This document shows, piece by piece, positions 1-64,000 of a stretch of DNA of 64,000 nucleotides. Numbering within the stretch: position 1 is the stretch's first letter; each line of letters opens with the position of its first letter. This DNA is from Tsukamurella sp. TY48 (lineage in GTDB: Bacteria > Actinomycetota > Actinomycetes > Mycobacteriales > Mycobacteriaceae), in assembly GCF_019656655.1 (NCBI RefSeq), contig NZ_BPMV01000002.1:930001-994000 (forward strand). The letters are read 5' to 3'. The notes below the pieces were generated by a model, which saw only the letters and a program-made list of their open reading frames with translations, searched no databases and was not told the origin of the DNA. A program made the translations under genes and the position numbers.

Positions 1-143
1 ATCTGCGCGCAGAGCTGGTTCGCGATGTCGTCGTTCACCTCGCTGCCGAGGAAGATGATCCGCGATTCCAGGAGGCGGCTGTACACCGAATCGTTGAGGT
101 TCAGGCCGGCAATTCCGGACCGCATAATGGGGTTGGAGGTCAT
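1..143 (-). CDS. clpP1: ATP-dependent Clp protease proteolytic subunit ClpP1, N-terminal part (cut by window edge)
   Basis: Only the first 47 codons are in the window, read leftward from an ATG at 143-141. The peptide (start MTSNPIMRSG, then LNDSVYSRLL and RIIFLGSEVND) matches the N-terminus of mycobacterial ClpP1 rather than ClpP2, which has a longer unrelated leader. ClpP is the serine peptidase chamber of the cytosolic ClpXP/ClpCP protease. The catalytic Ser-His-Asp lie beyond the edge. It sits downstream of tig on the same strand, with a hairpin terminator between them, which is the usual tig-clpP1-clpP2 order in Actinobacteria. Identification is firm despite truncation. Confidence 0.9.
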   Translation of the reverse strand, partial: MTSNPIMRSGIAGLNLNDSVYSRLLESRIIFLGSEVNDDIANQLCAQ

Positions 144-238
144 CCGCTGCTCCCTACCTTTCTTTGCTGACATCGACACTAACGAACGCACACCCTCGAA
201 CCGTCCCCCGGCACGCTCGGGTCCGCTGAGGGCAGAAA

Positions 239-268
239 CGCCCCGCAGCCGGTATCGACTGCGGGGCG
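239..268 (-). terminator. Hairpin terminator after tig
   Basis: A perfect 10-bp stem (239-248 with 259-268) and 10-nt loop lie 13 bases past the tig stop. In the minus-strand transcript the stem is followed by a short, weak T-run, so termination may be incomplete and some read-through into clpP1 is possible. Confidence 0.75.
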
Positions 269-281
269 TCTGATCAAGCGA

Positions 282-1667
282 TTACTTCTCGTCGGCCTCG
301 GTGGCCTCGGACTCGGCGGCGTCGGCCTCGGGAGCCTCGTCGGCGTCCTCACGGTCGAACAGGGCCTTGGTGTCCACGGGGTTGCCGTCGGCGTCGACGA
401 CCTTCACCTCGAGCACCACGTCGGCCAGGCCCTTGCCGCGGCGGACCTCCTGGAACAGGGCGGGCAGCTGCCCGGCCTGCTGGATCTGCTGGATGAACTC
501 CTGCGGCTGCATGCCGTAGCGCTGCGACTGGAACAGAATGTGCTCCTGCAGCTCCTGCTGATCGACCTGCACGTCCTGGGCGTCGGCGATGGCGTCGAGC
601 AGCAGCTGCACCTTGACCTGCTTCTCGGCGGACTCCTGCGCCTGCTGCTCGAACTCCTCGCGGCTGGTGCCCTGCGCCTTGAGGGCGGTCTCGAGGAGCT
701 CCTCGTTGTGGCCCACCTGGTGCAGCACATCGTGCACGTTGGCATCGGCCTGCTGCTTGACCACGCTCTCGGGGAGCGGGATCTCGGTGGCCTCGATCAG
801 CTTCTCCAGCACGGCGTCGCGGATGTCCGCGGCCTGGCTCAGACGCTTGTTCTGCTCGACCCGGCCGCGCAGGTCCTCGCGCAGCTCGTCGACGGTGTCG
901 AACTCGCTGGCCAGCTGGGCGAAGTCGTCGTCCAGCTCGGGCAGCTCGCGCTCCTTGACGGAGTCGACGGTGACGGTCACGTCGGCCTCCTGGCCGGCGA
1001 ACTCACCGGCCACGAGGTTGGTCTTGAACTCCTTGGACTCGCCCGACTTCAGGCCGATGATGGCCTCGTCGAGGCCGTCGATCAGGTTGCCCGAACCGAC
1101 CTCGTGGGACAGGCCGGAGGTCTTGGCGTCCTCGACGTCCTTGCCGTCGACGGTGGCCGACAGGTCGATGGTGACGAAGTCGCCGTCCTGGACGGGGCGG
1201 TCGACGCCCTTGAGGGTGCCGAAGCGGGCGCGCAGGCCCTCGATCTGCTCCTCGACGTCGGCATCGGTGACCTCGAGGCTGGGGACCTCGACCTCGATGT
1301 CGGAGTACGCCGGCAGGGTGACGTCCGGGCGGACGTCGACCTCGGCGGTGAAGGCCAGGGCCTCGCCGTACTCGAGCTTCTCGATGTCGATCTCGGGCTG
1401 GCCGAGCGCCTTGACGTCGGCCTCCACGACCGCCTGGCTGTACTTGCCGGGCAGCGCGTCGTTGATCACCTGAGAGAGCACGGCGTCGCGACCCACGCGC
1501 GCCTCGATCAGCTTCGCGGGGGCCTTGCCCTTGCGGAAGCCGGGGATGTTCACCTGCTGGGCGAGGGCCTCGTAGGCGCGCTCGAAGTCGGGCTCGAGCT
1601 CGTCGAAGGGAACCTCGACGCTCAGGCGGACGCGAGTCGGGCTCAGCTGCTCGACGGTGCTCTTCAC
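282..1667 (-). CDS. tig: Trigger factor, ribosome-associated chaperone and peptidyl-prolyl isomerase
   Basis: 461 aa, normal length for the family. The N-terminal ribosome-binding domain carries the signature GFRKGKAP at residues 43-50. It is followed by an FKBP-type PPIase domain (DGDFVTIDL ... [16 protein letters not shown]) and a long alpha-helical C-terminal chaperone domain. The extreme C-terminus is an acidic Glu/Asp/Ala tail typical of actinobacterial homologues. The start is GTG at 1667, with GAGGAG a few bases upstream. It folds nascent chains at the ribosome exit tunnel and lies upstream of clpP1, linking folding and proteolysis. Confidence 0.97.
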
Positions 1668-1838
1668 TCGTTCTCCTCGGGTTGGTATCGGCAGGAAGCC
1701 GCGATGATGTGCGGTTTCCTGCGGGCAGCACGAGGCCCCGTCGGGCCTACGGCACTCGGACCAGGGTACTCGACGATGCCGCGTCGTCTCAGGGCGGGCG
1801 GGGACCGCGGATCACGCACGATCGGTCATGATGATCCG

Positions 1839-2222
1839 ATGATCGTCGTGGGACTCGCCCTCGCCGCCGTCGCGGCCCTGGTGCACTGCTTCATCTTCTA
1901 CCTGGAGTCCATCGCGTGGACCTCTCCCCGCGCCCGCGCAGCGTTCGGCACCACCGAGGAGACCGCGGAGATCACCCGCCCACTCGCTCTCAATCAGGGC
2001 TTCTACAACCTGTTCCTCGCGATCGCCGTGGCTGCGGGCATCGCGGTGTTCGGTCCGGCGCGGACGGTGGGTGCCACGCTCATCTATGCGGGTGTGGTCT
2101 CGATGGTCGCCGCCGCGGCGGTGCTGGTGATCTCGGACCGGACGAAGGCCCGTGCCGCGGCGATCCAGGGCACCGCTCCCCTGTTGGCCATCGTCGCGTT
2201 GACCGTGGGGCTCGCGGCCTAA
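1839..2222 (+). CDS. DUF1304 family small membrane protein
   Basis: 127 aa with four predicted membrane helices. The N-terminal segment (MIVVGLALAAVAALVHCFIF) leads into the family-typical FYLESIAW, and the middle carries LNQGFYNLFLA, also characteristic of DUF1304. The biochemical role of the family is unknown. The ATG at 1839 is chosen because it opens directly on the first membrane helix. Divergent from tig; speG follows only 9 bases downstream but has its own promoter-like box. An in-frame extension upstream is antisense to tig and not credible. Confidence 0.8.
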   Translation: MIVVGLALAAVAALVHCFIFYLESIAWTSPRARAAFGTTEETAEITRPLALNQGFYNLFLAIAVAAGIAVFGPARTVGATLIYAGVVSMVAAAAVLVISDRTKARAAAIQGTAPLLAIVALTVGLAA

Positions 2223-2225
2223 GCT
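2220..2225 (+). promoter_or_regulatory. -10 box for leaderless speG
   Basis: TAAGCT (TANNNT) is followed by exactly 6 nt and then the ATG of speG, placing the expected transcript start at the start codon. The box overlaps the stop codon of the DUF1304 gene. Inferred from spacing only. Confidence 0.5.
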
Positions 2226-2231
2226 GGGAAC

Positions 2232-2750
2232 ATGACCGTCCAGCTACGCGCGATGGAGCGCACGGACCTGCGGTTCGTGCACGGGCTGTTCAACGACCGG
2301 GCGGTGATGTCGTACTGGTTCGAGGAGCCCTTCGATGCGCTGGCCGAGATGGAGGACATCTACGAGCGGCACGTGCACGACGAGCGGGAGCGCCGCTTCA
2401 TCGTCGAATCCAGCGGGGTGCCGGTGGGTTTGGTGGAGCTGGTGGAGATCAATTTCATCCACCGCAAGTGTGAGTTCCAGATCATCGTGGCGCCGTCGGC
2501 CCAGGGCAAGGGATACGCGGGCGCCGCGACCCGCAAGGCACTCGACTACGCCTTCCGGATTCTGAACCTGCACAAGGTCTATCTGTTCGTGGACGTGGCC
2601 AACGAGAAGGCGGCCCATGTGTACGAGAAGTTGGGCTTCGTGGAGGAGGGACTGCTGCGCGAGGAGTTCTTCTCCAACGGCAGCTACCGCGATGCGCGGA
2701 TCATGCGGTTGTTCCAGCGCGACTTCCTGGCGGCGGACCCGCCGGAGTGA
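2232..2750 (+). CDS. speG: Spermidine N1-acetyltransferase SpeG-like (GNAT)
   Basis: 172 aa, full family length. The protein aligns from memory along its whole length with E. coli Spe[10 protein letters not shown] near residue 28, [13 protein letters not shown], the acetyl-CoA loop [13 protein letters not shown], and [17 protein letters not shown]. SpeG transfers acetyl from acetyl-CoA to spermidine or spermine in the cytosol, relieving polyamine toxicity. No ribosome-binding site is visible; a TANNNT box 6 nt before the ATG suggests a leaderless message. Substrate is inferred from family. Confidence 0.88.
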
Positions 2751-2760
2751 CCCGGGTCTC

Positions 2761-2780
2761 ATTCACACCACGGTGTGAAT
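2761..2780. promoter_or_regulatory. 20-bp perfect palindrome between speG and the DUF1275 gene
   Basis: ATTCACACC-AC-GGTGTGAAT is a perfect 9+2+9 inverted repeat beginning 10 bases after the speG stop. There is no T-run after it and the loop is too short for a normal hairpin, so an operator for the downstream gene (start 2858) is at least as likely as a terminator. No regulator gene is adjacent. Confidence 0.5.
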
Positions 2781-2857
2781 CAGTCCCGTGCAGCGGGGCG
2801 CTGTGAACCTGTCGCGCAGGCCCTGCGGCGGCGGCCCCGTGTCGGTATCAACGGGAC

Positions 2858-3598
2858 ATGACAACCACGACGAAGACCCCGAAAGAATCGGTCGTCTCCC
2901 GCGAGACGGCGATCGGCGCCGATGCTCGGCTCTCGTGGCTGCTGGCCGGAGTGGCGGGCATGGTGGGCGCGGTCGCGTTCCTGCATTCCGCCGGCTACTT
3001 CGTGACCTTCATGACGGGCAACACCGAACGGGCAGTGCTGAGTTGGTTCTCCGTTTCGGACAAGGAGAAGGTGGCGGGCGCGGGAGCGCTCGCCGCGATC
3101 GCGCTCATCGTGGCCTTCGTCGCGGGGGTGGTGGTGTCGTCCTTGTGCCGCCGGTACCTCTGGCACGGCCACCCGCACGGCCCGACGGTGCTCACCACCG
3201 CCGGCCTGCTCGCCGCCTCGGGTCTGGACTTCTGGTTCGACGGCTTCGCCGAGCCCGAGGTGCGTTTCGTACCGATCCTCATCATCACGTTCTCGCTGGG
3301 CGCGCTCAACACCTCGTTCGTGAAGAACGGTGAGGTATCAGTGCCGCTGTCGTACGTGACGGGAACGCTGGTGAAGCTGGGGCAGGGCATCGAGCGGCAC
3401 GCGTCGGGCAACGGCACGGTGTACGACTGGCTGGGCTACGCGCTGGTGTACGCGGGATTCCTGCTGGGCGCGGCGGTGGGCGGCGTGGTGGGATCGATCT
3501 TCACCGGCCCGCAGGTGATCCTGGTCGCCGGAATCCTGTGCGGTATCACCACTCTGGTCACGTTCTTCCATTCGGATCGCCGGGCGATCCTGGGTTGA
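2858..3598 (+). CDS. DUF1275 (YoaK-like) membrane protein
   Basis: 246 aa with about six membrane helices. Family motifs seen are the AFLHSAGYFVTFMTGNTERA segment near residues 48-67, and LGALNTSFVKNGEVSVPLSYVTGTLVKLGQ in the second half. DUF1275 proteins are integral membrane proteins of unknown function, sometimes labelled permeases. The start ATG at 2858 gives a short polar N-terminus before the first helix. The gene end overlaps the opposite-strand small gene by 41 bases. Confidence 0.85.
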   Translation: MTTTTKTPKESVVSRETAIGADARLSWLLAGVAGMVGAVAFLHSAGYFVTFMTGNTERAVLSWFSVSDKEKVAGAGALAAIALIVAFVAGVVVSSLCRRYLWHGHPHGPTVLTTAGLLAASGLDFWFDGFAEPEVRFVPILIITFSLGALNTSFVKNGEVSVPLSYVTGTLVKLGQGIERHASGNGTVYDWLGYALVYAGFLLGAAVGGVVGSIFTGPQVILVAGILCGITTLVTFFHSDRRAILG

Positions 3599-3806
3599 TC
3601 CACGGCTGCTGTGCGGGTCCGTGCAGCGGCGGACGGTGATTCGGGTCCCGGTTGTACGGGTACGGCGGCATCGGAGGCGGGTACTGCGCCGGCATGTGCT
3701 TGCGCTTGCGTGACGATGACGTCACGGCGAGCACGACGACCACGATGAGAGCTGCTCCGGCCAGCAGGAGACCGGCGATGATCACGAAGGCCATCAGGAC
3801 TGCCAT
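3558..3806 (-). CDS. Small single-pass membrane protein with Pro/Tyr-rich tail
   Basis: 82 aa read from ATG at 3806. One N-terminal hydrophobic helix (AFVIIAGLLLAGAALIVVVVLAV) is followed by the basic stop-transfer SSSRKRKH and a cytosolic tail rich in proline and tyrosine (PPPMPPYPYNRDP). No family recognised. It overlaps the 3' end of the DUF1275 gene by 41 bases on the opposite strand and is divergent from the transporter at 3887. The clean helix plus positive-charge layout argues that it is real, but there is no clear ribosome-binding site. Confidence 0.55.
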   Translation of the reverse strand: MAVLMAFVIIAGLLLAGAALIVVVVLAVTSSSRKRKHMPAQYPPPMPPYPYNRDPNHRPPLHGPAQQPWINPGSPGDPNGRT

Positions 3807-3873
3807 GTGTGCATTCTGCCGCCTCCCCACGATCACGGCGAGCACAACCGGTGACAGCGATCCGGAAGCGCCG

Positions 3874-3879
3874 TAGCTT
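3874..3879 (+). promoter_or_regulatory. -10 box for leaderless transporter gene
   Basis: TAGCTT fits TANNNT and lies 7 nt before the GTG start at 3887. This spacing decided the start, because the upstream in-frame ATG at 3809 would add an arginine-rich segment antisense to the small membrane gene. Confidence 0.45.
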
Positions 3880-3886
3880 CCGCTCG

Positions 3887-5230
3887 GTGAGTACCGCCAC
3901 CGCCGACCTCGATCCGCTCCCCGCGCCGCCCGACCGCACGCAGTTGCGGCGGGTGATCGCGGCATCGCTGCTGGGGACCACGGTGGAGTGGTACGACTTC
4001 TTCCTCTACTCGACTGCGGCATCGCTGGTGTTCAACAAGCTGTTCTTCCCCGACACCAGCTCGTTCGTGGGCACCATGCTGAGCTTCGTCACCTTCGCCG
4101 TCGGATTCGTGATGCGTCCGATCGGTGGGCTCGTGTTCGGGCACATCGGCGATCGGATCGGCCGTCGGCAGACGCTGGCGCTCACGATGCTGCTGATGGG
4201 CGTGGCGACGGCACTCATGGGTGCGTTGCCGACCGCGGCCCAGGTCGGGGTGCTGGCGCCGATCCTGCTGCTCGTCCTGCGCATCGTGCAGGGCTTCGCC
4301 CTCGGCGGCGAGTGGGCCGGCGCGGTCCTGCTGGCGGTCGAGCACGCGCCTCCCGGGAAGAAGGGGCGTTTCGGTGCCGTGCCGCAGGTGGGGCTGGCCC
4401 TGGGCTTGGGCCTGGGCACCGCCGTCTTCGCGCTGCTCCAGACGGTGTTCGACGATGAGCAGTTCCTCCGGTTCGGTTGGCGGATCGCGTTCGCGGTGTC
4501 GATCGTGCTGGTGGTGATCGGCGTCGTCGTGCGGTTGGCGGTCGACGAGACGCCCGCTTTCGTCGCGGCGCGGGCGTCGCTGGACACCACGCGCACTCCC
4601 CTGCGTCAGCTCCTCGGTGATCCGCAGTTGCGCCGCAACACGATCGCGGGATGTCTCGCGCGGTGGGCGGAGGGCAGCGCGTTCAACACCTGGGGCGTCT
4701 TCGCCATCACGTACGCCACGGCGACGCTGGCGATGAACAAGGTGGACGTGCTGCTGGCCGTGACCGCTGCGGCGCTGGTGATGGCGGTGGTGATCCCGTT
4801 CGGCGGCGTCCTCGTGGACCGGTACGGCGCGGGGTTGATCTACGGGATCGGCGTGGCGCTCTACGGATTAGTGGTGTTCCCGGTGTTCGCGCTGTTCGGC
4901 ACCGGTTCGATCGTGTGGTTCACGGTGGGACTCGTGGTGGTGTTCGGTCTCGTCCACGGGGTGTTCTACTCGGCGCAGGGCACGTTCTTCGCGGGCCTGT
5001 TCCCCACCGAGGTGCGATACACGGGGCTGTCGGTGGTCTATCAGTTCTCGGGGATCTACGCCTCGGGCCTGACTCCCCTCATCCTCACCGCGCTGATCCA
5101 CGGGGCCGACGGTGCGCCCTGGTCGGCCGCCGGCTATCTCGCTGCGACAGCACTGATCTCAGTGGTCGCAACGGTGTGGATCCGCCGGCGGGCCGCACTT
5201 CCGGCGAGCCCGGCCACCACGGGTTCCTAA
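3887..5230 (+). CDS. MFS transporter, metabolite:H+ symporter (MHS/ProP-like) family
   Basis: 447 aa, 12 predicted helices. The first helix contains the MHS hallmark LLGTTVEWYDFFLY. The loop between helices 2 and 3 has GHIGDRIGRRQTL (MFS motif A), and helix 5 has FALGGEWAGAVLL. Relatives import organic acids, betaines, shikimate or alpha-ketoglutarate with protons; the substrate cannot be set from sequence. The start is GTG at 3887, directly after a -10-like box. Neighbours give no pathway context. Confidence 0.85.
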   Translation: MSTATADLDPLPAPPDRTQLRRVIAASLLGTTVEWYDFFLYSTAASLVFNKLFFPDTSSFVGTMLSFVTFAVGFVMRPIGGLVFGHIGDRIGRRQTLALTMLLMGVATALMGALPTAAQVGVLAPILLLVLRIVQGFALGGEWAGAVLLAVEHAPPGKKGRFGAVPQVGLALGLGLGTAVFALLQTVFDDEQFLRFGWRIAFAVSIVLVVIGVVVRLAVDETPAFVAARASLDTTRTPLRQLLGDPQLRRNTIAGCLARWAEGSAFNTWGVFAITYATATLAMNKVDVLLAVTAAALVMAVVIPFGGVLVDRYGAGLIYGIGVALYGLVVFPVFALFGTGSIVWFTVGLVVVFGLVHGVFYSAQGTFFAGLFPTEVRYTGLSVVYQFSGIYASGLTPLILTALIHGADGAPWSAAGYLAATALISVVATVWIRRRAALPASPATTGS

Positions 5231-5262
5231 CCCGACCTTCGCCTCCGCGTTCGGTAATCGAT

Positions 5263-5280
5263 TCGAGATTCGATTCTCGA
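5263..5280. promoter_or_regulatory. Palindrome upstream of the DUF3761 gene
   Basis: TCGAGA-TTCGAT-TCTCGA is a 6-bp inverted repeat in an AT-richer stretch of the 233-bp gap 5231-5463. It may be an operator or the terminator of the transporter gene; nothing else recognisable lies in this gap. Confidence 0.3.
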
Positions 5281-5463
5281 TCTGATATGGTTTCGATAGA
5301 TCTAGAGAGCGTGACTGTAAACCGCTCACTGATACAGAGGCCGGGGCGCGTTACAGGTGCCACCGGCCTCGTCCATATCCAGGACCATGTCTGAGATCGC
5401 TGGCACTCGCAGCCTGCCCCGAAATGCTAACGCAAACAACGTGTCTCGGTACCGTGTCTGTCC

Positions 5464-5865
5464 GTGAAGAAAATCGCACACATTGCCCGGCTCGGAATCG
5501 GTTCCGTCACCGCCCTGACGCTCACGCTCGGTCTCGCCCCGATCACACAGAGTCAGGCAGCGCCGAGCCGCTGCGGCTCCAACTACTACGAGAACGCCGC
5601 AGGCAACTGCGTGCAGCGGCCGTCGGGCCCTGCGAACAGCACCGGATCCAAAGTCCGCTGTTCGGACGGCACCTACTCGTTCAGCGAGACGAACCGTGGC
5701 ATGTGCTCCGCACACGGCGGCACCGGGCGCGCTACCAAGCCGTCGACCGCCAAACCGCGCGCGTCGTCGCCACGAACGACGCCGAAGAAGCCCTCGGCGA
5801 GCACGTCAGGAAGTTCGTCCGGGAAGTCCGGTTCGGCCACGAAGCGCCCCTCGAGCCGTCGGTAG
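5464..5865 (+). CDS. Secreted DUF3761-like protein with Ser/Lys/Thr-rich tail
   Basis: 133 aa. A Sec signal peptide (KK charged start, helix GSVTALTLTLGLAPITQSQAA) probably cleaves after about residue 32. The mature part has paired cysteines and the motif CSDGTYSFSETNRGMCSAHGG, the core of DUF3761, a small domain of unknown function found in secreted proteins. The last 50 residues are low-complexity Ser/Thr/Lys/Pro and probably unfolded or wall-associated. GTG start; a TACCGT box lies 8 nt before it. The next element is tRNA-Pro on the opposite strand. Confidence 0.65.
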   Translation: MKKIAHIARLGIGSVTALTLTLGLAPITQSQAAPSRCGSNYYENAAGNCVQRPSGPANSTGSKVRCSDGTYSFSETNRGMCSAHGGTGRATKPSTAKPRASSPRTTPKKPSASTSGSSSGKSGSATKRPSSRR

Positions 5866-5886
5866 ACCCCGAAACGGCCGTGATGG

Positions 5887-5960
5887 TCGGGATGACAGGA
5901 TTTGAACCTGCGACCCTTCGCTCCCAAAGCGAATGCGCTACCAAGCTGCGCCACATCCCG
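5887..5960 (-). tRNA. tRNA-Pro (UGG anticodon)
   Basis: 74 nt including discriminator A. Read on the minus strand: acceptor CGGGATG pairing with CATCCCG, anticodon stem TTCGC/GCGAA with loop TTTGGGA (anticodon TGG), and T-loop TTCAAAT within a GCAGG/CCTGT stem. No CCA is encoded. All four arms fold. Confidence 0.96.
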
Positions 5961-5980
5961 CGATCGCGTGCGCGACCAGC

Positions 5981-7180
5981 CTAGACAGTACCCTCCGGCC
6001 GCTTGACCCCCAGCAGCCAGTACACGGCGATGCCGACGACCAGGGCCCAGAAGGCCGAGCCGATACCGGCCGCCGTCGTCCCCGATGCCGCGACGACGAA
6101 GGTGACGGCGGCGGGCACTCGGGCTTCCGCATCGGCCATGGCACCCGCGCAGGCGGCGGCGAAGGCGCCGACCAGTGCGACGCCGGCCACGGCCTGCACC
6201 ACCCCGTCGGGCGCCGCGAGCACCGCGGCGGTCAACCCCGTGCTGAGCACGCCGAGAACGAGGTAGCCGGCACCGGCGGAGACGCCGGCGATCCAGCGTC
6301 GCTCCTCGTCGGGACCGGCATCGGGCCCCGCGGCCAGCGCCGCACTGATCGCGGCCAGGTTGATCGCGTGCCCGCCGAAGGGCGCGCCGAGCACCGATCC
6401 GGCGCCGGTCACCGCCAGTGCCGGCCGCCACGGCACGGTGTACCCGTAGGTCGACATCACTGCGACGCCCGGGATGTTCTGCGAGGCCATGGTCACGATG
6501 TACAGCGGGAGCGCGACCCCGGTGAGCGCCTGCAGGCTCCACGCGGGCGCGGTCCACTCCAGATTCGGCACGAGCGCAGACACCGTGGGCACGGAGGACG
6601 ACCGCACCAGGGAGACTCCGATCACCGCCAGCGCCACCACGAAGGCCGCCGGAACCGCCCACCGGGGACGAACTTTCAGCAGCACCAGCCACACCACCAG
6701 CACGGGTGCCACGGCCGCGGGGTGCGCTCCGAGCGCGGACACCGGCGCGATGCACAGCGGCAGCAGCACACCCGCCAGCATCGCCTGCGCGATCGGTGCC
6801 GGAATCCGCTGCACCAGCGTGGCCAGTGCGGGCCACAGCCCCGTCAACACCAGGAACACGCCGCACACCACGAACGCTCCCACCGCGGCCGGCCATCCGC
6901 CGGCAACGGCGCCGGTGCTCACCAGGAGCGCGGCACCGGGAGTGGACCAGGCCACGGTGATCGGCATCCGGTACCGCCAGGACAGCAGCACCGTTGCCGC
7001 CCCCATCGTCACCGTGACCGCGAGCAGCCCCGACGCCGCCTGCCCCGGCGAGGCACCCACCGACCGTAATCCCGCGAGCACCACGGCGAACGCGGAGGTG
7101 AAGCCCACCAGCGCGCAGACGATGCCCGCGCCGATCGGGACCGCGGGCGACACCGTCGTTCTGACAACAGAACGTTCCAT
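5981..7180 (-). CDS. benE: BenE-family benzoate/H+ symporter-like transporter
   Basis: 399 aa, about 12 helices. The BenE signature TMASQNIPGVAVM and the later GGHAINLAAISAAL are both present. The family imports aromatic acids such as benzoate with protons; no benzoate catabolic genes are in the window, so the substrate is unproven. It is divergently transcribed from an XRE-cupin regulator with only 22 bp between start codons, and this gap plus the first 24 bases of benE carry repeated operator-like sequences. Local regulation by that regulator is a strong inference. Confidence 0.85.
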   Translation of the reverse strand: MERSVVRTTVSPAVPIGAGIVCALVGFTSAFAVVLAGLRSVGASPGQAASGLLAVTVTMGAATVLLSWRYRMPITVAWSTPGAALLVSTGAVAGGWPAAVGAFVVCGVFLVLTGLWPALATLVQRIPAPIAQAMLAGVLLPLCIAPVSALGAHPAAVAPVLVVWLVLLKVRPRWAVPAAFVVALAVIGVSLVRSSSVPTVSALVPNLEWTAPAWSLQALTGVALPLYIVTMASQNIPGVAVMSTYGYTVPWRPALAVTGAGSVLGAPFGGHAINLAAISAALAAGPDAGPDEERRWIAGVSAGAGYLVLGVLSTGLTAAVLAAPDGVVQAVAGVALVGAFAAACAGAMADAEARVPAAVTFVVAASGTTAAGIGSAFWALVVGIAVYWLLGVKRPEGTV

Positions 7181-7191
7181 GAACAGAACGT
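7157..7191. promoter_or_regulatory. Operator-like array between benE and its XRE regulator
   Basis: A dyad CGTTCTG-ACAA-CAGAACG (7157-7174) is followed by a second copy of its half-site. ACAGAACGT occurs at 7167-7175 and again at 7183-7191, a 16-bp pitch. The array overlaps the benE start codon region and abuts the TATCAT box (7191-7196) for the regulator gene, so binding could control both. Confidence 0.55.
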
Positions 7192-7196
7192 ATCAT
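7191..7196 (+). promoter_or_regulatory. -10 box for leaderless XRE-cupin gene
   Basis: TATCAT sits 6 nt before the ATG at 7203; the sequence between (GGGACC) is too short for a leader, so transcript start and translation start probably coincide. Confidence 0.5.
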
Positions 7197-7202
7197 GGGA
7201 CC

Positions 7203-7718
7203 ATGCCCACCCCCGATATCGGCGGCCGACTCCGCGAGCTGCGCACCGAACGCGGCCTGAGCCTGTCGGAGCTCGCCCGTCGCGCGGGTGTCGGCAAGGG
7301 ATCGCTCTCGGAGATCGAGGCCGGCGGTCGCAACCCCACGGTGGAGACGCTGTACTCGTTGTGCGGCCCGCTCGACGTTCCGCTCACCGCCCTGCTCGGC
7401 GAGGCACCCGGCTCGGACGGCACCGCGCACGGCGGCATGCGCACCGTTCTGCTCTCGGTCCGCCACCTGCCGCACATCACCGTGGAGGTGTTCCGGCTCG
7501 AATTCCCCGAGGGCTCCGACCACACCTCCCCAGGTCATGGCCCGGAGGTCCGGGAGCACCTCACGGTGGTCGACGGTGCGCTCCTGGTGGGCCCGGTGGG
7601 GAAGGAAACCACAGTCCAGCATGGTGATTCACACGCCTGGACGAGCGATGGCCCGCACAGATTCGCGGCGGTCGACGGCCCCGCGGAAGCCGTCGTGGTG
7701 ATCACGACACCGCGTTAG
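7203..7718 (+). CDS. XRE-family transcriptional regulator with C-terminal cupin
   Basis: 171 aa. An N-terminal helix-turn-helix (GGRLRELRTERGLSLSELAR ... GKGSLSEIEAGGRNPTVETL, residues 7-54) is followed by a small cupin-type ligand domain (GHGPEVREHLTVVDGALLV ... HGDSHAWTSDGPHRFAA). Such proteins are commonly repressors or co-activators responding to the substrate of the adjacent transporter. It is divergent from benE across a shared operator-like array. Its last 4 bases overlap the convergent lipoprotein gene. Confidence 0.85.
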   Translation: MPTPDIGGRLRELRTERGLSLSELARRAGVGKGSLSEIEAGGRNPTVETLYSLCGPLDVPLTALLGEAPGSDGTAHGGMRTVLLSVRHLPHITVEVFRLEFPEGSDHTSPGHGPEVREHLTVVDGALLVGPVGKETTVQHGDSHAWTSDGPHRFAAVDGPAEAVVVITTPR

Positions 7719-8242
7719 AAGGCGCGCGCCCCACCCGTACTGACGAACATGCCGTGTCCAGTTCCGTTGTTGGTGAACCGGGTTCCCTCGAACGAGGCCT
7801 CGATGGTCCAGCCGCGCGCGGTGTAGGTGGCGTACTCGAGCGTGGCGGGATTCGCGACACCGATATCACCCAGCACGTAGGTCAAGGTGCCGTCGCGTCC
7901 CACGTTCACGCCGTTCGCCCGATCACCGGATTCGGTTTTCGGTCCCGGCTTATCGAATTCGAGCTGGCAGCCGGCGCCGGTCGTGCTCACCCTGCAGCGG
8001 GCCTTGCCACTCTTGGTCTGCATGAAGGTGAAGCCGTTCCCGTTGTCGGGGATCGCGATCGGCGGCGCCTTCGCGCGACTGCTGGACGGCGCGGGGGTGG
8101 AGGTGGACGGCCGCACCGTGACCGTCTCGGTGCGCGGCGTGTTCGGACCGGGCTGTGCGTCCCCGCTCACCGTCGTCGAGCATCCGGCCAGGACGGCCGT
8201 TCCCGCGGCCAGCACCGCCATCACCTTGAACCGTGCGCCCAC
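7715..8242 (-). CDS. Lipoprotein of unknown function
   Basis: 175 aa. The signal peptide ends in the lipobox LAGC, so Cys is lipidated and the protein is membrane-anchored outside. A Thr/Pro/Ser linker follows, then a globular domain with a Cys pair (ARCRVSTTGAGCQLEF) and an aromatic C-terminal part. The start is set at GTG 8242, because GAGGAGG lies 6 nt upstream; a GTG at 8257 overlaps that ribosome-binding site and is less likely. Domain family not recognised; resembles generic mycobacterial Lpp proteins. Confidence 0.75.
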   Translation of the reverse strand: MGARFKVMAVLAAGTAVLAGCSTTVSGDAQPGPNTPRTETVTVRPSTSTPAPSSSRAKAPPIAIPDNGNGFTFMQTKSGKARCRVSTTGAGCQLEFDKPGPKTESGDRANGVNVGRDGTLTYVLGDIGVANPATLEYATYTARGWTIEASFEGTRFTNNGTGHGMFVSTGGARAF

Positions 8243-8298
8243 CGACGACCTCCTCACGTTCCGACCGACTCGTACGTTCTCGACCTTCTGTGGCCAGC

Positions 8299-9075
8299 CT
8301 AGGTGCTCGGCCGCTCCAATCCGAGGATCGGACGCCCGTCGGGCCCCGTCGTCGCGTGCACGCGAGCGCCGAAATGCTCGCCGATCAGCTCGGCGGAGAG
8401 CACCTCCGACGGGCCGCCGTACGCCGCGACGGCACCGGATGCCAACAGCACCAATCGATCCGCGTACTGTCCGGCCAGCGTGAGGTCGTGGATGGTGGTG
8501 ATCACGGTGAGACGATCGTCACGGCGCAGTGTGTCGAGCAGTTCCATCGCCTGCTGCTGGTGACCGATGTCGAGTGCGGTGGTGGGTTCGTCGAGGAGCA
8601 GGACCGGCGCCGGTTGCGCGAGCGCCCGCGCCAGCACAACCCGTTGCCGCTCGCCGCCGGACAGGCGATCCAATCGCCGGGGAGCGAAGTCGGCCAGGCC
8701 CAGCCGGTCCAGCGTCTCGCCCACGATCCGGCGGTCCGCGGCGCTCTCGCGCCCCAGGTACGAGATGTACGGCGAGCGACCCAGAAGCGCGTAGTCGAAG
8801 ACCGTCATACCTGCGGGGAGGTTCGGCGACTGCGGCGCGGAGGCGACCAGTCGCGCCCGCTCGCGCGGTGCGAGCGAGCGGAGGTCGACACCGTCGATCG
8901 TGATGCTCCCGTCGCCCGGCACCAGGCCGAGGACCGCCCGCAACAGTGTCGACTTGCCGGCGCCGTTCGGACCGATCACGGCCGTCCACTCCCCCGTCGG
9001 CGCATCGAGGGAGACCTGGCGCAGCACCGGTCGGCCGTCGAGCCGCACACTGAGCGAATCGATGTGGACGGTCAT
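8299..9075 (-). CDS. ABC transporter ATP-binding protein (FecE/BtuD type)
   Basis: 258 aa. Walker A GPNGAGKST at residues 35-43, signature LSGGERQR, Walker B VLLLDEPTTALD, and the switch histidine in TIHDLTLA. Energises the adjacent FecCD-type permease in the membrane. Starts with ATG overlapping the permease stop by 4 bases (ATGA), the third gene of a binding-protein / permease / ATPase operon. The family serves iron-siderophore, haem or cobalamin import. Confidence 0.92.
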   Translation of the reverse strand: MTVHIDSLSVRLDGRPVLRQVSLDAPTGEWTAVIGPNGAGKSTLLRAVLGLVPGDGSITIDGVDLRSLAPRERARLVASAPQSPNLPAGMTVFDYALLGRSPYISYLGRESAADRRIVGETLDRLGLADFAPRRLDRLSGGERQRVVLARALAQPAPVLLLDEPTTALDIGHQQQAMELLDTLRRDDRLTVITTIHDLTLAGQYADRLVLLASGAVAAYGGPSEVLSAELIGEHFGARVHATTGPDGRPILGLERPST

Positions 9076-10115
9076 GCCTCCCCCCGTCCTCGCATGGTGC
9101 GCAGGACGAGCACGAAGAACGGGCCGCCCACGAAGGCGGTGACCACGCCCAGCGGCAGCTCGCCCGGGGCGACCACCGTCCGCGCGATCACGTCCGCGAC
9201 CTCCAGGAACGCGGCACCACCGAGGAGCGAGAGCGGGAGCACCACCCGGTACGAGGTCGATCGCGCCCAGCGACGGACGATGTGCGGCACCACGATGCCC
9301 ACGAATCCGATGAGCCCGCCCAGGGCCACCGCGGACGCCGTCGCCAGCGAGGCAGCAGCGAGCACCGCCAACCGGACGCGTCCGGCGGAGACGCCGAGCG
9401 CAGCGGCCTCGTCGTCGCCCACACCCAGCACATCCAGCAACCGGCCGTGCAGCAGCAGCGCGATCACCGACACCGCCGCATACGGCGCCACGGCCACCAG
9501 GTGCGGACCGTCGGCCGCACCCACCCCGCCGAGCACCCACGAGTAGATGCGCTGCAGCTCCCGCGAATCGAGCTGCATGAGGAAGGTCTGCACGGCCCCG
9601 AGGAAGGCGGACACGGCGACGCCCGCGAGCATCAGCGTGGCCGATCCACCGCCGCCCGCGGTGTTGCCCAACAGGTACGCCAGTGCCACTCCGGCGAGCG
9701 CACCGACGAACGCCGCCACGGGTACCGTCGCCGCCGGATCGCCGGGCAGCAGCGCGATCACGGCGGTGGCACCCACACCCGCCCCGGCGGCCGCGCCGAG
9801 CAGGTACGGATCGGCCAGGGGGTTGCGGAAAACGCCCTGATATCCGGCGCCGGCGATCGCGAGCAGTCCGCCCACCAACGCCGCCGCGGCGACGCGGGGC
9901 AGCCGCACCTCGATGAGCAGGTTCTTCTCCAGCTGCGTGAGGCCGGAATCGACACGCACGAAGGGGATTCGGTCGGCAAGCTCCAGCAGGACGCCCCGAA
10001 GCGGCAGATCTGCGGCGCCGACCAGCAGCCCGAGCGCGGTGGCGGCGAGCAGCACGACGAGCGCCCCGAGCAGGGTGCTCGGACGCAGGCCCGAGGCGCG
10101 CGACGGTGCGCTCAC
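9072..10115 (-). CDS. FecCD-family ABC transporter permease
   Basis: 347 aa with about ten helices. Family motifs: RLPRVAAAALVGGLLAIAGAGYQGVFRNPLADPYLLG near residues 70-106, and GFVGIVVPHIVRR near residue 275, which contacts the ATPase. The start is GTG at 10115, overlapping the binding-protein stop (GTGA), and its end overlaps the ATPase start. One permease gene is present, consistent with a homodimer. Substrate class is iron complex, haem or cobalamin. Confidence 0.92.
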   Translation of the reverse strand: MSAPSRASGLRPSTLLGALVVLLAATALGLLVGAADLPLRGVLLELADRIPFVRVDSGLTQLEKNLLIEVRLPRVAAAALVGGLLAIAGAGYQGVFRNPLADPYLLGAAAGAGVGATAVIALLPGDPAATVPVAAFVGALAGVALAYLLGNTAGGGGSATLMLAGVAVSAFLGAVQTFLMQLDSRELQRIYSWVLGGVGAADGPHLVAVAPYAAVSVIALLLHGRLLDVLGVGDDEAAALGVSAGRVRLAVLAAASLATASAVALGGLIGFVGIVVPHIVRRWARSTSYRVVLPLSLLGGAAFLEVADVIARTVVAPGELPLGVVTAFVGGPFFVLVLRTMRGRGEA

Positions 10116-11035
10116 CCGCCCGCCGGGACCTTCCGCGCGGCGTCGGCCACCGCGGCGCCGACGGCGCGGTAGAAGTCGGGCAGCCGCGGACCCCAGCGCG
10201 AGGTGATGTCGGCGTCCAGGGTGAGCACCGCACCGTCCCGCACGGCGCGCAGATCGCGCCAGCCCGGTCGCTGCGCGACGGTATCGGGGCTCTGGCCGCA
10301 GCACTGGCCGTCCGCGAGGAAGACGAGGTCGGGATCGCCCTGGAGCAGCGCCTCGCGGGACAACTGCGGGTACCCGGACCGCTGCGCGTCGGCGGCATCG
10401 GCGATGTTGCGCAGGCCGAAGGCGCCGTACACCTGGCCGATGAAGGTCATGGAAGTCACGGTGAACAGCTGGGGGTCGAGTTCGTGGAAGTAGCTGACCT
10501 GCCGGGCCGGCCGCGGTGTGGCGGCGAGGGTGGCCTCGATGGACGAGCGCATACCGGTCACGAGCCGCCGCGCCTCCATCGTCTTGCCGGTGGCATCGCC
10601 GAGGTCGAGGATCTGCTCGTAGGCGTCCTCGAGGTTCTTCGCGGCCGGCTCCACCAGCACGGGCACGTTCAGCTTCTGCAGCGCGGCCACGATGCCGTCC
10701 TGATCGCCGGAGACCACGACGAGATCGGGGTTGTACTTCGCGATCGCCTCGACATTGGGCTTGAAGCCGGACAGCTTCGTGCGCGGCGCCTCGGCCGGAT
10801 AGGTCGACTGATCGTCGACGGCCACCACCTGTGCGCCCGCGCCGATCGCGAACAGCGTCTCGGTGTGGGTGGGGGCGAGCGAGACGATGCGCTGCGGATT
10901 CGCCGGAACAGCGACCGGTCCGCTCGGTGCGTCGACGGTGACCGTGGCCCGTTCGCCCTGTTGGCTCGCGCTGCCACAGCCCGCGATCAGCCCGAGCGCC
11001 AGTAGCAGCGGAACGAGCACCCTGGGACGCAACAT
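10112..11035 (-). CDS. Lipoprotein substrate-binding protein of FecB/BtuF type
   Basis: 307 aa. Signal peptide with lipobox LIAGC, then a class III binding-protein fold: RIVSLAPTHTETLFAIGAG near residue 50, and NVEAIAKYNPDLVVVSGDQ. A C-terminal segment contains LADGQCCGQS, a vicinal cysteine pair that I have seen in some BtuF-like proteins and that could contact a metal or cofactor. The start is ATG 11035, preceded by GAAAGGAGAAG. First gene of the importer operon. Cobalamin or haem are plausible ligands; no riboswitch is visible upstream. Confidence 0.88.
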   Translation of the reverse strand: MLRPRVLVPLLLALGLIAGCGSASQQGERATVTVDAPSGPVAVPANPQRIVSLAPTHTETLFAIGAGAQVVAVDDQSTYPAEAPRTKLSGFKPNVEAIAKYNPDLVVVSGDQDGIVAALQKLNVPVLVEPAAKNLEDAYEQILDLGDATGKTMEARRLVTGMRSSIEATLAATPRPARQVSYFHELDPQLFTVTSMTFIGQVYGAFGLRNIADAADAQRSGYPQLSREALLQGDPDLVFLADGQCCGQSPDTVAQRPGWRDLRAVRDGAVLTLDADITSRWGPRLPDFYRAVGAAVADAARKVPAGG

Positions 11036-11078
11036 CGCCTTCTCCTTTCGACCGCGACCACCAGTGTCGCAAACCCCG

Positions 11079-11084
11079 TAGTCT
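11079..11084 (+). promoter_or_regulatory. -10 box for leaderless peptidase E gene
   Basis: TAGTCT fits TANNNT with exactly 6 nt before the ATG at 11091, within the 55-bp divergent gap shared with the ABC operon. Confidence 0.45.
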
Positions 11085-11090
11085 GCGGCG

Positions 11091-11729
11091 ATGAACCTGT
11101 TGCTGCTGTCCCTGAACGCGGGGGCGCTCCCGGACTTCCTGCTGCGGCACACGGGACGGACGCCCAGCGGAATCCGGATCGGTTACATCGACGATGCCAC
11201 CCGGCTGGTGGCCGACGCTCCCTACAACGCCTTCGAGTGGAATCAGCTGACCGACCTGGGCTTCCGGCTCACGCGGATGTCGGCGCGCAAGTACACCAAC
11301 GCCCGCGATTTCGATTCCGATCTGGATTCGGTGGACGCCGTGTACCTCGCCGGCGGTCACACCTTCGCCCTGCTCGGGTCGCTGCAGAGCAACGGCACGG
11401 GCGAGGTGCTGACGCGGCGTGTCCGCGAGGGACTGCCGTACATCGGACTCAGCGCCGGCTCCGTGGTGGCGGGACCGCACCTCGAACCGGTGGTTCCCCT
11501 CGACGATCCGACCGAGGTGCCCGAGGTCACCGACTTCACCGGGCTCGGCCTCGTGGACACCGTGGTGATCCCGCACGCCGACGGTGCGCTGCCGCCGTAC
11601 CCGCTGTCGCTGATCGACGAGGTGGAGCGCACCTACGGCGACCGGTACCCCCTGACCCGCCTCAACGACGATCAGGCGCTGCTGGTGGAAGACGGTGTGA
11701 CGACACTCATCCCCTCGCGAATCACGTAG
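11091..11729 (+). CDS. pepE: Peptidase S51, dipeptidase E-like
   Basis: 212 aa, typical family length. The nucleophile elbow GLSAGSVVAG (near residues 122-131) and YLAGGHTF upstream are family hallmarks, with PHADGA supplying the probable catalytic histidine. Peptidase E hydrolyses dipeptides with N-terminal aspartate in the cytosol. No signal peptide. Divergent from the ABC importer. Other S51 members include cyanophycinase, but cyanophycinases are longer. Confidence 0.8.
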   Translation: MNLLLLSLNAGALPDFLLRHTGRTPSGIRIGYIDDATRLVADAPYNAFEWNQLTDLGFRLTRMSARKYTNARDFDSDLDSVDAVYLAGGHTFALLGSLQSNGTGEVLTRRVREGLPYIGLSAGSVVAGPHLEPVVPLDDPTEVPEVTDFTGLGLVDTVVIPHADGALPPYPLSLIDEVERTYGDRYPLTRLNDDQALLVEDGVTTLIPSRIT

Positions 11730-11779
11730 CGGCTGCAAAGGTCTTCCCGCGCACCGGGTACACCGGGTAGACAGTGGGT

Positions 11780-12512
11780 ATGTCCGATCTCGCCGCGCTC
11801 GCGTCCGCACTGAAGTCACTCCACATCAAGGGCGATCCGGTGGTCTTGCCCACCGTCTGGGACGCCTGGTCGGCCCGGTCCGCATCGTCGCGGTTCGCCG
11901 CGCTCACCGTGGGCAGCCACCCGCTCGCCGAGTCGATCGGCCGAGCCGACGGCGAGGGCATGACCTTCTCGGAGGCGATGTCGCGGGTCTCCGAGATCAC
12001 TCGCGCCGTGCACGTCCCGGTGTCGGTCGACATCGAGTCGGGGTACGGCGAGCCGCCCGCCGTCCTGATCGACGGTCTCCTGGCCGCTGGGGCGGTGGGC
12101 TTGAACATCGAGGACACCGTGCACAAGGAGGACGATCGGCTGCGGGAGCCGCAGGAGCACGCCGACCTCGTCGCCGCCCTGCGTGCCGCTGCGGACGCCG
12201 CGGGCGTCCCGGTGGTGATCAACGCCCGCACCGACGTGATCCTGCGCAAGGACGGCGATCCGGGCGACCGCGTCGATCGCGCGATCGCCCGGCTGAAGCT
12301 CTGCGCCGAGGCCGGGGCGGATTCGCTGTATCCGGTGGGCTACCACGACGATGAGGTGCAGCGCCGGCTCACGGACGAGCTGCCGCTGCCCGTGAACGCC
12401 ATCGCGCATCCCGCCACGGGCGATCTGGCGCACCTCGCCTCGCTCGGCGTGGGCCGTATCAGCTTCGGTCCGCTGCTGCAGTCGGCACTCGCCGAGCGCG
12501 CGGCGGAGCTGT

Positions 12513-12529
<17 letters not shown>
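11780..12529 (+). CDS. Isocitrate lyase/PEP mutase superfamily protein
   Basis: 249 aa. TIM-barrel lyase with VDIESGYGEPP (family VD.E.G.G), GLNIEDT, and NARTDVI. The central catalytic loop Cys motif of true isocitrate lyases (KKCGH) is absent, so this belongs to the PEP-mutase / carboxyphosphonoenolpyruvate-like group with unknown substrate, possibly a 2-methylisocitrate-like C-C lyase. ATG at 11780 is chosen over the in-frame GTG two codons earlier. Convergent with the S9 peptidase gene, overlapping it by 17 bases. Confidence 0.8.
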
Positions 12530-14459
<1,930 letters not shown>

Positions 14460-14529
14460 GGCGTGTCCTTCCGTCGCGGTCACGTCCCATCGGAAACCAT
14501 GCCGCTGCGGCACAGTCAAGCGACGGACT

Positions 14530-15045
14530 TCAGACCGGTCGCCGCATCCGCAGTTCGTGGCAGTCCCACTCCGCGTCGTGACGCGCGGCCCCGTCGAGGT
14601 CGAAACCGTGCTTGCGGTAGAACGCGATGGCCCGCCCGTTGCCGGCGGCGACCCAGAGATACGCCGGGGTGCCGGGGGCGACGACGGCGTCCAGCAGCCG
14701 GCTCGCGACGCCCTGCCCGTGATGGCCGGGGAGCACGTTGAGCGACCACAGCTGGGTGCCGACCGGGGCATCGGCGTCGCGTGCCGGACCGCCGGTCGCC
14801 ATGGCGATGATCTCGCCGCCCGCCACGTCCACCGCGCAGCGGGTACGGATGCCACGGGACTGCGCATCGTCGCGCTGCGCCACGATGGCGGTCCAGCCCG
14901 GAATTCGATCCGCTGCGGTCAGCCCGTCGAGCTTCACCTGGTCGACCAGCCCCGGATAGGTGTTCTTCCACACGGCGACGTGCACCGCGGCGAGCCGAGG
15001 TGCGTCTCCGTCGTCCAGTGGGCGGATCTCGTACCCGGTCATCAT
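14530..15045 (-). CDS. GNAT family N-acetyltransferase
   Basis: 171 aa. N-terminal IRPLDDGDAPRLAAVHVAVWKNTYPGLV is typical of GNATs. Acetyl-CoA binding loop VLPGHHGQGVASRLLDAVV, and the C-terminal NGRAIAFYRKHGFDLDG. Substrate unknown. Two adjacent ATG codons (15045, 15042) are both possible starts. Lies 70 bases upstream of the S9 peptidase gene on the same strand and may be cotranscribed with it. Confidence 0.85.
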   Translation of the reverse strand: MMTGYEIRPLDDGDAPRLAAVHVAVWKNTYPGLVDQVKLDGLTAADRIPGWTAIVAQRDDAQSRGIRTRCAVDVAGGEIIAMATGGPARDADAPVGTQLWSLNVLPGHHGQGVASRLLDAVVAPGTPAYLWVAAGNGRAIAFYRKHGFDLDGAARHDAEWDCHELRMRRPV

Positions 15046-15111
15046 CCGATCGTGGCCGCTGCACCGCGTGGATTCAAGCGAAATCGGGCGCGGCCGCCGC
15101 ACGCCGATAAT

Positions 15112-15141
15112 GGAATCCCACACTCGTTCGAGTAGGATTCC
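15112..15141. terminator. Hairpin in the gap between GNAT and acyltransferase genes
   Basis: GGAATCC (15112-15118) pairs with GGATTCC (15135-15141), and inside it ACTCG pairs with CGAGT across a TT loop; the bulge between is 3 versus 1 base. It lies between divergent starts, so it is more likely a transcript leader structure or operator of the acyltransferase gene than a classical terminator. Confidence 0.3.
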
Positions 15142-15166
15142 TTACCAACGAATTGAGAGGTCCGGG

Positions 15167-15226
15167 GTGAAGACGCAGCCCGGGACACGCAGCACGCACG
15201 TGGAGCAGAACGTCGATACACGATAA
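15167..15226 (+). CDS. Possible 19-codon leader peptide
   Basis: GTG at 15167 follows GAGAGG with 6 nt spacing and reads VKTQPGTRSTHVEQNVDTR before TAA at 15224. It ends 37 bases before the acyltransferase start and is in another frame. The only support is its ribosome-binding site and position; it could equally be chance. Confidence 0.2.
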   Translation: MKTQPGTRSTHVEQNVDTR

Positions 15227-15263
15227 GAAGTCACCAGCGTCCCCCGGCACGGCTCCCGTCAGC

Positions 15264-16553
15264 GTGAAGCCCCGCAGGGCGCTCACCGCCGACCTGGTGC
15301 GCGTGCTGTTGTTCACCGGCGTCGTGGTGGCGCACTGCGTGAACTACATCAACTTCACGCCCGATGTGGTGCGCCCGGCCGGCCTGATCGCCACCCTGCT
15401 GCACCTCACGCGGTACGGGTTCGTGGCAGTCACACTGTTCGTGCTGGTGCTCAGCATGCGCGGGCGGGACATGTCCCCGACCCAGTTCTGGCGCCGGCGG
15501 TTCGGTCTCGTGGTGGCGCCCTACCTGGTGTGGACGGTGGTGTACTCCATCACCGACCACCTGCTCATCGAGGACAATCCGTTCCCCTCGCCCGGACGGT
15601 TCTTCGGTGACCTGGCGCGCACCACACTCACCGGCGATGCGAAGTATCAGCTCTACTTCCTGCTGATCTCGATGCAGATCTACCTGGTGTTCCCCTGGCT
15701 TTCCCGCTTCATGAAACGGACCTCCGGGCATCCGTGGTTGGTGCTGTCCGCGGCGGCCGTGATCCAGGTCGCGGTGTTCGCCTTCTACCAGTACTTCCCG
15801 GAGCCCGAGGGGCGCGGCTGGGAGACCTTGTTCAACCACATGTGGAAGCTGCTTCCCATGTACGCGTTGTTCATCGCTATCGGCATGCTCGCGGCGCAGC
15901 ACTACGATGCGGTCTCTGCCTGGCTCCGAGCGCGCGCCGTGCCGGTGGTCATCGTGTGCGGGCTGGCGGCGGCGTTCAGCATCGTCGCGTATCTGCGCGC
16001 CACCGAACCCGGCGATGTCCCCGAGGATGCCGCCACCGCGTGGAATCCCACGCTGCTCCCGTGGCTCGTCGGTGGCCTCGTCCTGCTCTGGCTCGCCGCC
16101 ATGAAGTGGGACGATCTGCGCACGGCGGGGTTGCCCGTCGGAGAGCGCGCGGTGACCTACGCCACCATCCGGGCTTTCGGCGCCTTCGCCGTGCACCCGC
16201 TGGTCCTCGACCTGCTCGGCTACCTCGGCTTCTACCCGCTCCTGTACGAGTGGTTCCCGGCATCCGCGACGCTGCGCACTCTGACCCTCGTCGTGGTGGT
16301 GCTGGCCATCTCGCTGCTGTTCATCGACACCGTGCTGCGGACGCCACTGAGCCGCTGGGTGGTGGCCCGCGATCGGATTCCGTTGCGCCGCCCGAAACCG
16401 GAAAAGCTAGCGCCGGTGGTCGACGAGACGATTGCCGCGGGCTCGGTACCGTGCCATGACGCCGACGAGGACTGCGAGCACGAGGGCGATCGCCCAGGCA
16501 CCGGCCGTGAACTTCATGGCCAGCACCACCACGGCCGCCACGCCCGTCAGTAG
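15264..16553 (+). CDS. Acyltransferase family 3 membrane protein
   Basis: 429 aa with about ten helices. N-terminal ALTADLVRVLLFTGVVVAHCVNYINF carries the catalytic-type R and H of acyltransferase-3 proteins, and GRFFGDLARTTLTG and HPLVLDLLGYLGF follow. Such enzymes O-acylate extracytoplasmic sugars, glycans or lipids. The start is GTG 15264; no ATG is available in frame. The last 49 codons lie antisense over the 3' end of the APC permease gene and read a polar His-rich tail, so the functional C-terminus is probably near residue 380. Confidence 0.75.
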   Translation: MKPRRALTADLVRVLLFTGVVVAHCVNYINFTPDVVRPAGLIATLLHLTRYGFVAVTLFVLVLSMRGRDMSPTQFWRRRFGLVVAPYLVWTVVYSITDHLLIEDNPFPSPGRFFGDLARTTLTGDAKYQLYFLLISMQIYLVFPWLSRFMKRTSGHPWLVLSAAAVIQVAVFAFYQYFPEPEGRGWETLFNHMWKLLPMYALFIAIGMLAAQHYDAVSAWLRARAVPVVIVCGLAAAFSIVAYLRATEPGDVPEDAATAWNPTLLPWLVGGLVLLWLAAMKWDDLRTAGLPVGERAVTYATIRAFGAFAVHPLVLDLLGYLGFYPLLYEWFPASATLRTLTLVVVVLAISLLFIDTVLRTPLSRWVVARDRIPLRRPKPEKLAPVVDETIAAGSVPCHDADEDCEHEGDRPGTGRELHGQHHHGRHARQ

Positions 16554-17762
16554 CGCACCGAAACCGTTGAGCGCGGCCCGCACTCGCCAATCGGGGCCAC
16601 GCACCGCGGACCAATGCCGGACCATTCCCGCCTGCGCCAGGGTGAAACCGACGAACACGCCGATCGCGAAGAGCGGGACGAGGGCGTTCATATCCGCACC
16701 CGAGAGCACCAGCAGCACGGCCGCGGTGGCGGCGAGCGCGAGCACACTCACCGTGTACACCCCGCGCTCGTTGCGGCGGGTGAGGATCTCGGGGAGGTAG
16801 CCGTCGCGGGCCACCACGCACAGCAGCGTCGGGAGCCCACCGAACGAGGTGTTGGCGGCCAGCGCCAGCAGCAGCACTGTGGCGCCCTGGACCAGAAAGT
16901 ACCCCACGCCGTGACCTAGCGATCCCTCGGTGACCTGCGCGAGAACCGTCACCCCGTCCTGCGGGACCACGCCGTACCGTTCGATGAGGGCGGCGATGCC
17001 CAGCATCATCGTGCCGAGCAGAACGCCCAGGATCACCTCGGTGCGCTGCGCCCGCCGCACGCGCGGCTCCCGGAACTCGGGAACGGCATTGGCGATGGCC
17101 TCCACCCCCGTGAGTGCGGAGCAACCGCTCGCGAAGGCCTTGAGCAGCAGCAGGACTCCGACGGTCTGCGTCGCCTCCGGCGAGACTGCCGGGGCCATCG
17201 ACTGGCCGCCCGTGACGAGGCCGACCACGATCACCGTGAGGACCGAGCCGACGAACAGCACCGTGGGGACGGCGAGCGCGTAGGCGCTCGCGGTGAGGCC
17301 GCGCAGGTTGAGTGCGGTGATCACGACGAGCACCAGGAGGCCGATCTCGACGAGGTACGGTCGGGTCTGCGGCACCGCGGAGGCCAGCGCCGCCACACCC
17401 GCGGCCACGGATACCGCGACGTTGAGCACGTAGTCGACCACCAGCGAGGCCGCGGCGAGCAGTGCCGACGGACGCCCCAGCCGGGCGCGCGCCACACCGT
17501 ACGAGCCTCCACCCTCGGGGTAGGCGCGGATCACCTGTCGGTAGGAGAAGACGAGCACCACGAGCAGCACCACGATCGCCGCACTCACGGGCAGGGTGAA
17601 ACCGAGCCCGACGGTGCCGGCCGTCGCGAGGACGAGCGCGATCGCCTCCGGGCCGTAGGCCACCGACGCCATCGCATCGAGTGACAGTCCGGCAAGGCCC
17701 GACGAGGTGGTCAAACGGCGACGCTCCGGGGCGTCCAGCGGGGGCCGATCGGCGCGCAACAT
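16407..17762 (-). CDS. APC superfamily permease, KimA/YdaO-like
   Basis: 451 aa, 12 helices. The first helix region GLAGLSLDAMASVAYGPEAI and YPEGGGSYGVARARLG match the KimA-like branch of the amino acid-polyamine-organocation superfamily, members of which take up potassium. Bacillus KimA has an extra cytosolic C-terminal domain of roughly 150 residues; here the protein stops soon after helix 12. Amino-acid transport cannot be excluded. Start candidates GTG 17771 and ATG 17762 differ by three codons. A 30-bp palindrome lies 51 bases upstream. Confidence 0.75.
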   Translation of the reverse strand: MLRADRPPLDAPERRRLTTSSGLAGLSLDAMASVAYGPEAIALVLATAGTVGLGFTLPVSAAIVVLLVVLVFSYRQVIRAYPEGGGSYGVARARLGRPSALLAAASLVVDYVLNVAVSVAAGVAALASAVPQTRPYLVEIGLLVLVVITALNLRGLTASAYALAVPTVLFVGSVLTVIVVGLVTGGQSMAPAVSPEATQTVGVLLLLKAFASGCSALTGVEAIANAVPEFREPRVRRAQRTEVILGVLLGTMMLGIAALIERYGVVPQDGVTVLAQVTEGSLGHGVGYFLVQGATVLLLALAANTSFGGLPTLLCVVARDGYLPEILTRRNERGVYTVSVLALAATAAVLLVLSGADMNALVPLFAIGVFVGFTLAQAGMVRHWSAVRGPDWRVRAALNGFGALLTGVAAVVVLAMKFTAGAWAIALVLAVLVGVMARYRARGNRLVDHRR

Positions 17763-17812
17763 CACACTCACCGATCGAGTCTGCGACCGATTCCCGCCGC
17801 CACCCGCGATCC

Positions 17813-17842
17813 TGACGGGACCTTGACGTCAAGGTCCCGTCA
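17813..17842. terminator. 30-bp perfect palindrome, terminator or operator
   Basis: A perfect inverted repeat centred on TTGACGTCAA, with no mismatch over 15 bp per arm. It lies 16 bases past the stop of the upstream same-strand gene and 51 bases before the permease start. As RNA it makes a 13-bp stem with an ACGT tetraloop and no T-run; as DNA it is a symmetric dimer site. Confidence 0.6.
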
Positions 17843-17858
17843 AGTCAGAAGCGAAGAC

Positions 17859-19142
17859 TCACACCGGACGCGGCGGCGCCCACACTCCCGGTCCGGCGGG
17901 CAGCCCGGTCTGCGCCTGGTAGGCGGCTGCCGACTGCAGAACGAGGTCGAATCGTTCCGTCCGCATCCGCTGATCCGTGTAGAGCAGGGTCTGCACAGAC
18001 GACATGAACGGCATGGTGATGATTCCGCCGATCGCAGTTCCGATCGATGACAACGCGAGCCCCAGCACCGAGGTGCCGGCGACCGTACCGATGGTGCTGT
18101 CGTTCGCAGCCAGCACCAGGCCGATGTTGAAGGGGATCCCGACGACGGTGTTGATGGCCATCACGATCAGGTAGGTCAACAACATGATGCCCAACAGACG
18201 CCAGAATCCCGGTCGCTGGAGCTGGAAACCACGTCGCAGTGCATTGATTGAACCGCGTCCTTCAAGTACGACCGAAGCAGTCGCCATCGCGAACGCCGGC
18301 ATCAGGCCGACCACGATGACCACCATGATTACGAACATGAGGATGGCCACGAATACTCCTGCGACCCAACTGCCTGCGCCGACCAGCGCCACCGTGAGCA
18401 ATCCGATCATGATGAGGGTCGGGACGAGGTAGATCAGCGCTTGGAGCACGACCAATCCGATCAGGGGCCACAGGCGGGGCACGAGGGCACGCCAGGCCGA
18501 GCCTGCGCCCGTCTTATCGCCGAGCACGGAACGGGCGACGACCACTGTGAGCATGCCAGTGAGAATCGTTGTGGCGATCATCGAGATCAGCGCGCCCCCG
18601 AGTGCGGACGCGCCGGATGCGATCGACGTCGACAGTATCGCCGGTTCGTCCTCGGAGCCCGGGTCGACGGTGACGTCGGTGAGGGGAATCTGGCCGATGA
18701 ACGCCACGAGATTCGAAAGAACGACGATGATCGCCGTGAACCCGATCATGACCCCCGGGTTCGTACGGATAGCAGTGATGGCTCCGCCGTAGATGTCACC
18801 GAGGCTCAGCGGACGAAGCGGCACGCTACCGGGCTCGGGCGCCGACGGTGCGCCCCAACCGTATTGCTGCTGGGGATACGCAGGGTATCCGTTTCCCTGC
18901 GGATAACCGGCCGGGTATCCCGGCGGAGGTGCGGAATACCCCGGCGGGGGCGCGTTACACCCCGGGCCGACTGGCTGCTGCGGAGGGTAGCCCGCAGGTG
19001 GGGCACCGGGCGCGACGTAGCCCGGTACCGGGTACGCGCCCGGGAACTGGCCTGTCGGCGCGTTTGCGCCGTCCTGCGGAGTCCCTTCGGTGCCGCTCGT
19101 CGGTTCGTGCGGGCTCGCCTGAGGCTTGTCGTCGCTGCTCAC
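17859..19142 (-). CDS. Polytopic membrane protein with Pro/Gly/Tyr-rich N-terminal repeats
   Basis: 427 aa. Residues 30-105 form a PGY/PPPGY/QYGWG low-complexity segment. LRPLSLGDIYGGAITAIRTNPG follows, a motif typical of the GPDPase-membrane-domain / YciC-like group, and then about seven helices. Proline-rich cytosolic N-termini of this kind are common in mycobacterial membrane and division proteins. Function unknown. GTG start at 19142. Followed by the 30-bp palindrome. Confidence 0.75.
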   Translation of the reverse strand: MSSDDKPQASPHEPTSGTEGTPQDGANAPTGQFPGAYPVPGYVAPGAPPAGYPPQQPVGPGCNAPPPGYSAPPPGYPAGYPQGNGYPAYPQQQYGWGAPSAPEPGSVPLRPLSLGDIYGGAITAIRTNPGVMIGFTAIIVVLSNLVAFIGQIPLTDVTVDPGSEDEPAILSTSIASGASALGGALISMIATTILTGMLTVVVARSVLGDKTGAGSAWRALVPRLWPLIGLVVLQALIYLVPTLIMIGLLTVALVGAGSWVAGVFVAILMFVIMVVIVVGLMPAFAMATASVVLEGRGSINALRRGFQLQRPGFWRLLGIMLLTYLIVMAINTVVGIPFNIGLVLAANDSTIGTVAGTSVLGLALSSIGTAIGGIITMPFMSSVQTLLYTDQRMRTERFDLVLQSAAAYQAQTGLPAGPGVWAPPRPV

Positions 19143-19275
19143 GCAAACATCGTGCCTGGCCCGTCGAATTCAGACAAGTGAACCGAAGAAACGAGTCGGG
19201 GCACCGTCCGATCGACCCGTCAATTCGTGCTCGGAACAGCACGCGAACACGAATCGAACGTCCTCGATACCCTTC

Positions 19276-20034
19276 TCACCGACCTTGCGCAGCAGTCCTG
19301 ACTCTCCCAGTGAGCAGCGCATACTCAACATCCGCACGCCCCCTCGACGCGGCGATCTCTGCGGCTTTGCCCCAGGGATACTCGAGCGCACGGAACTCTG
19401 CTTCCCAACGGCCCGAGACATCGTCTACGACTGCATACCGCGCATGCGGAGTACCTGCCTCCATGACGTGTGGGTAGGGGCGATCGTCGTCGTAAGCTGG
19501 CCAACCAACGCTCCCAGGGTTGACCACCAGGGGTCCCTGCGGGATCCGCAACGATCTCTGGATGTGAGTGTGGCCGCACAACAGGAGGTCACGGTCTAAG
19601 TACCCTTTGAGACGCTCGACAACTTCTTCAACGGTGGCCTCGCGCGCGCCTTGCTCGGTCACCGTCTCCAAGAGATACTCCAGGTCATCCTCTGGAGTTC
19701 CATGGAAAGCGAAGACGCCCGCGCCGATGTCAGCGGAGCGCGGCATAGAGGTGAGCCACTCACAATGATCGTCACCAAGCTGCTCTAGCGCACAACGATC
19801 GGAAGCGCCCATGGCGCTCGGCTCCAGCTCCTCAAGCTGACGCTCATGGTTGCCCCGGATGCACACCATCGGCACCGTCTTCATCAGTCGCGCTGTCTCC
19901 GCTGGCAACACTGCACCAGAGAAATGGTCGCCGAGGTTGACGATCACGTCGACGTGATCGTGCTGTATCGATTCAAGAACAGCCCGCAGGGCAAATGCGT
20001 TGCCGTGGACGTCAGAGATCGCGGCAATTCTCAT
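19276..20034 (-). CDS. Metallophosphoesterase (YfcE/MJ0936-like)
   Basis: 252 aa. The calcineurin-like metal-binding motifs are in order: DVHGN (about residue 8), LGDH, GNHERQ, and GHTHIQ near residue 170, with the GD-to-GNHE spacing normal. Probably a cytosolic dinuclear-metal phosphodiesterase; substrate unknown. ATG 20034 is chosen because it gives the compact MRIAAISDVHG start; an ATG seven codons upstream is possible. At the left edge of the accessory region. A 10-bp palindrome ATGTCGACAT lies at 20074-20083 upstream. Confidence 0.85.
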   Translation of the reverse strand: MRIAAISDVHGNAFALRAVLESIQHDHVDVIVNLGDHFSGAVLPAETARLMKTVPMVCIRGNHERQLEELEPSAMGASDRCALEQLGDDHCEWLTSMPRSADIGAGVFAFHGTPEDDLEYLLETVTEQGAREATVEEVVERLKGYLDRDLLLCGHTHIQRSLRIPQGPLVVNPGSVGWPAYDDDRPYPHVMEAGTPHARYAVVDDVSGRWEAEFRALEYPWGKAAEIAASRGRADVEYALLTGRVRTAAQGR

Positions 20035-20165
20035 GCCCGCAATGGTTCCATGCAACTTCGTCGAACAGACTGCATGTCGACATAATCGCTGTTATCTAGA
20101 CACTTTCGGTCCATGCGCTGGGGCCGCGAAGTAAACTTCAGTTGTGCGCGGCAAGCTAAGCGGCG

Positions 20166-20549
20166 CTAGGAGTGTCTTCCGACGAAGGCGACGCACTGGG
20201 GGCACTCATTGAGGATCGGGTGAGTGCATTGCAGCGTGTGCCTCAGGAACGTGATTGCCGCGTCGATCTGCTCGCGCTGGGACTGCAGCTGTTGGAGATT
20301 CCGGGTAACGATCTCGGCCCGCGTTCCTCGGTGCGGGGTGTTGAGCTGGGCGATATCAGCGAGTGACATCCCGGCATGCTGGGCGCGCAGCGTCAGTCTG
20401 CCGTGATCGAGGTCCGCGTTGCTGTAGCGGCGGTGGCCGGTTGCAGTGCGGGCCGATGGGCGAAGAGCACCCACCTCGTCCCAGTGCCGCAGGACGTGTG
20501 TTTCGACCCCAAGCGCCCGGGAGGCTTCGCCGATCGTCATCCACTCCAC
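20166..20549 (-). CDS. MerR family transcriptional regulator
   Basis: 127 aa. N-terminal winged helix TIGEASRALGVETHVLRHWDEVGALRPSARTATGHRRYS, then a dimerisation helix (RNLQQLQSQREQIDAAITFLRHTLQC) and a short Cys-containing tail CTHPILNECPQC. The C-terminal Cys residues (three in twelve residues) could sense metal, thiol or oxidant, as in SoxR- or CueR-like regulators, but no 4-Cys iron-sulfur motif is present. Starts GTG 20549 or ATG 20540. Divergent from the metallo-beta-lactamase-fold gene with a textbook MerR promoter between them. Confidence 0.9.
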   Translation of the reverse strand: MEWMTIGEASRALGVETHVLRHWDEVGALRPSARTATGHRRYSNADLDHGRLTLRAQHAGMSLADIAQLNTPHRGTRAEIVTRNLQQLQSQREQIDAAITFLRHTLQCTHPILNECPQCVAFVGRHS

Positions 20550-20570
20550 GATGCGCCCCTCGTTTGCCGC

Positions 20571-20601
20571 TTGACTTCAGGTCGACCTGAATTTCTACCG
20601 T
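20571..20601 (+). promoter_or_regulatory. MerR-type promoter with 19-bp spacer and 16-bp operator
   Basis: The -35 TTGACT (20571-20576) and -10 TACCGT (20596-20601) are 19 bp apart, 2 bp longer than optimal, as in promoters untwisted by MerR activators. A perfect palindrome TTCAGGTCGACCTGAA (20576-20591) fills the spacer. The -10 is 6 nt before the ATG at 20608, so the message should be leaderless. Confidence 0.8.
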
Positions 20602-20607
20602 CAGCCT

Positions 20608-21372
20608 ATGGAGATTACCGAGTTGAACGCTGGCACACTCCGTCCGGATGGCGGCCGCGCAGTGTGGGGTGCCGATGAGCTGGTGTGCCGATGCCTTCTC
20701 CTGCAAGACAACGGTTTAGTCGCGATCGTCGATGCTGGGATCGGTCTCGTGGATATCGCAGATCCGGTGGGGCGGTTGGGGCAGGATTGGCTCGACATGG
20801 CCCGCCCCGCACTTGATCCTGCGGAAACCGTCTATCGGCAACTTCAGTCGCGTGATATCGATCCGGCCCTGGTCGGACACATCATCGTCACTCATCAGCA
20901 CCGCGATCACATCGGTGGGCTTGCGGACTTCCCAGATGCTGAAGTTCATCTCTCAGCTACGGCGAGACGCGCGGTCACCGCAATTGGCGGCGATGCGCAC
21001 TCGGCAGACCTATCACCTCAATGGGCGCACGGAGTGCGTTGGGCCGGTGACCCCCGCACGGCGCCGGATTGGCATGGCCTTAGCACGTACACTTTGGTAG
21101 GTCTGCCTCGAACGATTCGACTTCTACCGCTACCAGGGCATGCAGACGGACACAGCGGTGTTCTGATCGAAACCAAGGACGGGTTCGTGCTCCACGTGGG
21201 TGACGCTGCGTTCCATCCAGCGCAGTACACGGAGGGGACAGTGCCCCCAGGTCTCGCCGCTTTCACCACGGCAACCGAACATTGTCCGACAGCCCGTCAC
21301 GACTCTGAACGCACACTGACCGAGATTCACGCCAACCATTGGGCAACGATCCTGACCAGCCACTGGATATGA
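20608..21372 (+). CDS. Metallo-beta-lactamase-fold hydrolase
   Basis: 254 aa. The zinc ligand motif HQHRDH lies at residues 96-101, then LPLPGHADGHSGV, VLHVGDAAFHP and the final SHW histidine. The Gln at position 97 of the motif departs from the usual HxHxDH spacing only in identity, and all metal ligands are retained. Family members include lactonases, glyoxalase II and arylsulfatase-like enzymes; substrate unknown. The MerR regulator upstream presumably induces it in response to a toxic or reactive compound. No signal peptide. Confidence 0.88.
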   Translation: MEITELNAGTLRPDGGRAVWGADELVCRCLLLQDNGLVAIVDAGIGLVDIADPVGRLGQDWLDMARPALDPAETVYRQLQSRDIDPALVGHIIVTHQHRDHIGGLADFPDAEVHLSATARRAVTAIGGDAHSADLSPQWAHGVRWAGDPRTAPDWHGLSTYTLVGLPRTIRLLPLPGHADGHSGVLIETKDGFVLHVGDAAFHPAQYTEGTVPPGLAAFTTATEHCPTARHDSERTLTEIHANHWATILTSHWI

Positions 21373-21454
21373 CTCTGAGGTCCGTGGACAAGCCCAGGTC
21401 CGCGCACAGGGCCGACCCTTTGGGTCTGGAAGTCCGGCGGCGTGACTGAGTGCG

Positions 21455-22195
21455 GTGGATACTGGCGTCATGAAGGTGCTCACCGAGCACGAAGGCGGGG
21501 CGGTCAGCCGCGTCTACCTGCCCTGCACGGCTGGCGCCGAAGTCGAGCCGGTCAACCGGTACCTCGCACACCTGATCGACGCCGCGTACAGCCCGAATAC
21601 CGTCGCTGGGTATGCCTACGATCTGCGGCACCTCCTGACGTTCCTCGCCGCCAATGGCCTGAGCATCAACGACTTCCGGCCATTGACCGCGTTCGAGCTT
21701 CTCGGCTATCTGCGCCGGATCCCGTCCCGGCGTCCTGCGCAGCGTCTCGGGCTGGCGGTCGCTACCGATCGCGGGCGGTTGCTGGCGCCGTCGTCGGTGC
21801 AGCGGATCCTCGCGGCGACGTCCAGCTTCTACGAGTGGGCGATCGCGGTCGAGTACTACACCGCTGCCAGCGACTACGCCCGCAGACTCCGACAGCGGCT
21901 CGCCGTCGAACAGCAGCTGATCGCCGACGCGCAGCACCGAGGATGGGACCGGGAAGAAGAGCGCACCAACGATCCGCTGCGCGAATTTCAGAGCTACTGG
22001 CAGAGCCGAAGAACACGCGCCGGTAACGTCGGCTCACATGAGCCTCCCCAAGTTGTTCATAGGGTCGTCCGCGGAGGGCAAACCTGTCGCCCACAACCTC
22101 CAGGCGGTACTCGAAGAACGCCAAATCTGCGAGGCCACGGCATGGGATCAAAACGTGTTCGCGCCAGGAAGTTACGCACTCGACGCGCTCCTTGA
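21455..22195 (+). pseudogene. Tyrosine recombinase, N-terminal remnant fused to unrelated sequence
   Basis: From ATG 21470 the frame encodes a SAM-like integrase core-binding domain (SPNTVAGYAYDLRHLLTFLAANG, then APSSVQRILAATSSFYEWAI). After about 21855 similarity to integrases is lost and the frame continues as AASDYARRLRQRLAVEQQLIADAQHRGWDRE. That segment resembles a short accessory protein often found with actinobacterial recombinases. From about 22030 the frame is merely an overlap with the TIR gene. The catalytic domain is absent here; a matching C-terminal half lies at 23926-24669. Non-functional as it stands. Confidence 0.75.
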
Positions 22196-22766
22196 AGTCG
22201 CCAGCGGGTACGACTTTGCGGTCTTGATCGCGTCGCCGGACGATACGACCGACAGCCGTGGCGAGAGCAAGCCGTCAGCACGGGACAACGTCATCTTGGA
22301 GCTGGGGCTCTTCATTGGCGCCCTGGGCCGCGAGCGGGCATACCTGCTCGCAACTGGCGACCTCAGGCTGCCCTCGGACACGTTTGGCCTCACGCGACTT
22401 AGCTACCAGGGCCGCGCCGACGACAATCTGCGCGCCGCCGTCAATCCCGCTGTCCTTCAGCTTGAAATCCAGGTCAAGAAGCTCGGCGTCCGTCACGCCT
22501 CCGCCACCGTTGAAGCGAGCGACAGCAAGCTCGAGCGCGAACTGGAGCGCCTCTTCCTTAACGCCGAGGCGCAGGGATGGACGGTCAAGTACAACGGCCC
22601 CACTACTGTCCGGTTGGTGTCGCCGGGCGGGCGCACGTACTCGTTTCAGAGACGTACGCCAGCAATGACTCGGGAAAACCTGCGAGCATTTGCGGCTGAG
22701 CTTCGCGCTGGGGGACTCCGGGTCAACAGCGCGCTCTTGTCGTCACCTGCCGAGTCTCCGCTATGA
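22038..22766 (+). CDS. TIR-like (PF10137-type) nucleotide-binding protein with HicA-like C-terminal domain
   Basis: 242 aa. Residues 4-150 match the predicted nucleotide-binding TIR-like domain: KLFIGSSAEG, FAVLIASPDD, then ARDNVILELGLFIGALGRER, whose Glu is the expected NAD-hydrolysing residue, and LPSDTFGL. Residues 165-230 (EAQGWTVKYNGPTTVRLVSP ... LRAFAAELRAGGLRV) resemble HicA/YcfA small RNA-binding folds but lack the catalytic His. TIR-like proteins of this group are NADase effectors in anti-phage systems. No partner sensor gene is adjacent. Flanked by recombinase fragments. Confidence 0.75.
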   Translation: MSLPKLFIGSSAEGKPVAHNLQAVLEERQICEATAWDQNVFAPGSYALDALLEVASGYDFAVLIASPDDTTDSRGESKPSARDNVILELGLFIGALGRERAYLLATGDLRLPSDTFGLTRLSYQGRADDNLRAAVNPAVLQLEIQVKKLGVRHASATVEASDSKLERELERLFLNAEAQGWTVKYNGPTTVRLVSPGGRTYSFQRRTPAMTRENLRAFAAELRAGGLRVNSALLSSPAESPL

Positions 22767-22773
22767 GTGGCAT

Positions 22774-22829
22774 GTCCCCCTGCAGGGAGGTGGCTACCGT
22801 GCGGCATAACGCCAGCTGTGCAGGGGGAC
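22774..22829 (+). terminator. Long-arm hairpin after the TIR-like gene
   Basis: GTCCCCCTGCA (22774-22784) pairs perfectly with TGCAGGGGGAC (22819-22829); the 34-nt loop has a small inner TGGC/GCCA stem. It starts 8 bases past the stop. Could be a terminator, or a mobile-element end. Confidence 0.45.
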
Positions 22830-23043
22830 GACGCTCCAACCTGGGCACCACCAGGAACACCCCGAAGGGCCGCCGCGCCTCGACCAGCATCCTCACATCG
22901 CGTATGTCCTCGGCATCGCGCTTCGGACCCCGCCCTCAAGACGGTATGTGTAGCAAAAACCCGCTCTGTGGCTCCGCTGGCTTGGATATCTTAGCCCCAA
23001 CTCTCGCAATTCAGACGCAGTCTGGAACGCACGTCCACAGCAC
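22830..23043. other. Non-coding stretch, probable relic
   Basis: No convincing gene on either strand. The minus strand has a short open segment around 22830-22900 reading MLVEARRPFGVFLVVPRLE, which is protein-like but has no start context or family match. The right part (about 22950-23040) is AT-richer and could hold the promoter of the next gene. Confidence 0.3.
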
Positions 23044-23835
23044 ATGGATGTAGCTAGGGGCGAGTATCACGCGCGATGGGCGGGGTTTGCAAGCTCAGTC
23101 GACCGCCTGGCGGTGGCGATGGCAGATCCTGACGCCTTCCCGACGGCCCCCGGCGGCACCTTAGGTGTGGACGATCAACTGTTGCATCCTTTTCGAGCGA
23201 GCGAGGCGGTCCGCCACGTTATCAATGCGGCGATCGATCAGCTGCACGGGATCAAAACGACAGTAGTCGATGCCCAAGTGATTCACCTTGGCGTCAGCGC
23301 GACACTGGCGCGAGGAGCGCTGGAGAACGCTGCGACCGGACTATGGCTGATCGGTCCCGCCGATCGGACGGAACGGCTCAAGCGCGTTCTTAGGTGGCAC
23401 GCACAGGACTACTACGACCGGAACGCATATGTGGTTGAGGCGGGGACACGCAACCCGCAGAGGGCTGCACGATTCGCCGAGCATTCCCGCATACTGCAGG
23501 AAGTAGTCAGCAGAAATGGTTGCGCTCCATTGCCATCCGGAGGCGTCAAGATCACGGAACCCTTGCGCGGATGCGCGGACGACACTGAGGTTCTGGTCAT
23601 GCAGAAGTGGATGATAGCCTCCGGGTTCGCACACGGCCGCCCGTGGGCACACCAGGGCTTCCTTGATCACCAGTTGATCAGCGAGAACGAGCGTCTGCCG
23701 ATCTACACTTACGCGCCACGGCGGGACGTGACCCAAGATCTGCCGTTAGCCGCACTAGCACTCCTCGAGGACCTGCTCCGTCTACGTGAAACTCGCGCGT
23801 CTCCCGCATCCGAGGAACCAGGATTGTCCACATAA
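23044..23835 (+). CDS. Uncharacterised alpha-helical protein
   Basis: 263 aa, family not recognised. Mostly helical, with LGVSATLARGALENAATGLWLIGPADRTERLKRVLRWHAQDYYDR in the middle and a conserved-looking SGFAHGRPWAH motif near residue 196. The R/E-rich helix with an aromatic 'ENAATGLWL' pattern is reminiscent of DUF5677-type HEPN-like proteins, but the R-x4-6-H catalytic pattern is not evident. ATG 23044 is the only reasonable start. Lies between the TIR-like gene and recombinase fragments; its stop overlaps the start of the serine recombinase remnant. Confidence 0.6.
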   Translation: MDVARGEYHARWAGFASSVDRLAVAMADPDAFPTAPGGTLGVDDQLLHPFRASEAVRHVINAAIDQLHGIKTTVVDAQVIHLGVSATLARGALENAATGLWLIGPADRTERLKRVLRWHAQDYYDRNAYVVEAGTRNPQRAARFAEHSRILQEVVSRNGCAPLPSGGVKITEPLRGCADDTEVLVMQKWMIASGFAHGRPWAHQGFLDHQLISENERLPIYTYAPRRDVTQDLPLAALALLEDLLRLRETRASPASEEPGLST

Positions 23836-23940
23836 TCGAGCGCGACCTCATCAGCGAACGCACCCGCGCAGCCCTCGCAGCCAAGAAGGCCCAGGGCGTG
23901 CGGATCGGCGCGCCCGAGCGGATGAGCCGAGACGCCAGCC
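23823..23940 (+). pseudogene. Serine recombinase (resolvase) fragment
   Basis: In the frame of GTG 23898, the segment IIERDLISERTRAALAAKKAQG followed by VRIGAPER matches the helix after the catalytic domain of resolvase/invertase-type serine recombinases. Neither the catalytic serine domain nor the DNA-binding end is nearby. Beyond 23940 the frame is antisense-like noise over the integrase fragment. A short deletion remnant. Confidence 0.65.
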
Positions 23941-24669
23941 ACCGGCGAGACCGCAGCCACCGGACCCCACGCCGTCTACGACTCGCCCAAGACCCGCCGA
24001 TCCCGCAGGCGCGTGCCGCTGACGGCTGCGACGGTTGCGATCCTCCGCGATTACTTGACGCCGCCCGAGCCGCGCGACGGACCCGACCCCCGATTCAACG
24101 CGGGAGTCGCCACGCTAGCCCCACGGACGGACGCCCGGAATCGGACTCACCCGCGAGCGTGCGACCCCGACGCGCCCCTGTTCCCGAACATGCGGCTCAT
24201 CGCAGACCCACCGACCGGCAGGCGCGCACCCCGCCACGAAACCGGACCCCGCGCGGGCAAGCCGATGCCCCCCGAAGAACAGGCCGCACGCCGCACCGTC
24301 GAAGAAGCACAAGCCCGCCTGGAACTCGACTGGACCGCGGTACTGCTCCACAAGACCTACTACAAGGCCGTCTTCCGCCCCGCGCTCCTCCGAGCCACCC
24401 TGGCCCTCGTGGCCGACGGGCTCCGCCCGATCCCAGCGGAAGCAACCGCCCACAGCCTTCGACACACGTACGCCTCGTTCTGTGTCAGCGCAGGCCTGCA
24501 CCCGAAGCAGATCGCGGACTTCATGGGCCACGCCTCCGTGAACACTACGATGGGCATTTACGCCCACCTATTCGAGGATGACCACACCGAGGCCATGAGT
24601 GCCCTCGGTAGCGTCGGTGCTACCCGGCCGCGCCCGAACAACGTCACCCCGATTCGGGGCTGGGGTTAG
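23926..24669 (+). pseudogene. Tyrosine recombinase, C-terminal catalytic remnant
   Basis: The frame opens just after a stop at 23923-23925 and reads PHAVYDSPKTRRSRRRVPLTAATVAILRDYL, the beta-hairpin part of an integrase catalytic domain, then HSLRHTYASF (H-x-x-R), QIADFMGHAS and the tyrosine in IYAHLF. The first catalytic Arg (RxGE region) is missing, with the N-terminal domain lying 2 kb upstream. GTG 24013 could serve as a start but would yield an inactive fragment. Its stop overlaps the next convergent gene by 4 bases. Confidence 0.8.
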
Positions 24670-25724
24670 TTCGACCTAAATCGATCTAGCACACCAATCT
24701 GATCGAGATACTGAAGCATGCCTTCGACGTATGTGCTGGGAATGTTGCCTCGAGGGATTACGGTACCAATAAACTTTCGAGCCCCTCGCACTTCCAGCCG
24801 CCAGTGGCCACGCAGGTGTCCGGGATAACTCAGATTCAACTTCTCTTCCAGGGTCAGTGGGTCCTGCAGCCACGACAAATATACTGCTGGCACTTCATAA
24901 GCGCCAACGAAATTGCGCAAAACAATCGCGTCCACTCTGCTTACGATGCCCTGACAAACTGCCATGTAAGATAGGAGCCTATCGTCTGATAGTGCGAGAG
25001 GTGCGGACGCTTTGTCTAACCACGACGCCGTCAGATTGGTTATCGCGCTCGACTCATTCCAGGTCGAACCAACATGAAATGCCCCGAGACCGTGCGCTGC
25101 AGAGTTCCGAATTTCGCGCATCTTCTCGAGATTCGACTCGTTCGCTCGAAACACATCTGCAACGTCGTCGCCCAGCCAGTCTCTGATGGCAGCGATTCGC
25201 TTGCTCCATTCACCCTTAACGAGATCGACCGTTGGCGGCACTCTTAATCGATACAAGTGTCTGCGATCCAAAAGTTCAAGACCATCCACTTTTTTCGGGA
25301 ACCCTGGAATCAATAGAGGGTCCGACAGCATTGCCAACCGTGCAATCTCGTCAACGTAGCGTTCTAACGCTGACACAACGTGCACTAGCGCCGTTAATCT
25401 CATGTGCCCCTCCGCGCTTCTGACTGGGGCACGAAGGCCAGTTACGGTTGCGCCGAGAGGACGCTTCCAGACATCTTCTAGACGCAACGCCTCAGCTGGT
25501 GCGCGATCGCCATCTCCCGCTTTCTCTGCGGAAGCGATCTCATAGCTACATGCCTTAAATGCAAGCCGGGAATGCCAATATGTTTCATTGGCTAGGGTGG
25601 AGTCATCACGAAATCGGTACGCAGGCAGACTCGCAAAACTGGGGCACAGTGCGCGGTCGAACTGTTCAGCCAAGCGTTGGTAATCGCCATTCGCAGACAC
25701 CCTCGACACAGTAGCAAGACACAC
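24666..25724 (-). CDS. Candidate HEPN-domain protein of unknown function
   Basis: 352 aa. The motif MREIRNSAAHGLG near residue 205 is R-N-x3-H, the form of the R-x4-6-H active site of HEPN ribonucleases with the customary polar residue after Arg. Helices LTALVHVVSALERYVDEIARLAML fit an all-alpha HEPN bundle. The C-terminal 120 residues are not recognised. Two 60-base blocks I counted (24901-24960, 25561-25620) are each 52% GC, far below the neighbours, indicating recent transfer. The start is uncertain (several GTG codons near 25724). Confidence 0.6.
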   Translation of the reverse strand: MCLATVSRVSANGDYQRLAEQFDRALCPSFASLPAYRFRDDSTLANETYWHSRLAFKACSYEIASAEKAGDGDRAPAEALRLEDVWKRPLGATVTGLRAPVRSAEGHMRLTALVHVVSALERYVDEIARLAMLSDPLLIPGFPKKVDGLELLDRRHLYRLRVPPTVDLVKGEWSKRIAAIRDWLGDDVADVFRANESNLEKMREIRNSAAHGLGAFHVGSTWNESSAITNLTASWLDKASAPLALSDDRLLSYMAVCQGIVSRVDAIVLRNFVGAYEVPAVYLSWLQDPLTLEEKLNLSYPGHLRGHWRLEVRGARKFIGTVIPRGNIPSTYVEGMLQYLDQIGVLDRFRSN

Positions 25725-25810
25725 CCAGCACGGTCACCCGGGCGGGTACGGGACACCTCCGGACGCGGTGCCGTCGCGGTGTCGATTGCCTCGGGTCGAC
25801 CCTGAGCAAG

Positions 25811-25853
25811 GCGAAGGCCCCGGCCGGAAACCTACTCCGAACAGGGCCTTCGC
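25811..25853 (-). terminator. Hairpin downstream of tRNA-Gly
   Basis: GCGAAGGCCC (25811-25820) pairs with GGGCCTTCGC (25844-25853), a perfect 10-bp stem with a 23-nt loop, 6 bases past the tRNA 3' end. No T-run. Confidence 0.6.
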
Positions 25854-25858
25854 GATTG

Positions 25859-25929
25859 AGCGGGCGACGGGAATCGAACCCGCGTAGCTAGTTTGGAAGA
25901 CTAGGGCTCTACCATTGAGCTACGCCCGC
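25859..25929 (-). tRNA. tRNA-Gly (UCC anticodon)
   Basis: 71 nt with discriminator U. Minus strand: acceptor GCGGGCG/CGCCCGC, anticodon stem CTAGT/ACTAG with loop CTTCCAA (anticodon TCC), and T-arm GCGGG-TTCGATT-CCCGT. No encoded CCA. Its 3' end faces the accessory region, the normal orientation for an integration target. Confidence 0.96.
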
Positions 25930-25982
25930 GTAGTGCGCGAGCCAGCTTACCCGGTGCGCACGGCGGCCGGAAATCCAGGTGC

Positions 25983-26774
25983 TCAGAGCCCCCACACCAG
26001 GCTCGCCGCCATCGCCATCGCGACCACCACGAGCAGTCCTACGTAGCAGCGCGCGTGCACCGCGTCGGGGATGTGTGGGCCGCGTCGCCGCAGGTAGACG
26101 ATCACGGGCAGCGATCCGAGCAGCAGAGCCCCCGCAGCCCGGAGATCGACCGCACCGACGAATCCGGTGCCGGCGCCCATCGGACGCCCGCCCGATACCA
26201 GTAGGAAGACGATCGCGGCCGGCACCGCCACGGCCAGGGTCAGCGGATTCGCCAACGCTGTCGCGGTGGACATGCGGTGGCCGGCACGCCGCATCACGGG
26301 CACCGTGAGCACACTGCCGCCCACGCCGAGAAACGCCGCCACAGCGCCGATCGGCAGCCCCACCCAGGATTGCAGCGGCCGCCCCGGACCGTCGGCCACC
26401 TGCAGGAAGCCGGGCCGCACCAGTGTGGAGGCGATCGTGAGCACCAGATAGACCAGGAATCCCCACGCGATCACCGGGCCGGCTACGAACCGCGCCGCCA
26501 CCGCACCGGCCACTCCACCCAGGCCGAGCAGCACCAGAAGCGGTCCACTCCCCCGCAACTCCGCCACGACATCGCGCGAGGTCGAGGCCGTCGCCACCAG
26601 CGCTCCCACCACCATCAGCACCGACGATGTCGCCACGGCGACACGGGCGGCATCGTCGCCCAGCGCGACCTCCGCCCAGACCAGCACGGGGACGGCCACG
26701 AAACCACCCCCGAACCCGAACAATGCGGTGGTCACACCCGACGCGATACCCACGATCACCAAACCCAGAACCAT
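25983..26774 (-). CDS. TauE/SafE family sulfite exporter-like membrane protein
   Basis: 263 aa, about eight helices in two repeats. Each repeat has the family glycine motif: FGFGGGFVAVPVL near residue 20, and FLGVGGSVLTVPVM near residue 165. Family members export sulfite, sulfoacetate or other organic anions. The start is ATG 26774 on the first helix (MVLGLVIVGIASG); a GTG immediately before it is possible. Divergent from an AraC-type regulator, which may control it. Confidence 0.88.
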   Translation of the reverse strand: MVLGLVIVGIASGVTTALFGFGGGFVAVPVLVWAEVALGDDAARVAVATSSVLMVVGALVATASTSRDVVAELRGSGPLLVLLGLGGVAGAVAARFVAGPVIAWGFLVYLVLTIASTLVRPGFLQVADGPGRPLQSWVGLPIGAVAAFLGVGGSVLTVPVMRRAGHRMSTATALANPLTLAVAVPAAIVFLLVSGGRPMGAGTGFVGAVDLRAAGALLLGSLPVIVYLRRRGPHIPDAVHARCYVGLLVVVAMAMAASLVWGL

Positions 26775-26845
26775 CACCCGTCCAGTGCACCGTGCACACA
26801 CAGCGTCCGGCAATCGAAATCCGGCCGATGATCTTCGAGAATCGG

Positions 26846-26851
26846 TACGCT
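26846..26851 (+). promoter_or_regulatory. -10 box for leaderless AraC gene
   Basis: TACGCT lies 6 nt before GTG 26858 (spacer GGCCCC). This favours the GTG over the ATG at 26828. Confidence 0.45.
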
Positions 26852-26857
26852 GGCCCC

Positions 26858-27682
26858 GTGCGCAACATCCCCATCGCCACGATCGAGGAGCTGCCGAGGG
26901 ATGTGCTCCCCGTGGGCACCGACTACGCCGACGGGTACGTGCTGGACTGGCACCGGCACCGTCGAGCCCAGTTCCTCTACAGCGCAACCGGAGTCATGCA
27001 GCTCGAGACCTCCGGCGGAGCGTGGTCCGTGCCCACCGACCGCGCGGTCCTCATCCCTCCGGGTGAGCGGCATCTGATGCGCACTCATCACGTGAGCACA
27101 CGCAGCCTGTACATCGAACCCGCCGCCGTGCCGTGGTGGCCGCAGCAGTGCACCGTGGTCGATGTGACCCCACTCCTGCGCGAACTCCTCCTCACCGCAG
27201 TGGAATTCGACGAAGACTACGACACCGCCGGCCGCGACGGCGCGGTGATCACACTGATGCTCCATGAGATCGCCGCGCTCGCCCCGCTCCCGCTGCACGT
27301 TCCACTCCCGGCGGACCCCGAGTTGTCGGCCCTGTGCCGCGATTACCTCGCTGCGCCCGATGTGGCGATCGACAACGCCGCCTGGGCCGCCCGCGTCGGC
27401 CACAGCGAGCGCGCCTTCACCCGACGATTCCGGGTGCAGACGGGGACGGCCCCGGCGCAGTGGCGCCGCCGGGCGCGATTACTCGCGGCACTGCCGATGT
27501 TGCGCACCGCCACCGTCTCCGAGACCGCCTCCGCCCTCGGTTATGCCACGCCCGCCGCGTTCACCGCGGCATTCACCGCCGAATTCGGGCTTCCACCGTC
27601 CCGCGCGAGCGGTGCGTGGCCCTCGCGGGAACACGGGACCGGCACCGCCAGTACCGCTGCACGGCTTAGGGTCGAGCCATGA
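26858..27682 (+). CDS. AraC family transcriptional regulator with cupin sensor domain
   Basis: 274 aa. The N-terminal cupin (DWHRHRRAQFLYSATGVMQL ... VLIPPGERHLMRTHH) is followed by a two-motif AraC helix-turn-helix region (AWAARVGHSERAFTRRFRVQTG, then SETASALGYATPAAFTAAFTAEFG). Ligand unknown. The stop overlaps the start of the crotonase gene (ATGA), so the two are coexpressed. Divergent from the TauE-like gene across about 80 bp. Confidence 0.88.
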   Translation: MRNIPIATIEELPRDVLPVGTDYADGYVLDWHRHRRAQFLYSATGVMQLETSGGAWSVPTDRAVLIPPGERHLMRTHHVSTRSLYIEPAAVPWWPQQCTVVDVTPLLRELLLTAVEFDEDYDTAGRDGAVITLMLHEIAALAPLPLHVPLPADPELSALCRDYLAAPDVAIDNAAWAARVGHSERAFTRRFRVQTGTAPAQWRRRARLLAALPMLRTATVSETASALGYATPAAFTAAFTAEFGLPPSRASGAWPSREHGTGTASTAARLRVEP

Positions 27683-28479
27683 CCGAGCCACTGCTGATCG
27701 AGCGCGACGGCACCGTCGTGACCTGGACGCTCAACGATCCCGCCGCCCGCAATCCCGTGTCCGACGAGGCCGTGATCGCCGCCATCGAGACCGCCGTCGC
27801 CGACGTGAACCGGGACGATTCGGTGCGCGCGGTGATCCTCACCGGAGCGGGTTCGGCGTTCAGCTCGGGCGGCAACGTCAAGCACATGCGCGACAGGGAG
27901 GGCATGTTCGGCGGCACACCCACCGAACAGCGGCAGGGCTATCGCCATGGCATCCAACGCATCCCACGCGCCCTGTACCACTGCGAGGTTCCCACGATCG
28001 CCGCGGTCAACGGCCCCGCGATCGGGGCCGGCTGCGATCTGACGATGATGTGCGATCTGCGGGTCGCGTCCACCCGCGCGGTCTTCGCCGAGAGCTTCGT
28101 CAAGGTGGGACTGATCCCGGGCGACGGCGGCGCGTGGCTGCTCCCCCGCATCGTGGGAATGGCCCGCGCCACCGAGATGGCGTTCACCGGCGAGGCGATC
28201 GACGCGCAGACCGCGCTCGATTGGGGCATCGTGTCGAGCGTCGTCGAACCGGACGATCTGCTGCCCGCCGCCCGGGCGCTGGCGGACCGGATCGTCGCCA
28301 ACCCGCCGCAGGCGCTGCGGATGACGAAGCGATTGCTGCGCGAGGGCCAGCATCAGAGCCTGGATGCGCTCCTCGAACTCTCGGCCGCCATGCAGGCCAT
28401 CGCGCACACCACCGCCGATCACCATGAGGCCGTGGCCGCGATGCTCGACAAGCGGCCGCCCGAGTTCACCGGGCGGTAG
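27679..28479 (+). CDS. Enoyl-CoA hydratase/isomerase family protein
   Basis: 266 aa, standard crotonase length. The oxyanion-hole segments are SAFSSGGNVKHM (near 58) and NGPAIGAGCDLTMMCDLRVAS (near 112), with AESFVKVGLIPGDGGAWLLPR carrying the second acidic position. Acts on an acyl-CoA double bond in fatty-acid or branched-chain catabolism; substrate not definable. Translationally coupled to the AraC regulator. Its last 14 bases overlap the convergent XRE-cupin gene. Confidence 0.88.
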   Translation: MTEPLLIERDGTVVTWTLNDPAARNPVSDEAVIAAIETAVADVNRDDSVRAVILTGAGSAFSSGGNVKHMRDREGMFGGTPTEQRQGYRHGIQRIPRALYHCEVPTIAAVNGPAIGAGCDLTMMCDLRVASTRAVFAESFVKVGLIPGDGGAWLLPRIVGMARATEMAFTGEAIDAQTALDWGIVSSVVEPDDLLPAARALADRIVANPPQALRMTKRLLREGQHQSLDALLELSAAMQAIAHTTADHHEAVAAMLDKRPPEFTGR

Positions 28480-29077
28480 ACCGCTCCCCACCCGGTAGTG
28501 CGGGGGCCATCACCCAGAGCACCCGGGCACCGTCGGGTCCGGCGCGGAAGGTGTGCGGCGCCCCCGGATCGAAGGTGAGCGCGTCTCCCGCCGCGAGATC
28601 GACGGTGCGGTCGGGCGGGAAGCCCAGCCGCAGCGTGCCGCCCTGGACCAGGACGAACGAGACCTCGGCGGGGAGCCCGTAGGCGTCATCGCCGCTGCCG
28701 CCGCCCGGCTCGATGTCGCTGAGCAGTACTTGCACGCGTCGCTCACCGACCGGGGTCAGCAGATACTCGGCGAGTCCGGTACCGCCGAACCGGATACGCG
28801 GGTACGCGTCCGCGCGCACCACATCGCCGCCGGTCCCGCCGTCGAAGAGCGAACCCACCGGAACATCGAGAACACTGCACAACTTGATAAGCGTTCCCAC
28901 GGAGGGCGCCGCCAGGCCGCGCTCGATCTTCGAGAGGTACCCCTTGGTGACCCCGACGCCGTCGGCGACATCGGCCAGGGTCAACCGCCGCGATCGTCGC
29001 GCCGCATTGAGCGCCGGGCCCATCCGATCCGGCGCTGCCAGAACGGCATCCGCACCGACGGTAGCGTCGTCCAACAC
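28466..29077 (-). CDS. XRE-cupin regulator (PuuR-like) of the guanidino/arginine operon
   Basis: 203 aa. The helix-turn-helix (LNAARRSRRLTLADVADGVGVTKGYLSKIERGLAAPSV, residues 22-61) and a C-terminal cupin (EVSFVLVQGGTLRLG ... GDALTFDPGAPHTFRAG) are the PuuR/SutR architecture used for polyamine and amino-acid catabolic operons. The start is GTG 29077, with GAAAGGA 5-6 nt upstream. Divergent from the ureohydrolase operon; the 97-bp gap holds that operon's promoter, so autoregulated repression or activation is likely. Confidence 0.85.
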   Translation of the reverse strand: MLDDATVGADAVLAAPDRMGPALNAARRSRRLTLADVADGVGVTKGYLSKIERGLAAPSVGTLIKLCSVLDVPVGSLFDGGTGGDVVRADAYPRIRFGGTGLAEYLLTPVGERRVQVLLSDIEPGGGSGDDAYGLPAEVSFVLVQGGTLRLGFPPDRTVDLAAGDALTFDPGAPHTFRAGPDGARVLWVMAPALPGGERSTAR

Positions 29078-29101
29078 CGGTATCCTTTCATGAAACTCGA
29101 G

Positions 29102-29130
29102 TTGACATCCCGGTCGGTGTCCCACACTAT
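29102..29130 (+). promoter_or_regulatory. Sigma-A-type promoter of the arginine-catabolic operon
   Basis: A consensus TTGACA (29102-29107) is followed after 17 bp by CACTAT (29125-29130). The transcript would start near 29137, leaving about 38 nt of leader with GAGAGGA before the GTG at 29175. A TTTCATGAAA palindrome lies at 29086-29095 toward the regulator gene. Confidence 0.6.
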
Positions 29131-29174
29131 GTGATCCAACCCACAAACGCAGCCCTGTGCGAGAGGATCGACCC

Positions 29175-30137
29175 GTGCCCCACGACTCCCAGCCCATCGG
29201 CCCCGTCGACGCCAGCGCGATCCCCCGCTATTGCGGACCGGAGACCTTCGCGCGCCTACCCCGCCTCGACCAGGTGGACTCCGCCGCGGTCGCGGTGCTC
29301 GGCATCCCGTTCGACAGCGGGGTGAGCTACCGCCCCGGCGCACGGTTCGGCCCCGGCCACATCCGCGCCTCCTCCAAGCTGCTGCGCCCGTACAACCCGG
29401 CCCTCGACGTCTCGCCGTTCGCGGTGCATCAGGTGGCCGACGCGGGCGATCTGCCGGTGAATCCGTTCAACATCGAAGAGGCGCTCGCCACGGTGCAGGC
29501 CGAGATCTCCCGCCTGCGGTCGGCCGGCTCGAAGGTGCTCACCCTCGGCGGCGATCACACGCTCGCGCTGCCCATCCTGCGCGCCGTCGCCGCCGACCGC
29601 GGCCCCGTCGCCGTGCTGCACTTCGATGCCCACCTGGACACCTGGGACACCTACTTCGGCGCCCCCTACACGCACGGCACGCCGTTCCGCCGGGCCAGCG
29701 AGGAAGGGCTGATCGACCTGCACCGCTCGATGCACATCGGCATCCGCGGCCCGCTCTACAGCGAGCAGGACCTCACGGACGACGGCGTGCTCGGCTTCCA
29801 GGTGGTGCGCTCGGACGACTACGAGAACGACGGCCTGGACGCGGTGATCGAACGCATGCGTCGCCGCCTGGGCGACGGCCCCGTGTACGTCTCCGTGGAC
29901 ATCGACGTCCTCGATCCCGCGCACGCCCCCGGCACCGGCACCCCCGAGGCCGGCGGCATGACGAGCCGCGAGCTGCTCAACACCCTCCGCGCACTGGTCG
30001 GCACCGATGTGGTGGGCGCCGACGTCGTCGAGGTCGCACCGCCGTACGACCACGCCGAACTCACCGGCATCGCTGCGGCACACGTCGCCTACGAGCTCCT
30101 CTCGGTGCTCGCGCGCAACGAAGCGGCGAATCGATGA
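29175..30137 (+). CDS. Ureohydrolase, probable guanidinobutyrase (agmatinase family)
   Basis: 320 aa. Manganese-binding motifs of the arginase/agmatinase family: [15 protein letters not shown], and [22 protein letters not shown]. Cleaves a guanidino group to urea. The family cannot separate agmatinase from guanidinobutyrase by motif, but cotranscription with a 2-monooxygenase and an amidase, and no arginine decarboxylase, favours 4-guanidinobutyrate giving GABA plus urea. The start is GTG 29175, preceded by GAGAGGA; a GTG six codons upstream overlaps that site's leader. First gene of a four-gene coupled operon. Confidence 0.85.
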
Positions 30138-31594
30138 CGATCATGGACGCGCTGGTGGCGCGCAAGCCGGTCGACCGCATCCTGGCCGACAGCGCCGCCG
30201 AACACGGCGACGGCCCCACGCTGAAGCGCTCGATGGGCCTCGGGCACCTCACCGCGCTCTCCATCGGCGCCTCCCTGGGCACCGGCATCTTCGTGATCCT
30301 CGGCGAGGCGACGCCCGAGGCGGGCCCCGCCGTGATCGTCGCCTTCATCCTGGCCGCCGTGACCGCGCTGTTCTCCGCCCTGTCCTACGCCGAGCTCGCC
30401 GGCACCATCCCCGTCTCCGGCAGCGCCTACTCCTACGCCTACGCGACCATCGGCGAGTTCTTCGCCTGGGTCTGCGGATGGTGCCTCCTGCTGGAGTACG
30501 GCGTCTCCATCGCCGCGGTCGCCGTCGGGTGGGGCCAGTACATCAATGAGCTCTCCCGCGCGCTGTTCGACGTGGAGCTGCCGACCGCACTCTCCGCGCC
30601 GCCGGGCGACGGGGGCCTGGTCAACGTTCCCGCGATGGTGATCGTCGCCCTGGCCTGCCTGATCCTGGTGGGCGGCGCCACCGAGAGCGCGCGCCTGAAC
30701 ACCGCCATGGTGATCCTCAAGGTGTGCATCCTGGTGTTCTTCTGCGCCATCGCCTTCACCGCCTTCAAGGCGAGCAACCTGTCGCCGTTCATGCCCTTCG
30801 GCACAGCGGGAGTGTGGACCGCGGCAGCGATGGTGTTCTTCTCCTACATCGGATTCGACGCGGCCTCCACCGCAGGCAACGAGGCCAAGGACCCGCGCCG
30901 CGACCTGCCGCGCGCGATCATCCTCTCGCTCGGCATCATCACCGTGCTGTACTGCCTGGTCGCCCTCGCCGCCGTGGGCGCGATGCCCTGGCAGGAATTC
31001 GGCGGCACGGAGGCCTCACTCGCCAAGGTGCTCACCGATGTCACGCAGAGCACCTGGCCCGCCGTGGTGCTGTCCATCGGCGCCGTGATCGCCATCGCGA
31101 GCGTGGTGCTCGCCGTCATGTACGGCCAGACCCGCATCCTGTACACCATGGGCAAAGACGGCCTGGTGCCGTCGGTGTTCGCGAAAGTCAATGCACGCAC
31201 CCGGGTTCCGGTGCGCAACATCCTCATCGTCGGGACGATCGTGGCACTGCTCGCCGGCCTGGTGCCGCTGGGCGAGCTGGCCAACGCCACCTCGATCGGA
31301 TCACTGTTCGCCTTCGCGCTGGTCAACATCGGCGTGATCGTGCTGCGCAACACCCGGCCCGATCTCGATCGCACCTTCACCACCCCCTTCACCCTGAAGA
31401 TCCCCTACGACGGCCGCACCTTCCAGCTGCCGCTGGTCCCCGTCGCGGGTGTCGCCTTCTGCAGCTACCTCATGTCGAAGATGCAGGCGCCCACCTGGAT
31501 CGCCTTCACCCTCTGGACCCTCGTGGGGCTCGGCGTGTACTTCGCCTACGGCTACCGCAAGTCCCGGCTGCGGACCACTGAGACGTCGGCATGA
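30134..31594 (+). CDS. Cationic amino acid transporter (APC, CAT-like)
   Basis: 486 aa, 12 to 14 helices. [27 protein letters not shown] opens the transporter core and [28 protein letters not shown] is the CAT-subfamily hallmark. These import arginine, lysine or ornithine across the plasma membrane. ATG overlaps the ureohydrolase stop and its own stop overlaps the amidase start by 4 bases. In context it supplies arginine to the pathway enzymes. Confidence 0.88.
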
Positions 31595-32418
31595 CGGTCA
31601 CCGTCGCGATGTACCAGGGACCGTTCGGCACCGGTCCCGATGCCGACGTCAGCCGCAACCTCGCAGCCATCGAGGACGCGGCCGCACGAGCGGCCACGGC
31701 CGGTGCGGACGTTCTCGTGACGCCCGAGCTGTCGATCACCGGCTACGACATCGGTCCCGCCGCGGCGGAACTCGCGCGCCCGCGCGGTGGCGAGTACCAC
31801 GCCGAGATCGGGGCGCTCGTCGCGCGGTTCGGCATCGCCATCCTGTTCGGCTACCCGGAGAGCGACGGCGGCGCGGTGTACAACGCCGCCGCCGTGCTCG
31901 CGCCGGACGGACCCCACGCCTGGCGGGAACTGGCCCACTACCGCAAGACGCACCTGTTCGGCGATCTCGACCGCGCGGTCTTCGCGCCGGGCCACGACCT
32001 CACCGTGACCTTCCCCTTCGGCGATCTCACGTGCGGCCTGCTCACCTGCTACGACGTCGAGTTCCCGGAGGCGGTGCGGGCCCACGCCGATGCCGGAACC
32101 GACCTGCTCCTGGTGCCGACGGGACTCATGGAGCCCTTCGGCGTGGTCGCCGAAGTGCTGGTGCCCGCGCGGGCCTATGAGAGCCAGATGTACATCGCGT
32201 ATACCAACCACTGCGGCCGGGAGCTATCGCTGCAATACTGCGGCCTGAGCACCGCTGCGAACCCCGACGGGACCGTCGCAGCACGTGCCGGACGCGGGGA
32301 AGCGCTCGAACTGTTCACCGCCGATGGCGCGGCCCTCGCGACCTCGCGCACCGTCAACACCCACCTGCGCGATCGGCGCACCGACCTGTATGACACCCGG
32401 AAAGGACCCGCACGGTGA
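31591..32418 (+). CDS. Carbon-nitrogen hydrolase, DavA-like omega-amidase
   Basis: 275 aa. Nitrilase-superfamily triad: Glu in TPELSITGYD (about 46), Lys in HYRKTHLFGDLD (about 114), Cys in LLTCYDVEFPE (about 149). The whole chain resembles Pseudomonas DavA (5-aminovaleramidase). In the proposed route it would hydrolyse 4-guanidinobutyramide to 4-guanidinobutyrate and ammonia. Coupled by 4-base overlaps to the genes on both sides. Confidence 0.86.
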   Translation: MTVTVAMYQGPFGTGPDADVSRNLAAIEDAAARAATAGADVLVTPELSITGYDIGPAAAELARPRGGEYHAEIGALVARFGIAILFGYPESDGGAVYNAAAVLAPDGPHAWRELAHYRKTHLFGDLDRAVFAPGHDLTVTFPFGDLTCGLLTCYDVEFPEAVRAHADAGTDLLLVPTGLMEPFGVVAEVLVPARAYESQMYIAYTNHCGRELSLQYCGLSTAANPDGTVAARAGRGEALELFTADGAALATSRTVNTHLRDRRTDLYDTRKGPAR

Positions 32419-34112
32419 CCCAGCCCGCGATGCCCGCCCACTCGGACGAGGATCCCCGCCCGCTCACGATGTTCGGGCCGGACTTCCCCTTCGCCTACGA
32501 CGACTGGGTATCGCACCCCGACGGCCTCGGGAGCATCCCCGAGGAGGCGCTCGGCACCGAGGTCGCCGTGATCGGCGGCGGACTCTCCGGACTCACCGCA
32601 GCCTATGAACTGGCGAAGCTCGGCCTCAAGCCCGTTGTGTACGAAGCCGACCGGATCGGCGGACGCATGCGCAGCGACCGGTTCGAGGGCTACTCCGACG
32701 AGCTCGTCGCGGAGATGGGCGCCATGCGGTTCCCGCCGTCGTCGACCACGCTGCAGCACTACTTCGACGCCATGGGACTGCAGACGCACGCCTTCCCCAA
32801 CCCGCTCTCGGAAGCCACCCCCAGCACCGTGATCGACCTCAAGGGGCACAGCCACTACGCGCACACCGTGGACGATCTGCCGCCCGAGTACGGCGAGGTG
32901 GCACGGGCGTGGGATGCGACGCTGGCCGACTACGCCGACGCCGCCGAGCTCCAGGACGCGATCCGCGATCGCGACGCGCAGCGGATCCGCGCCGTGTGGT
33001 CGCGCCTGGTGGACCAGCTCGACGATCAGACCTTCTACGGATTCCTCACCGCCTCCGAGCACTTCCGCTCGTTCGCACACCGGGAGCTGTTCGGTCAGGT
33101 GGGATTCGGCACCGGCGGCTGGGACACCGACTACCCGAACTCGATGCTGGAGATCCTCCGCGTCACCTGCACCGCGGCCGACGATCATCACCGCGGAGTG
33201 GTAGGTGGATCGGACCAGTTACCGAAGCGACTGTGGGACACACCGTTCGACGGTGAGCGGTCTGTCCGCGACCTCAACGGCGGCGAGCACCGTCCGGCGG
33301 TCACCGCTATCCGGCGCACCTCGGGGCCCGACGGCGGGCCGCGCTACACCATCGTCGATGCGGGCGGCGAGACCCGCACCTACCCCGCCGCGATCTTCAC
33401 CGGTCAGTCGTGGATGCTGCTCAACACCATCGACTGCGACGACGATCTGCTGCCGATCGATCACTGGACCGCGGTGGAGCGCACGCACTACATGGGCAGC
33501 TCCAAGGTCTTCGTCCTCGTCGACCGGCCGTTCTGGCGCGATCAGGACCCGGCCACCGGCCGCGACACCATGTCGATGACGCTCACCGACCGGATGAGCC
33601 GCGGCACCTACCTGCTCGATCACGGTCCGGACAGCCCCGCAGTGATCTGCCTGTCGTACACCTGGTCCGACGATTCGCTCAAGCTGCTCCCGCTCGACGT
33701 GAACGCCCGCATGGACCTGATGCTCAAGTCCCTAGGTGAGATCTACCCGAACGTCGACATCCGCAGCCACGTGATCGCCACCCCGAAGACGGTGTCGTGG
33801 GAGACCGAGCGCTACTTCATGGGTGCGTTCAAGGCGAACCTCGCGGGCCACTACCGGTATCAGGAGCGGCTCTTCACGCACTTCAAGCAGGACCGCCTCG
33901 ATCCGCGGCACCGCGGCTTCTTCCTGGCCGGCGACGACATCTCGTGGACGGCCGGCTGGGCCGAGGGCGCCCTCCAAACCGCACTCAACGCGGTCTGGGG
34001 CGTCGTGCGCCACCTCGGCGGCGCCTCGCACGCGAGCAACCCCGGCCCGGGCGATGTCTTCGACGAGATCGCCCCGGTGCGGCTCGGCGACGAACGCGGT
34101 TCCCGCGCCTGA
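32415..34112 (+). CDS. Flavin-dependent L-amino acid 2-monooxygenase (arginine or lysine type, DavB-like)
   Basis: 565 aa. The FAD-binding GxGxxG region VIGGGLSGLTAAYELAKLG is near residue 50 and GGRMRSDRF near 77. DavB-like features include the opening TMFGPDFPFAYDDWVSHPDGLGS, GQVGFGTGGWDTDYPNSMLE, and FLAGDDISWTAGWAEGALQT near the C-terminus. Lysine and arginine 2-monooxygenases oxidatively decarboxylate the amino acid to an omega-substituted amide. The neighbouring ureohydrolase points to arginine. GTG start overlaps the amidase stop. Last gene of the operon. Confidence 0.85.
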   Translation: MTQPAMPAHSDEDPRPLTMFGPDFPFAYDDWVSHPDGLGSIPEEALGTEVAVIGGGLSGLTAAYELAKLGLKPVVYEADRIGGRMRSDRFEGYSDELVAEMGAMRFPPSSTTLQHYFDAMGLQTHAFPNPLSEATPSTVIDLKGHSHYAHTVDDLPPEYGEVARAWDATLADYADAAELQDAIRDRDAQRIRAVWSRLVDQLDDQTFYGFLTASEHFRSFAHRELFGQVGFGTGGWDTDYPNSMLEILRVTCTAADDHHRGVVGGSDQLPKRLWDTPFDGERSVRDLNGGEHRPAVTAIRRTSGPDGGPRYTIVDAGGETRTYPAAIFTGQSWMLLNTIDCDDDLLPIDHWTAVERTHYMGSSKVFVLVDRPFWRDQDPATGRDTMSMTLTDRMSRGTYLLDHGPDSPAVICLSYTWSDDSLKLLPLDVNARMDLMLKSLGEIYPNVDIRSHVIATPKTVSWETERYFMGAFKANLAGHYRYQERLFTHFKQDRLDPRHRGFFLAGDDISWTAGWAEGALQTALNAVWGVVRHLGGASHASNPGPGDVFDEIAPVRLGDERGSRA

Positions 34113-34115
34113 CCG

Positions 34116-35582
34116 TCAGCGCCGCGCCACCGCCGTCACCAATCCCCCGTCGCCCGGGATCATGGTGACGTTGCGGTGCTGCGGGCGCTCCGGAGCCGCG
34201 TCGGTCATCGCGAGGTCTGTGCGCGTGAGGATCTCGGTGACGACCACGCGCAGCTCGGCGAGTGCGAGACCGGCGCCGAGGCACCGCCGGTTGCCGCCGC
34301 CGAAGGGCATCAGCCGCTGCGGCGACGGGCGGACGCCGAGGAACCGCTCGGGGTCGAAGGCGAAGGGCCGCGGGTACAGGTCGTCGCGGTGGTGCAGCAG
34401 CAGGATCGACACCAGCGCCACGATGCCCTCGTCCACCGCCCACGGGCCGAACCGCCAGGGGGTCAGGAGCTCCCGCGCGACTGCGGGGACCACCGGGCGG
34501 CTGCGCATCGACTCGTTGAGCAGCGCGTCGATATAGGCCTCGTCGCCGGTGCGTGCCGCCTCGACGGCGCGCGCGTACACCTCGGGATTGCGCGTGAGCC
34601 GCTCGAAGGTCCACGCCACGCTGTTCGAGGTGGTCTCGTGGCCGGCGAGCACGAGGGTCAACAACTCATCGCGGATCTCGCTGTCCGACAGCGGCGCACC
34701 GTTGTCTCCACGTGACGCCATGAGCACGGTGAGGATGTCGCTGCGTCCGGCGCCGTCGGCACCGTCGGCCCCCTCGCGGCGGCGCTCGGCGATCACCGCG
34801 TAGATCGCCCGATCGAGCGGGCGGAGCACCAGCTTGAGCACGCCGCGCGGTTCGGGACTGCGGGCGTTGAGCAGTTGGACGAGCGGAGCGAACTTCTTCG
34901 TCGACAGCCGCAGTAGACGCACCATCGCCGTGCGGACCGCCGTTTCGGCCCTCGTCGCGGACGAAGCCCCCTCGATCCCGAAGACGGCGGACATGATCAC
35001 GTCCAGGGTGATCGCCTGGCCGATATCGGCCAGGGCCACCGGCTCCCCGGGAAGCCACTCGTCGATCCGATGGGCGGTGGCCTCCTCGATCCGCTGCTGA
35101 TAGGCCGTCACGGCACGGCCGTGGAACTGCGGCAACAGCAGTCCGCGTTGCTGTTTGTGCCGGGCGCCGATCGAGGTGAGCACCGAATCCGGGCCGATGA
35201 TGGGGCGCAGCGGCGAGAATCGCGTGGCCGACGGCGCGAGATCGGGAGCGGACATCACCGACGCGATATGGGCGGGGTTGGAGAGGAACACGGCCCGGCC
35301 CGGCCCTCCGAGGAAGTCCGCCCGATAGACCTCGCCGAGGCGGGCGGTGCTGCGGAACATCAGGTCACCCTCGCGGAGCACGAATCCGACCGAGGTCCGC
35401 ACCGCGTCGCCCGCGACGCGCGGCGCCGGTGCCAGGCCGGCGATCGATTCGAGCGGGCCGGCCTCGTCCGCCGTTTCGCCGGACGACCGGATACCGCTCG
35501 CGGCGTCCGCCGGACGGAGGTGCCACGCGTACTCGGGGATGCCGAGTGAGCGAGTCATGGTGCGGGTGAGCGTCGTGGTCAT
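34116..35582 (-). CDS. Cytochrome P450
   Basis: 488 aa. The I-helix oxygen-activation motif AGHETTSN, the K-helix ESMR and the haem-thiolate loop FGGGNRRCLGAG are all intact. The N-terminus is soluble without an anchor, as in bacterial class I P450s; the 60-residue N-terminal extension before the core is long. Substrate unknown and no ferredoxin gene is adjacent. The start is ATG 35582, with AGGAGG at a good distance. Ends 3 bases from the monooxygenase gene, convergent. Confidence 0.93.
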   Translation of the reverse strand: MTTTLTRTMTRSLGIPEYAWHLRPADAASGIRSSGETADEAGPLESIAGLAPAPRVAGDAVRTSVGFVLREGDLMFRSTARLGEVYRADFLGGPGRAVFLSNPAHIASVMSAPDLAPSATRFSPLRPIIGPDSVLTSIGARHKQQRGLLLPQFHGRAVTAYQQRIEEATAHRIDEWLPGEPVALADIGQAITLDVIMSAVFGIEGASSATRAETAVRTAMVRLLRLSTKKFAPLVQLLNARSPEPRGVLKLVLRPLDRAIYAVIAERRREGADGADGAGRSDILTVLMASRGDNGAPLSDSEIRDELLTLVLAGHETTSNSVAWTFERLTRNPEVYARAVEAARTGDEAYIDALLNESMRSRPVVPAVARELLTPWRFGPWAVDEGIVALVSILLLHHRDDLYPRPFAFDPERFLGVRPSPQRLMPFGGGNRRCLGAGLALAELRVVVTEILTRTDLAMTDAAPERPQHRNVTMIPGDGGLVTAVARR

Positions 35583-35643
35583 CGAAGGTCCTCCTGCGTC
35601 GATTGTGCGGAACGCCGTCGTTCCGCGGGGCGGCTCCGGCGGA

Positions 35644-35796
35644 TCAGACCAGGAGTCCGCGTGCGCCACGCGCACCCGAATCCCGTTCCCCCTGGGCCCG
35701 GTGCCGGTCCCGCGCGCGGAAGTCGAGTCCGTCGCTGTCGTGGGTCAACCACGCCAGCACGACGATGAAGGCGACGATGAGATAGACGGTGAGCAT
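35644..35796 (-). CDS. Small membrane peptide (50 aa)
   Basis: Read from ATG 35796, preceded by GGAG; the product starts MLTVYLIVAFIVVLAWLTHD, one membrane helix, and continues with a charged Arg/Asp-rich tail. Located 62 bases upstream of the P450 start on the same strand, and divergent from the sensor kinase gene. It fills most of the 389-bp gap 35583-35971. No family recognised; coding potential rests on ribosome-binding site, helix and position. Confidence 0.5.
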   Translation of the reverse strand: MLTVYLIVAFIVVLAWLTHDSDGLDFRARDRHRAQGERDSGARGARGLLV

Positions 35797-35971
35797 CTCC
35801 GACTCCGTTCCTGAGCCCGCGGTCTGTGTTCGCGGTCACATTCGACGCTATCGACCGTGCCCGTGCAGGTCAGCGTGCCCAGGGAGGAACTCGGCATCCG
35901 TCCTGAGGAGGGGACGAAGATCCGCCCCAGGACGGGCGACGGAGCTTGCACCGGAGGCTACGATCCATCGC

Positions 35972-37135
35972 ATGCGCGGGCTGAGATGGCTGGAGGCGCG
36001 GTACCGCACGGTGCTGGCCCGGCTCGGCTACGAGTACCCGCCGTACTACATGCTGATCACCGAGTCGGCGATGGTGGCGCTGACCATCGGTGCCGCGGTG
36101 CCCCGCTTCCTCGCCGGACCGCAGGGGCAGCAATGGATCTGGCTGATCGCCGCGGTCGTACTGTCGGCCGCGCACATGGAGGCCGCACTGATCCGCGCCG
36201 GAACCGTGTCGATCACCGCCCACACCGCGGTCACCATCGCCACCTCCGCCCTGTTCTGGACGGTGTACACCCCGTACGACGTGGTCCCGCTCATCGTCGT
36301 GCTCGGCATGACCCAGGTGGCCGCGGTCTCGCGGTCGAGGACCACGGCGCTGCACCTCATCGCGTACGAGGCGTTGATCCTCGGCGCCGGACTCACCGGG
36401 GCGATCCACCAGGCCTGGCTCATCGGATTCACCGTCGCGTTCGGCGCCGCCGTCGGCCGACTGCTGCAGAACCAGCTGCTGCTCCTGCGGGCCGAACGCG
36501 ATGCGCAGGCCGCACGGATTTCGCTGGACCGCGCGACGATCGCCGGCGAGGTGCACGACGTGGTCGCGCACTCACTCGCCGTGGTCCTGCTCAACGTCAC
36601 GGCCGCCCGGCGGTCCCTCGAAGCCGACGACGACCGGGACGAGGCCGTCGATGCGCTGCGCGACGCCGAGACGCAGGGCCGCACCGCGATGAACGACATC
36701 CGCCGCACGATCGAGCTGCTCCGCACCGAGGGCAGTGACGCCGCACAGCCCGGGATCGCCGACATCCCCGAACTGGTCGCCTCCTACGAACGCGCCGGTC
36801 TGCCGGTGGAACTCGACCTCCTGGCACCCGCCGATCCGCTGCCGGCGAGCAGCGGCCTCGCCGCCTTCCGCGTGGTCCAGGAGTCGCTCGCCAACGCCGT
36901 GAAACACGCCCCGGGCGCCCGAGTGGACGTCGCCGTCGCTCCCGAGCCGGGGCGGGGTGTCTCGATCCGGGTCAGCTGTCCCGTGCCCGACGGTGCGCGG
37001 CGCTCCCCCGGCGGCTCGGGCCTGGCGGGAATGCGTGCCCGGGTGGAGAGCGCGGGCGGCACGCTCGAAGCGGGTCCCGTGCACGGAATCTGGCTGGTGG
37101 CCGCCACCTTCCCGACGGCCGAGGAGAACCGATGA
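35972..37135 (+). CDS. Sensor histidine kinase (NarL-system, HPK7 type)
   Basis: 387 aa. Five to six N-terminal helices (about residues 28-165) form the sensor. HisKA_3 domain with phosphoacceptor His195 in GEVHDVVAHSL, and an HATPase_c domain with VVQESLANAVKHAPGA and GGSGLAGMRARVE. Autophosphorylates and passes phosphate to the response regulator, whose start overlaps its stop (ATGA). The start is ATG 35972, with a TACGAT box 7 nt upstream. Signal unknown. Confidence 0.93.
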   Translation: MRGLRWLEARYRTVLARLGYEYPPYYMLITESAMVALTIGAAVPRFLAGPQGQQWIWLIAAVVLSAAHMEAALIRAGTVSITAHTAVTIATSALFWTVYTPYDVVPLIVVLGMTQVAAVSRSRTTALHLIAYEALILGAGLTGAIHQAWLIGFTVAFGAAVGRLLQNQLLLLRAERDAQAARISLDRATIAGEVHDVVAHSLAVVLLNVTAARRSLEADDDRDEAVDALRDAETQGRTAMNDIRRTIELLRTEGSDAAQPGIADIPELVASYERAGLPVELDLLAPADPLPASSGLAAFRVVQESLANAVKHAPGARVDVAVAPEPGRGVSIRVSCPVPDGARRSPGGSGLAGMRARVESAGGTLEAGPVHGIWLVAATFPTAEENR

Positions 37136-37800
37136 CCGACGAGCCGATCCGGCTGGTGCTGGTGGACGATCAGGACCTGGTGCGCGTGGGCCTGCGCCGG
37201 ATCCTGCGGCGGCGCGACGGCTTCGAGGTGGTCGCCGAATGCGCCGACGGCGATGAGGTTCCCGATGCCGTGGCCGCAGCGCGGCCCGATGTGGTGCTCA
37301 TGGATCTGCGGATGAAGCGCACCAGCGGTATGGAGGCCACTCGGCGGCTGGCCGCGCAGGTGGACGCGCCGCCGGTGCTGGTGCTCACCACGTTCCGCGA
37401 CGACGACCTGCTCTCGTCCGCGCTCCGGGCGGGGGCCGCGGGATTCGTGCTGAAGGACTCACCCGCGGAGGAGCTGATCCGAGCGGTCCGGCTGGTCGCG
37501 GCGGGCGAGGCCGTCCTCGACCCCGCCGTCACCGGTCGGGTCCTGCAGACCTACCGCGCCGCACAGGAATCCGACACCACCCCGCCCACGGCACCGGATC
37601 CGCTCACCGCCCGGGAGGCCGATGTGCTGGCGCTCGTCGGCCGCGGTCTCTCGAACGACGACATCGCCGCCGAGCTGGTGATCTCGATCGTGACCGTGAA
37701 GAGCCACATCGGATCGATCTTCACCAAGCTCGGCGTGCGCAACCGCGCGGAGGCCATCGTGTGGGCCTTCGACAACGGCGTGGTCCGGCCGCGCGGCTGA
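37132..37800 (+). CDS. Response regulator, NarL/FixJ family
   Basis: 222 aa. Receiver domain with acidic pocket VDDQD (12-15), phosphoacceptor Asp58 in VLMDLRM, switch Thr in LVLTTF and Lys in FVLKDS. LuxR-type helix-turn-helix LTAREADVLALVGRGLSNDDIAAELVISIVTVKSHIGSIFTKLGVRNRAEA. Partner of the kinase immediately upstream. Target genes not evident; the next gene is convergent. Confidence 0.94.
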   Translation: MTDEPIRLVLVDDQDLVRVGLRRILRRRDGFEVVAECADGDEVPDAVAAARPDVVLMDLRMKRTSGMEATRRLAAQVDAPPVLVLTTFRDDDLLSSALRAGAAGFVLKDSPAEELIRAVRLVAAGEAVLDPAVTGRVLQTYRAAQESDTTPPTAPDPLTAREADVLALVGRGLSNDDIAAELVISIVTVKSHIGSIFTKLGVRNRAEAIVWAFDNGVVRPRG

Positions 37801-37806
37801 GCGGGA

Positions 37807-38598
37807 TCAGGACCGCTCGACGAAGTCCGGCTTCTCCTTCTTGATCGCCGCGTTCCGGGCGATCGCGTGGTTCTTGCCGCGCAGCAGACCCAGCTGCAGC
37901 GCCTGCTCCACCGGGAAGGACAGCCGCGAGCCGCTGTACCAGGTGTTCTCGAACAGCGCCTTGGAAGCGGCGACCGCATCGGGCGAACGCTCCTTGAGCT
38001 TCGCGATGAGCGCGAGGGCGTCCTTCATCGGATCGGCGGAGACGCCGGTCACCAGACCCCACTCGAGCGCCTGCTTCGCGGTGAACATCTCACCGGTCAT
38101 GGTGAGCCGCTTCGCGAGATCGATCGTGGTGAGCTGCGCGATCGACGCCGACAGCGACATGTCGGGGATCAGGCCCCACTTCGCCTCGAGGATCGAGAAA
38201 TCGGATTCGCTCGATGCGAACCGGAAGTCCGCGCCCAGCGCGATCTGCAGGCCGCCGCCGTAGCAGTGCCCGCGCACCACGGCGATCACCGGCGCCGGCA
38301 CGCTGCGCCACGCCCAGCCCGCGGCCTGGAAGTTGTTCGCGGCCGAGATGCGCTTGGGCACGAAGTTCATGAACAGGCGACGCTGCTCCTTGCCGGCCGA
38401 GGCGAAGTCCAGACCGGAGCTGAACGAGCTACCCTCGCCGCTGATCACCACGGCGCGCAGCGAGCGGTCGTTCTTCGCGCGATCAGCCGCCTTCGCCAGA
38501 TCGTCGATCATGTCCAGGGTGAGGCCGTTGTGCTTCTCGGGGCGGTTGAGTCGCACGTAGGCGACCTCGTCGCGCACCTCGTAGTCGATGTCCGACAT
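37807..38598 (-). CDS. Crotonase/enoyl-CoA hydratase family protein
   Basis: 263 aa. Oxyanion segments SFSSGLDFASAG near residue 58 and RGHCYGGGLQIALGADFRFAS near 107; the acidic residue is in LEAKWGLIPDM. This subgroup is annotated in mycobacteria as an EchA protein of unknown substrate. The start is ATG 38598, preceded by GAGGAG. Different from the crotonase at 27679 (low identity by eye), so not a recent duplicate. Confidence 0.88.
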   Translation of the reverse strand: MSDIDYEVRDEVAYVRLNRPEKHNGLTLDMIDDLAKAADRAKNDRSLRAVVISGEGSSFSSGLDFASAGKEQRRLFMNFVPKRISAANNFQAAGWAWRSVPAPVIAVVRGHCYGGGLQIALGADFRFASSESDFSILEAKWGLIPDMSLSASIAQLTTIDLAKRLTMTGEMFTAKQALEWGLVTGVSADPMKDALALIAKLKERSPDAVAASKALFENTWYSGSRLSFPVEQALQLGLLRGKNHAIARNAAIKKEKPDFVERS

Positions 38599-38686
38599 TC
38601 GCTTCTCCTCGATTCCTCGTCATGCGTCCCGATATGGAAGCAGCCTATCCGCCGCGTTGGTCCGCGTACGGGAAGGCGCGGCTCGG

Positions 38687-38692
38687 TAAACT
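38687..38692 (+). promoter_or_regulatory. -10 box for leaderless HhH-GPD gene
   Basis: TAAACT lies 7 nt upstream of the ATG at 38700 and decides this start over the ATG at 38622. Confidence 0.45.
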
Positions 38693-38699
38693 CGGCGAC

Positions 38700-39290
38700 A
38701 TGGCCGTCACCTTGCACATCACGGGGGAACCCGAGTCGGACGCCGTCCTCTCCGAGTACCCGTTCGCGCTGCTCGCGGGCATGCTGCTGGATCAGCAGTT
38801 CCCCATGGAGCGGGCCTTCGCCGGTCCGTGGAAGGTGCTCGACCGCTTCGGCAGCATCGATCCGAGGGACATCGCCGCAGCGGATCCGGTCCGATTCGAG
38901 GAACTGTGCACCACGCCCCCGGCGATCCACCGGTACGGCCGGGCCATGGCCGCGCGGCTGCAGGCGCTGGCACAGATCGTGGTGGACGAGTACGACGGCG
39001 AGGCCGAACGCATCTGGACCGAGGCGAAGTCGGGAGACGATCTCGTCAAACGGGTCGAGGCCCTGCCCGGGTTCGGCGCGCAGAAGGCGAAGATCTTCGC
39101 CGCCCTCGTCGGCAAGCAGTTGGGTGTGAAGCCCCGTGGCTGGGCCACGGCGGTGGGCGACTACGGCAAGGCCGGGTACCGCTCGGTGGCCGATGTGGTG
39201 GACGGCGAGTCGCTGCAGAAGGTGCGCACGCACAAGAAGGAGATGAAGGCTGCCGCGAAGAAGGCCGCGAGCGAGAAGGCAGGGGCATGA
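38700..39290 (+). CDS. HhH-GPD family base-excision repair protein (TIGR03252-like)
   Basis: 196 aa. N-terminal EYPFALLAGMLLDQQFPMERAFAGPWKV and the helix-hairpin-helix VEALPGFGAQKAKIFAALVGKQLGV are typical of the actinobacterial HhH-GPD proteins of unknown specificity. The catalytic Asp expected after the hairpin is not obvious (AVGDYGKAGYRS contains one candidate). The C-terminus is lysine-rich, suited to DNA contact. Its stop overlaps the start of the next gene (ATGA). Confidence 0.85.
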   Translation: MAVTLHITGEPESDAVLSEYPFALLAGMLLDQQFPMERAFAGPWKVLDRFGSIDPRDIAAADPVRFEELCTTPPAIHRYGRAMAARLQALAQIVVDEYDGEAERIWTEAKSGDDLVKRVEALPGFGAQKAKIFAALVGKQLGVKPRGWATAVGDYGKAGYRSVADVVDGESLQKVRTHKKEMKAAAKKAASEKAGA

Positions 39291-39955
39291 CCGGACCGGG
39301 TAACCAGAACGATCCGCGGTACGAATCGGGTCAGGCGTACTCACAGGCGATTCCGCTGCCGACACCGCCGCGCGGCCCGGCCGCTCCCGGCGCGGTACCC
39401 GGAGCTCCGCCGCCGCCCCCGCAGAAGCCGAACTCGGGCCGCAACGTGATCGTGGGTCTGGTCGCGGCGGCCGCCGTCGTCGCACTCACCGCGGCGATCG
39501 TGGTGGCGGCGCTGTTGAGCGGCTCGAAGGACGGCGACGACAAGAAGGCCGCACCCGCCTCGAACAACAGCGCCCCCGCACAGTTCCGCCCCAACGACTG
39601 CCTCTACGACGTGCCGGAATCGCCCAAGGTCGGGAACTGCGACGACGGCGGGTCCCCGTACAAGGTGACGCAGGTGATGCCGGTCGGCGAGAAGTGCCAG
39701 GAGAAGCAGGCCTCGTTGCCCGACGGCAAGCGCTGGTACTGCCTGACACCCAATCTCAATGTGAACTACTGCTACACGACCCCGGTGCAGGGGACGTGGA
39801 TCAAGGCCGCACCGCGGTGCGGCGAGCCCGGCACCATCGCGGTGGTCTCCGTGGTCCCCGGATTCAAGGACCCGAAGCGGTGCTCGGCCGGCGGCGACGT
39901 GGTGTACACCTTCGATGAGCCCGTCTACACGGTGTGCGCGAAGTCCTACACGTGA
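39287..39955 (+). CDS. Single-pass membrane protein with Cys-rich external domain
   Basis: 222 aa. A Pro-rich cytosolic N-terminus (PLPTPPRGPAAP, PPPPPQKP) is followed by one helix (VIVGLVAAAAVVALTAAIVVAALL, about residues 49-72), an Asn/Ser linker and an external domain with about eight cysteines in pairs (NDCLYDVPESPKVGNCDDG, YCLTPNLNVNYCYTTP). Layout resembles mycobacterial MmpS-like or Lpp-like exported proteins; no family assigned. ATG overlaps the HhH-GPD stop. Confidence 0.75.
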   Translation: MTGPGNQNDPRYESGQAYSQAIPLPTPPRGPAAPGAVPGAPPPPPQKPNSGRNVIVGLVAAAAVVALTAAIVVAALLSGSKDGDDKKAAPASNNSAPAQFRPNDCLYDVPESPKVGNCDDGGSPYKVTQVMPVGEKCQEKQASLPDGKRWYCLTPNLNVNYCYTTPVQGTWIKAAPRCGEPGTIAVVSVVPGFKDPKRCSAGGDVVYTFDEPVYTVCAKSYT

Positions 39956-39961
39956 CGCGCG

Positions 39962-40645
39962 TCAGTGGTCGCCGGCGTCGCGGACGTCGGTGACCTCGAT
40001 CTCGGCGACCTCGGCGTCCACGACCGCGGCGGGCCGCGCCCGTCGCGGCGGCTGACCGGCGGCCCGCGCCACCTCGCTGGCGGTGCGCAGCGCGAACTTC
40101 GGCAGGCTCGAGAGCAGATCGCCCACCGGTTCGGCGACGGTGTTGGCGGCACCGACCACGCCCTCGATGTCGACGATCCGCTGATTCATCGCCGAGATCG
40201 TGGGGGTGAGGCGGTTGAGTGCGTCGGTCATATCGGCGAGCCGCTGCATCACGCCGTCCTCCGCGGTGAAGGTCTCCACGATGCCGCCCTCGCGGGTGGC
40301 CCGGTCGAGCGGTCCGCCGGGCTTGATCACCCGGTCCACCGGGCCGTCCTCGTCGAACAGGTCCGCCACGCGATGACCGGCCCCCTGCTCGCCGACCAGC
40401 CGGTCGATCGCGCCGCCCGCGCTCAGCAGGTCGGACATGCGGTGCACGATGAACGGAACCCGCTGGACCGCGGTCACGATGTTCTCGTGGCGCACGTCCT
40501 TCTCCGCCTTGGGATCGAGCCGATCGGCGGCCATGCCCACCACATCGCGGGCCATCGCGGCGGTCTGCTCGGCGGCGGCCAGGCCCAGACCCGCCGCGGC
40601 GAGGCCAAGACGGGCCGGGGCCGCCAGCACCTTCGGAATCTCCAT
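39962..40645 (-). CDS. Conserved hypothetical helical protein
   Basis: 227 aa, no recognised domain. The N-terminus is amphipathic or hydrophobic Ala/Leu-rich (VLAAPARLGLAAAGLGLAAAEQTAAMA). The middle contains a repeated pattern of GG-IDRL, GPVDRVIKPGGPLDRATREGG, and then a coiled-coil-like segment LADMTDALNRLTPTISAMNQRIVDIEGV. Possibly a membrane-associated scaffold of Mycobacteriales. ATG 40645. Convergent with the Cys-rich protein gene. Confidence 0.65.
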   Translation of the reverse strand: MEIPKVLAAPARLGLAAAGLGLAAAEQTAAMARDVVGMAADRLDPKAEKDVRHENIVTAVQRVPFIVHRMSDLLSAGGAIDRLVGEQGAGHRVADLFDEDGPVDRVIKPGGPLDRATREGGIVETFTAEDGVMQRLADMTDALNRLTPTISAMNQRIVDIEGVVGAANTVAEPVGDLLSSLPKFALRTASEVARAAGQPPRRARPAAVVDAEVAEIEVTDVRDAGDH

Positions 40646-40686
40646 GGATCCAGAGTAGCGCCGGTCTCGGGCGAGGCGGCGGCGTC

Positions 40687-41097
40687 TCAGACGCCGGGGG
40701 TCGGGCTCACCACGTAGGTGACATCGCCGGCGTTCGAGGAGATGGCCACGGTGAAGCCGCGGCCGCGGTACACCGCGCCCACCGCGCCGGCGTCGAGGGG
40801 GACGTTCGGGGCGACCGGCGCCAGACCGGCGTCGAGCAGGGCACGGGAACCGGCGATGGTGTCGTCACCCGCCACGGTGATCCGCCACATCACGTGGCCC
40901 ACCTCGATGGTCTCGGCCTTGCGGATCTCCCCCACCACCGGGACCTGGCCTGCGGGGTAACCGTCGGGAAGGCGGGTGGGGCCGCTCGTCGGCTCGCTGC
41001 ACCCCGCCACCAGGACGGAGACGACAAGGGCGGCGCCGATACCGGCACCGCCCTTGATCGCTGTCCTGCCGGGCCGGGCCCGGATCGCGCGGATCAG
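40687..41097 (-). CDS. Lipoprotein with probable CTG start
   Basis: 136 aa if read from CTG 41097, which overlaps the upstream DUF3618 stop as CTGA. This gives an Arg/Lys n-region, a hydrophobic helix (GIGAALVVSVLVAGC) and lipobox LVAGC. The only standard start in frame, GTG 41010, would begin two codons before the lipobox cysteine and lose the signal peptide. No ATG, GTG or TTG exists upstream in frame. The mature 100-residue domain (VGHVMWRITVAGDDTIAG, GRGFTVAISSNAGDVTYVV) is not recognised. Confidence 0.6.
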   Translation of the reverse strand: MIRAIRARPGRTAIKGGAGIGAALVVSVLVAGCSEPTSGPTRLPDGYPAGQVPVVGEIRKAETIEVGHVMWRITVAGDDTIAGSRALLDAGLAPVAPNVPLDAGAVGAVYRGRGFTVAISSNAGDVTYVVSPTPGV

Positions 41098-41369
41098 ACC
41101 GAGATCTTCCCGTCGGCCAGCGCGCGGATGATCTTCTTCTCGCGACGGCCGCGCTTGAACCGCGATCCCACGGCGAGCACGGCGAGCAGCGCCACCCCGG
41201 CGGCCGCGGCCAGCACGGGCGGCTTGGTCAGCGTGGAGACCACCGACTGCTGCGCCTGGGCGGCCAGCTTCTTGGGGTCCGCGCGCTCACCCAGCTGATC
41301 CAGCGTCGCCGCCAACTGCTCACGGGCGCGCTCGATGTCGCGCTCGATGCTCTCGGTGTCACGTGCCAC
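41094..41369 (-). CDS. DUF3618 family protein
   Basis: 91 aa. MARDTESIERDIERAREQLAATLDQLGERA is the DUF3618 signature, followed by a single membrane helix (PVLAAAAGVALLAVLAVGSRF) and a basic tail. Common in Actinobacteria, function unknown, sometimes next to secretion-related or phage-shock-like genes. ATG 41369, preceded by GGAGGT. Its stop overlaps the proposed CTG start of the lipoprotein gene, implying coupled translation. Confidence 0.88.
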   Translation of the reverse strand: MARDTESIERDIERAREQLAATLDQLGERADPKKLAAQAQQSVVSTLTKPPVLAAAAGVALLAVLAVGSRFKRGRREKKIIRALADGKISV

Positions 41370-41387
41370 GAGCTTCTACCTCCGGGG

Positions 41388-42359
41388 TCAGCCTGCTTCG
41401 GAATACTTCTCCGACAATAGACCAGCACGCTCGTCCGCACCGCTGCGCGGGGCCCGGATCGCGAAGGTCGCCTGCACCTGCAGCCTCTGGGCCAGCAGCT
41501 CACAGCCCGTCAGCTGGTAGTCCTCGTGGCGCAGCCGGGTCAGCGGTTCGGTCGCGTACGCCACGTGCCTGCTGCCGCGCAGGTTGTAGTCCCGGCCCCG
41601 GAACTTCACCCGCGGCAGGTACCCGAGGATCTCGCGACCGGCGGTGCGCAGCCGGACCACATCACGGCGCCACTGTTGCGAACCGAACGCGGTGCGGGTG
41701 GCGTTCTGGAACTTGTCGCCGAGGTAGCCGCCGAGCGCCCGCGGGGCCCAGGTCGCCAGATCCCGCAGTGTGAGCAGTGCGGTCGCGTCGGCGATATCTC
41801 GGACGAAGGAGTCGATGCTGGCATTGCAGATCACGTCCTGCGGATGCGAGATCCACTGGACCGGAAAGTCATCCGGGATGGGCGGACCGTCGCCCGCCAC
41901 CCCTGATCCGGCGAGCGCGGGGTCGCTGCCCCGGGGGCGTTCGGGGTCGGAGACCAGGCCCGCCGCCGCCACGTTCGGCGCGACGAGTTCGCCGGTGGCC
42001 AGTGCGCCCAGCACCCGGCGCACCACGGTGCAGCCCTGCGAGTAGCCGATCAGCGCGACCGGCCCATCGGTCTCGGCGATCGCGGCGGTGAGCCGCTCGA
42101 CGCCGATCGCCACCGACTCGGCGAAGGAGATGCCGTCCCGGGCGGGGACCGGCCCGTACGAGGCCGGATAGCCCACCCAGCGGGCGGCGAAGCGTTCGTC
42201 GAGCTCGGCGACCACGTGGCTGAGCATGCCGGTGACCTCGGTACGGACGTCGTCGATCGCCGACTCGCCCGTCCCGCCGACCGCGAGCACGGTGATCTCC
42301 GCCCGGCCCGGGCTTGCCAGGTGCCGAGCCTGCTTGGTGGGAACGGTGACCGCGTCCAT
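41388..42359 (-). CDS. Cutinase/PE-PPE-type alpha/beta hydrolase
   Basis: 323 aa. Early strand ITVLAVGGTGES, nucleophile elbow LIGYSQGC near residue 104, acid in HPQDVICN, and a His in SRHVAYATEPL. This matches the serine esterase fold of PE-PPE/LysB-like proteins that act on lipids or mycolic-acid esters. No clear Sec signal peptide is seen, so its location is uncertain. It precedes the DUF3618 gene by 18 bases and may be cotranscribed with it. Confidence 0.78.
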   Translation of the reverse strand: MDAVTVPTKQARHLASPGRAEITVLAVGGTGESAIDDVRTEVTGMLSHVVAELDERFAARWVGYPASYGPVPARDGISFAESVAIGVERLTAAIAETDGPVALIGYSQGCTVVRRVLGALATGELVAPNVAAAGLVSDPERPRGSDPALAGSGVAGDGPPIPDDFPVQWISHPQDVICNASIDSFVRDIADATALLTLRDLATWAPRALGGYLGDKFQNATRTAFGSQQWRRDVVRLRTAGREILGYLPRVKFRGRDYNLRGSRHVAYATEPLTRLRHEDYQLTGCELLAQRLQVQATFAIRAPRSGADERAGLLSEKYSEAG

Positions 42360-42466
42360 GGCTCCGACTCTTGTCGGCCCACCTGAACGGGGCCTGAAGA
42401 AGCAGTTAAGGATTCCGTGATGTGTCGCAGATAACAGTGCAGGTCACAGGCTCGACGGCGGCACAG

Positions 42467-43270
42467 TCAGGACTGACAGGTGGGACACCAGTAGAGGTTG
42501 CGGGCCTCCATCGTCGCGGTGCGCACCGGCGTTCCGCACACCCGGCAGGGCTCGCCGGTGCGCCGGTAGACGTACGTCCTGGGCCGGTCGGGTGCGTACG
42601 AGGGTGCGCCGTGGTCGTCCTCGGCGCGCACCACGTGCATCCGACCGCGCTCGACGCCGATCGGCATGAGGGCCACCAGGTCGGCCCAGATCCCGTCGAA
42701 CTCGTCGCGGGTCAGGCTCCGGCCCTCGCGGTGCGGGTCGATGCCGGCGCGGTAGAGCACCTCGGCCCGGTAGACGTTCCCGACGCCCGCGAGCACCTTC
42801 TGGTCCATGAGCAGTGCCCCGATCGGGCGGCGGGAGCGGCTGATCGGCCGCCACGCGTCGTCGGGATCGGACTCGGCGCGCAGCGGGTCGGGCCCGAGGC
42901 GGGCGAGCACATCGTCGACCTGCTCCTCCGAGACGAGCTGGCACGCCGTGGGGCCGCGCAGGTCGGTGCCGCCGTTCGGCCCGACGATGCGCATGCGCAC
43001 CTGGCCGACCGGAGCGGGCGCGGCACCGTCGATCAGGTCGAACTCGGTGAAGGAGCCGTACAGCCCCAGGTGCACGTGCACGATCGCGCCACCGGCATAG
43101 CGGTGCCACAGGTGCTTGCCCCAGGAGTCGGCGCGTTCGAAGACGCGGCCGTCGATTCGGGCGGCCTCCGGGGCGAAGCGCCCCTGGGGGCTGGAGACGT
43201 GAACGCCCTCGCCCGCGAACAGTGCGTCGTGGGCGAGGGCGAGCCGATGGAGTGTGTGCCCCTCGGGCAA
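42467..43270 (-). CDS. nei2: Endonuclease VIII-like DNA glycosylase (Nei2, Fpg/Nei family)
   Basis: 267 aa. The mature N-terminus PEGHTLHRLA supplies the catalytic Pro and Glu, LGLYGSF and QKVLAGVGNVYRAEVLY form the helix-two-turn-helix region, and a C-terminal zinc finger reads CRVCG ... CPTC. Removes oxidised bases and cleaves the abasic site. The start must place Pro second, which fixes TTG at 43270, immediately after the rpiB stop. Position matches Rv2464c of M. tuberculosis. Confidence 0.92.
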   Translation of the reverse strand: MPEGHTLHRLALAHDALFAGEGVHVSSPQGRFAPEAARIDGRVFERADSWGKHLWHRYAGGAIVHVHLGLYGSFTEFDLIDGAAPAPVGQVRMRIVGPNGGTDLRGPTACQLVSEEQVDDVLARLGPDPLRAESDPDDAWRPISRSRRPIGALLMDQKVLAGVGNVYRAEVLYRAGIDPHREGRSLTRDEFDGIWADLVALMPIGVERGRMHVVRAEDDHGAPSYAPDRPRTYVYRRTGEPCRVCGTPVRTATMEARNLYWCPTCQS

Positions 43271-43753
43271 TTAGGCCTCGGGCGAGCCGGGGACGGCCGG
43301 CGCGACACCGGTCCGCTCGTACTCGGAGAGGATGTCGATGCGGCGCTGGTGACGCTCCTCGTCCGACCACGGGGTGGCGAGGAAGGCGTCCACGATGGCC
43401 AGTGCCTCGTCGACACTGTGCATGCGGCCGCCCAGGCCGATCAGCTGCGCGTTGTTGTGCTGGCGCGCCAGCTGCGCGGTCTCCACGCTCCACGCCAGCG
43501 CGCAGCGCGCCCCGGGAACCTTGTTCGCGGCAATCTGCTCGCCGTTGCCGCTGCCGCCGAGCACGATGCCGAGGCTGCCCGGATCGGCGACGACGCGCTT
43601 GGCCGCGTCGATGCAGAACGCGGGGTAGTCGTCGAGGGCGTCGTAGGTGTGGGCACCGCAGTCGACCACCTCGTGGCCGGCGTCGGTCAGGTGCTGAGCG
43701 ATCTGGGACTTGAGTTCGAATCCGGCGTGGTCGCCGCCGAGGTAAACGCGCAT
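43271..43753 (-). CDS. rpiB: Ribose-5-phosphate isomerase B
   Basis: 160 aa. MRVYLGGDHAGFELK opens the family, GGSGNGEQIAANKVPGARCALAW is the actinobacterial active site (Glu in SGNGE in place of the Cys of E. coli RpiB), and HNNAQLIGLGGR carries the phosphate-binding His. Interconverts ribose 5-phosphate and ribulose 5-phosphate in the cytosol. ATG 43753 follows an upstream in-frame start that would add a basic segment antisense to the M48 gene. Confidence 0.96.
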   Translation of the reverse strand: MRVYLGGDHAGFELKSQIAQHLTDAGHEVVDCGAHTYDALDDYPAFCIDAAKRVVADPGSLGIVLGGSGNGEQIAANKVPGARCALAWSVETAQLARQHNNAQLIGLGGRMHSVDEALAIVDAFLATPWSDEERHQRRIDILSEYERTGVAPAVPGSPEA

Positions 43754-43802
43754 GAATACAAGTTTTGCACGCGTCGCCTTAGCGCTCGACGGCGGCACAG
43801 CC

Positions 43803-43808
43803 TAGATT
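43803..43808 (+). promoter_or_regulatory. -10 box for leaderless M48 gene
   Basis: TAGATT lies 7 nt before ATG 43816 in the 62-bp divergent gap with rpiB. Confidence 0.45.
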
Positions 43809-43815
43809 CGATGGC

Positions 43816-45207
43816 ATGGATGACAGCACCGAGCAGACCCCGGGCGGGAAACCGGACGACGGTTCCGCCCCCACCGAGTCCGCCCGCAGCACCGGCTCCG
43901 CCTTCGGAACGGACTCGACGAGCATGCCCGCCACCGGCACGTTCCCGGTCGTCCAGCCGAGCGGCACCGGTGGGACCGACGCCGGATCGGACGCCACCAC
44001 CGCGGCCTTCCCCGCGGCGGACTTCCCCACCGAGCAGCACAGCAACGTGCCGCACCACGCGCTGCCGCATCTCGGTGCGCACGATCCGGCGGTCACCGCC
44101 GGGCACACGCAGGGCACCGTCCCGCCGCAGTACCCGGGCGGCCCCGTCGCCCCCGCGTACCAGCCGCCGCGCTACGCGGACGCGCCCCGCCGACACCCGG
44201 GTGAGATCCCGCTGCTGATCCTGGTGATCCTCACGACCGCTGTGATCTACGTTGGCTCGCTGGTCCTGGTGCTGCTCGGTTCGCTGAGCTCGTACGCGCT
44301 GGTGGTGCTCGCACTCCCGCTGATCCTGTTCATCGGCCGAGGCCTGAACTGGGCCAGCCCGCGCGTGCAGGGCATTCAGATGACGCCCACGCAGTTCCCC
44401 GAGGGCTATCAGATCGTGCGCGACGCCGCGGCCCGCTACGGCCTGCGCGAGGTGCCCGACGCCTTCGTGGTGATCGGCAACGGCCAGATCAACGCCTTCG
44501 CCTCCGGCCACACCTTCCGCCGGTTCGTGGTGGTCTACAGCGACCTGTTCGAGATCGGCGGCAAGGCCCGCGACCCCGAGGCCCTCGCGTACATCATCGG
44601 CCACGAGGTGGGCCACATCGCCGCCGGCCACGTGTCCTACTGGCGGCAGATCGGCTCGTTCGCGATGAGCTACCTCCCCGTGATCGGTCCGGCGCTGTCC
44701 CGCTCGCAGGAGTACACCGCCGACAACTACGGCTACTTCAACCAGCCCTCGGGCGTCACCGGCGGCATGGGTCTGCTGGGCGCCGGCAAGTACCTCGGCA
44801 AGCAGATCGACTTCGATCAGCTCGCCGACCGGGCCACCACCGACCGCGGCTTCTTCACCTGGCTGGTGAACCTCATGGCCTCGCACCCGGTGCTCACCTG
44901 GCGCGCCGCCGCGCTGCGCAACCGCACCAAGGCGGGGTCGCTGTTCTTCGCCCCGGGCCAGACGGTCCGCGGGGTCGGCGGCGGCGCCGTGGTCCCGTCG
45001 GGTCCCGTGCCCACGTTCAACACGCAGGAGGTGCTGGCGCCGGCACCCGGCCAGCAGCCGGCGCACCAGCTGCCGCCCGGCGGGCACCCGGCACACGCGC
45101 TGCCGCCCCACCAGGGACAGGCCCCGCAGGGGCAGGTCCCGCCCCAGCAGGGCCCGGATCAGACCCCTCCGACGCCGCCGGCTCCCCCGGCGCCGCCCGC
45201 GTCCTAG
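43816..45207 (+). CDS. Membrane M48 family zinc metalloprotease with disordered termini
   Basis: 463 aa. Residues 1-128 are Thr/Pro/Gly-rich and disordered. Two helices (131-173) are followed by the M48 domain with zinc-binding HEVGH at 263-267 and the third ligand Glu in SRSQEYTADN. The C-terminal 60 residues are Pro/Gln-rich (GQAPQGQVPPQQGP). The domain layout is HtpX-like, a membrane protease for misfolded proteins. Ends at a strong bidirectional terminator. Confidence 0.88.
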   Translation: MDDSTEQTPGGKPDDGSAPTESARSTGSAFGTDSTSMPATGTFPVVQPSGTGGTDAGSDATTAAFPAADFPTEQHSNVPHHALPHLGAHDPAVTAGHTQGTVPPQYPGGPVAPAYQPPRYADAPRRHPGEIPLLILVILTTAVIYVGSLVLVLLGSLSSYALVVLALPLILFIGRGLNWASPRVQGIQMTPTQFPEGYQIVRDAAARYGLREVPDAFVVIGNGQINAFASGHTFRRFVVVYSDLFEIGGKARDPEALAYIIGHEVGHIAAGHVSYWRQIGSFAMSYLPVIGPALSRSQEYTADNYGYFNQPSGVTGGMGLLGAGKYLGKQIDFDQLADRATTDRGFFTWLVNLMASHPVLTWRAAALRNRTKAGSLFFAPGQTVRGVGGGAVVPSGPVPTFNTQEVLAPAPGQQPAHQLPPGGHPAHALPPHQGQAPQGQVPPQQGPDQTPPTPPAPPAPPAS

Positions 45208-45216
45208 CAGCGACAC

Positions 45217-45254
45217 ACGAAACCCCCGGTTCACGGTCGAACCGGGGGTTTCGT
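45217..45254. terminator. Bidirectional hairpin terminator
   Basis: A perfect 16-bp stem (45217-45232 with 45239-45254) and 6-nt loop, between the convergent M48 and nitroreductase genes. Both flanks contribute AAA/TTT at the stem base. Confidence 0.85.
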
Positions 45255-45278
45255 CGTCGTACGGCCGATCGTCGGGGG

Positions 45279-45911
45279 TCAGTCGAACTGCGGGTCCTCG
45301 TGACGAGTGCGCTTCAGCTCGAAGAAGTGCGGGTAGCTCGCCAGCAGAACCGTTCCGTCCCACACCTTTCCGGCGACCTCACCGCGCGGGATGCGCGAGA
45401 GCACGGGGCCGAAGAAGGCGACGCCGTTGACGTGGATCGTCGGCGTGCCCACATCGGGCCCCACCTTGTCCATACCCGCGTGATGGCTGGCGCGCAGGGC
45501 CTCGTCGTACTCGGTGCTCGTCGCCGCCTCCGCGAGGTCGGGCTCCAGCCCCGCCTCGGCGAGAGACTCGGCGATGATCGCTGCGTTGTCCTTCTCACCG
45601 CGATTGTGGATACGGGTGCCGAGCGCGGTGTACAGCGGCGCGAGCACCTGATCGCCGTGCCGCTGGGCGGCGGCGATCAGGACGCGCACCGGGCCCCACG
45701 CCGTCGTCATCAGCTCGCGGTAGATCTCCGGCAGGTCGTCGCGGCCCTCATTGAGCACGGCGAGACTCATCACGTGGAAGTTCACGTCGATGTCGCGGAC
45801 CTTCTCGACCTCCAGGATCCAGCGGGAGGTGATCCAACACCACGGACACAGCGGGTCGAACCAGAAGTCGACGCGGTCCCGGGACGGGGTGGTCGGGGCG
45901 GTTTCTGTCAC
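45279..45911 (-). CDS. Mycothiol-dependent nitroreductase-like DsbA-family protein (Rv2466c homologue)
   Basis: 210 aa. DsbA fold with the active site CPWC at residues 22-25, in [17 protein letters not shown], and a helical insert. [19 protein letters not shown] carries the cis-Pro. In mycobacteria this protein uses mycothiol to reduce nitro-compounds and oxidative damage. The start is GTG 45911, preceded by AGGAGA. Divergent from pepN as in M. tuberculosis (Rv2466c-Rv2467). Confidence 0.9.
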
Positions 45912-46068
45912 GGATTCTCCTAGGGCGAACGGATTCGACGGCACCTCTTGCACTACGTCCAACGCACGGCACCCCCAACCGCTTCCCGCGCACGCGCACG
46001 ACGGTGCGAGGTGGCATTGTGGAGCCGAGCCGAAGTAGTCCGTGTACGAGCATGAAGGAGCGTCGCCC

Positions 46069-48636
<2,568 letters not shown>

Positions 48637-48646
48637 TCCACGCGAC

Positions 48647-48687
48647 GCCGCGGCCCCCGGGATCGAATCGATTCCGGGGGCCGCGGC
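48647..48687. terminator. Bidirectional hairpin terminator after pepN
   Basis: A perfect 14-bp GC-rich stem (48647-48660 with 48674-48687) and 13-nt loop, 11 bases past the pepN stop and 9 bases from the stop of the convergent SnoaL-like gene. Confidence 0.85.
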
Positions 48688-48695
48688 CGTCGGGG

Positions 48696-49157
48696 TCAGC
48701 TGATGAACGGGTGTCCGCTCACCGTCTTGCCCGGATCGTCCTGGATCACGTCCCAGTGCTCGACGATCTTGCCGTTCTGAACGCGGAAGATGTCGGCGAC
48801 GGCCTGCGCCTTGCCGTCGTAGACGGACTTCGCGTAGACCACCACGATGTCGCCCTCGGCCACGATCCGCACGATGCTGGACTTGTACTTCGGGTCGGCG
48901 ACCACGGGGCCGAGCACCTTGACGAAGGCCTCGCGGCCGTCGGCGACCTCGGGGTTGTGCTGGATGTAGGTGTCGCCGATGTAGCGCTGCGCGGCCCCGG
49001 CGATGTCCTTGTTGACGAAGCCCTCGGTGTAGAAGGCGGTGACCACCTGCTTCGGCGTCGTGGGGGCCGCCGTCGCCGGCGCCGCGGCGAACAGGAGGGC
49101 GCCGATGGCCAGCAGGGCGGCGATCGCGGTGCGCAGACCGCGTCGGATCTCGGTCAT
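48696..49157 (-). CDS. Secreted SnoaL-like/NTF2-fold protein
   Basis: 153 aa. A signal peptide (IRRGLRTAIAALLAIGALLFAAAPATA) is followed by an NTF2-like domain: VVTAFYTEGFVNKDIAGAAQRYIGDTYIQHNPEVADGREAF, and VADIFRVQNGKIVEHWDVIQ at the end. Family members are small isomerases, cyclases or non-enzymatic binders; substrate unknown. ATG 49157, preceded by GGTGG. Unlike the rest of the block it has no position counterpart in the M. tuberculosis order I recall. Confidence 0.82.
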   Translation of the reverse strand: MTEIRRGLRTAIAALLAIGALLFAAAPATAAPTTPKQVVTAFYTEGFVNKDIAGAAQRYIGDTYIQHNPEVADGREAFVKVLGPVVADPKYKSSIVRIVAEGDIVVVYAKSVYDGKAQAVADIFRVQNGKIVEHWDVIQDDPGKTVSGHPFIS

Positions 49158-49244
49158 GAATCCACCAATCATTGAAGGTTCAAGTATCACTGTCATCGAA
49201 CCACCAGCGGACGCGAGCACACAAGGTGATCCCGCCGACAGCGG

Positions 49245-49250
49245 TAGGCT
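49245..49250 (+). promoter_or_regulatory. -10 box for leaderless YchJ-like gene
   Basis: TAGGCT, then 6 nt (GCCGCC), then GTG 49257. Confidence 0.45.
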
Positions 49251-49256
49251 GCCGCC

Positions 49257-49577
49257 GTGACCGACACCCCACCCCGCACAGCCGAGGCACTCATGCGTTC
49301 GCGGTTCGCCGCCTTCCGCGACGGCGATGTGCAGTGGCTCCTCGCGTCCTGGCACCCCGATACCCGCCCGCGGGATCTCACGCTCGACGAGGACCGCACC
49401 TGGCGCGGCCTGCAGATCGTGGACACCGTGGCGGGCACCGAGGACGACGCCGAGGGCATCGTCGAATTCCGCGCCACCTTCCTCGAGGACGGTGAGCTGG
49501 GCGTACTGCACGAGCGATCGCGCTTCGTCCGCGAGGACGGGCGCTGGTTGTACGTCGACGGCACCTTTCCGGACTGA
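49257..49577 (+). CDS. YchJ-like (UPF0225) protein lacking SEC-C zinc motif
   Basis: 106 aa. TAEALMRSRFAAFRDGDVQWLLASWHPDTRP and GVLHERSRFVREDGRWLYVDGTF are the YchJ middle domain, an NTF2-like fold. E. coli-type members have cysteine-rich SEC-C motifs at both ends; none is present here, so this is the domain-only form common in Actinobacteria. Function unknown. Divergent from the SnoaL-like gene, followed by a strong terminator. Confidence 0.85.
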   Translation: MTDTPPRTAEALMRSRFAAFRDGDVQWLLASWHPDTRPRDLTLDEDRTWRGLQIVDTVAGTEDDAEGIVEFRATFLEDGELGVLHERSRFVREDGRWLYVDGTFPD

Positions 49578-49589
49578 CCGCGCGCACGG

Positions 49590-49622
49590 AAGAGCCCCGG
49601 ACCGATGTGGTCCGGGGCTCTT
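49590..49622. terminator. Bidirectional hairpin terminator
   Basis: A perfect 14-bp stem (49590-49603 with 49609-49622) and 5-nt loop with AA/TT at the base, between the convergent YchJ-like and DUF5130 genes. Confidence 0.88.
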
Positions 49623-49633
49623 CGCGAAGCGGG

Positions 49634-50116
49634 TTACGCCGTGGGCGGCTTCACGGCCGAAGCCATGACGCGCAGGGCGGCGATGAGGCCGTCGATCAGG
49701 TCGCCCTTCTGGAAGGGCGGGATCGCGGCGGTCACACCGAGCTGGGCGACCTTGTCGCCGAGGCGGTCGGCCACCTCGCGGCCGGTGACGACCACGATGT
49801 CCTTGGTGTTCGGCGACACCGCGATCAGTGCGCCGTACTCGGGCTCGGGTGCCTGCCGCAGCACGGCCTCGGCGCCGGCGTGGATGTCGTCACCCAGGTC
49901 GCCGATGTACACCGAGAAGCGGGCCTTGGCGTCGCGGGTGGCGCGGATCAGCGCCTCGTCGAGGCCGATCAGCTCCTCGCGGGAGAAGGGCGGATTGCTC
50001 GGGCTGTTGCCGGCCTGACGGGCCGCCGAGATGCGTCCACTCGACGTGACGACCGTGCCCATGGGCAGGTCCGACGAGGGAACGGCGACAGCGTTGCCGT
50101 GATCACCACTTGCCAC
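49634..50116 (-). CDS. DUF5130 family protein
   Basis: 160 aa. DLPMGTVVTSSGRISAARQAG and SVYIGDLGDDIHAGAEAVLRQAPEPEYGALIAVSPNTKDIVVVTG match the actinobacterial DUF5130 family, related to TPM-type domains. The start is placed at GTG 50116, with GGAGG 8 nt upstream; a GTG at 50125 overlaps that site. It overlaps the upstream small membrane gene by 14 bases. By position it equals Rv2468c. I recall products of this locus in mycobacterial respiratory supercomplexes but cannot verify that. Confidence 0.8.
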   Translation of the reverse strand: MASGDHGNAVAVPSSDLPMGTVVTSSGRISAARQAGNSPSNPPFSREELIGLDEALIRATRDAKARFSVYIGDLGDDIHAGAEAVLRQAPEPEYGALIAVSPNTKDIVVVTGREVADRLGDKVAQLGVTAAIPPFQKGDLIDGLIAALRVMASAVKPPTA

Positions 50117-50357
50117 TTGCGGCACCTCCGATCAGGTTCTCGTCCGCACCGTCGTGATGCGCACCGTACGGGGCCACGGGGGCCTCGTCGACGGCGCTGA
50201 ACAGCAGGGGCTCGCGCGTCCACGGCTCGCCCAGCTTGTACTCACCCGGCTGCTGGTACTTCTCGTTGCGACCGGTCGCCATCGAGATCACCGTGAGAAG
50301 GACGATCACGATCGTGGCGATCACCGTGATCGTGCCGACGATGTTGAGGATGCTCAC
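50103..50357 (-). CDS. Small membrane protein of the DUF5130 locus
   Basis: 84 aa. One N-terminal helix (ILNIVGTITVIATIVIVLLTVISMA) and an external or cytosolic tail KYQQPGEYKLGEPWTREPLLFSAVDEAP. Conserved beside DUF5130 genes in Mycobacteriales; possibly a respiratory-complex-associated subunit, by analogy with mycobacteria (unverified). ATG 50357, preceded by GGGCTGAGG. Overlaps the DUF5130 gene, so the two are translated together. Confidence 0.7.
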   Translation of the reverse strand: MSILNIVGTITVIATIVIVLLTVISMATGRNEKYQQPGEYKLGEPWTREPLLFSAVDEAPVAPYGAHHDGADENLIGGAASGKW

Positions 50358-50420
50358 CTCAGCCCCTTTCCTGCCGCCGAGGCACCCGGCGGCGTGCGGT
50401 CATTCGTGAATCAACTTAGC

Positions 50421-51008
50421 CTATGCCGCATCCAGGTCGAGATACCGACTCCACATCGGGTCGACCTCTTTGAGCGTCGAGAGCAGCCGCCAGTGCCGCC
50501 CCTGCGGTGCACGCGGCTCCGTGCGCAGGGTCCAGCCCAGCTCGGAGAGCAGGCGGTCGGCCTTGCGGTGGTTGCACGAGGCGCAGCAGGCCACGCAGTT
50601 CTCCCAGCCGTGACCTCCCCCGCGCGATCGTGGGTGCACGTGATCGATGGTGTCGGCCTTGCCGCCGCAGTAGCCGCACCGGAACCGGTCTCGATGCATC
50701 AGCGCGGCACGCGTCATCGGCACCTGCGCCCGGTACGGCACCCGCACATAGGTGCGCAGCCGGATCACCGAGGGCACAGACAAGGAACGGTCCGCTGAAT
50801 GCACCAGCGGACCGTTCGGATCGTCATGGACCACGTCGGCCCTATCCCTGAGCATGAGGACTATCGCCCGCCGCATCGAGACCGCGGTCAGTGGCTCGTA
50901 GGTGGCGTTGAGGAGCAGGACGCGCCGCTTGCCCCACGCCGTGCGATCGGGGCGGGAGTCGGCGAGCGCCGTCGTCGCGGTGACACCCGCGCCGTGCGTT
51001 CGCTTCAT
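50421..51008 (-). CDS. HNH endonuclease domain protein
   Basis: 195 aa. VLLLNATYEPLTAVSMRRAIVLMLRDRADVV is the conserved N-terminal module. Then the HNH domain: RDRFRCGYCGGKADTIDHVHPRSRGGGHGWENCVACCASCNHRKADR, with two CxxC zinc pairs and the DH catalytic dyad. Matches Rv2469c by position. Chromosomal members are widespread and their DNA target is unknown. ATG 51008, preceded by GAGGAGA. Confidence 0.9.
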   Translation of the reverse strand: MKRTHGAGVTATTALADSRPDRTAWGKRRVLLLNATYEPLTAVSMRRAIVLMLRDRADVVHDDPNGPLVHSADRSLSVPSVIRLRTYVRVPYRAQVPMTRAALMHRDRFRCGYCGGKADTIDHVHPRSRGGGHGWENCVACCASCNHRKADRLLSELGWTLRTEPRAPQGRHWRLLSTLKEVDPMWSRYLDLDAA

Positions 51009-51151
51009 CGACTCTCCTCACGTCTGTCACGGCCCCGCCGCACCCGGCGGAGTCGCCGTTAGTAGTGCACCACGCCGGCGGCGGTTCCGCACGCTGATTT
51101 CGGCGCATTTCCCCGGGCGAACAGGCGGACGGACGGTGAACGACGGGTGAC

Positions 51152-52603
51152 CTAGTCCGCGACGACGCGGTTCCGGCCCGCAGCCTTGGCCTGGTACAGC
51201 CGACGGTCCGCCTCGCGCAACAGCAGGCCCGGTGTGGTGGCGGCGGCCGGTCCGGACGCTCCGCCGCAGCTCACCGTGACCGGCCGCGAACCGTCGTGCG
51301 CGAGCCCGAGCTCGAGCACCGCGGCGCGGATGGTCTCGAGGACCGCTGCGAAATCGAGTTCTCCCACCATGATCAGTGCCAGTTCGTCGCCGCCGTAGCG
51401 GGCCGCGATGTCTCCGCCGTTCATCGGGACCCGCGCCACCACCGAGGCGAGCTGCCGCAGCGCCCGGTCACCCGCGGTATGGCCGTGGGTGTCGTTGTAG
51501 CGCTTGAAGTCGTCGACATCGATGAGGGCGAGGTGCACGTCCCGGCCGGTGGCACCGGCCGAATGCCAGGCGGCGCTGAGCGCCCGGGTGAATCCGCGGC
51601 GATTGGCGATGCCCGTGAGGTCGTCGATCTCCGCGAGCCGCTCCAGTTCCAGCGCCTCCCGCTCGACCCGGCGCCGTTCGGCGACCTCGGCGCTGATGTC
51701 GGCGGAGACGCCCACCATCCGCAGGATCCTGCCGCGGGGGTCGCGTTCGATGACGCGGCCGCGGCCGCGCACCCAGAGCCACTCGCCGGAGCGCGTGCGT
51801 AATCGGTGCTCGCAGGAGTACTCGGGGCTCTCGCCGCGCATGTGGCTGCTCATCGCCATCAGTGCCGCCTCGAGATCATCGGGATGCACCCGGCTCTCCC
51901 ATTCCCGTGCGCTGTCGCCGACCTCGTCCTCCTCGTAGCCGAGCATCGTCTTCCACCGGGAGGAGTAGAAGACGGCGCCGGTCGCCAGGTCCCAGTCCCA
52001 GATCCCGTCGCCCGAGCTGTCGACGGCCACCTGCCAGCGGGCCTCGGCGCGCGCGAGTGCTTCCGCCGAACGCCACGTCTCAGTGACATCGCGGGAGACG
52101 CCGATCAGGCCGATGATGCGGCCGAAGGGGTCGCGGTAGGGCGCCTTGAGGGAGCGGTAGATCCGCCACTGTCCGCCGATCAACCCTTCCTCGTGGATCT
52201 CCAGCGGCATCCCGGTCGTGATGACGCGCTGGTCGTTGGCGCGGAGTTGCTCGAAGGTCTCCGGGGCGAAGAAGCCGCTGTCGTCGTGTCCGAGGACCTC
52301 GGAGATCGGCCGGTCGGTGGCCTGCACCACCTCGAGCGCGGCGGCGTTGAGGAAGAGGTACTTGCCCTCGGTGTCCTTGACGTAGAGGGAATCGGGCGCG
52401 GCGTCGGCGATCGCCTGGACGTGGCGCAGGCGGCGCAGGTCCGCCATATCGGCGGTCGAGTCCACCGCCGCGCTGAGGGAGTCCACCAATCGACGCAGCC
52501 GAGCGATCTCGGCGAGCGCCTCCTCGAGGCCGACGGCACCGTCGCCGACGCCATCGCGAGCGGTGTCCCGCTCGCGATCAGCACCTGCTTCGGATTCCTT
52601 CAC
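51152..52603 (-). CDS. PAS-PAS-GGDEF diguanylate cyclase
   Basis: 483 aa. A short coiled coil (EEALAEIARLRRLVDSL) leads into PAS 1 (ADAAPDSLYVKDTEGKYLFLNAAALE, about 62-175), PAS 2 with PAC (DSSGDGIWDWDLATGAVFYSSRWKTMLGY, about 195-310), and a GGDEF domain (EIDDLTGIANRRGF to the end) with active site RYGGDELA and the metal Asp in ALIDVDDFK. Probably makes cyclic di-GMP. No RxxD inhibitory site is evident five residues upstream. No membrane segments. GTG 52603 chosen; upstream GTG starts lie in the divergent gap. Confidence 0.9.
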   Translation of the reverse strand: MKESEAGADRERDTARDGVGDGAVGLEEALAEIARLRRLVDSLSAAVDSTADMADLRRLRHVQAIADAAPDSLYVKDTEGKYLFLNAAALEVVQATDRPISEVLGHDDSGFFAPETFEQLRANDQRVITTGMPLEIHEEGLIGGQWRIYRSLKAPYRDPFGRIIGLIGVSRDVTETWRSAEALARAEARWQVAVDSSGDGIWDWDLATGAVFYSSRWKTMLGYEEDEVGDSAREWESRVHPDDLEAALMAMSSHMRGESPEYSCEHRLRTRSGEWLWVRGRGRVIERDPRGRILRMVGVSADISAEVAERRRVEREALELERLAEIDDLTGIANRRGFTRALSAAWHSAGATGRDVHLALIDVDDFKRYNDTHGHTAGDRALRQLASVVARVPMNGGDIAARYGGDELALIMVGELDFAAVLETIRAAVLELGLAHDGSRPVTVSCGGASGPAAATTPGLLLREADRRLYQAKAAGRNRVVAD

Positions 52604-52682
52604 GGCTCGACAGCGTAATCCTGTGTTGTGAGCCTGCAACAGCGGAGCGGGGCGCATCGTCGGCCGTGCGAGACTGGAGGGT

Positions 52683-53087
52683 GTGAGCAGCCCCAGCCAA
52701 CCGACCTTCTACGACGCCGTCGGCGGAGCCGAGACCTTCCGCGACCTGATTCACCGGTTCTACGTGGAGGTGGCCGCGGACGAGCTCCTGCGGCCGCTGT
52801 ACCCGGAGGAGGATCTGGGGCCCGCGGAGGACCGCCTGCGCATGTTCTTCGAGCAGTACTGGGGCGGTCCGCGCACGTACTCCGAGCGCCGGGGGCACCC
52901 GCGGCTGCGGATGCGCCACGTGCCCTTCCGGATCACCGAACTCGAGCGCGATGCCTGGCTGCGGTGCATGGACGTGGCGATCGCGTCGATCGGCGACGAC
53001 CGCATGGACCCGTCCCGCAAGCAGGAGCTCAGGGCCTACTGTGAAATGGCTGCCCAGATGCTCGTGAACACCCCGATGGGCGCCTGA
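52683..53087 (+). CDS. glbO: Group II truncated haemoglobin
   Basis: 134 aa. [34 protein letters not shown] (B10 Tyr in RFY), [28 protein letters not shown] with the proximal F8 His, and the G8 Trp in DAWLRCM are the trHbO signature. Binds oxygen or peroxide in the cytosol; implicated in oxidative stress in mycobacteria. GTG 52683, with GGAGGG just before. Position equals Rv2470. Confidence 0.94.
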
Positions 53088-53151
53088 GCGGCCCCACCCG
53101 AAGGCCCAGCACGATTCCCGGCTCACCCGTCCGGGAAGAACGAGGAGTGAG

Positions 53152-54747
53152 ATGACGCCGCCCGCCGGCCAGTACGACGATTCCGCGCCGTGGTGGAAGG
53201 ACGCGACCTTCTATCAGATCTACCCGCGCTCGTTCTCCGATTCGAACGGCGACGGCGTCGGCGATCTGCGGGGCGTCATCGACCGGCTGGGGTATCTCGA
53301 GCTGCTGGGCATCGATGCGCTGTGGCTCTCGCCGGTGATGCGCTCCCCCATGGCCGATCACGGTTACGACGTCTCCGATCCGCGTGACATCGACCCGTTG
53401 TTCGGCAGCCTGCAGGACATGGACGACCTGATCCGGGCTGCGCACGCGCGCCGGATCCGGGTGACGATGGACCTGGTACCGAACCACACGTCGGATCAGC
53501 ATCCGTGGTTCCAGGCCGCACTGGCGGCGGGCCCCGGCAGCCCCGAGCGTGACCGGTACATCTTCCGCGAGGGCCGCGGACCGAACGGCGATCAGCCGCC
53601 GAACAACTGGCCCAGCATCTTCGGCGGTCCCGCGTGGCATCGCGTCACGGAGGCCGACGGCCGGCCGGGCCAGTGGTACCTGCACATCTTCGCGCCCGAG
53701 CAGCCGGACCTGAACTGGCACAACGAAGACGTCTTCCAGGACCTCGCGAACACGCTCCGGTTCTGGTTGAACCGCGGGATCGACGGCTTCCGCATCGATG
53801 TGGCGCACGGTATGGCCAAGCCGGACGGTCTGCCGGACATGGACCTGGCGAACAACAAGATCATGGACAACGACGAGAACGATCTGCGGTTCAACGATCC
53901 CGGCGTGCACGCGATCCACCGCCGGATCCGCTCGGTGATGAACGAATTCCCGGGCCGGGTGACCGTCGGCGAGATCTGGGTCAAGGACAACGACCGGTTC
54001 GCGGAGTACATCCGGCCGGACGAGCTGCACCTGGGCTTCAACTTCCGGCTGGCCGAGGCCGCCTGGGACGCCCGCGAGATCCGCGATGCGATCGACAATT
54101 CGCTCATCGCTGTCGAGTCGGTGGGCGGCATCCCCACCTGGACCCTGTCGAATCACGATGTGCCGCGCGAGGTCACGCGGTACGGGGGTGGCTCGTTGGG
54201 TGAGGCGCGGGCGCGGGCGATGATCCTGGTGGAGCTGGCGCTGCCGGGGACCGCGTTCCTCTACAACGGGTCGGAACTCGGCCTGCCGAACGTGGACCTA
54301 CCCGACGACGCGCTGCAGGACCCGACCTGGGAGCGCTCCGGCCACACCGAGCGCGGCCGCGACGGCTGCCGGGTGCCGCTGCCCTGGCAGGGCACGCTGC
54401 CGCCGTACGGCTTCTCGACGAACCCGGACACGTGGTTGCCGATTCCGGCGGACTGGAAGGACCTCACCGCGGAGGCCGAGCTCGAGGACCTCGACTCCAC
54501 GCTGACCCTGTACCGGACGGCCCTGGAACTGCGCCGGATGCGGCCGGAGTTCCAGGGCGACGCGATCGAGTGGTTCGGCTCGCCGCGCCCCGGCGCGCTG
54601 GCCTTCCGCCGTGTCGGCGGCCGGCTCACCTGCGTGCTCAACGCCTCCGAGGCCCCGGTCGAGCTGCCCGCCGGCGAGGTGATCCTGGCCAGCGCACCGC
54701 TCGTCGACGGCCTGCTGCCGCCGAACGCGTCCTGCTGGCTGGCCTGA
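53152..54747 (+). CDS. aglA: Alpha-glucosidase / oligo-1,6-glucosidase (GH13)
   Basis: 531 aa. WWKDATFYQIYPRSFSDSNGDGVGDLRG opens the GH13 barrel. Catalytic nucleophile Asp216 in GFRIDVAHG, acid Glu274 in VGEIWV, and transition-state stabiliser Asp336 in NHDVPR. Hydrolyses alpha-glucosides in the cytosol. ATG 53152, with GGAG upstream. Follows glbO by 64 bases on the same strand; position equals Rv2471. Confidence 0.94.
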   Translation: MTPPAGQYDDSAPWWKDATFYQIYPRSFSDSNGDGVGDLRGVIDRLGYLELLGIDALWLSPVMRSPMADHGYDVSDPRDIDPLFGSLQDMDDLIRAAHARRIRVTMDLVPNHTSDQHPWFQAALAAGPGSPERDRYIFREGRGPNGDQPPNNWPSIFGGPAWHRVTEADGRPGQWYLHIFAPEQPDLNWHNEDVFQDLANTLRFWLNRGIDGFRIDVAHGMAKPDGLPDMDLANNKIMDNDENDLRFNDPGVHAIHRRIRSVMNEFPGRVTVGEIWVKDNDRFAEYIRPDELHLGFNFRLAEAAWDAREIRDAIDNSLIAVESVGGIPTWTLSNHDVPREVTRYGGGSLGEARARAMILVELALPGTAFLYNGSELGLPNVDLPDDALQDPTWERSGHTERGRDGCRVPLPWQGTLPPYGFSTNPDTWLPIPADWKDLTAEAELEDLDSTLTLYRTALELRRMRPEFQGDAIEWFGSPRPGALAFRRVGGRLTCVLNASEAPVELPAGEVILASAPLVDGLLPPNASCWLA

Positions 54748-54754
54748 CCCGCGA

Positions 54755-55240
54755 TCAGGCGCCGATGCGCTCGCGCGAGGTGCGGCCCCGCCGGGCCAGA
54801 GGTTGGGCACCGACCGCCGCGGCCAGGCCGACGGGGTTGGACAGGTCGCCGTAGATGCTCTCGTGGGCGCCGGCGGGCACGCGGTAGGTCTCGTGCCAGA
54901 TGCCGACCCGCGACGCCCCTGCCGTGTGGGTCATCGAGTAGAACTTCAGCCACGCCGGACGGTGCTCGAAATCGGTGGAGTGCGAGTACCGCTCGAGGTC
55001 CTCGAAGCTGCGCCAGTACTGCACCACGAGCGGGCCGGAGGGTGCGATCGCATTGAAGCCGCCGAGGTAGCCGATCGCTCCACCGCGAGCGCGATCGCGT
55101 TCGATCTCCACCTGCATGCGCCGCATCGAGCGCCCGACGAAGAGGGTCTGGTCCAGCCGCCATGTCCGCCTGGGCTGCATGCCCAGGAGGAACACGACCA
55201 GGTCGCCGTCGTGGGTGTCGGTCTGCATGTCGTGGTTCAT
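54755..55240 (-). CDS. DUF4188 family protein (dimeric alpha-beta barrel monooxygenase-like)
   Basis: 161 aa. VVFLLGMQPRRTWRLDQTLFVGRSMRRM, GYLGGFNAIAPSGPLVVQYWRSFEDLERYSHS and HPAWLKFYS-type segments match DUF4188, which is related to haem-binding aldoxime dehydratases and small monooxygenases. A His in GIWHETYRV is a candidate haem ligand. Divergent from a MerR-family regulator, with tandem dyads between, so it is the likely target. Substrate unknown. Confidence 0.82.
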   Translation of the reverse strand: MNHDMQTDTHDGDLVVFLLGMQPRRTWRLDQTLFVGRSMRRMQVEIERDRARGGAIGYLGGFNAIAPSGPLVVQYWRSFEDLERYSHSTDFEHRPAWLKFYSMTHTAGASRVGIWHETYRVPAGAHESIYGDLSNPVGLAAAVGAQPLARRGRTSRERIGA

Positions 55241-55255
55241 GAGCGTCTCCCTGAG

Positions 55256-55300
55256 TATTGGATAGTGCTACTACCCATATTGGAGAGTGTAACTATCCCA
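55256..55300. promoter_or_regulatory. Tandem dyad operators between DUF4188 and MerR genes
   Basis: Two near-identical copies of TATTGGATAGTG...ACTATCCCA occur side by side (55256-55277 and 55278-55300). Each contains a GGATAGT/ACTATCC-type dyad with a 3-bp centre (55260-55276, 55282-55298). The copies differ by a few substitutions and one base of length. They fill the divergent gap. Confidence 0.7.
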
Positions 55301-55315
55301 TGTCAAGATCGAGGC

Positions 55316-55933
55316 ATGAAATTGTCCGAGCTCTCCGCCGAGACCGGCGTCAGCACCGCCTCGCTGAAGTACTACCTGCGGGAGTCGCTCCTCGCCCCCG
55401 GTGAACCGGTCACCAAGACGCAGTCGGAGTACGGGCCCGAGCACGCCGAGCGAGTACGGCTGATCCGTGCGCTGGTCGAGTCCGGCGGGCTGTCCCTGGC
55501 GCAGGTGCGGCGCGTCCTCGACGCGCTGGACAGTCCGGCGGTGCCCCGGCACGACCTGCTCGGGGTGGCACAGGAGGCCCTCACCGAATCCACCGCGTTC
55601 GTCGGTGATCCCGAGTGGACCGCACTCGCGGCGGCGTTCGTCGCCGACCGCGGCTGGCGCATCCAGGACGGCGACGTGCTCATCCCGCAGCTCGGCGCGC
55701 AGCTCAAGACCCTGGTCGCCAGCTGCGATGTGGGCGGGCAGGAGACGCTCGCCCGGTGGGCCGACGCCGCGGAGACCATCGCGGCCGCCGATCTGGACAC
55801 CCTCTCCGACGACGATGCGCAGGCCCTTCGTACCGCCGTGGTGGGGACGGTGCTCTCGGACAAGGTCCTGCAGACCCTGCGCCGCCTGGCACAACAGGAC
55901 TGCACGGCACGGCGGCTCGATCCGGTGGACTGA
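55316..55933 (+). CDS. MerR family transcriptional regulator
   Basis: 205 aa. N-terminal winged helix KLSELSAETGVSTASLKYYLRESLLAPGEPVTKTQSEYGPEHAERVRLIRALVE, then a helical effector domain of about 130 residues without cysteines, so not a metal or thiol sensor of the classic kind. ATG 55316. Probably autoregulates and controls the divergent DUF4188 gene through the tandem dyads that end 16 bases before its start. Confidence 0.88.
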   Translation: MKLSELSAETGVSTASLKYYLRESLLAPGEPVTKTQSEYGPEHAERVRLIRALVESGGLSLAQVRRVLDALDSPAVPRHDLLGVAQEALTESTAFVGDPEWTALAAAFVADRGWRIQDGDVLIPQLGAQLKTLVASCDVGGQETLARWADAAETIAAADLDTLSDDDAQALRTAVVGTVLSDKVLQTLRRLAQQDCTARRLDPVD

Positions 55934-55945
55934 CCGGGCCGCGCG

Positions 55946-56590
55946 TCAGACCAGCAGACTCGGCCCCGCCTCGCGTCGCTGGTAGAGCGAGCCGTAGCGC
56001 GCATCCACCCGGACCCAGGTGGTGGACGCCGATACTCGGACGGGTTCGTCCGCACCGTCGGCGGAGAAACCCATGGCCTCCAACGAGAACGCGGTGCGCA
56101 GACCGATCGGCACCGTCTGTCCGGCGCCGCTCACGCTGACCACGTCGGAGTCCAGCAACGACTGCGGCGGGCCGGCGGGTCCACCGGCCTCGCGCCCCAC
56201 TTCGACCCCGCGCTCGGCCACCCGGCGCAGCGCCGCCGCCGGCACGTCGTCGACGTGCACGAAACCGTCGGTCGGCGGCAGCGCGCCGCGCCAGGCGGAG
56301 TCGAGTGCGAAGCCCACGTCCACGTAGCCACCGTCCAGGCCCGACGGATCGGCGCGCACGGATTCGAGGACCGTCGTCGCGCTGCACACCAACGATTCCG
56401 GCGCGACCGAGCCCGCCAGAACGCGGACCACCAGCACGCCGAATCCGGTGCGGCCCCAGATCTCCACGCGCTCGTCGTCGCGGCGGCGCACCCGCAGGAC
56501 CGCCGAATCGTCCGTGCGCAGCAGCCGGGTGGCGAAGGCCGCGAGGTCGGCCCGCGCCGGCCCCGGGACGGTGAGCCGCCGATCACTCAC
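55946..56590 (-). CDS. Conserved hypothetical protein (Rv2474c-like position)
   Basis: 214 aa, no recognised domain. Mixed alpha/beta with VLRVRRRDDERVEIWGRTGFGVLVVRVLAG, PESLVCSATTVLESVRADPSGLDGGYVDVGFALDSAWRGALPP, and a C-terminal half after VHVDDVPAAALRRVAERGVEVG that ends in a WVRVDARYGSLYQRRE segment. GTG start overlaps the thioesterase stop (GTGA), so it is coupled to that gene. Conserved order suggests a housekeeping role in Mycobacteriales. Confidence 0.7.
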   Translation of the reverse strand: MSDRRLTVPGPARADLAAFATRLLRTDDSAVLRVRRRDDERVEIWGRTGFGVLVVRVLAGSVAPESLVCSATTVLESVRADPSGLDGGYVDVGFALDSAWRGALPPTDGFVHVDDVPAAALRRVAERGVEVGREAGGPAGPPQSLLDSDVVSVSGAGQTVPIGLRTAFSLEAMGFSADGADEPVRVSASTTWVRVDARYGSLYQRREAGPSLLV

Positions 56591-57063
56591 CGGGAGAACG
56601 ACTTCAGGTAGTCGCGCTGATCACCGGAGAGGCGCCGCACCCGTTGCTCGGCCACGTCGAAGGCGGCCAGCCGCACCGTCGCGACCACCGCGGGCGCCGT
56701 CCCCGGGTCGGCACCGACCGGCCGCACCTCGTGGTGCACCACGAAGTCGGCCGCTCGCACGGCGGAGGTGCACAGCGTCACCTGCAGCGGCGAGTCCTGG
56801 TGCCGCAGCTGCCCCCGGTACTCCACTTCCAGCTTGGCCAGGAGCAGCCCGTCCAGGAGGTCCCGGGTGGGCGCATCGGGTGCGAACAGCAGCGGGATCC
56901 GCGCCTCCTCGAGCAGCGTCACCATGCGGGCGTTGTTGATGTGCTGGTAGACGTCCATATCGGACCAGCGCACGTCGACCGGCACGGTGAGGCCCGCACC
57001 GCCGTCGTCGAAGGTGGTCCGGACGCCGGTGACGCCCGCTGCGGTGAAGCTGTACTCGGTCAC
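56587..57063 (-). CDS. Acyl-CoA thioesterase, hotdog fold
   Basis: 158 aa. VDVRWSDMDVYQHINNARMVTLLEEARI is the 4HBT signature with the catalytic-type Asp (SDMD) and HINN. The rest fits a single hotdog domain. Hydrolyses acyl-CoA in the cytosol; chain preference unknown. GTG 57063. Matches Rv2475c by position, directly downstream of the NAD-GDH gene with a 9-base gap, so probably one transcript. Confidence 0.88.
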   Translation of the reverse strand: MTEYSFTAAGVTGVRTTFDDGGAGLTVPVDVRWSDMDVYQHINNARMVTLLEEARIPLLFAPDAPTRDLLDGLLLAKLEVEYRGQLRHQDSPLQVTLCTSAVRAADFVVHHEVRPVGADPGTAPAVVATVRLAAFDVAEQRVRRLSGDQRDYLKSFSR

Positions 57064-57072
57064 CCCGCCACG

Positions 57073-60000
57073 CTAGCCGACGCTGCGCAGCACCGACCTC
57101 AGCGCCCGCGTGGCCACCGACAGCGTCGACTCCTGGTTGACGCGCGCGTCGCCGTCCTCGGCGTCCAGGATCTCGGCCAGCAGCGACCGCACGCGCTGCA
57201 GGCTGCGCGCGTTGTGCGACTCCCAGTCCGCGATCTTCTGGTCGGCGGGCTCCTCCGGGTCGGTGAAGTTGAGCACCTCGACGGTGATGGCGCGCAGCGC
57301 CCCGTACAGGTCGTCGCGCAGGGCGAGCCGCGCCATCTCGCTCCACCGGTCGCCGCGCGGCAGTTCGGCGACGGCGCCCAGCATCCGGTCCACGCGCAGG
57401 TGCTGCATGAGCGCGAAGTAGAGGCGGCCCACCTCATCGTCCTCCCGCTCGGTGATGTCGGCGATGTCGATCACGTCGAGCAGGCTGAACCGGTACAGGG
57501 CGCGACTCACGCTGAGCGCGAGATCGGTGGGAACCCCGGCCGTCTCGGCCCGGTCGGCGGACGCACAGGCCTGCGAGTCGTACTCGATCCCCCACTCGCC
57601 CATCGCCGCGGTCAAGGCGGCGATGCGGGTCGCGTACCGGTTGACCTCGGCGCCGATCGCGATCGGTTGCGGCCGGTTGTTGAGCATCCACCGCGCTCCA
57701 CGGTCGAGCACCCGGCGGCTCTCCGCGAGGAGCGCGGCGGTCTCGGCCGCCGAGACCGGGAGCTCCCGGATCCGGCCCCAGGTGGCGGGCAGGTCGAAGA
57801 CGCGGCTCACGGCCACGAAGGCCCGCACGGCATCGCTCGCACCCGCGCCCGTCTCCTCGGAGAGCCGGAAACCGAAGCTGACCCCGGCGTTGTCCACCAG
57901 CTCGTTGACGGCCTGGGTGGCCACGATCTCCCGGCGCAGCGGATGCGCGAAGACGGCCTCGCCGGCGCGCTCGCGGAGCCGGTCGGGGAAGTAATCGGGC
58001 AGACGCGCGGCGAGCGCGTCGTTATCGGGCAGATCGCCCGCGAGCAGATCGTCCTTGATCGACAGCTTCACGTGTGCCATGAGGTTCGCCAGCTCGGGTG
58101 AGCTGAGCCCCTGGCCGGACGCCTGCAGCTTGTCGGTCTCCTTCTTGGTGGGCAGTGCCTCCAGGCGCAGGTCCACGCCGCGGTTGCGGGACAGGTCCGT
58201 CAGGATGCGGGCGTGCACGTCCACCATCTTCGGTGCAAGCGAGCGCTCCACCGACAGTGCGAGGTTCTGGGACACGTTGTCCGCCAGCACCAATCGCGAG
58301 ACGTCATCGGTCATCGAGACCAGGAGGTCGTGTCGCTCCGCGGGCTCGATGGCGCCCGCCGCGATCTGCCGGTCCAGGAGGATCTTGATGTTCACCTCGT
58401 GGTCGGAGCAGTCCACACCGGCGGAGTTGTCCATGGCATCGGTGTTGATCCGGCCGCCGTTGCGGTCGAACTCGATGCGGCCGAGCGGAGTCACGCCCAG
58501 GTTGCCGCCCTCACCGATCACCTTGGCGCGCACCTCGTTGCCGTTCACCCGGATGGCGTCGTTGGCGCGGTCGCCCACCGCCAGATCGGTCTCGGTGGAC
58601 GCCTTGACGTAGGTGCCGATTCCGCCGTTCCACAGCAGGTCGACGGGGGCCAGCAGCACGGCGCGCATGAGCTCGGGCGGTGTCAGCTCGGTGACGTCGT
58701 CGGGCAGGGCCAGCGCGGCGCGCACCTCCGGGCTGATGGGCACCGATTTCTGGTCGCGGCTGTACACGCCGCCGCCCTTGCTGATCTTGTCGGTGTCGTA
58801 GTCCTTCCACGACGAGCGCGGGAGCGCGAAGAGGCGTTGCCGCTCGGCGAAGCCCACCGCCGCATCGGGGTTCGGGTCGAGGAAGATGTCGCGGTGGTCG
58901 AACGCGGCCACCAGCCGGATGTGTTCGGACAGCAGCATGCCGTTGCCGAAGACGTCGCCGCTCATATCGCCCACACCGGCCGCGGTGAAGTCCTCGGCCT
59001 GGGTGTCGATCCCCATCTCGCGGAAGTGCATCTTCACCGATTCCCACGCGCCGCGGGCGGTGATGCCCATGCCCTTGTGGTCGTAGCCCTCGGAGCCGCC
59101 GGAGGCGAAGGCGTCGCCGAGCCAGAATCCGTATCCGGCGGCCACGTCGTTGGCGATGTCGGAGAACGAGGCGGTGCCCTTGTCGGCAGCCACCACGAGG
59201 TAGGTGTCGTCCCCGTCGCGGCGGACCACGCGCTCGGGCGGCAGCACCTCGCCGTCGGGTCCGAGGTTGTCGGTCACGTCCAGCAGGCCGGAGATGAAGG
59301 CCCGGTAGCAGGCCACGCCCTCGGTGCGCTGCGCATCGCGGTCGACGGCGGCGTCGCCGGTGAGCTCGGGCGGGTTCTTGACCACGAATCCGCCCTTGGC
59401 GCCCACGGGAACGATGACGGCGTTCTTCACCGCCTGGGCCTTGACCAGGCCGAGGATCTCAGTGCGGAAATCCTCCCGCCGATCCGACCAGCGCAGGCCG
59501 CCTCGGGCGACCATGCCGAACCGCAGGTGCACTCCCTCCACGCGCGGCGAGTACACGAAGATCTCGAAGCGGGGCCGCGGCTTGGGCGCCTCGGGGATCC
59601 GGCCGGGCTCGAGTTTGAGCGAGATCACCGGCTTCTCGGCGAAGAAATTGGTGCGCACGGTGGCCTGCACCACGTGCAGGTAGGCCCGCAGGATCCGGTC
59701 GGCGTCGAGGCTGGTGACGGCCGCGAGCGCCGCCTGGACATCGGACTCGGCCCGGACGGCGGCGTCCGCGTCCGCAGCCACCGGGTCGAAGGCGGCGCCC
59801 CAGAGCCGCTGCAGCGCGAGGACGGCGTCGCGGTGGTCGAGCAGCACCTGGGCCATGTGGCCGGGGCTGTAGCCGAAGCCGCACTGCCGCAGGTACTGGC
59901 CGATGGCGCGCAGCAGCGCCACCCGGCGCCAGTCGAGTCCGAAGGCCAGGATCAGCTCGTTGAACCGGTCCACCTCGCACTCGCCGCGCCACACGGCTGC

Positions 60001-61287
60001 CGCGCCGGCGCTCGCCAGGCCGCGGCGCTCCTGCAGGTGCGCCGGTAGATCGGCCTCGGGCACTCCGGCGACGACGGCGTCGCGGAGCGCCTTCGGGGCG
60101 CGCAGACCGAAGTCGTACACGGTGCAGGTCACGCCGTCGGGGCGGCGCACGGTGTACGGCCGCTCATCGAGCACCTCCACGCCGAGCGACTGGAGCACGG
60201 GGAGCAGCTGCGACAGGGTGACCCGTCCCCCGGTGAGGAACATGGCGAACCGCAGCCCGCCCTGGTCGCCGGGCGGCTCGTAGAACACCAGGTCCATGCC
60301 CTCGGCGGGGAGGGCGTCGATGCGCACGACATCGGCGAGCGCGAGCTCGGGAGCCTGGTCCTCCTTGTAGTTCGGGGAGAAGCCGGGGAGGTAGGTGCGA
60401 ACGGTGTCGACGTCGGCGCCGGATGCTGCCGCCGCAGCGAGGACGTCCTCGTCCCAGGTGCGGCTGGCCTCACCGAGCCGGCCCCTGATGCGCGCCTCGT
60501 CCTCCGCCCGGAACACCGGGACGGCCGATTCGTCGCGCGGGAGGAGTACGAATTGGATTCGGGCGATGGCTGATTCGGTGACCCGGGCGGTGAACCGATC
60601 GACCCGCATGCCGGTCTCGTCTTCGAGGACGTCGATCAGCACGCCCCGCGCGCGCGAGGTGTACCGGTCGCGGGGCAGGTAGACCAGGGCGGTGGCGAAC
60701 CGGGCGAGCTTGTCGGTGCGCAGGAACAGGGCGAGGTCGCCGTCGCTCAGTTCGCGCAGGCCGCCGAACACCCGCGCCAGCTCGTCCTCGTCGCCCACGA
60801 TCAGCCGGAGCCGGGGGAAGGTCTGGATGTACTCCATGAGCCGCTGGTTCTGCGAATCCGCCGGGTCCACGCCGATGCGGGTGAGCACGCGCTCGATCTT
60901 CGCTCCCACCATCGGGATGTCGAAGACGTTGTCGTGCAGGCCGAGCACCGTGAGCGCCATCGCGTAGCAAACGGTGGGACCACCGTCGCCGGGCGTGGCG
61001 GCGAGCAGGAACGGGGCGCCCGCTGCGTCGCCGAGCGGCTGCGCCAGCTCGACCACCGAGATGTCGCCGGGGGCGGGAGTCGGCAGGGCGTCGAGCACGG
61101 CGCGCACGGCAGGCGCCGGTTCGGTCAGCACGCCGGTACCGGCACCGTCGCTCCAACTGCCGAGCACCCGGGCGTTCCCGTCCGCGAGCCACGTCATGAA
61201 GTCCGACGGGGACCGTCCCGGCGGCTGCGTCGACACCGACGCAGCGGTTCGGGAAAATGCGGACTGATCGATCGCGGACAGCGCCAC
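57073..61287 (-). CDS. gdh: NAD-dependent glutamate dehydrogenase, large class, N-terminally short
   Basis: 1404 aa. Core dehydrogenase with GGLRWSDRREDFRTEILGLVKAQAVKNAVIVPVGAKGGFV (catalytic Lys), DNLGPDGE, and GDMSGDVFGNGML. Oxidatively deaminates glutamate to 2-oxoglutarate. The M. tuberculosis enzyme is about 1620 residues; here the first roughly 190 residues (first ACT-type domain) are missing, and the chain opens at the SPSDFMTWLADGNARVLG segment. The start is GTG 61287, with AGGAGGAG 7 nt upstream, which supports a genuine short form. Confidence 0.92.
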   Translation of the reverse strand: MALSAIDQSAFSRTAASVSTQPPGRSPSDFMTWLADGNARVLGSWSDGAGTGVLTEPAPAVRAVLDALPTPAPGDISVVELAQPLGDAAGAPFLLAATPGDGGPTVCYAMALTVLGLHDNVFDIPMVGAKIERVLTRIGVDPADSQNQRLMEYIQTFPRLRLIVGDEDELARVFGGLRELSDGDLALFLRTDKLARFATALVYLPRDRYTSRARGVLIDVLEDETGMRVDRFTARVTESAIARIQFVLLPRDESAVPVFRAEDEARIRGRLGEASRTWDEDVLAAAAASGADVDTVRTYLPGFSPNYKEDQAPELALADVVRIDALPAEGMDLVFYEPPGDQGGLRFAMFLTGGRVTLSQLLPVLQSLGVEVLDERPYTVRRPDGVTCTVYDFGLRAPKALRDAVVAGVPEADLPAHLQERRGLASAGAAAVWRGECEVDRFNELILAFGLDWRRVALLRAIGQYLRQCGFGYSPGHMAQVLLDHRDAVLALQRLWGAAFDPVAADADAAVRAESDVQAALAAVTSLDADRILRAYLHVVQATVRTNFFAEKPVISLKLEPGRIPEAPKPRPRFEIFVYSPRVEGVHLRFGMVARGGLRWSDRREDFRTEILGLVKAQAVKNAVIVPVGAKGGFVVKNPPELTGDAAVDRDAQRTEGVACYRAFISGLLDVTDNLGPDGEVLPPERVVRRDGDDTYLVVAADKGTASFSDIANDVAAGYGFWLGDAFASGGSEGYDHKGMGITARGAWESVKMHFREMGIDTQAEDFTAAGVGDMSGDVFGNGMLLSEHIRLVAAFDHRDIFLDPNPDAAVGFAERQRLFALPRSSWKDYDTDKISKGGGVYSRDQKSVPISPEVRAALALPDDVTELTPPELMRAVLLAPVDLLWNGGIGTYVKASTETDLAVGDRANDAIRVNGNEVRAKVIGEGGNLGVTPLGRIEFDRNGGRINTDAMDNSAGVDCSDHEVNIKILLDRQIAAGAIEPAERHDLLVSMTDDVSRLVLADNVSQNLALSVERSLAPKMVDVHARILTDLSRNRGVDLRLEALPTKKETDKLQASGQGLSSPELANLMAHVKLSIKDDLLAGDLPDNDALAARLPDYFPDRLRERAGEAVFAHPLRREIVATQAVNELVDNAGVSFGFRLSEETGAGASDAVRAFVAVSRVFDLPATWGRIRELPVSAAETAALLAESRRVLDRGARWMLNNRPQPIAIGAEVNRYATRIAALTAAMGEWGIEYDSQACASADRAETAGVPTDLALSVSRALYRFSLLDVIDIADITEREDDEVGRLYFALMQHLRVDRMLGAVAELPRGDRWSEMARLALRDDLYGALRAITVEVLNFTDPEEPADQKIADWESHNARSLQRVRSLLAEILDAEDGDARVNQESTLSVATRALRSVLRSVG

Positions 61288-61432
61288 GGGCGTGCTCCTC
61301 CTGCGGGTCGTGGCAGCGGACACGCGAAATGCAGGGTCAGCACGCGGCGCCGTTGCCAAGGTGTGACGGAGCTTCTAGCTCCGCCGACCACACTACGGCC
61401 GGACCGGGGGCTACGGGCCAGTAATGAACGAC

Positions 61433-61470
61433 GACGGCGCCCACCACCTCGGAAAGGAGTGGGCGCCGTC
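61433..61470 (-). terminator. Hairpin terminator after ettA
   Basis: A perfect 12-bp stem (61433-61444 with 61459-61470) and 14-nt loop, 26 bases past the ettA stop, separating it from the GDH gene. Confidence 0.8.
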
Positions 61471-61496
61471 GCCGGTGCGCAGTGGGACCGCGGAGA

Positions 61497-63170
61497 TCAG
61501 TCGCGGGTGAGCTTGCGGTGCGTCACCGCGTGCGGACGCGCCGCCTCGGCGCCGAGCCGCTCGACCTTGTTCGCCTCGTAGGCCTCGAAGTTGCCCTCGA
61601 ACCAGAACCACTGGCCCTCTTCGACATTGCCCTCCCACGCGAGGATGTGGGTGCAGGTGCGGTCCAGGAACCACCGGTCGTGGGAGATCACCACGGCGCA
61701 GCCGGGGAACTCCTGCAGGGCGTTCTCGAGCGAGCTCAGGGTCTCCACGTCGAGGTCGTTGGTCGGCTCGTCGAGGAGGATCAGGTTGCCGCCCTCCTTG
61801 AGCGTCAGGGCCAGGTTCAGGCGGTTGCGCTCACCACCGGAGAGCACCTCCGCGGGCTTCTGCTGGTCCGGACCCTTGAAGCCGAAGGCGCTGACGTAGG
61901 CGCGCGAGGGCATCTCGTTCTGGCCGACGGTGATGTAGTCCAGTCCGTCCGAGACCACCTCGAACACGGTCTTCTTGGGGTCGATGTTGGCGCGGTTCTG
62001 GTCGACGTAGCTGAGCTTGACCGTCTCGCCCACCTTCACATCGCCCGAGTCCGGGGCCTCCAGGCCGACGATGGTCTTGAACAGCGTGGTCTTACCGACA
62101 CCGTTGGGGCCGATCACGCCCACGATGCCGTTGCGCGGCAGGGTGAAGCTGAGGTCCTTGATCAACACGCGGCCGTCGAAGCCCTTGTCCAGGTCGGCGA
62201 CCTCGACCACCACGTTGCCCAGACGGGGCGGCGTGGGGATCTGGATCTCCTCGAAGTCGAGCTTGCGGTGCTTCTCGGCCTCGGCGGCCATCTCGTCGTA
62301 GCGCTCGAGGCGGGCCTTGTTCTTGGTCTGCCGGGCCTTCGCACCGGAGCGGACCCACGCCAGCTCCTCCTTGAGGCGCTTCTGCAGCTTCTGGTCCTTC
62401 TTGCCCTGCACCTCGAGGCGCTCGGCCTTCTTCTCCAGGTAGGTGGAGTAGTTGCCCTCGTAGCCGTGCAGCTTCCCGCGCTCGACCTCGCAGATCCACT
62501 GCGCCACGTGGTCGAGGAAGTACCGGTCGTGGGTCACGGCGAGGACGGCGCCGGGGTAGCTGGCGAGGTGCTGCTCGAGCCACAGCACCGACTCGGCGTC
62601 CAGGTGGTTGGTGGGCTCGTCGAGGAGCAGTAGGTCGGGCTTGCTGAGCAGCAGCTTGCACAGCGCGACGCGGCGCTTCTCACCACCGGAGAGGTTGGTC
62701 ACCTGAGCGTCGCCCGGCGGACAGCGCAGCGCGTCCATGGCCTGATCGATCTGCGAATCGACCTCCCAGGCGTCGACGGCGTCGAGCTGCTCCTGCAGCT
62801 TGCCCATCTCCTCCATGAGCTCGTCCGTGTAATCGGTGGCCATGAGCTCGGCCACCTCGTTGTAGCGGCGCAGGTTGACCATCGTCTGGCCCAGGCCGTC
62901 CTCGACGTTCTCGCGGACCGTCTTGGTCTCGTCGAGCTGCGGCTCCTGCATCAGGATGCCGACGGTGGCCTCCGGGTCCAGGAAGGCTTCGCCGTTGCTC
63001 GGCTGGTCGAGTCCGGCCATGATCTTGAGGATCGACGACTTGCCCGCACCGTTCGGGCCGACCACGCCGATCTTCGCACCGGGGTAGAACGACATCGTGA
63101 CGTCATCGAGAATGACCTTCTCGCCGTGCGCCTTACGCACCTTCTTCATCGTGTAAATGAACTCAGCCAC
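61497..63170 (-). CDS. ettA: Energy-dependent translational throttle protein EttA (ABC-F)
   Basis: 557 aa. Two ABC domains: Walker A GPNGAGKS at 38-45 with signature LSGGEKRR, and GPNGVGKTT with LSGGERNR, both with LLLDEPTN. The arm insertion (DALRCPPGDAQ region) and linker coiled coil KKAERLEVQGKKDQKLQKRLKEE are in place; no membrane domain. Binds the ribosome E site and regulates the first translation step by ATP level. GTG 63170. Matches Rv2477c. Confidence 0.95.
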   Translation of the reverse strand: MAEFIYTMKKVRKAHGEKVILDDVTMSFYPGAKIGVVGPNGAGKSSILKIMAGLDQPSNGEAFLDPEATVGILMQEPQLDETKTVRENVEDGLGQTMVNLRRYNEVAELMATDYTDELMEEMGKLQEQLDAVDAWEVDSQIDQAMDALRCPPGDAQVTNLSGGEKRRVALCKLLLSKPDLLLLDEPTNHLDAESVLWLEQHLASYPGAVLAVTHDRYFLDHVAQWICEVERGKLHGYEGNYSTYLEKKAERLEVQGKKDQKLQKRLKEELAWVRSGAKARQTKNKARLERYDEMAAEAEKHRKLDFEEIQIPTPPRLGNVVVEVADLDKGFDGRVLIKDLSFTLPRNGIVGVIGPNGVGKTTLFKTIVGLEAPDSGDVKVGETVKLSYVDQNRANIDPKKTVFEVVSDGLDYITVGQNEMPSRAYVSAFGFKGPDQQKPAEVLSGGERNRLNLALTLKEGGNLILLDEPTNDLDVETLSSLENALQEFPGCAVVISHDRWFLDRTCTHILAWEGNVEEGQWFWFEGNFEAYEANKVERLGAEAARPHAVTHRKLTRD

Positions 63171-63461
63171 AGTCCCTGCCCTGTCTCACGCGAATACTGC
63201 CACCGGGGTGCCGGGGGCAAACGTCTCCAGCCTACCGACTCCCCCGGCGTCGTCCACACCGGCCGAGGCGTGCCGTCAGTCGCGCGAGCGTACCGCCGCG
63301 GCGACACGCTCGCCCGCGATCACGACCGCCATTGCTTCGCATTGTGAATTTTCGGTGCCGATTTCGCTCACACCGCGGGGCGCACGGGCGGGCGGAGGTC
63401 GACACACCGCCGTAACAATGAGGCCGAAACCCGGAAACACCGCGCGGGCACCGTGTGCGAT
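63171..63461. other. Divergent gap between ettA and nitrate reductase gene
   Basis: 291 bases with no credible gene. It must hold both promoters. Around 63336-63360 it is AT-richer (TTGCTTCGCATTGTGAATTTT), which may be part of the rightward promoter; no dyad or riboswitch was recognised. Confidence 0.4.
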
Positions 63462-64000
63462 ATGGACATCGACACGGTGTGCGGGTACTGCGGGGTGGGC
63501 TGTGGCCTCACACTGCAAGTACGCGACGGCGTGGTCACCAAGTCCTTCGGCACGCCGAGCCATCCGGCGAACCGCGGCCGCCTGTGCACGAAGGGCAGCA
63601 CCACCGTCGATCTGCTGACGGCCGGGGGCCGGCAGGCCCGCGCCGAGATGCGCGGGACCCGTGACGACGCCCGGGGCACCGTCGCCCTCGACGAGGCGAT
63701 CGCCGCGACCGGGCGCCGCCTGCGCGCGATCCGGGACGAGCACGGGCCGGACGCGATCGCCCTCTACGTGAGCGGCCAGATGACGCTGGAGGCGCAGTAC
63801 CTCGCCACCAAGCTCGCCAAGGGCTTCCTGCGCACGCAGTGGATCGAATCGAACTCACGGCTGTGCATGGCCAGCGCGGGCACCGGATACAAGCAGTCGC
63901 TCGGCGCCGACGGGCCGCCCGGCAGCTACGACGACCTCGACCACGCCGACGTCTTCCTGGTGATGGGCGCCAACATGGCGGACTGCCATCCCATCCTGTA
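63462..64000 (+). CDS. Molybdopterin oxidoreductase, assimilatory nitrate reductase-like, N-terminal part (cut by window edge)
   Basis: 179 codons in the window. The [4Fe-4S] motif is C-x2-C-x3-C-x27-C, with cysteines at 7, 10, 14 and 42 (CGYCGVGCG ... RGRLCTKG). ALYVSGQMTLEAQYLATKLAKGFLRT and SRLCMASAGTGYKQSLGADGPPGSYDDLDHADVFLVMGANMADCHP follow, typical of NasC/NarB-type nitrate reductases with bis-MGD. Formate dehydrogenase is less likely because it usually carries an N-terminal ferredoxin domain. ATG 63462 or GTG 63453; no ribosome-binding site. Confidence 0.85.
   Translation, partial: MDIDTVCGYCGVGCGLTLQVRDGVVTKSFGTPSHPANRGRLCTKGSTTVDLLTAGGRQARAEMRGTRDDARGTVALDEAIAATGRRLRAIRDEHGPDAIALYVSGQMTLEAQYLATKLAKGFLRTQWIESNSRLCMASAGTGYKQSLGADGPPGSYDDLDHADVFLVMGANMADCHPIL

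Follow-up and report, generated by a model that had tools for sequence, protein, structure and literature searches.

The window analysed here, a stretch of 64,000 nucleotides of DNA, contains a gene whose product combines two domains in a single chain: an N-terminal TIR domain that is, judged by its sequence matches, of the Cap12/PycTIR type, and a C-terminal domain that is homologous to HicA-like proteins and lacks the HicA catalytic histidine. A conserved structured RNA element lies directly downstream of the gene on the same strand. Together, the TIR-HicA-like gene and the RNA suggest an undescribed RNA-linked self-destruct switch against phages. In the reading that we prefer, with a probability of roughly 0.4, the protein would be an abortive-infection TIR NADase of the Cap12/PycTIR type gated by a catalytically dead HicA-like RNA-binding domain with a cognate structured RNA.

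Domain architecture of the window protein

The open reading frame and the parts of its product are as follows.
22038..22766, + strand: whole TIR-HicA-like open reading frame, 242 aa plus stop, ATG start; all 8 fusions aligned
22038..22487, + strand: TIR domain, residues 1-150; PF10137 match at 5-124
22299..22301, + strand: codon of the catalytic Glu88, aligned with E86 of chain 9lmq_A
22488..22529, + strand: linker, residues 151-164; poorly conserved, of variable length, 27% mean pairwise identity
22530..22724, + strand: HicA-like domain of dsRBD fold, residues 165-229; Thr190 at the position of the catalytic His
22725..22763, + strand: C-terminal tail, residues 230-242; ESP motif in 5 of the 8 fusions

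Residues 5-124 are matched by the Pfam family PF10137 (CAP12/Pycsar effector TIR domain) with an E-value of 3.1e-29 and 101.8 bits, against a cut-off of 24.7. An earlier reading made from the sequence alone had proposed a TIR-like motif of this family with its glutamate, and the proposal holds: ARDNVILELGLF is found in the TIR domain, and its Glu is residue 88. Glu88, Trp36 and Phe41 of the window protein align with E86, W34 and F39 of chain 9lmq_A, and the BB-loop residues W36 and F41 as well as the catalytic E88 are invariant in all eight fusions. In ElSTING, the residue corresponding to E86 is called catalytic, and W34 and F39 are described too (PMC12421889, available part); the matching residue numbers W34, F39, T45 and E86 suggest that chain 9lmq_A is ElSTING. 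The solved relatives of the TIR domain are PycTIR and Cap12. The NCBIfam Cap12 models reach 109.4 and 87.9 bits against 450, and their best stretches cover only 4-144 and 5-136, the TIR part; by these full-length models, a STING domain is absent from the window protein. The match to the PADLOC PycTIR model begins only at model position 152, and, with the TIR match beginning at residue 5, an N-terminal nucleotide-binding domain is likewise absent.

The C-terminal domain is homologous to HicA-like proteins at a level well beyond chance. Its ~75 residues have no match of their own in Pfam, NCBIfam or PADLOC, and a Pfam search with the last ~70 residues returned nothing at E<=5, PF07927 included. 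Structure prediction by AF2 (pLDDT 80) gave the order alpha-beta-beta-beta-alpha, which is the dsRBD-type fold of HicA. The top PDB match of the predicted domain was 1whz, both by Foldseek and by VIA, and the top VIA rows included 5yrz_B, 6g26 and 6hpb_A, which are toxin-antitoxin or HicAB entries. By hhalign, the domain matched seven stand-alone HicA-like proteins (alignment A7, with the G514 protein and the near-identical G941 copy left out) at 97.4%, and none of 60 column shuffles did as well. The profile of the stand-alone proteins, which contains no fusion, matches all eight fusions (19.8-39.1 bits) and none of nine other proteins with this TIR domain; these nine, eight of them plasmid-encoded (from 968 matched plasmid records) and one from G061, were taken from search matches and not from individual PF10137 scans. 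The stand-alone family matches canonical HicA at 93.2%; 11 of 16 HicA matches were used in alignment A12. Direct assignment of the fused domain to PF07927 is not possible by sequence, given the missing Pfam match and a direct hhalign value of 5%, and the HicA link therefore runs through the stand-alone family. A direct PHROG scan of four fused domains gave weak matches to phrog_2089 for the Agromyces protein (E 0.12) and to phrog_22149 for the window protein (E 0.031), and none for the other two.

Where canonical HicA has its catalytic His, the window protein has Thr190, and all eight fusions have T, V or A. Residues Q179, W181, T189, R192, R212, R216 and R228 are invariant among the eight, and the C-terminus is net positive in each. 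Both the HicA-like fold and the missing histidine had been anticipated from the sequence alone, and neither of the adverse outcomes named at that time was found. The C-terminal part is not an ordinary extension of the TIR fold, because the TIR models stop near residue 150 and this part is homologous to independent proteins; nor are the homologues without the domain and without defence neighbours.

Among the seven stand-alone proteins of A7, five carry Tyr in place of the HicA catalytic His. The closest stand-alone relatives of the fused domain occur in phages (phage-type family phrog_2089), and the following two-gene units with a HicA-like gene were delimited.
L031, 5403-6133, - strand: two-gene HicA-like unit of G680
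L032, 307-1049, - strand: two-gene HicA-like unit of G685
L033, 3980-4953: two-gene HicA-like unit of phage prophi91-4
In G680 and G685, the gene behind the HicA-like gene has PHROG matches of HTH or excisionase-like kind, and in prophi91-4 the HicA-like gene is followed by one annotated as antitoxin; the FlameThrower relative lacks a partner gene on its strand immediately behind it. No HicB-type partner was found by Pfam among the four open reading frames neighbouring the window gene, and the neighbours at the other loci were scanned in part. A search for the fused C-terminal domain in phages returned nothing.

A structured RNA element downstream of the gene

At seven of the eight loci, a structured element of 92-112 nt directly follows the stop codon on the gene's strand, beginning at the 5th to 18th nucleotide past it. 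Its similarity between loci surfaced in an all-against-all comparison of neighbouring open reading frames and then by reading the downstream DNA. In the window, the element has the following parts.
22774..22885, + strand: conserved structured element, 7 nt behind the stop codon
22774..22784, + strand: stem 1, 5' arm; 11 pairs with 22819-22829
22819..22829, + strand: stem 1, 3' arm; pairs with 22774-22784
22830..22834, + strand: closing helix, 5' side; pairs with 22875-22879, 4 of the 5 pairs being formed in the window
22832..22840, + strand: CGCTCCAAC, invariant in 7 of 7 elements
22840..22844, + strand: stem 2, 5' arm; pairs with 22851-22855
22851..22855, + strand: stem 2, 3' arm; pairs with 22840-22844
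22875..22879, + strand: closing helix, 3' side; pairs with 22830-22834

All elements follow one plan: after stem 1 come the invariant CGCTCCAAC and stem 2, then a third part that varies, and finally a closing stretch. In stem 1, 8 to 10 of 10 positions are paired, the sequence differs between lineages, and the interval ranges from 15 to 36 nt across loci; the closing stretch reads CGCCGCGC in five of the seven elements. The most divergent fusion, that of G1145, gave no convincing element match (best 12 bits, on the other strand).

Alignment A15, which has seven rows and was trimmed by eye to begin at stem 1, contains 19 pairs in three helices with 96.2% of the cells paired, compared with 39-56% in slid controls. 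Two-sided changes occur in 11 of the 19 pairs (17 cells), and one-sided changes in none. On four of five covariation measures, the observed value was reached by none of 500 shuffles, and on the fifth, further pair types, by 64 of 500. RNAalifold, with no structure supplied, returned the same three helices with 23 pairs, 13 of them with two-sided changes; in the untrimmed alignment A14, stem 1 is out of register in two rows. Folded as a single sequence, the window region does not stand out (z 0.37), and for this reason the case for the element rests on covariation and on a held-out search. Model R2, built from five loci with the window and G1287 left out, recovered both left-out loci, at 57.0 bits (E 1e-8) for the window and 49.6 bits (E 2.9e-7) for G1287, with the next match at 21.2 bits. 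These computations establish the RNA structure of the element and its position downstream of the gene.

Model R1 finds its own seven rows in 1.04 Mb from 100 sources, followed by two matches at 22.3 bits (E 0.39), and detects one copy per locus with no tandem repeats; among 16 genomes of the genus, it finds the window element only. A loose pattern selected 71 stretches of viral contigs, of which 68 were searched with R1, yielding only two matches at 22.3 bits (E 0.39), and the remaining three with R2, yielding nothing at E<=1. No match to the element was found in plasmids by blastn, and no Rfam family reached its threshold in window positions 21400-25800. A match of MAT2A_C, the MAT2A 3' UTR family, to stem 1 (22775-22828, - strand, 32 vs 47 bits) was rejected as chance on a GC-rich hairpin. 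The reading of stem 1 as a terminator was also rejected, there being no terminator-like site in 21950-23100.

Distribution and genomic surroundings

Eight TIR-HicA-like fusions were found, including that of the window; all are actinobacterial and share the same two-domain layout with a linker of variable length; conservation of the fusion was among the checks that the sequence-only reading had named. The first relative was encoded on a Curtobacterium plasmid (48.5% identity of the whole protein over 95%), and searches with the C-terminal domain led to an Agromyces metagenome assembly and to the genomes G423, G752, G1283, G1287 and G1145. The fusions are rare, being present in at least 2 of 394 genomes of the class (the window and G423), at least 2 of 397 of the order (the window included), at least 4 of 398 of the Agromyces family and at least 1 of 316 of the phylum (the window itself); these genome draws overlap, and their counts are not additive. 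Per genome, up to 12 or 16 candidates, for example, were scored, and 150 for the RNA model. In the class draw, 15 of the 394 genomes gave matches better than E 0.01. Only two of these matches, the window and G423, are fusions; those in G680, G685, G514 and G523 are small proteins that stand alone, and the remainder probably arose by chance. When genome contigs were scanned with strict patterns, one of 75 stretches was confirmed, and viral contigs gave no match either for query P0001 or for alignment A3.

Mean pairwise identity among the eight fusions is 55% in the TIR domain, 50% in the C-terminal part and 27% in the linker, and the pairwise identities of the TIR and C-terminal parts correlate (r 0.90, 28 pairs). 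In ten pairs from five fusions, dN was below dS in all 16 computable values of 20, with every dS above 1 and so saturated. A single origin of the fusion appears in 48% of the bootstrap trees of the TIR domain; one origin is allowed but weakly supported by these sequences.

The proximity to defence genes that the sequence-only reading had named as a check is present in part. Clear defence neighbours, known or candidate, occur at four of the eight loci, whose neighbours were scanned in part. Agromyces has an IetA/IetS pair (IetAS, L029 11062-14392) downstream of the fusion and RNA element, G752 a PDC-S65 SIR2 gene together with a type IV restriction enzyme, Curtobacterium the ApeA-HEPN gene PDC-S58, and G1145 an Orf5/mREase_IV gene. 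At the window, G423, G1283 and G1287, none was found among the neighbours scanned, apart from a weak HEPN match at the window. The latter belongs to a HEPN-type protein encoded at 24666-25724 on the - strand (RiboL-PSP in Pfam at 17.9 bits, below the cut-off; RTasHEPN in PADLOC, E 1.3e-9), which is possibly another defence gene. The G752 fusion is surrounded by a dense defence island (L039 2370-17222) with the PDC-S65 SIR2 gene, an SLFN-g3 helicase-type gene, the type IV restriction enzyme and, by eye, a MazG-like gene. Behind the RNA element of the window, an open reading frame of 263 aa (23044-23835, + strand) has no match in Pfam, NCBIfam or PADLOC.

No gene besides the fusion is common to all eight loci (open reading frames of at least 80 codons within 8 kb, E<=1e-4). 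Curtobacterium and G1287 have a resolvase in common, Curtobacterium and G1145 an XRE-type regulator, G1283 and G1287 other open reading frames, and Agromyces and G1283 a short piece. Weakly similar genes lie just upstream of the fusion in G423 (L030 8000-8575) and G1145 (L048 7780-8328), with 31% identity over 107 aa (E 9e-5); their product might be a protein partner in some loci, G1145 being the locus without the RNA element. A crude pattern detected no CD-NTase-like motif in the eight loci, the cyclase pattern having been run on the seven loci other than the window.

The window gene, with a G+C content of 63.2% compared with 68.8% for the whole window, lies between recombinase remnants near a tRNA-Gly gene, in a mobile hotspot composed of the following pieces.
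21455-22037: piece of the mobile hotspot
23838-23930: piece of the mobile hotspot
23935-24669: piece of the mobile hotspot
25858-25929: tRNA-Gly
The hotspot holds an N-terminal piece of one tyrosine integrase, a serine-recombinase-like fragment read by eye and, from another tyrosine integrase with a long relative in G949, the C-terminal part; the two integrase pieces flanking the gene look like two different integrases. No convincing att-type repeats were found at the tRNA-Gly. The window gene has no DNA match in 15 other genomes of the genus, and the tRNA-Gly region has matches in all 15.

Proposed mode of action, alternatives and known systems

The gene combines a second domain of RNA-binding type with a conserved RNA of its own; as the simplest joint explanation, the TIR protein would form a ribonucleoprotein with this RNA and be controlled by it. 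In an RNA-gated TIR defence system, which we consider a shade less probable than the preferred reading, the TIR NADase would be held by its own structured non-coding RNA, and loss or alteration of this RNA during infection would lead to depletion of NAD+. In the working that we propose, the sensor or regulatory part would be the HicA-like RNA-binding domain which, lacking the catalytic His, would bind the hairpins of the transcribed element with no cutting, and the RNA-bound protein would stay unassembled and inactive, like a type III toxin under its RNA antitoxin. Infection may lower, cut or displace the RNA through phage nucleases, shut-off of host transcription or competition from phage RNA. 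Once freed, the TIR domains would join head to tail and break down NAD+, and the cell would halt before phage production. RNA antitoxins hold type III toxins inactive, and because of this analogy we favour inhibition by the RNA over activation. In PycTIR, the NADase is switched on by oligomerisation through the second domain, the sensor domain triggering TIR assembly (PMC11224242, available part), and a STING-type TIR is switched on in the same manner (PMC12421889, available part). The sequence-only reading had described the TIR domain and the HicA-like domain in one chain as a single-gene device; the joining in one chain stands, but the device is probably incomplete as a single gene, because a covarying RNA element lies directly downstream at seven of the eight loci. 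Overall, that reading is partly supported.

The occurrence of the closest stand-alone relatives in phages also fits a different role of the HicA-like domain, namely that of a sensor of phage double-stranded or structured RNA or, as an integrated decoy, of a phage antitoxin whose usual targets are the HicA-like toxins of phages, with the downstream RNA serving only mRNA stability or expression. The genes that follow the relatives in G680, G685 and prophi91-4 agree with such a role, as do the triggering of PycTIR assembly by its sensor domain (PMC11224242, available part) and the lack of a gene common to all eight loci. We regard it as doubtful, since it leaves unexplained an RNA that keeps its shape at seven of eight loci while its stem sequence changes; in addition, the FlameThrower relative stands with no same-strand partner directly behind. 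The RNA might instead be an activator or scaffold needed for assembly, with infection altering it or adding a ligand to it. The covariation and the held-out search speak for this version as they do for inhibition, and PycTIR is indeed turned on by a ligand (PMC11224242, available part), but an activator that is always present would require further control, and we consider this version unlikely.

A role of the downstream element as DNA, that is, as a recombination, attachment or regulator-binding site travelling with the gene, would suit the mobile hotspot around the gene, with its integrase remnants close to tRNA-Gly, as well as the missing DNA match in 15 other genomes of the genus, and inverted repeats covary in DNA sites too. 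It is nonetheless quite improbable in view of three helices with an invariant joining sequence, a stem 1 interval that varies from locus to locus, unlike that of a fixed dimer site, and a location immediately after the stop codon, on the same strand as the gene, at seven of eight loci. Very improbable, finally, is the reading as a conventional CBASS or Pycsar effector responding to a cyclic nucleotide: the TIR subfamily is the same, but the Cap12 scores given above and the start of the TIR match leave neither a STING domain nor an N-terminal nucleotide-binding domain, and the crude pattern found no CD-NTase-like motif at the eight loci.

Several known systems resemble the proposed RNA-controlled TIR protein in part. 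PycTIR of Pycsar and the Cap12 TIR-STING of CBASS share with it the PF10137 subfamily and the combination of a TIR domain with one regulatory domain, and the Cap12 chain 9lmq_A has the same catalytic Glu and BB-loop aromatic residues; in contrast to both, the regulatory domain of the window protein is HicA-like and not a cyclic-nucleotide domain or STING, a structured RNA lies directly downstream, and no cyclase was seen nearby in a crude test. HicA toxins (PF07927) and phrog_2089 proteins have the predicted fold in common with the fused domain, which shows clear profile homology to stand-alone proteins, whereas the fusions lack the catalytic His in 8 of 8 cases, carry the domain behind a TIR effector and, beside the window gene, have no HicB-type partner that was found. 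Type III toxin-antitoxin systems are defined by an RNA antitoxin with tandem repeats and by a ToxN-type RNase. The logic proposed here, a structured RNA adjoining the toxin gene and holding the toxin, would be that of ToxIN, and a structured RNA predicted from covariation is adjacent to the effector gene, as in type III systems, at seven of eight loci; the effector, however, is a TIR protein rather than a ToxN-type nuclease, and a single RNA element with no tandem repeats lies behind the gene.

The SMC-HicA fusion (class 14; Gerdes 2024, PMC10865869, available part) also carries a C-terminal HicA domain in a larger protein that may be defensive, but the partner is SMC and not TIR, and the fusion is described with the canonical dsRBD configuration. 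CapRel-type fused toxin-antitoxins (PMC10865869, available part) similarly unite an effector and a sensing domain in one chain; their effector is different, and in the description given there the C-terminal domain acts as antitoxin and also senses infection. In the available main text of the same HicA survey (PMC10865869), which distinguishes 14 classes or contexts including the SMC fusion, TIR appears 0 times. Searches of the literature on TIR with HicA, dsRNA-binding domains or RNA antitoxins and on this TIR family, with most subscription papers outside their scope, gave no recognisable description among the papers listed, in agreement with the earlier reading, which knew of no description of the fusion.

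If shown, an RNA-gated TIR system would be new in kind. According to the available parts of the sources, TIR defence proteins answer cyclic nucleotides (PMC11224242) or phage proteins, as in SpbK and Thoeris. Coupling of a TIR domain to an RNA-binding fold and to one particular structured RNA would make NAD+ depletion depend directly on the state of the cell's RNA; a toxin domain would have become a sensor, and HicA-like domains would gain a role that involves no RNase activity. The system is small, comprising one gene and about 110 nt, and is therefore testable in laboratory strains.

A stand-alone HicA-like protein is also encoded elsewhere in the genome that contains the window (L028 1471-1677; C1, about 1394830). 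It carries His (SGH) at the catalytic place and matches PF07927 weakly, at 22.7 bits, below the cut-off, and its gene lies ~1.5 kb from a sequence resembling tRNA-Gly.
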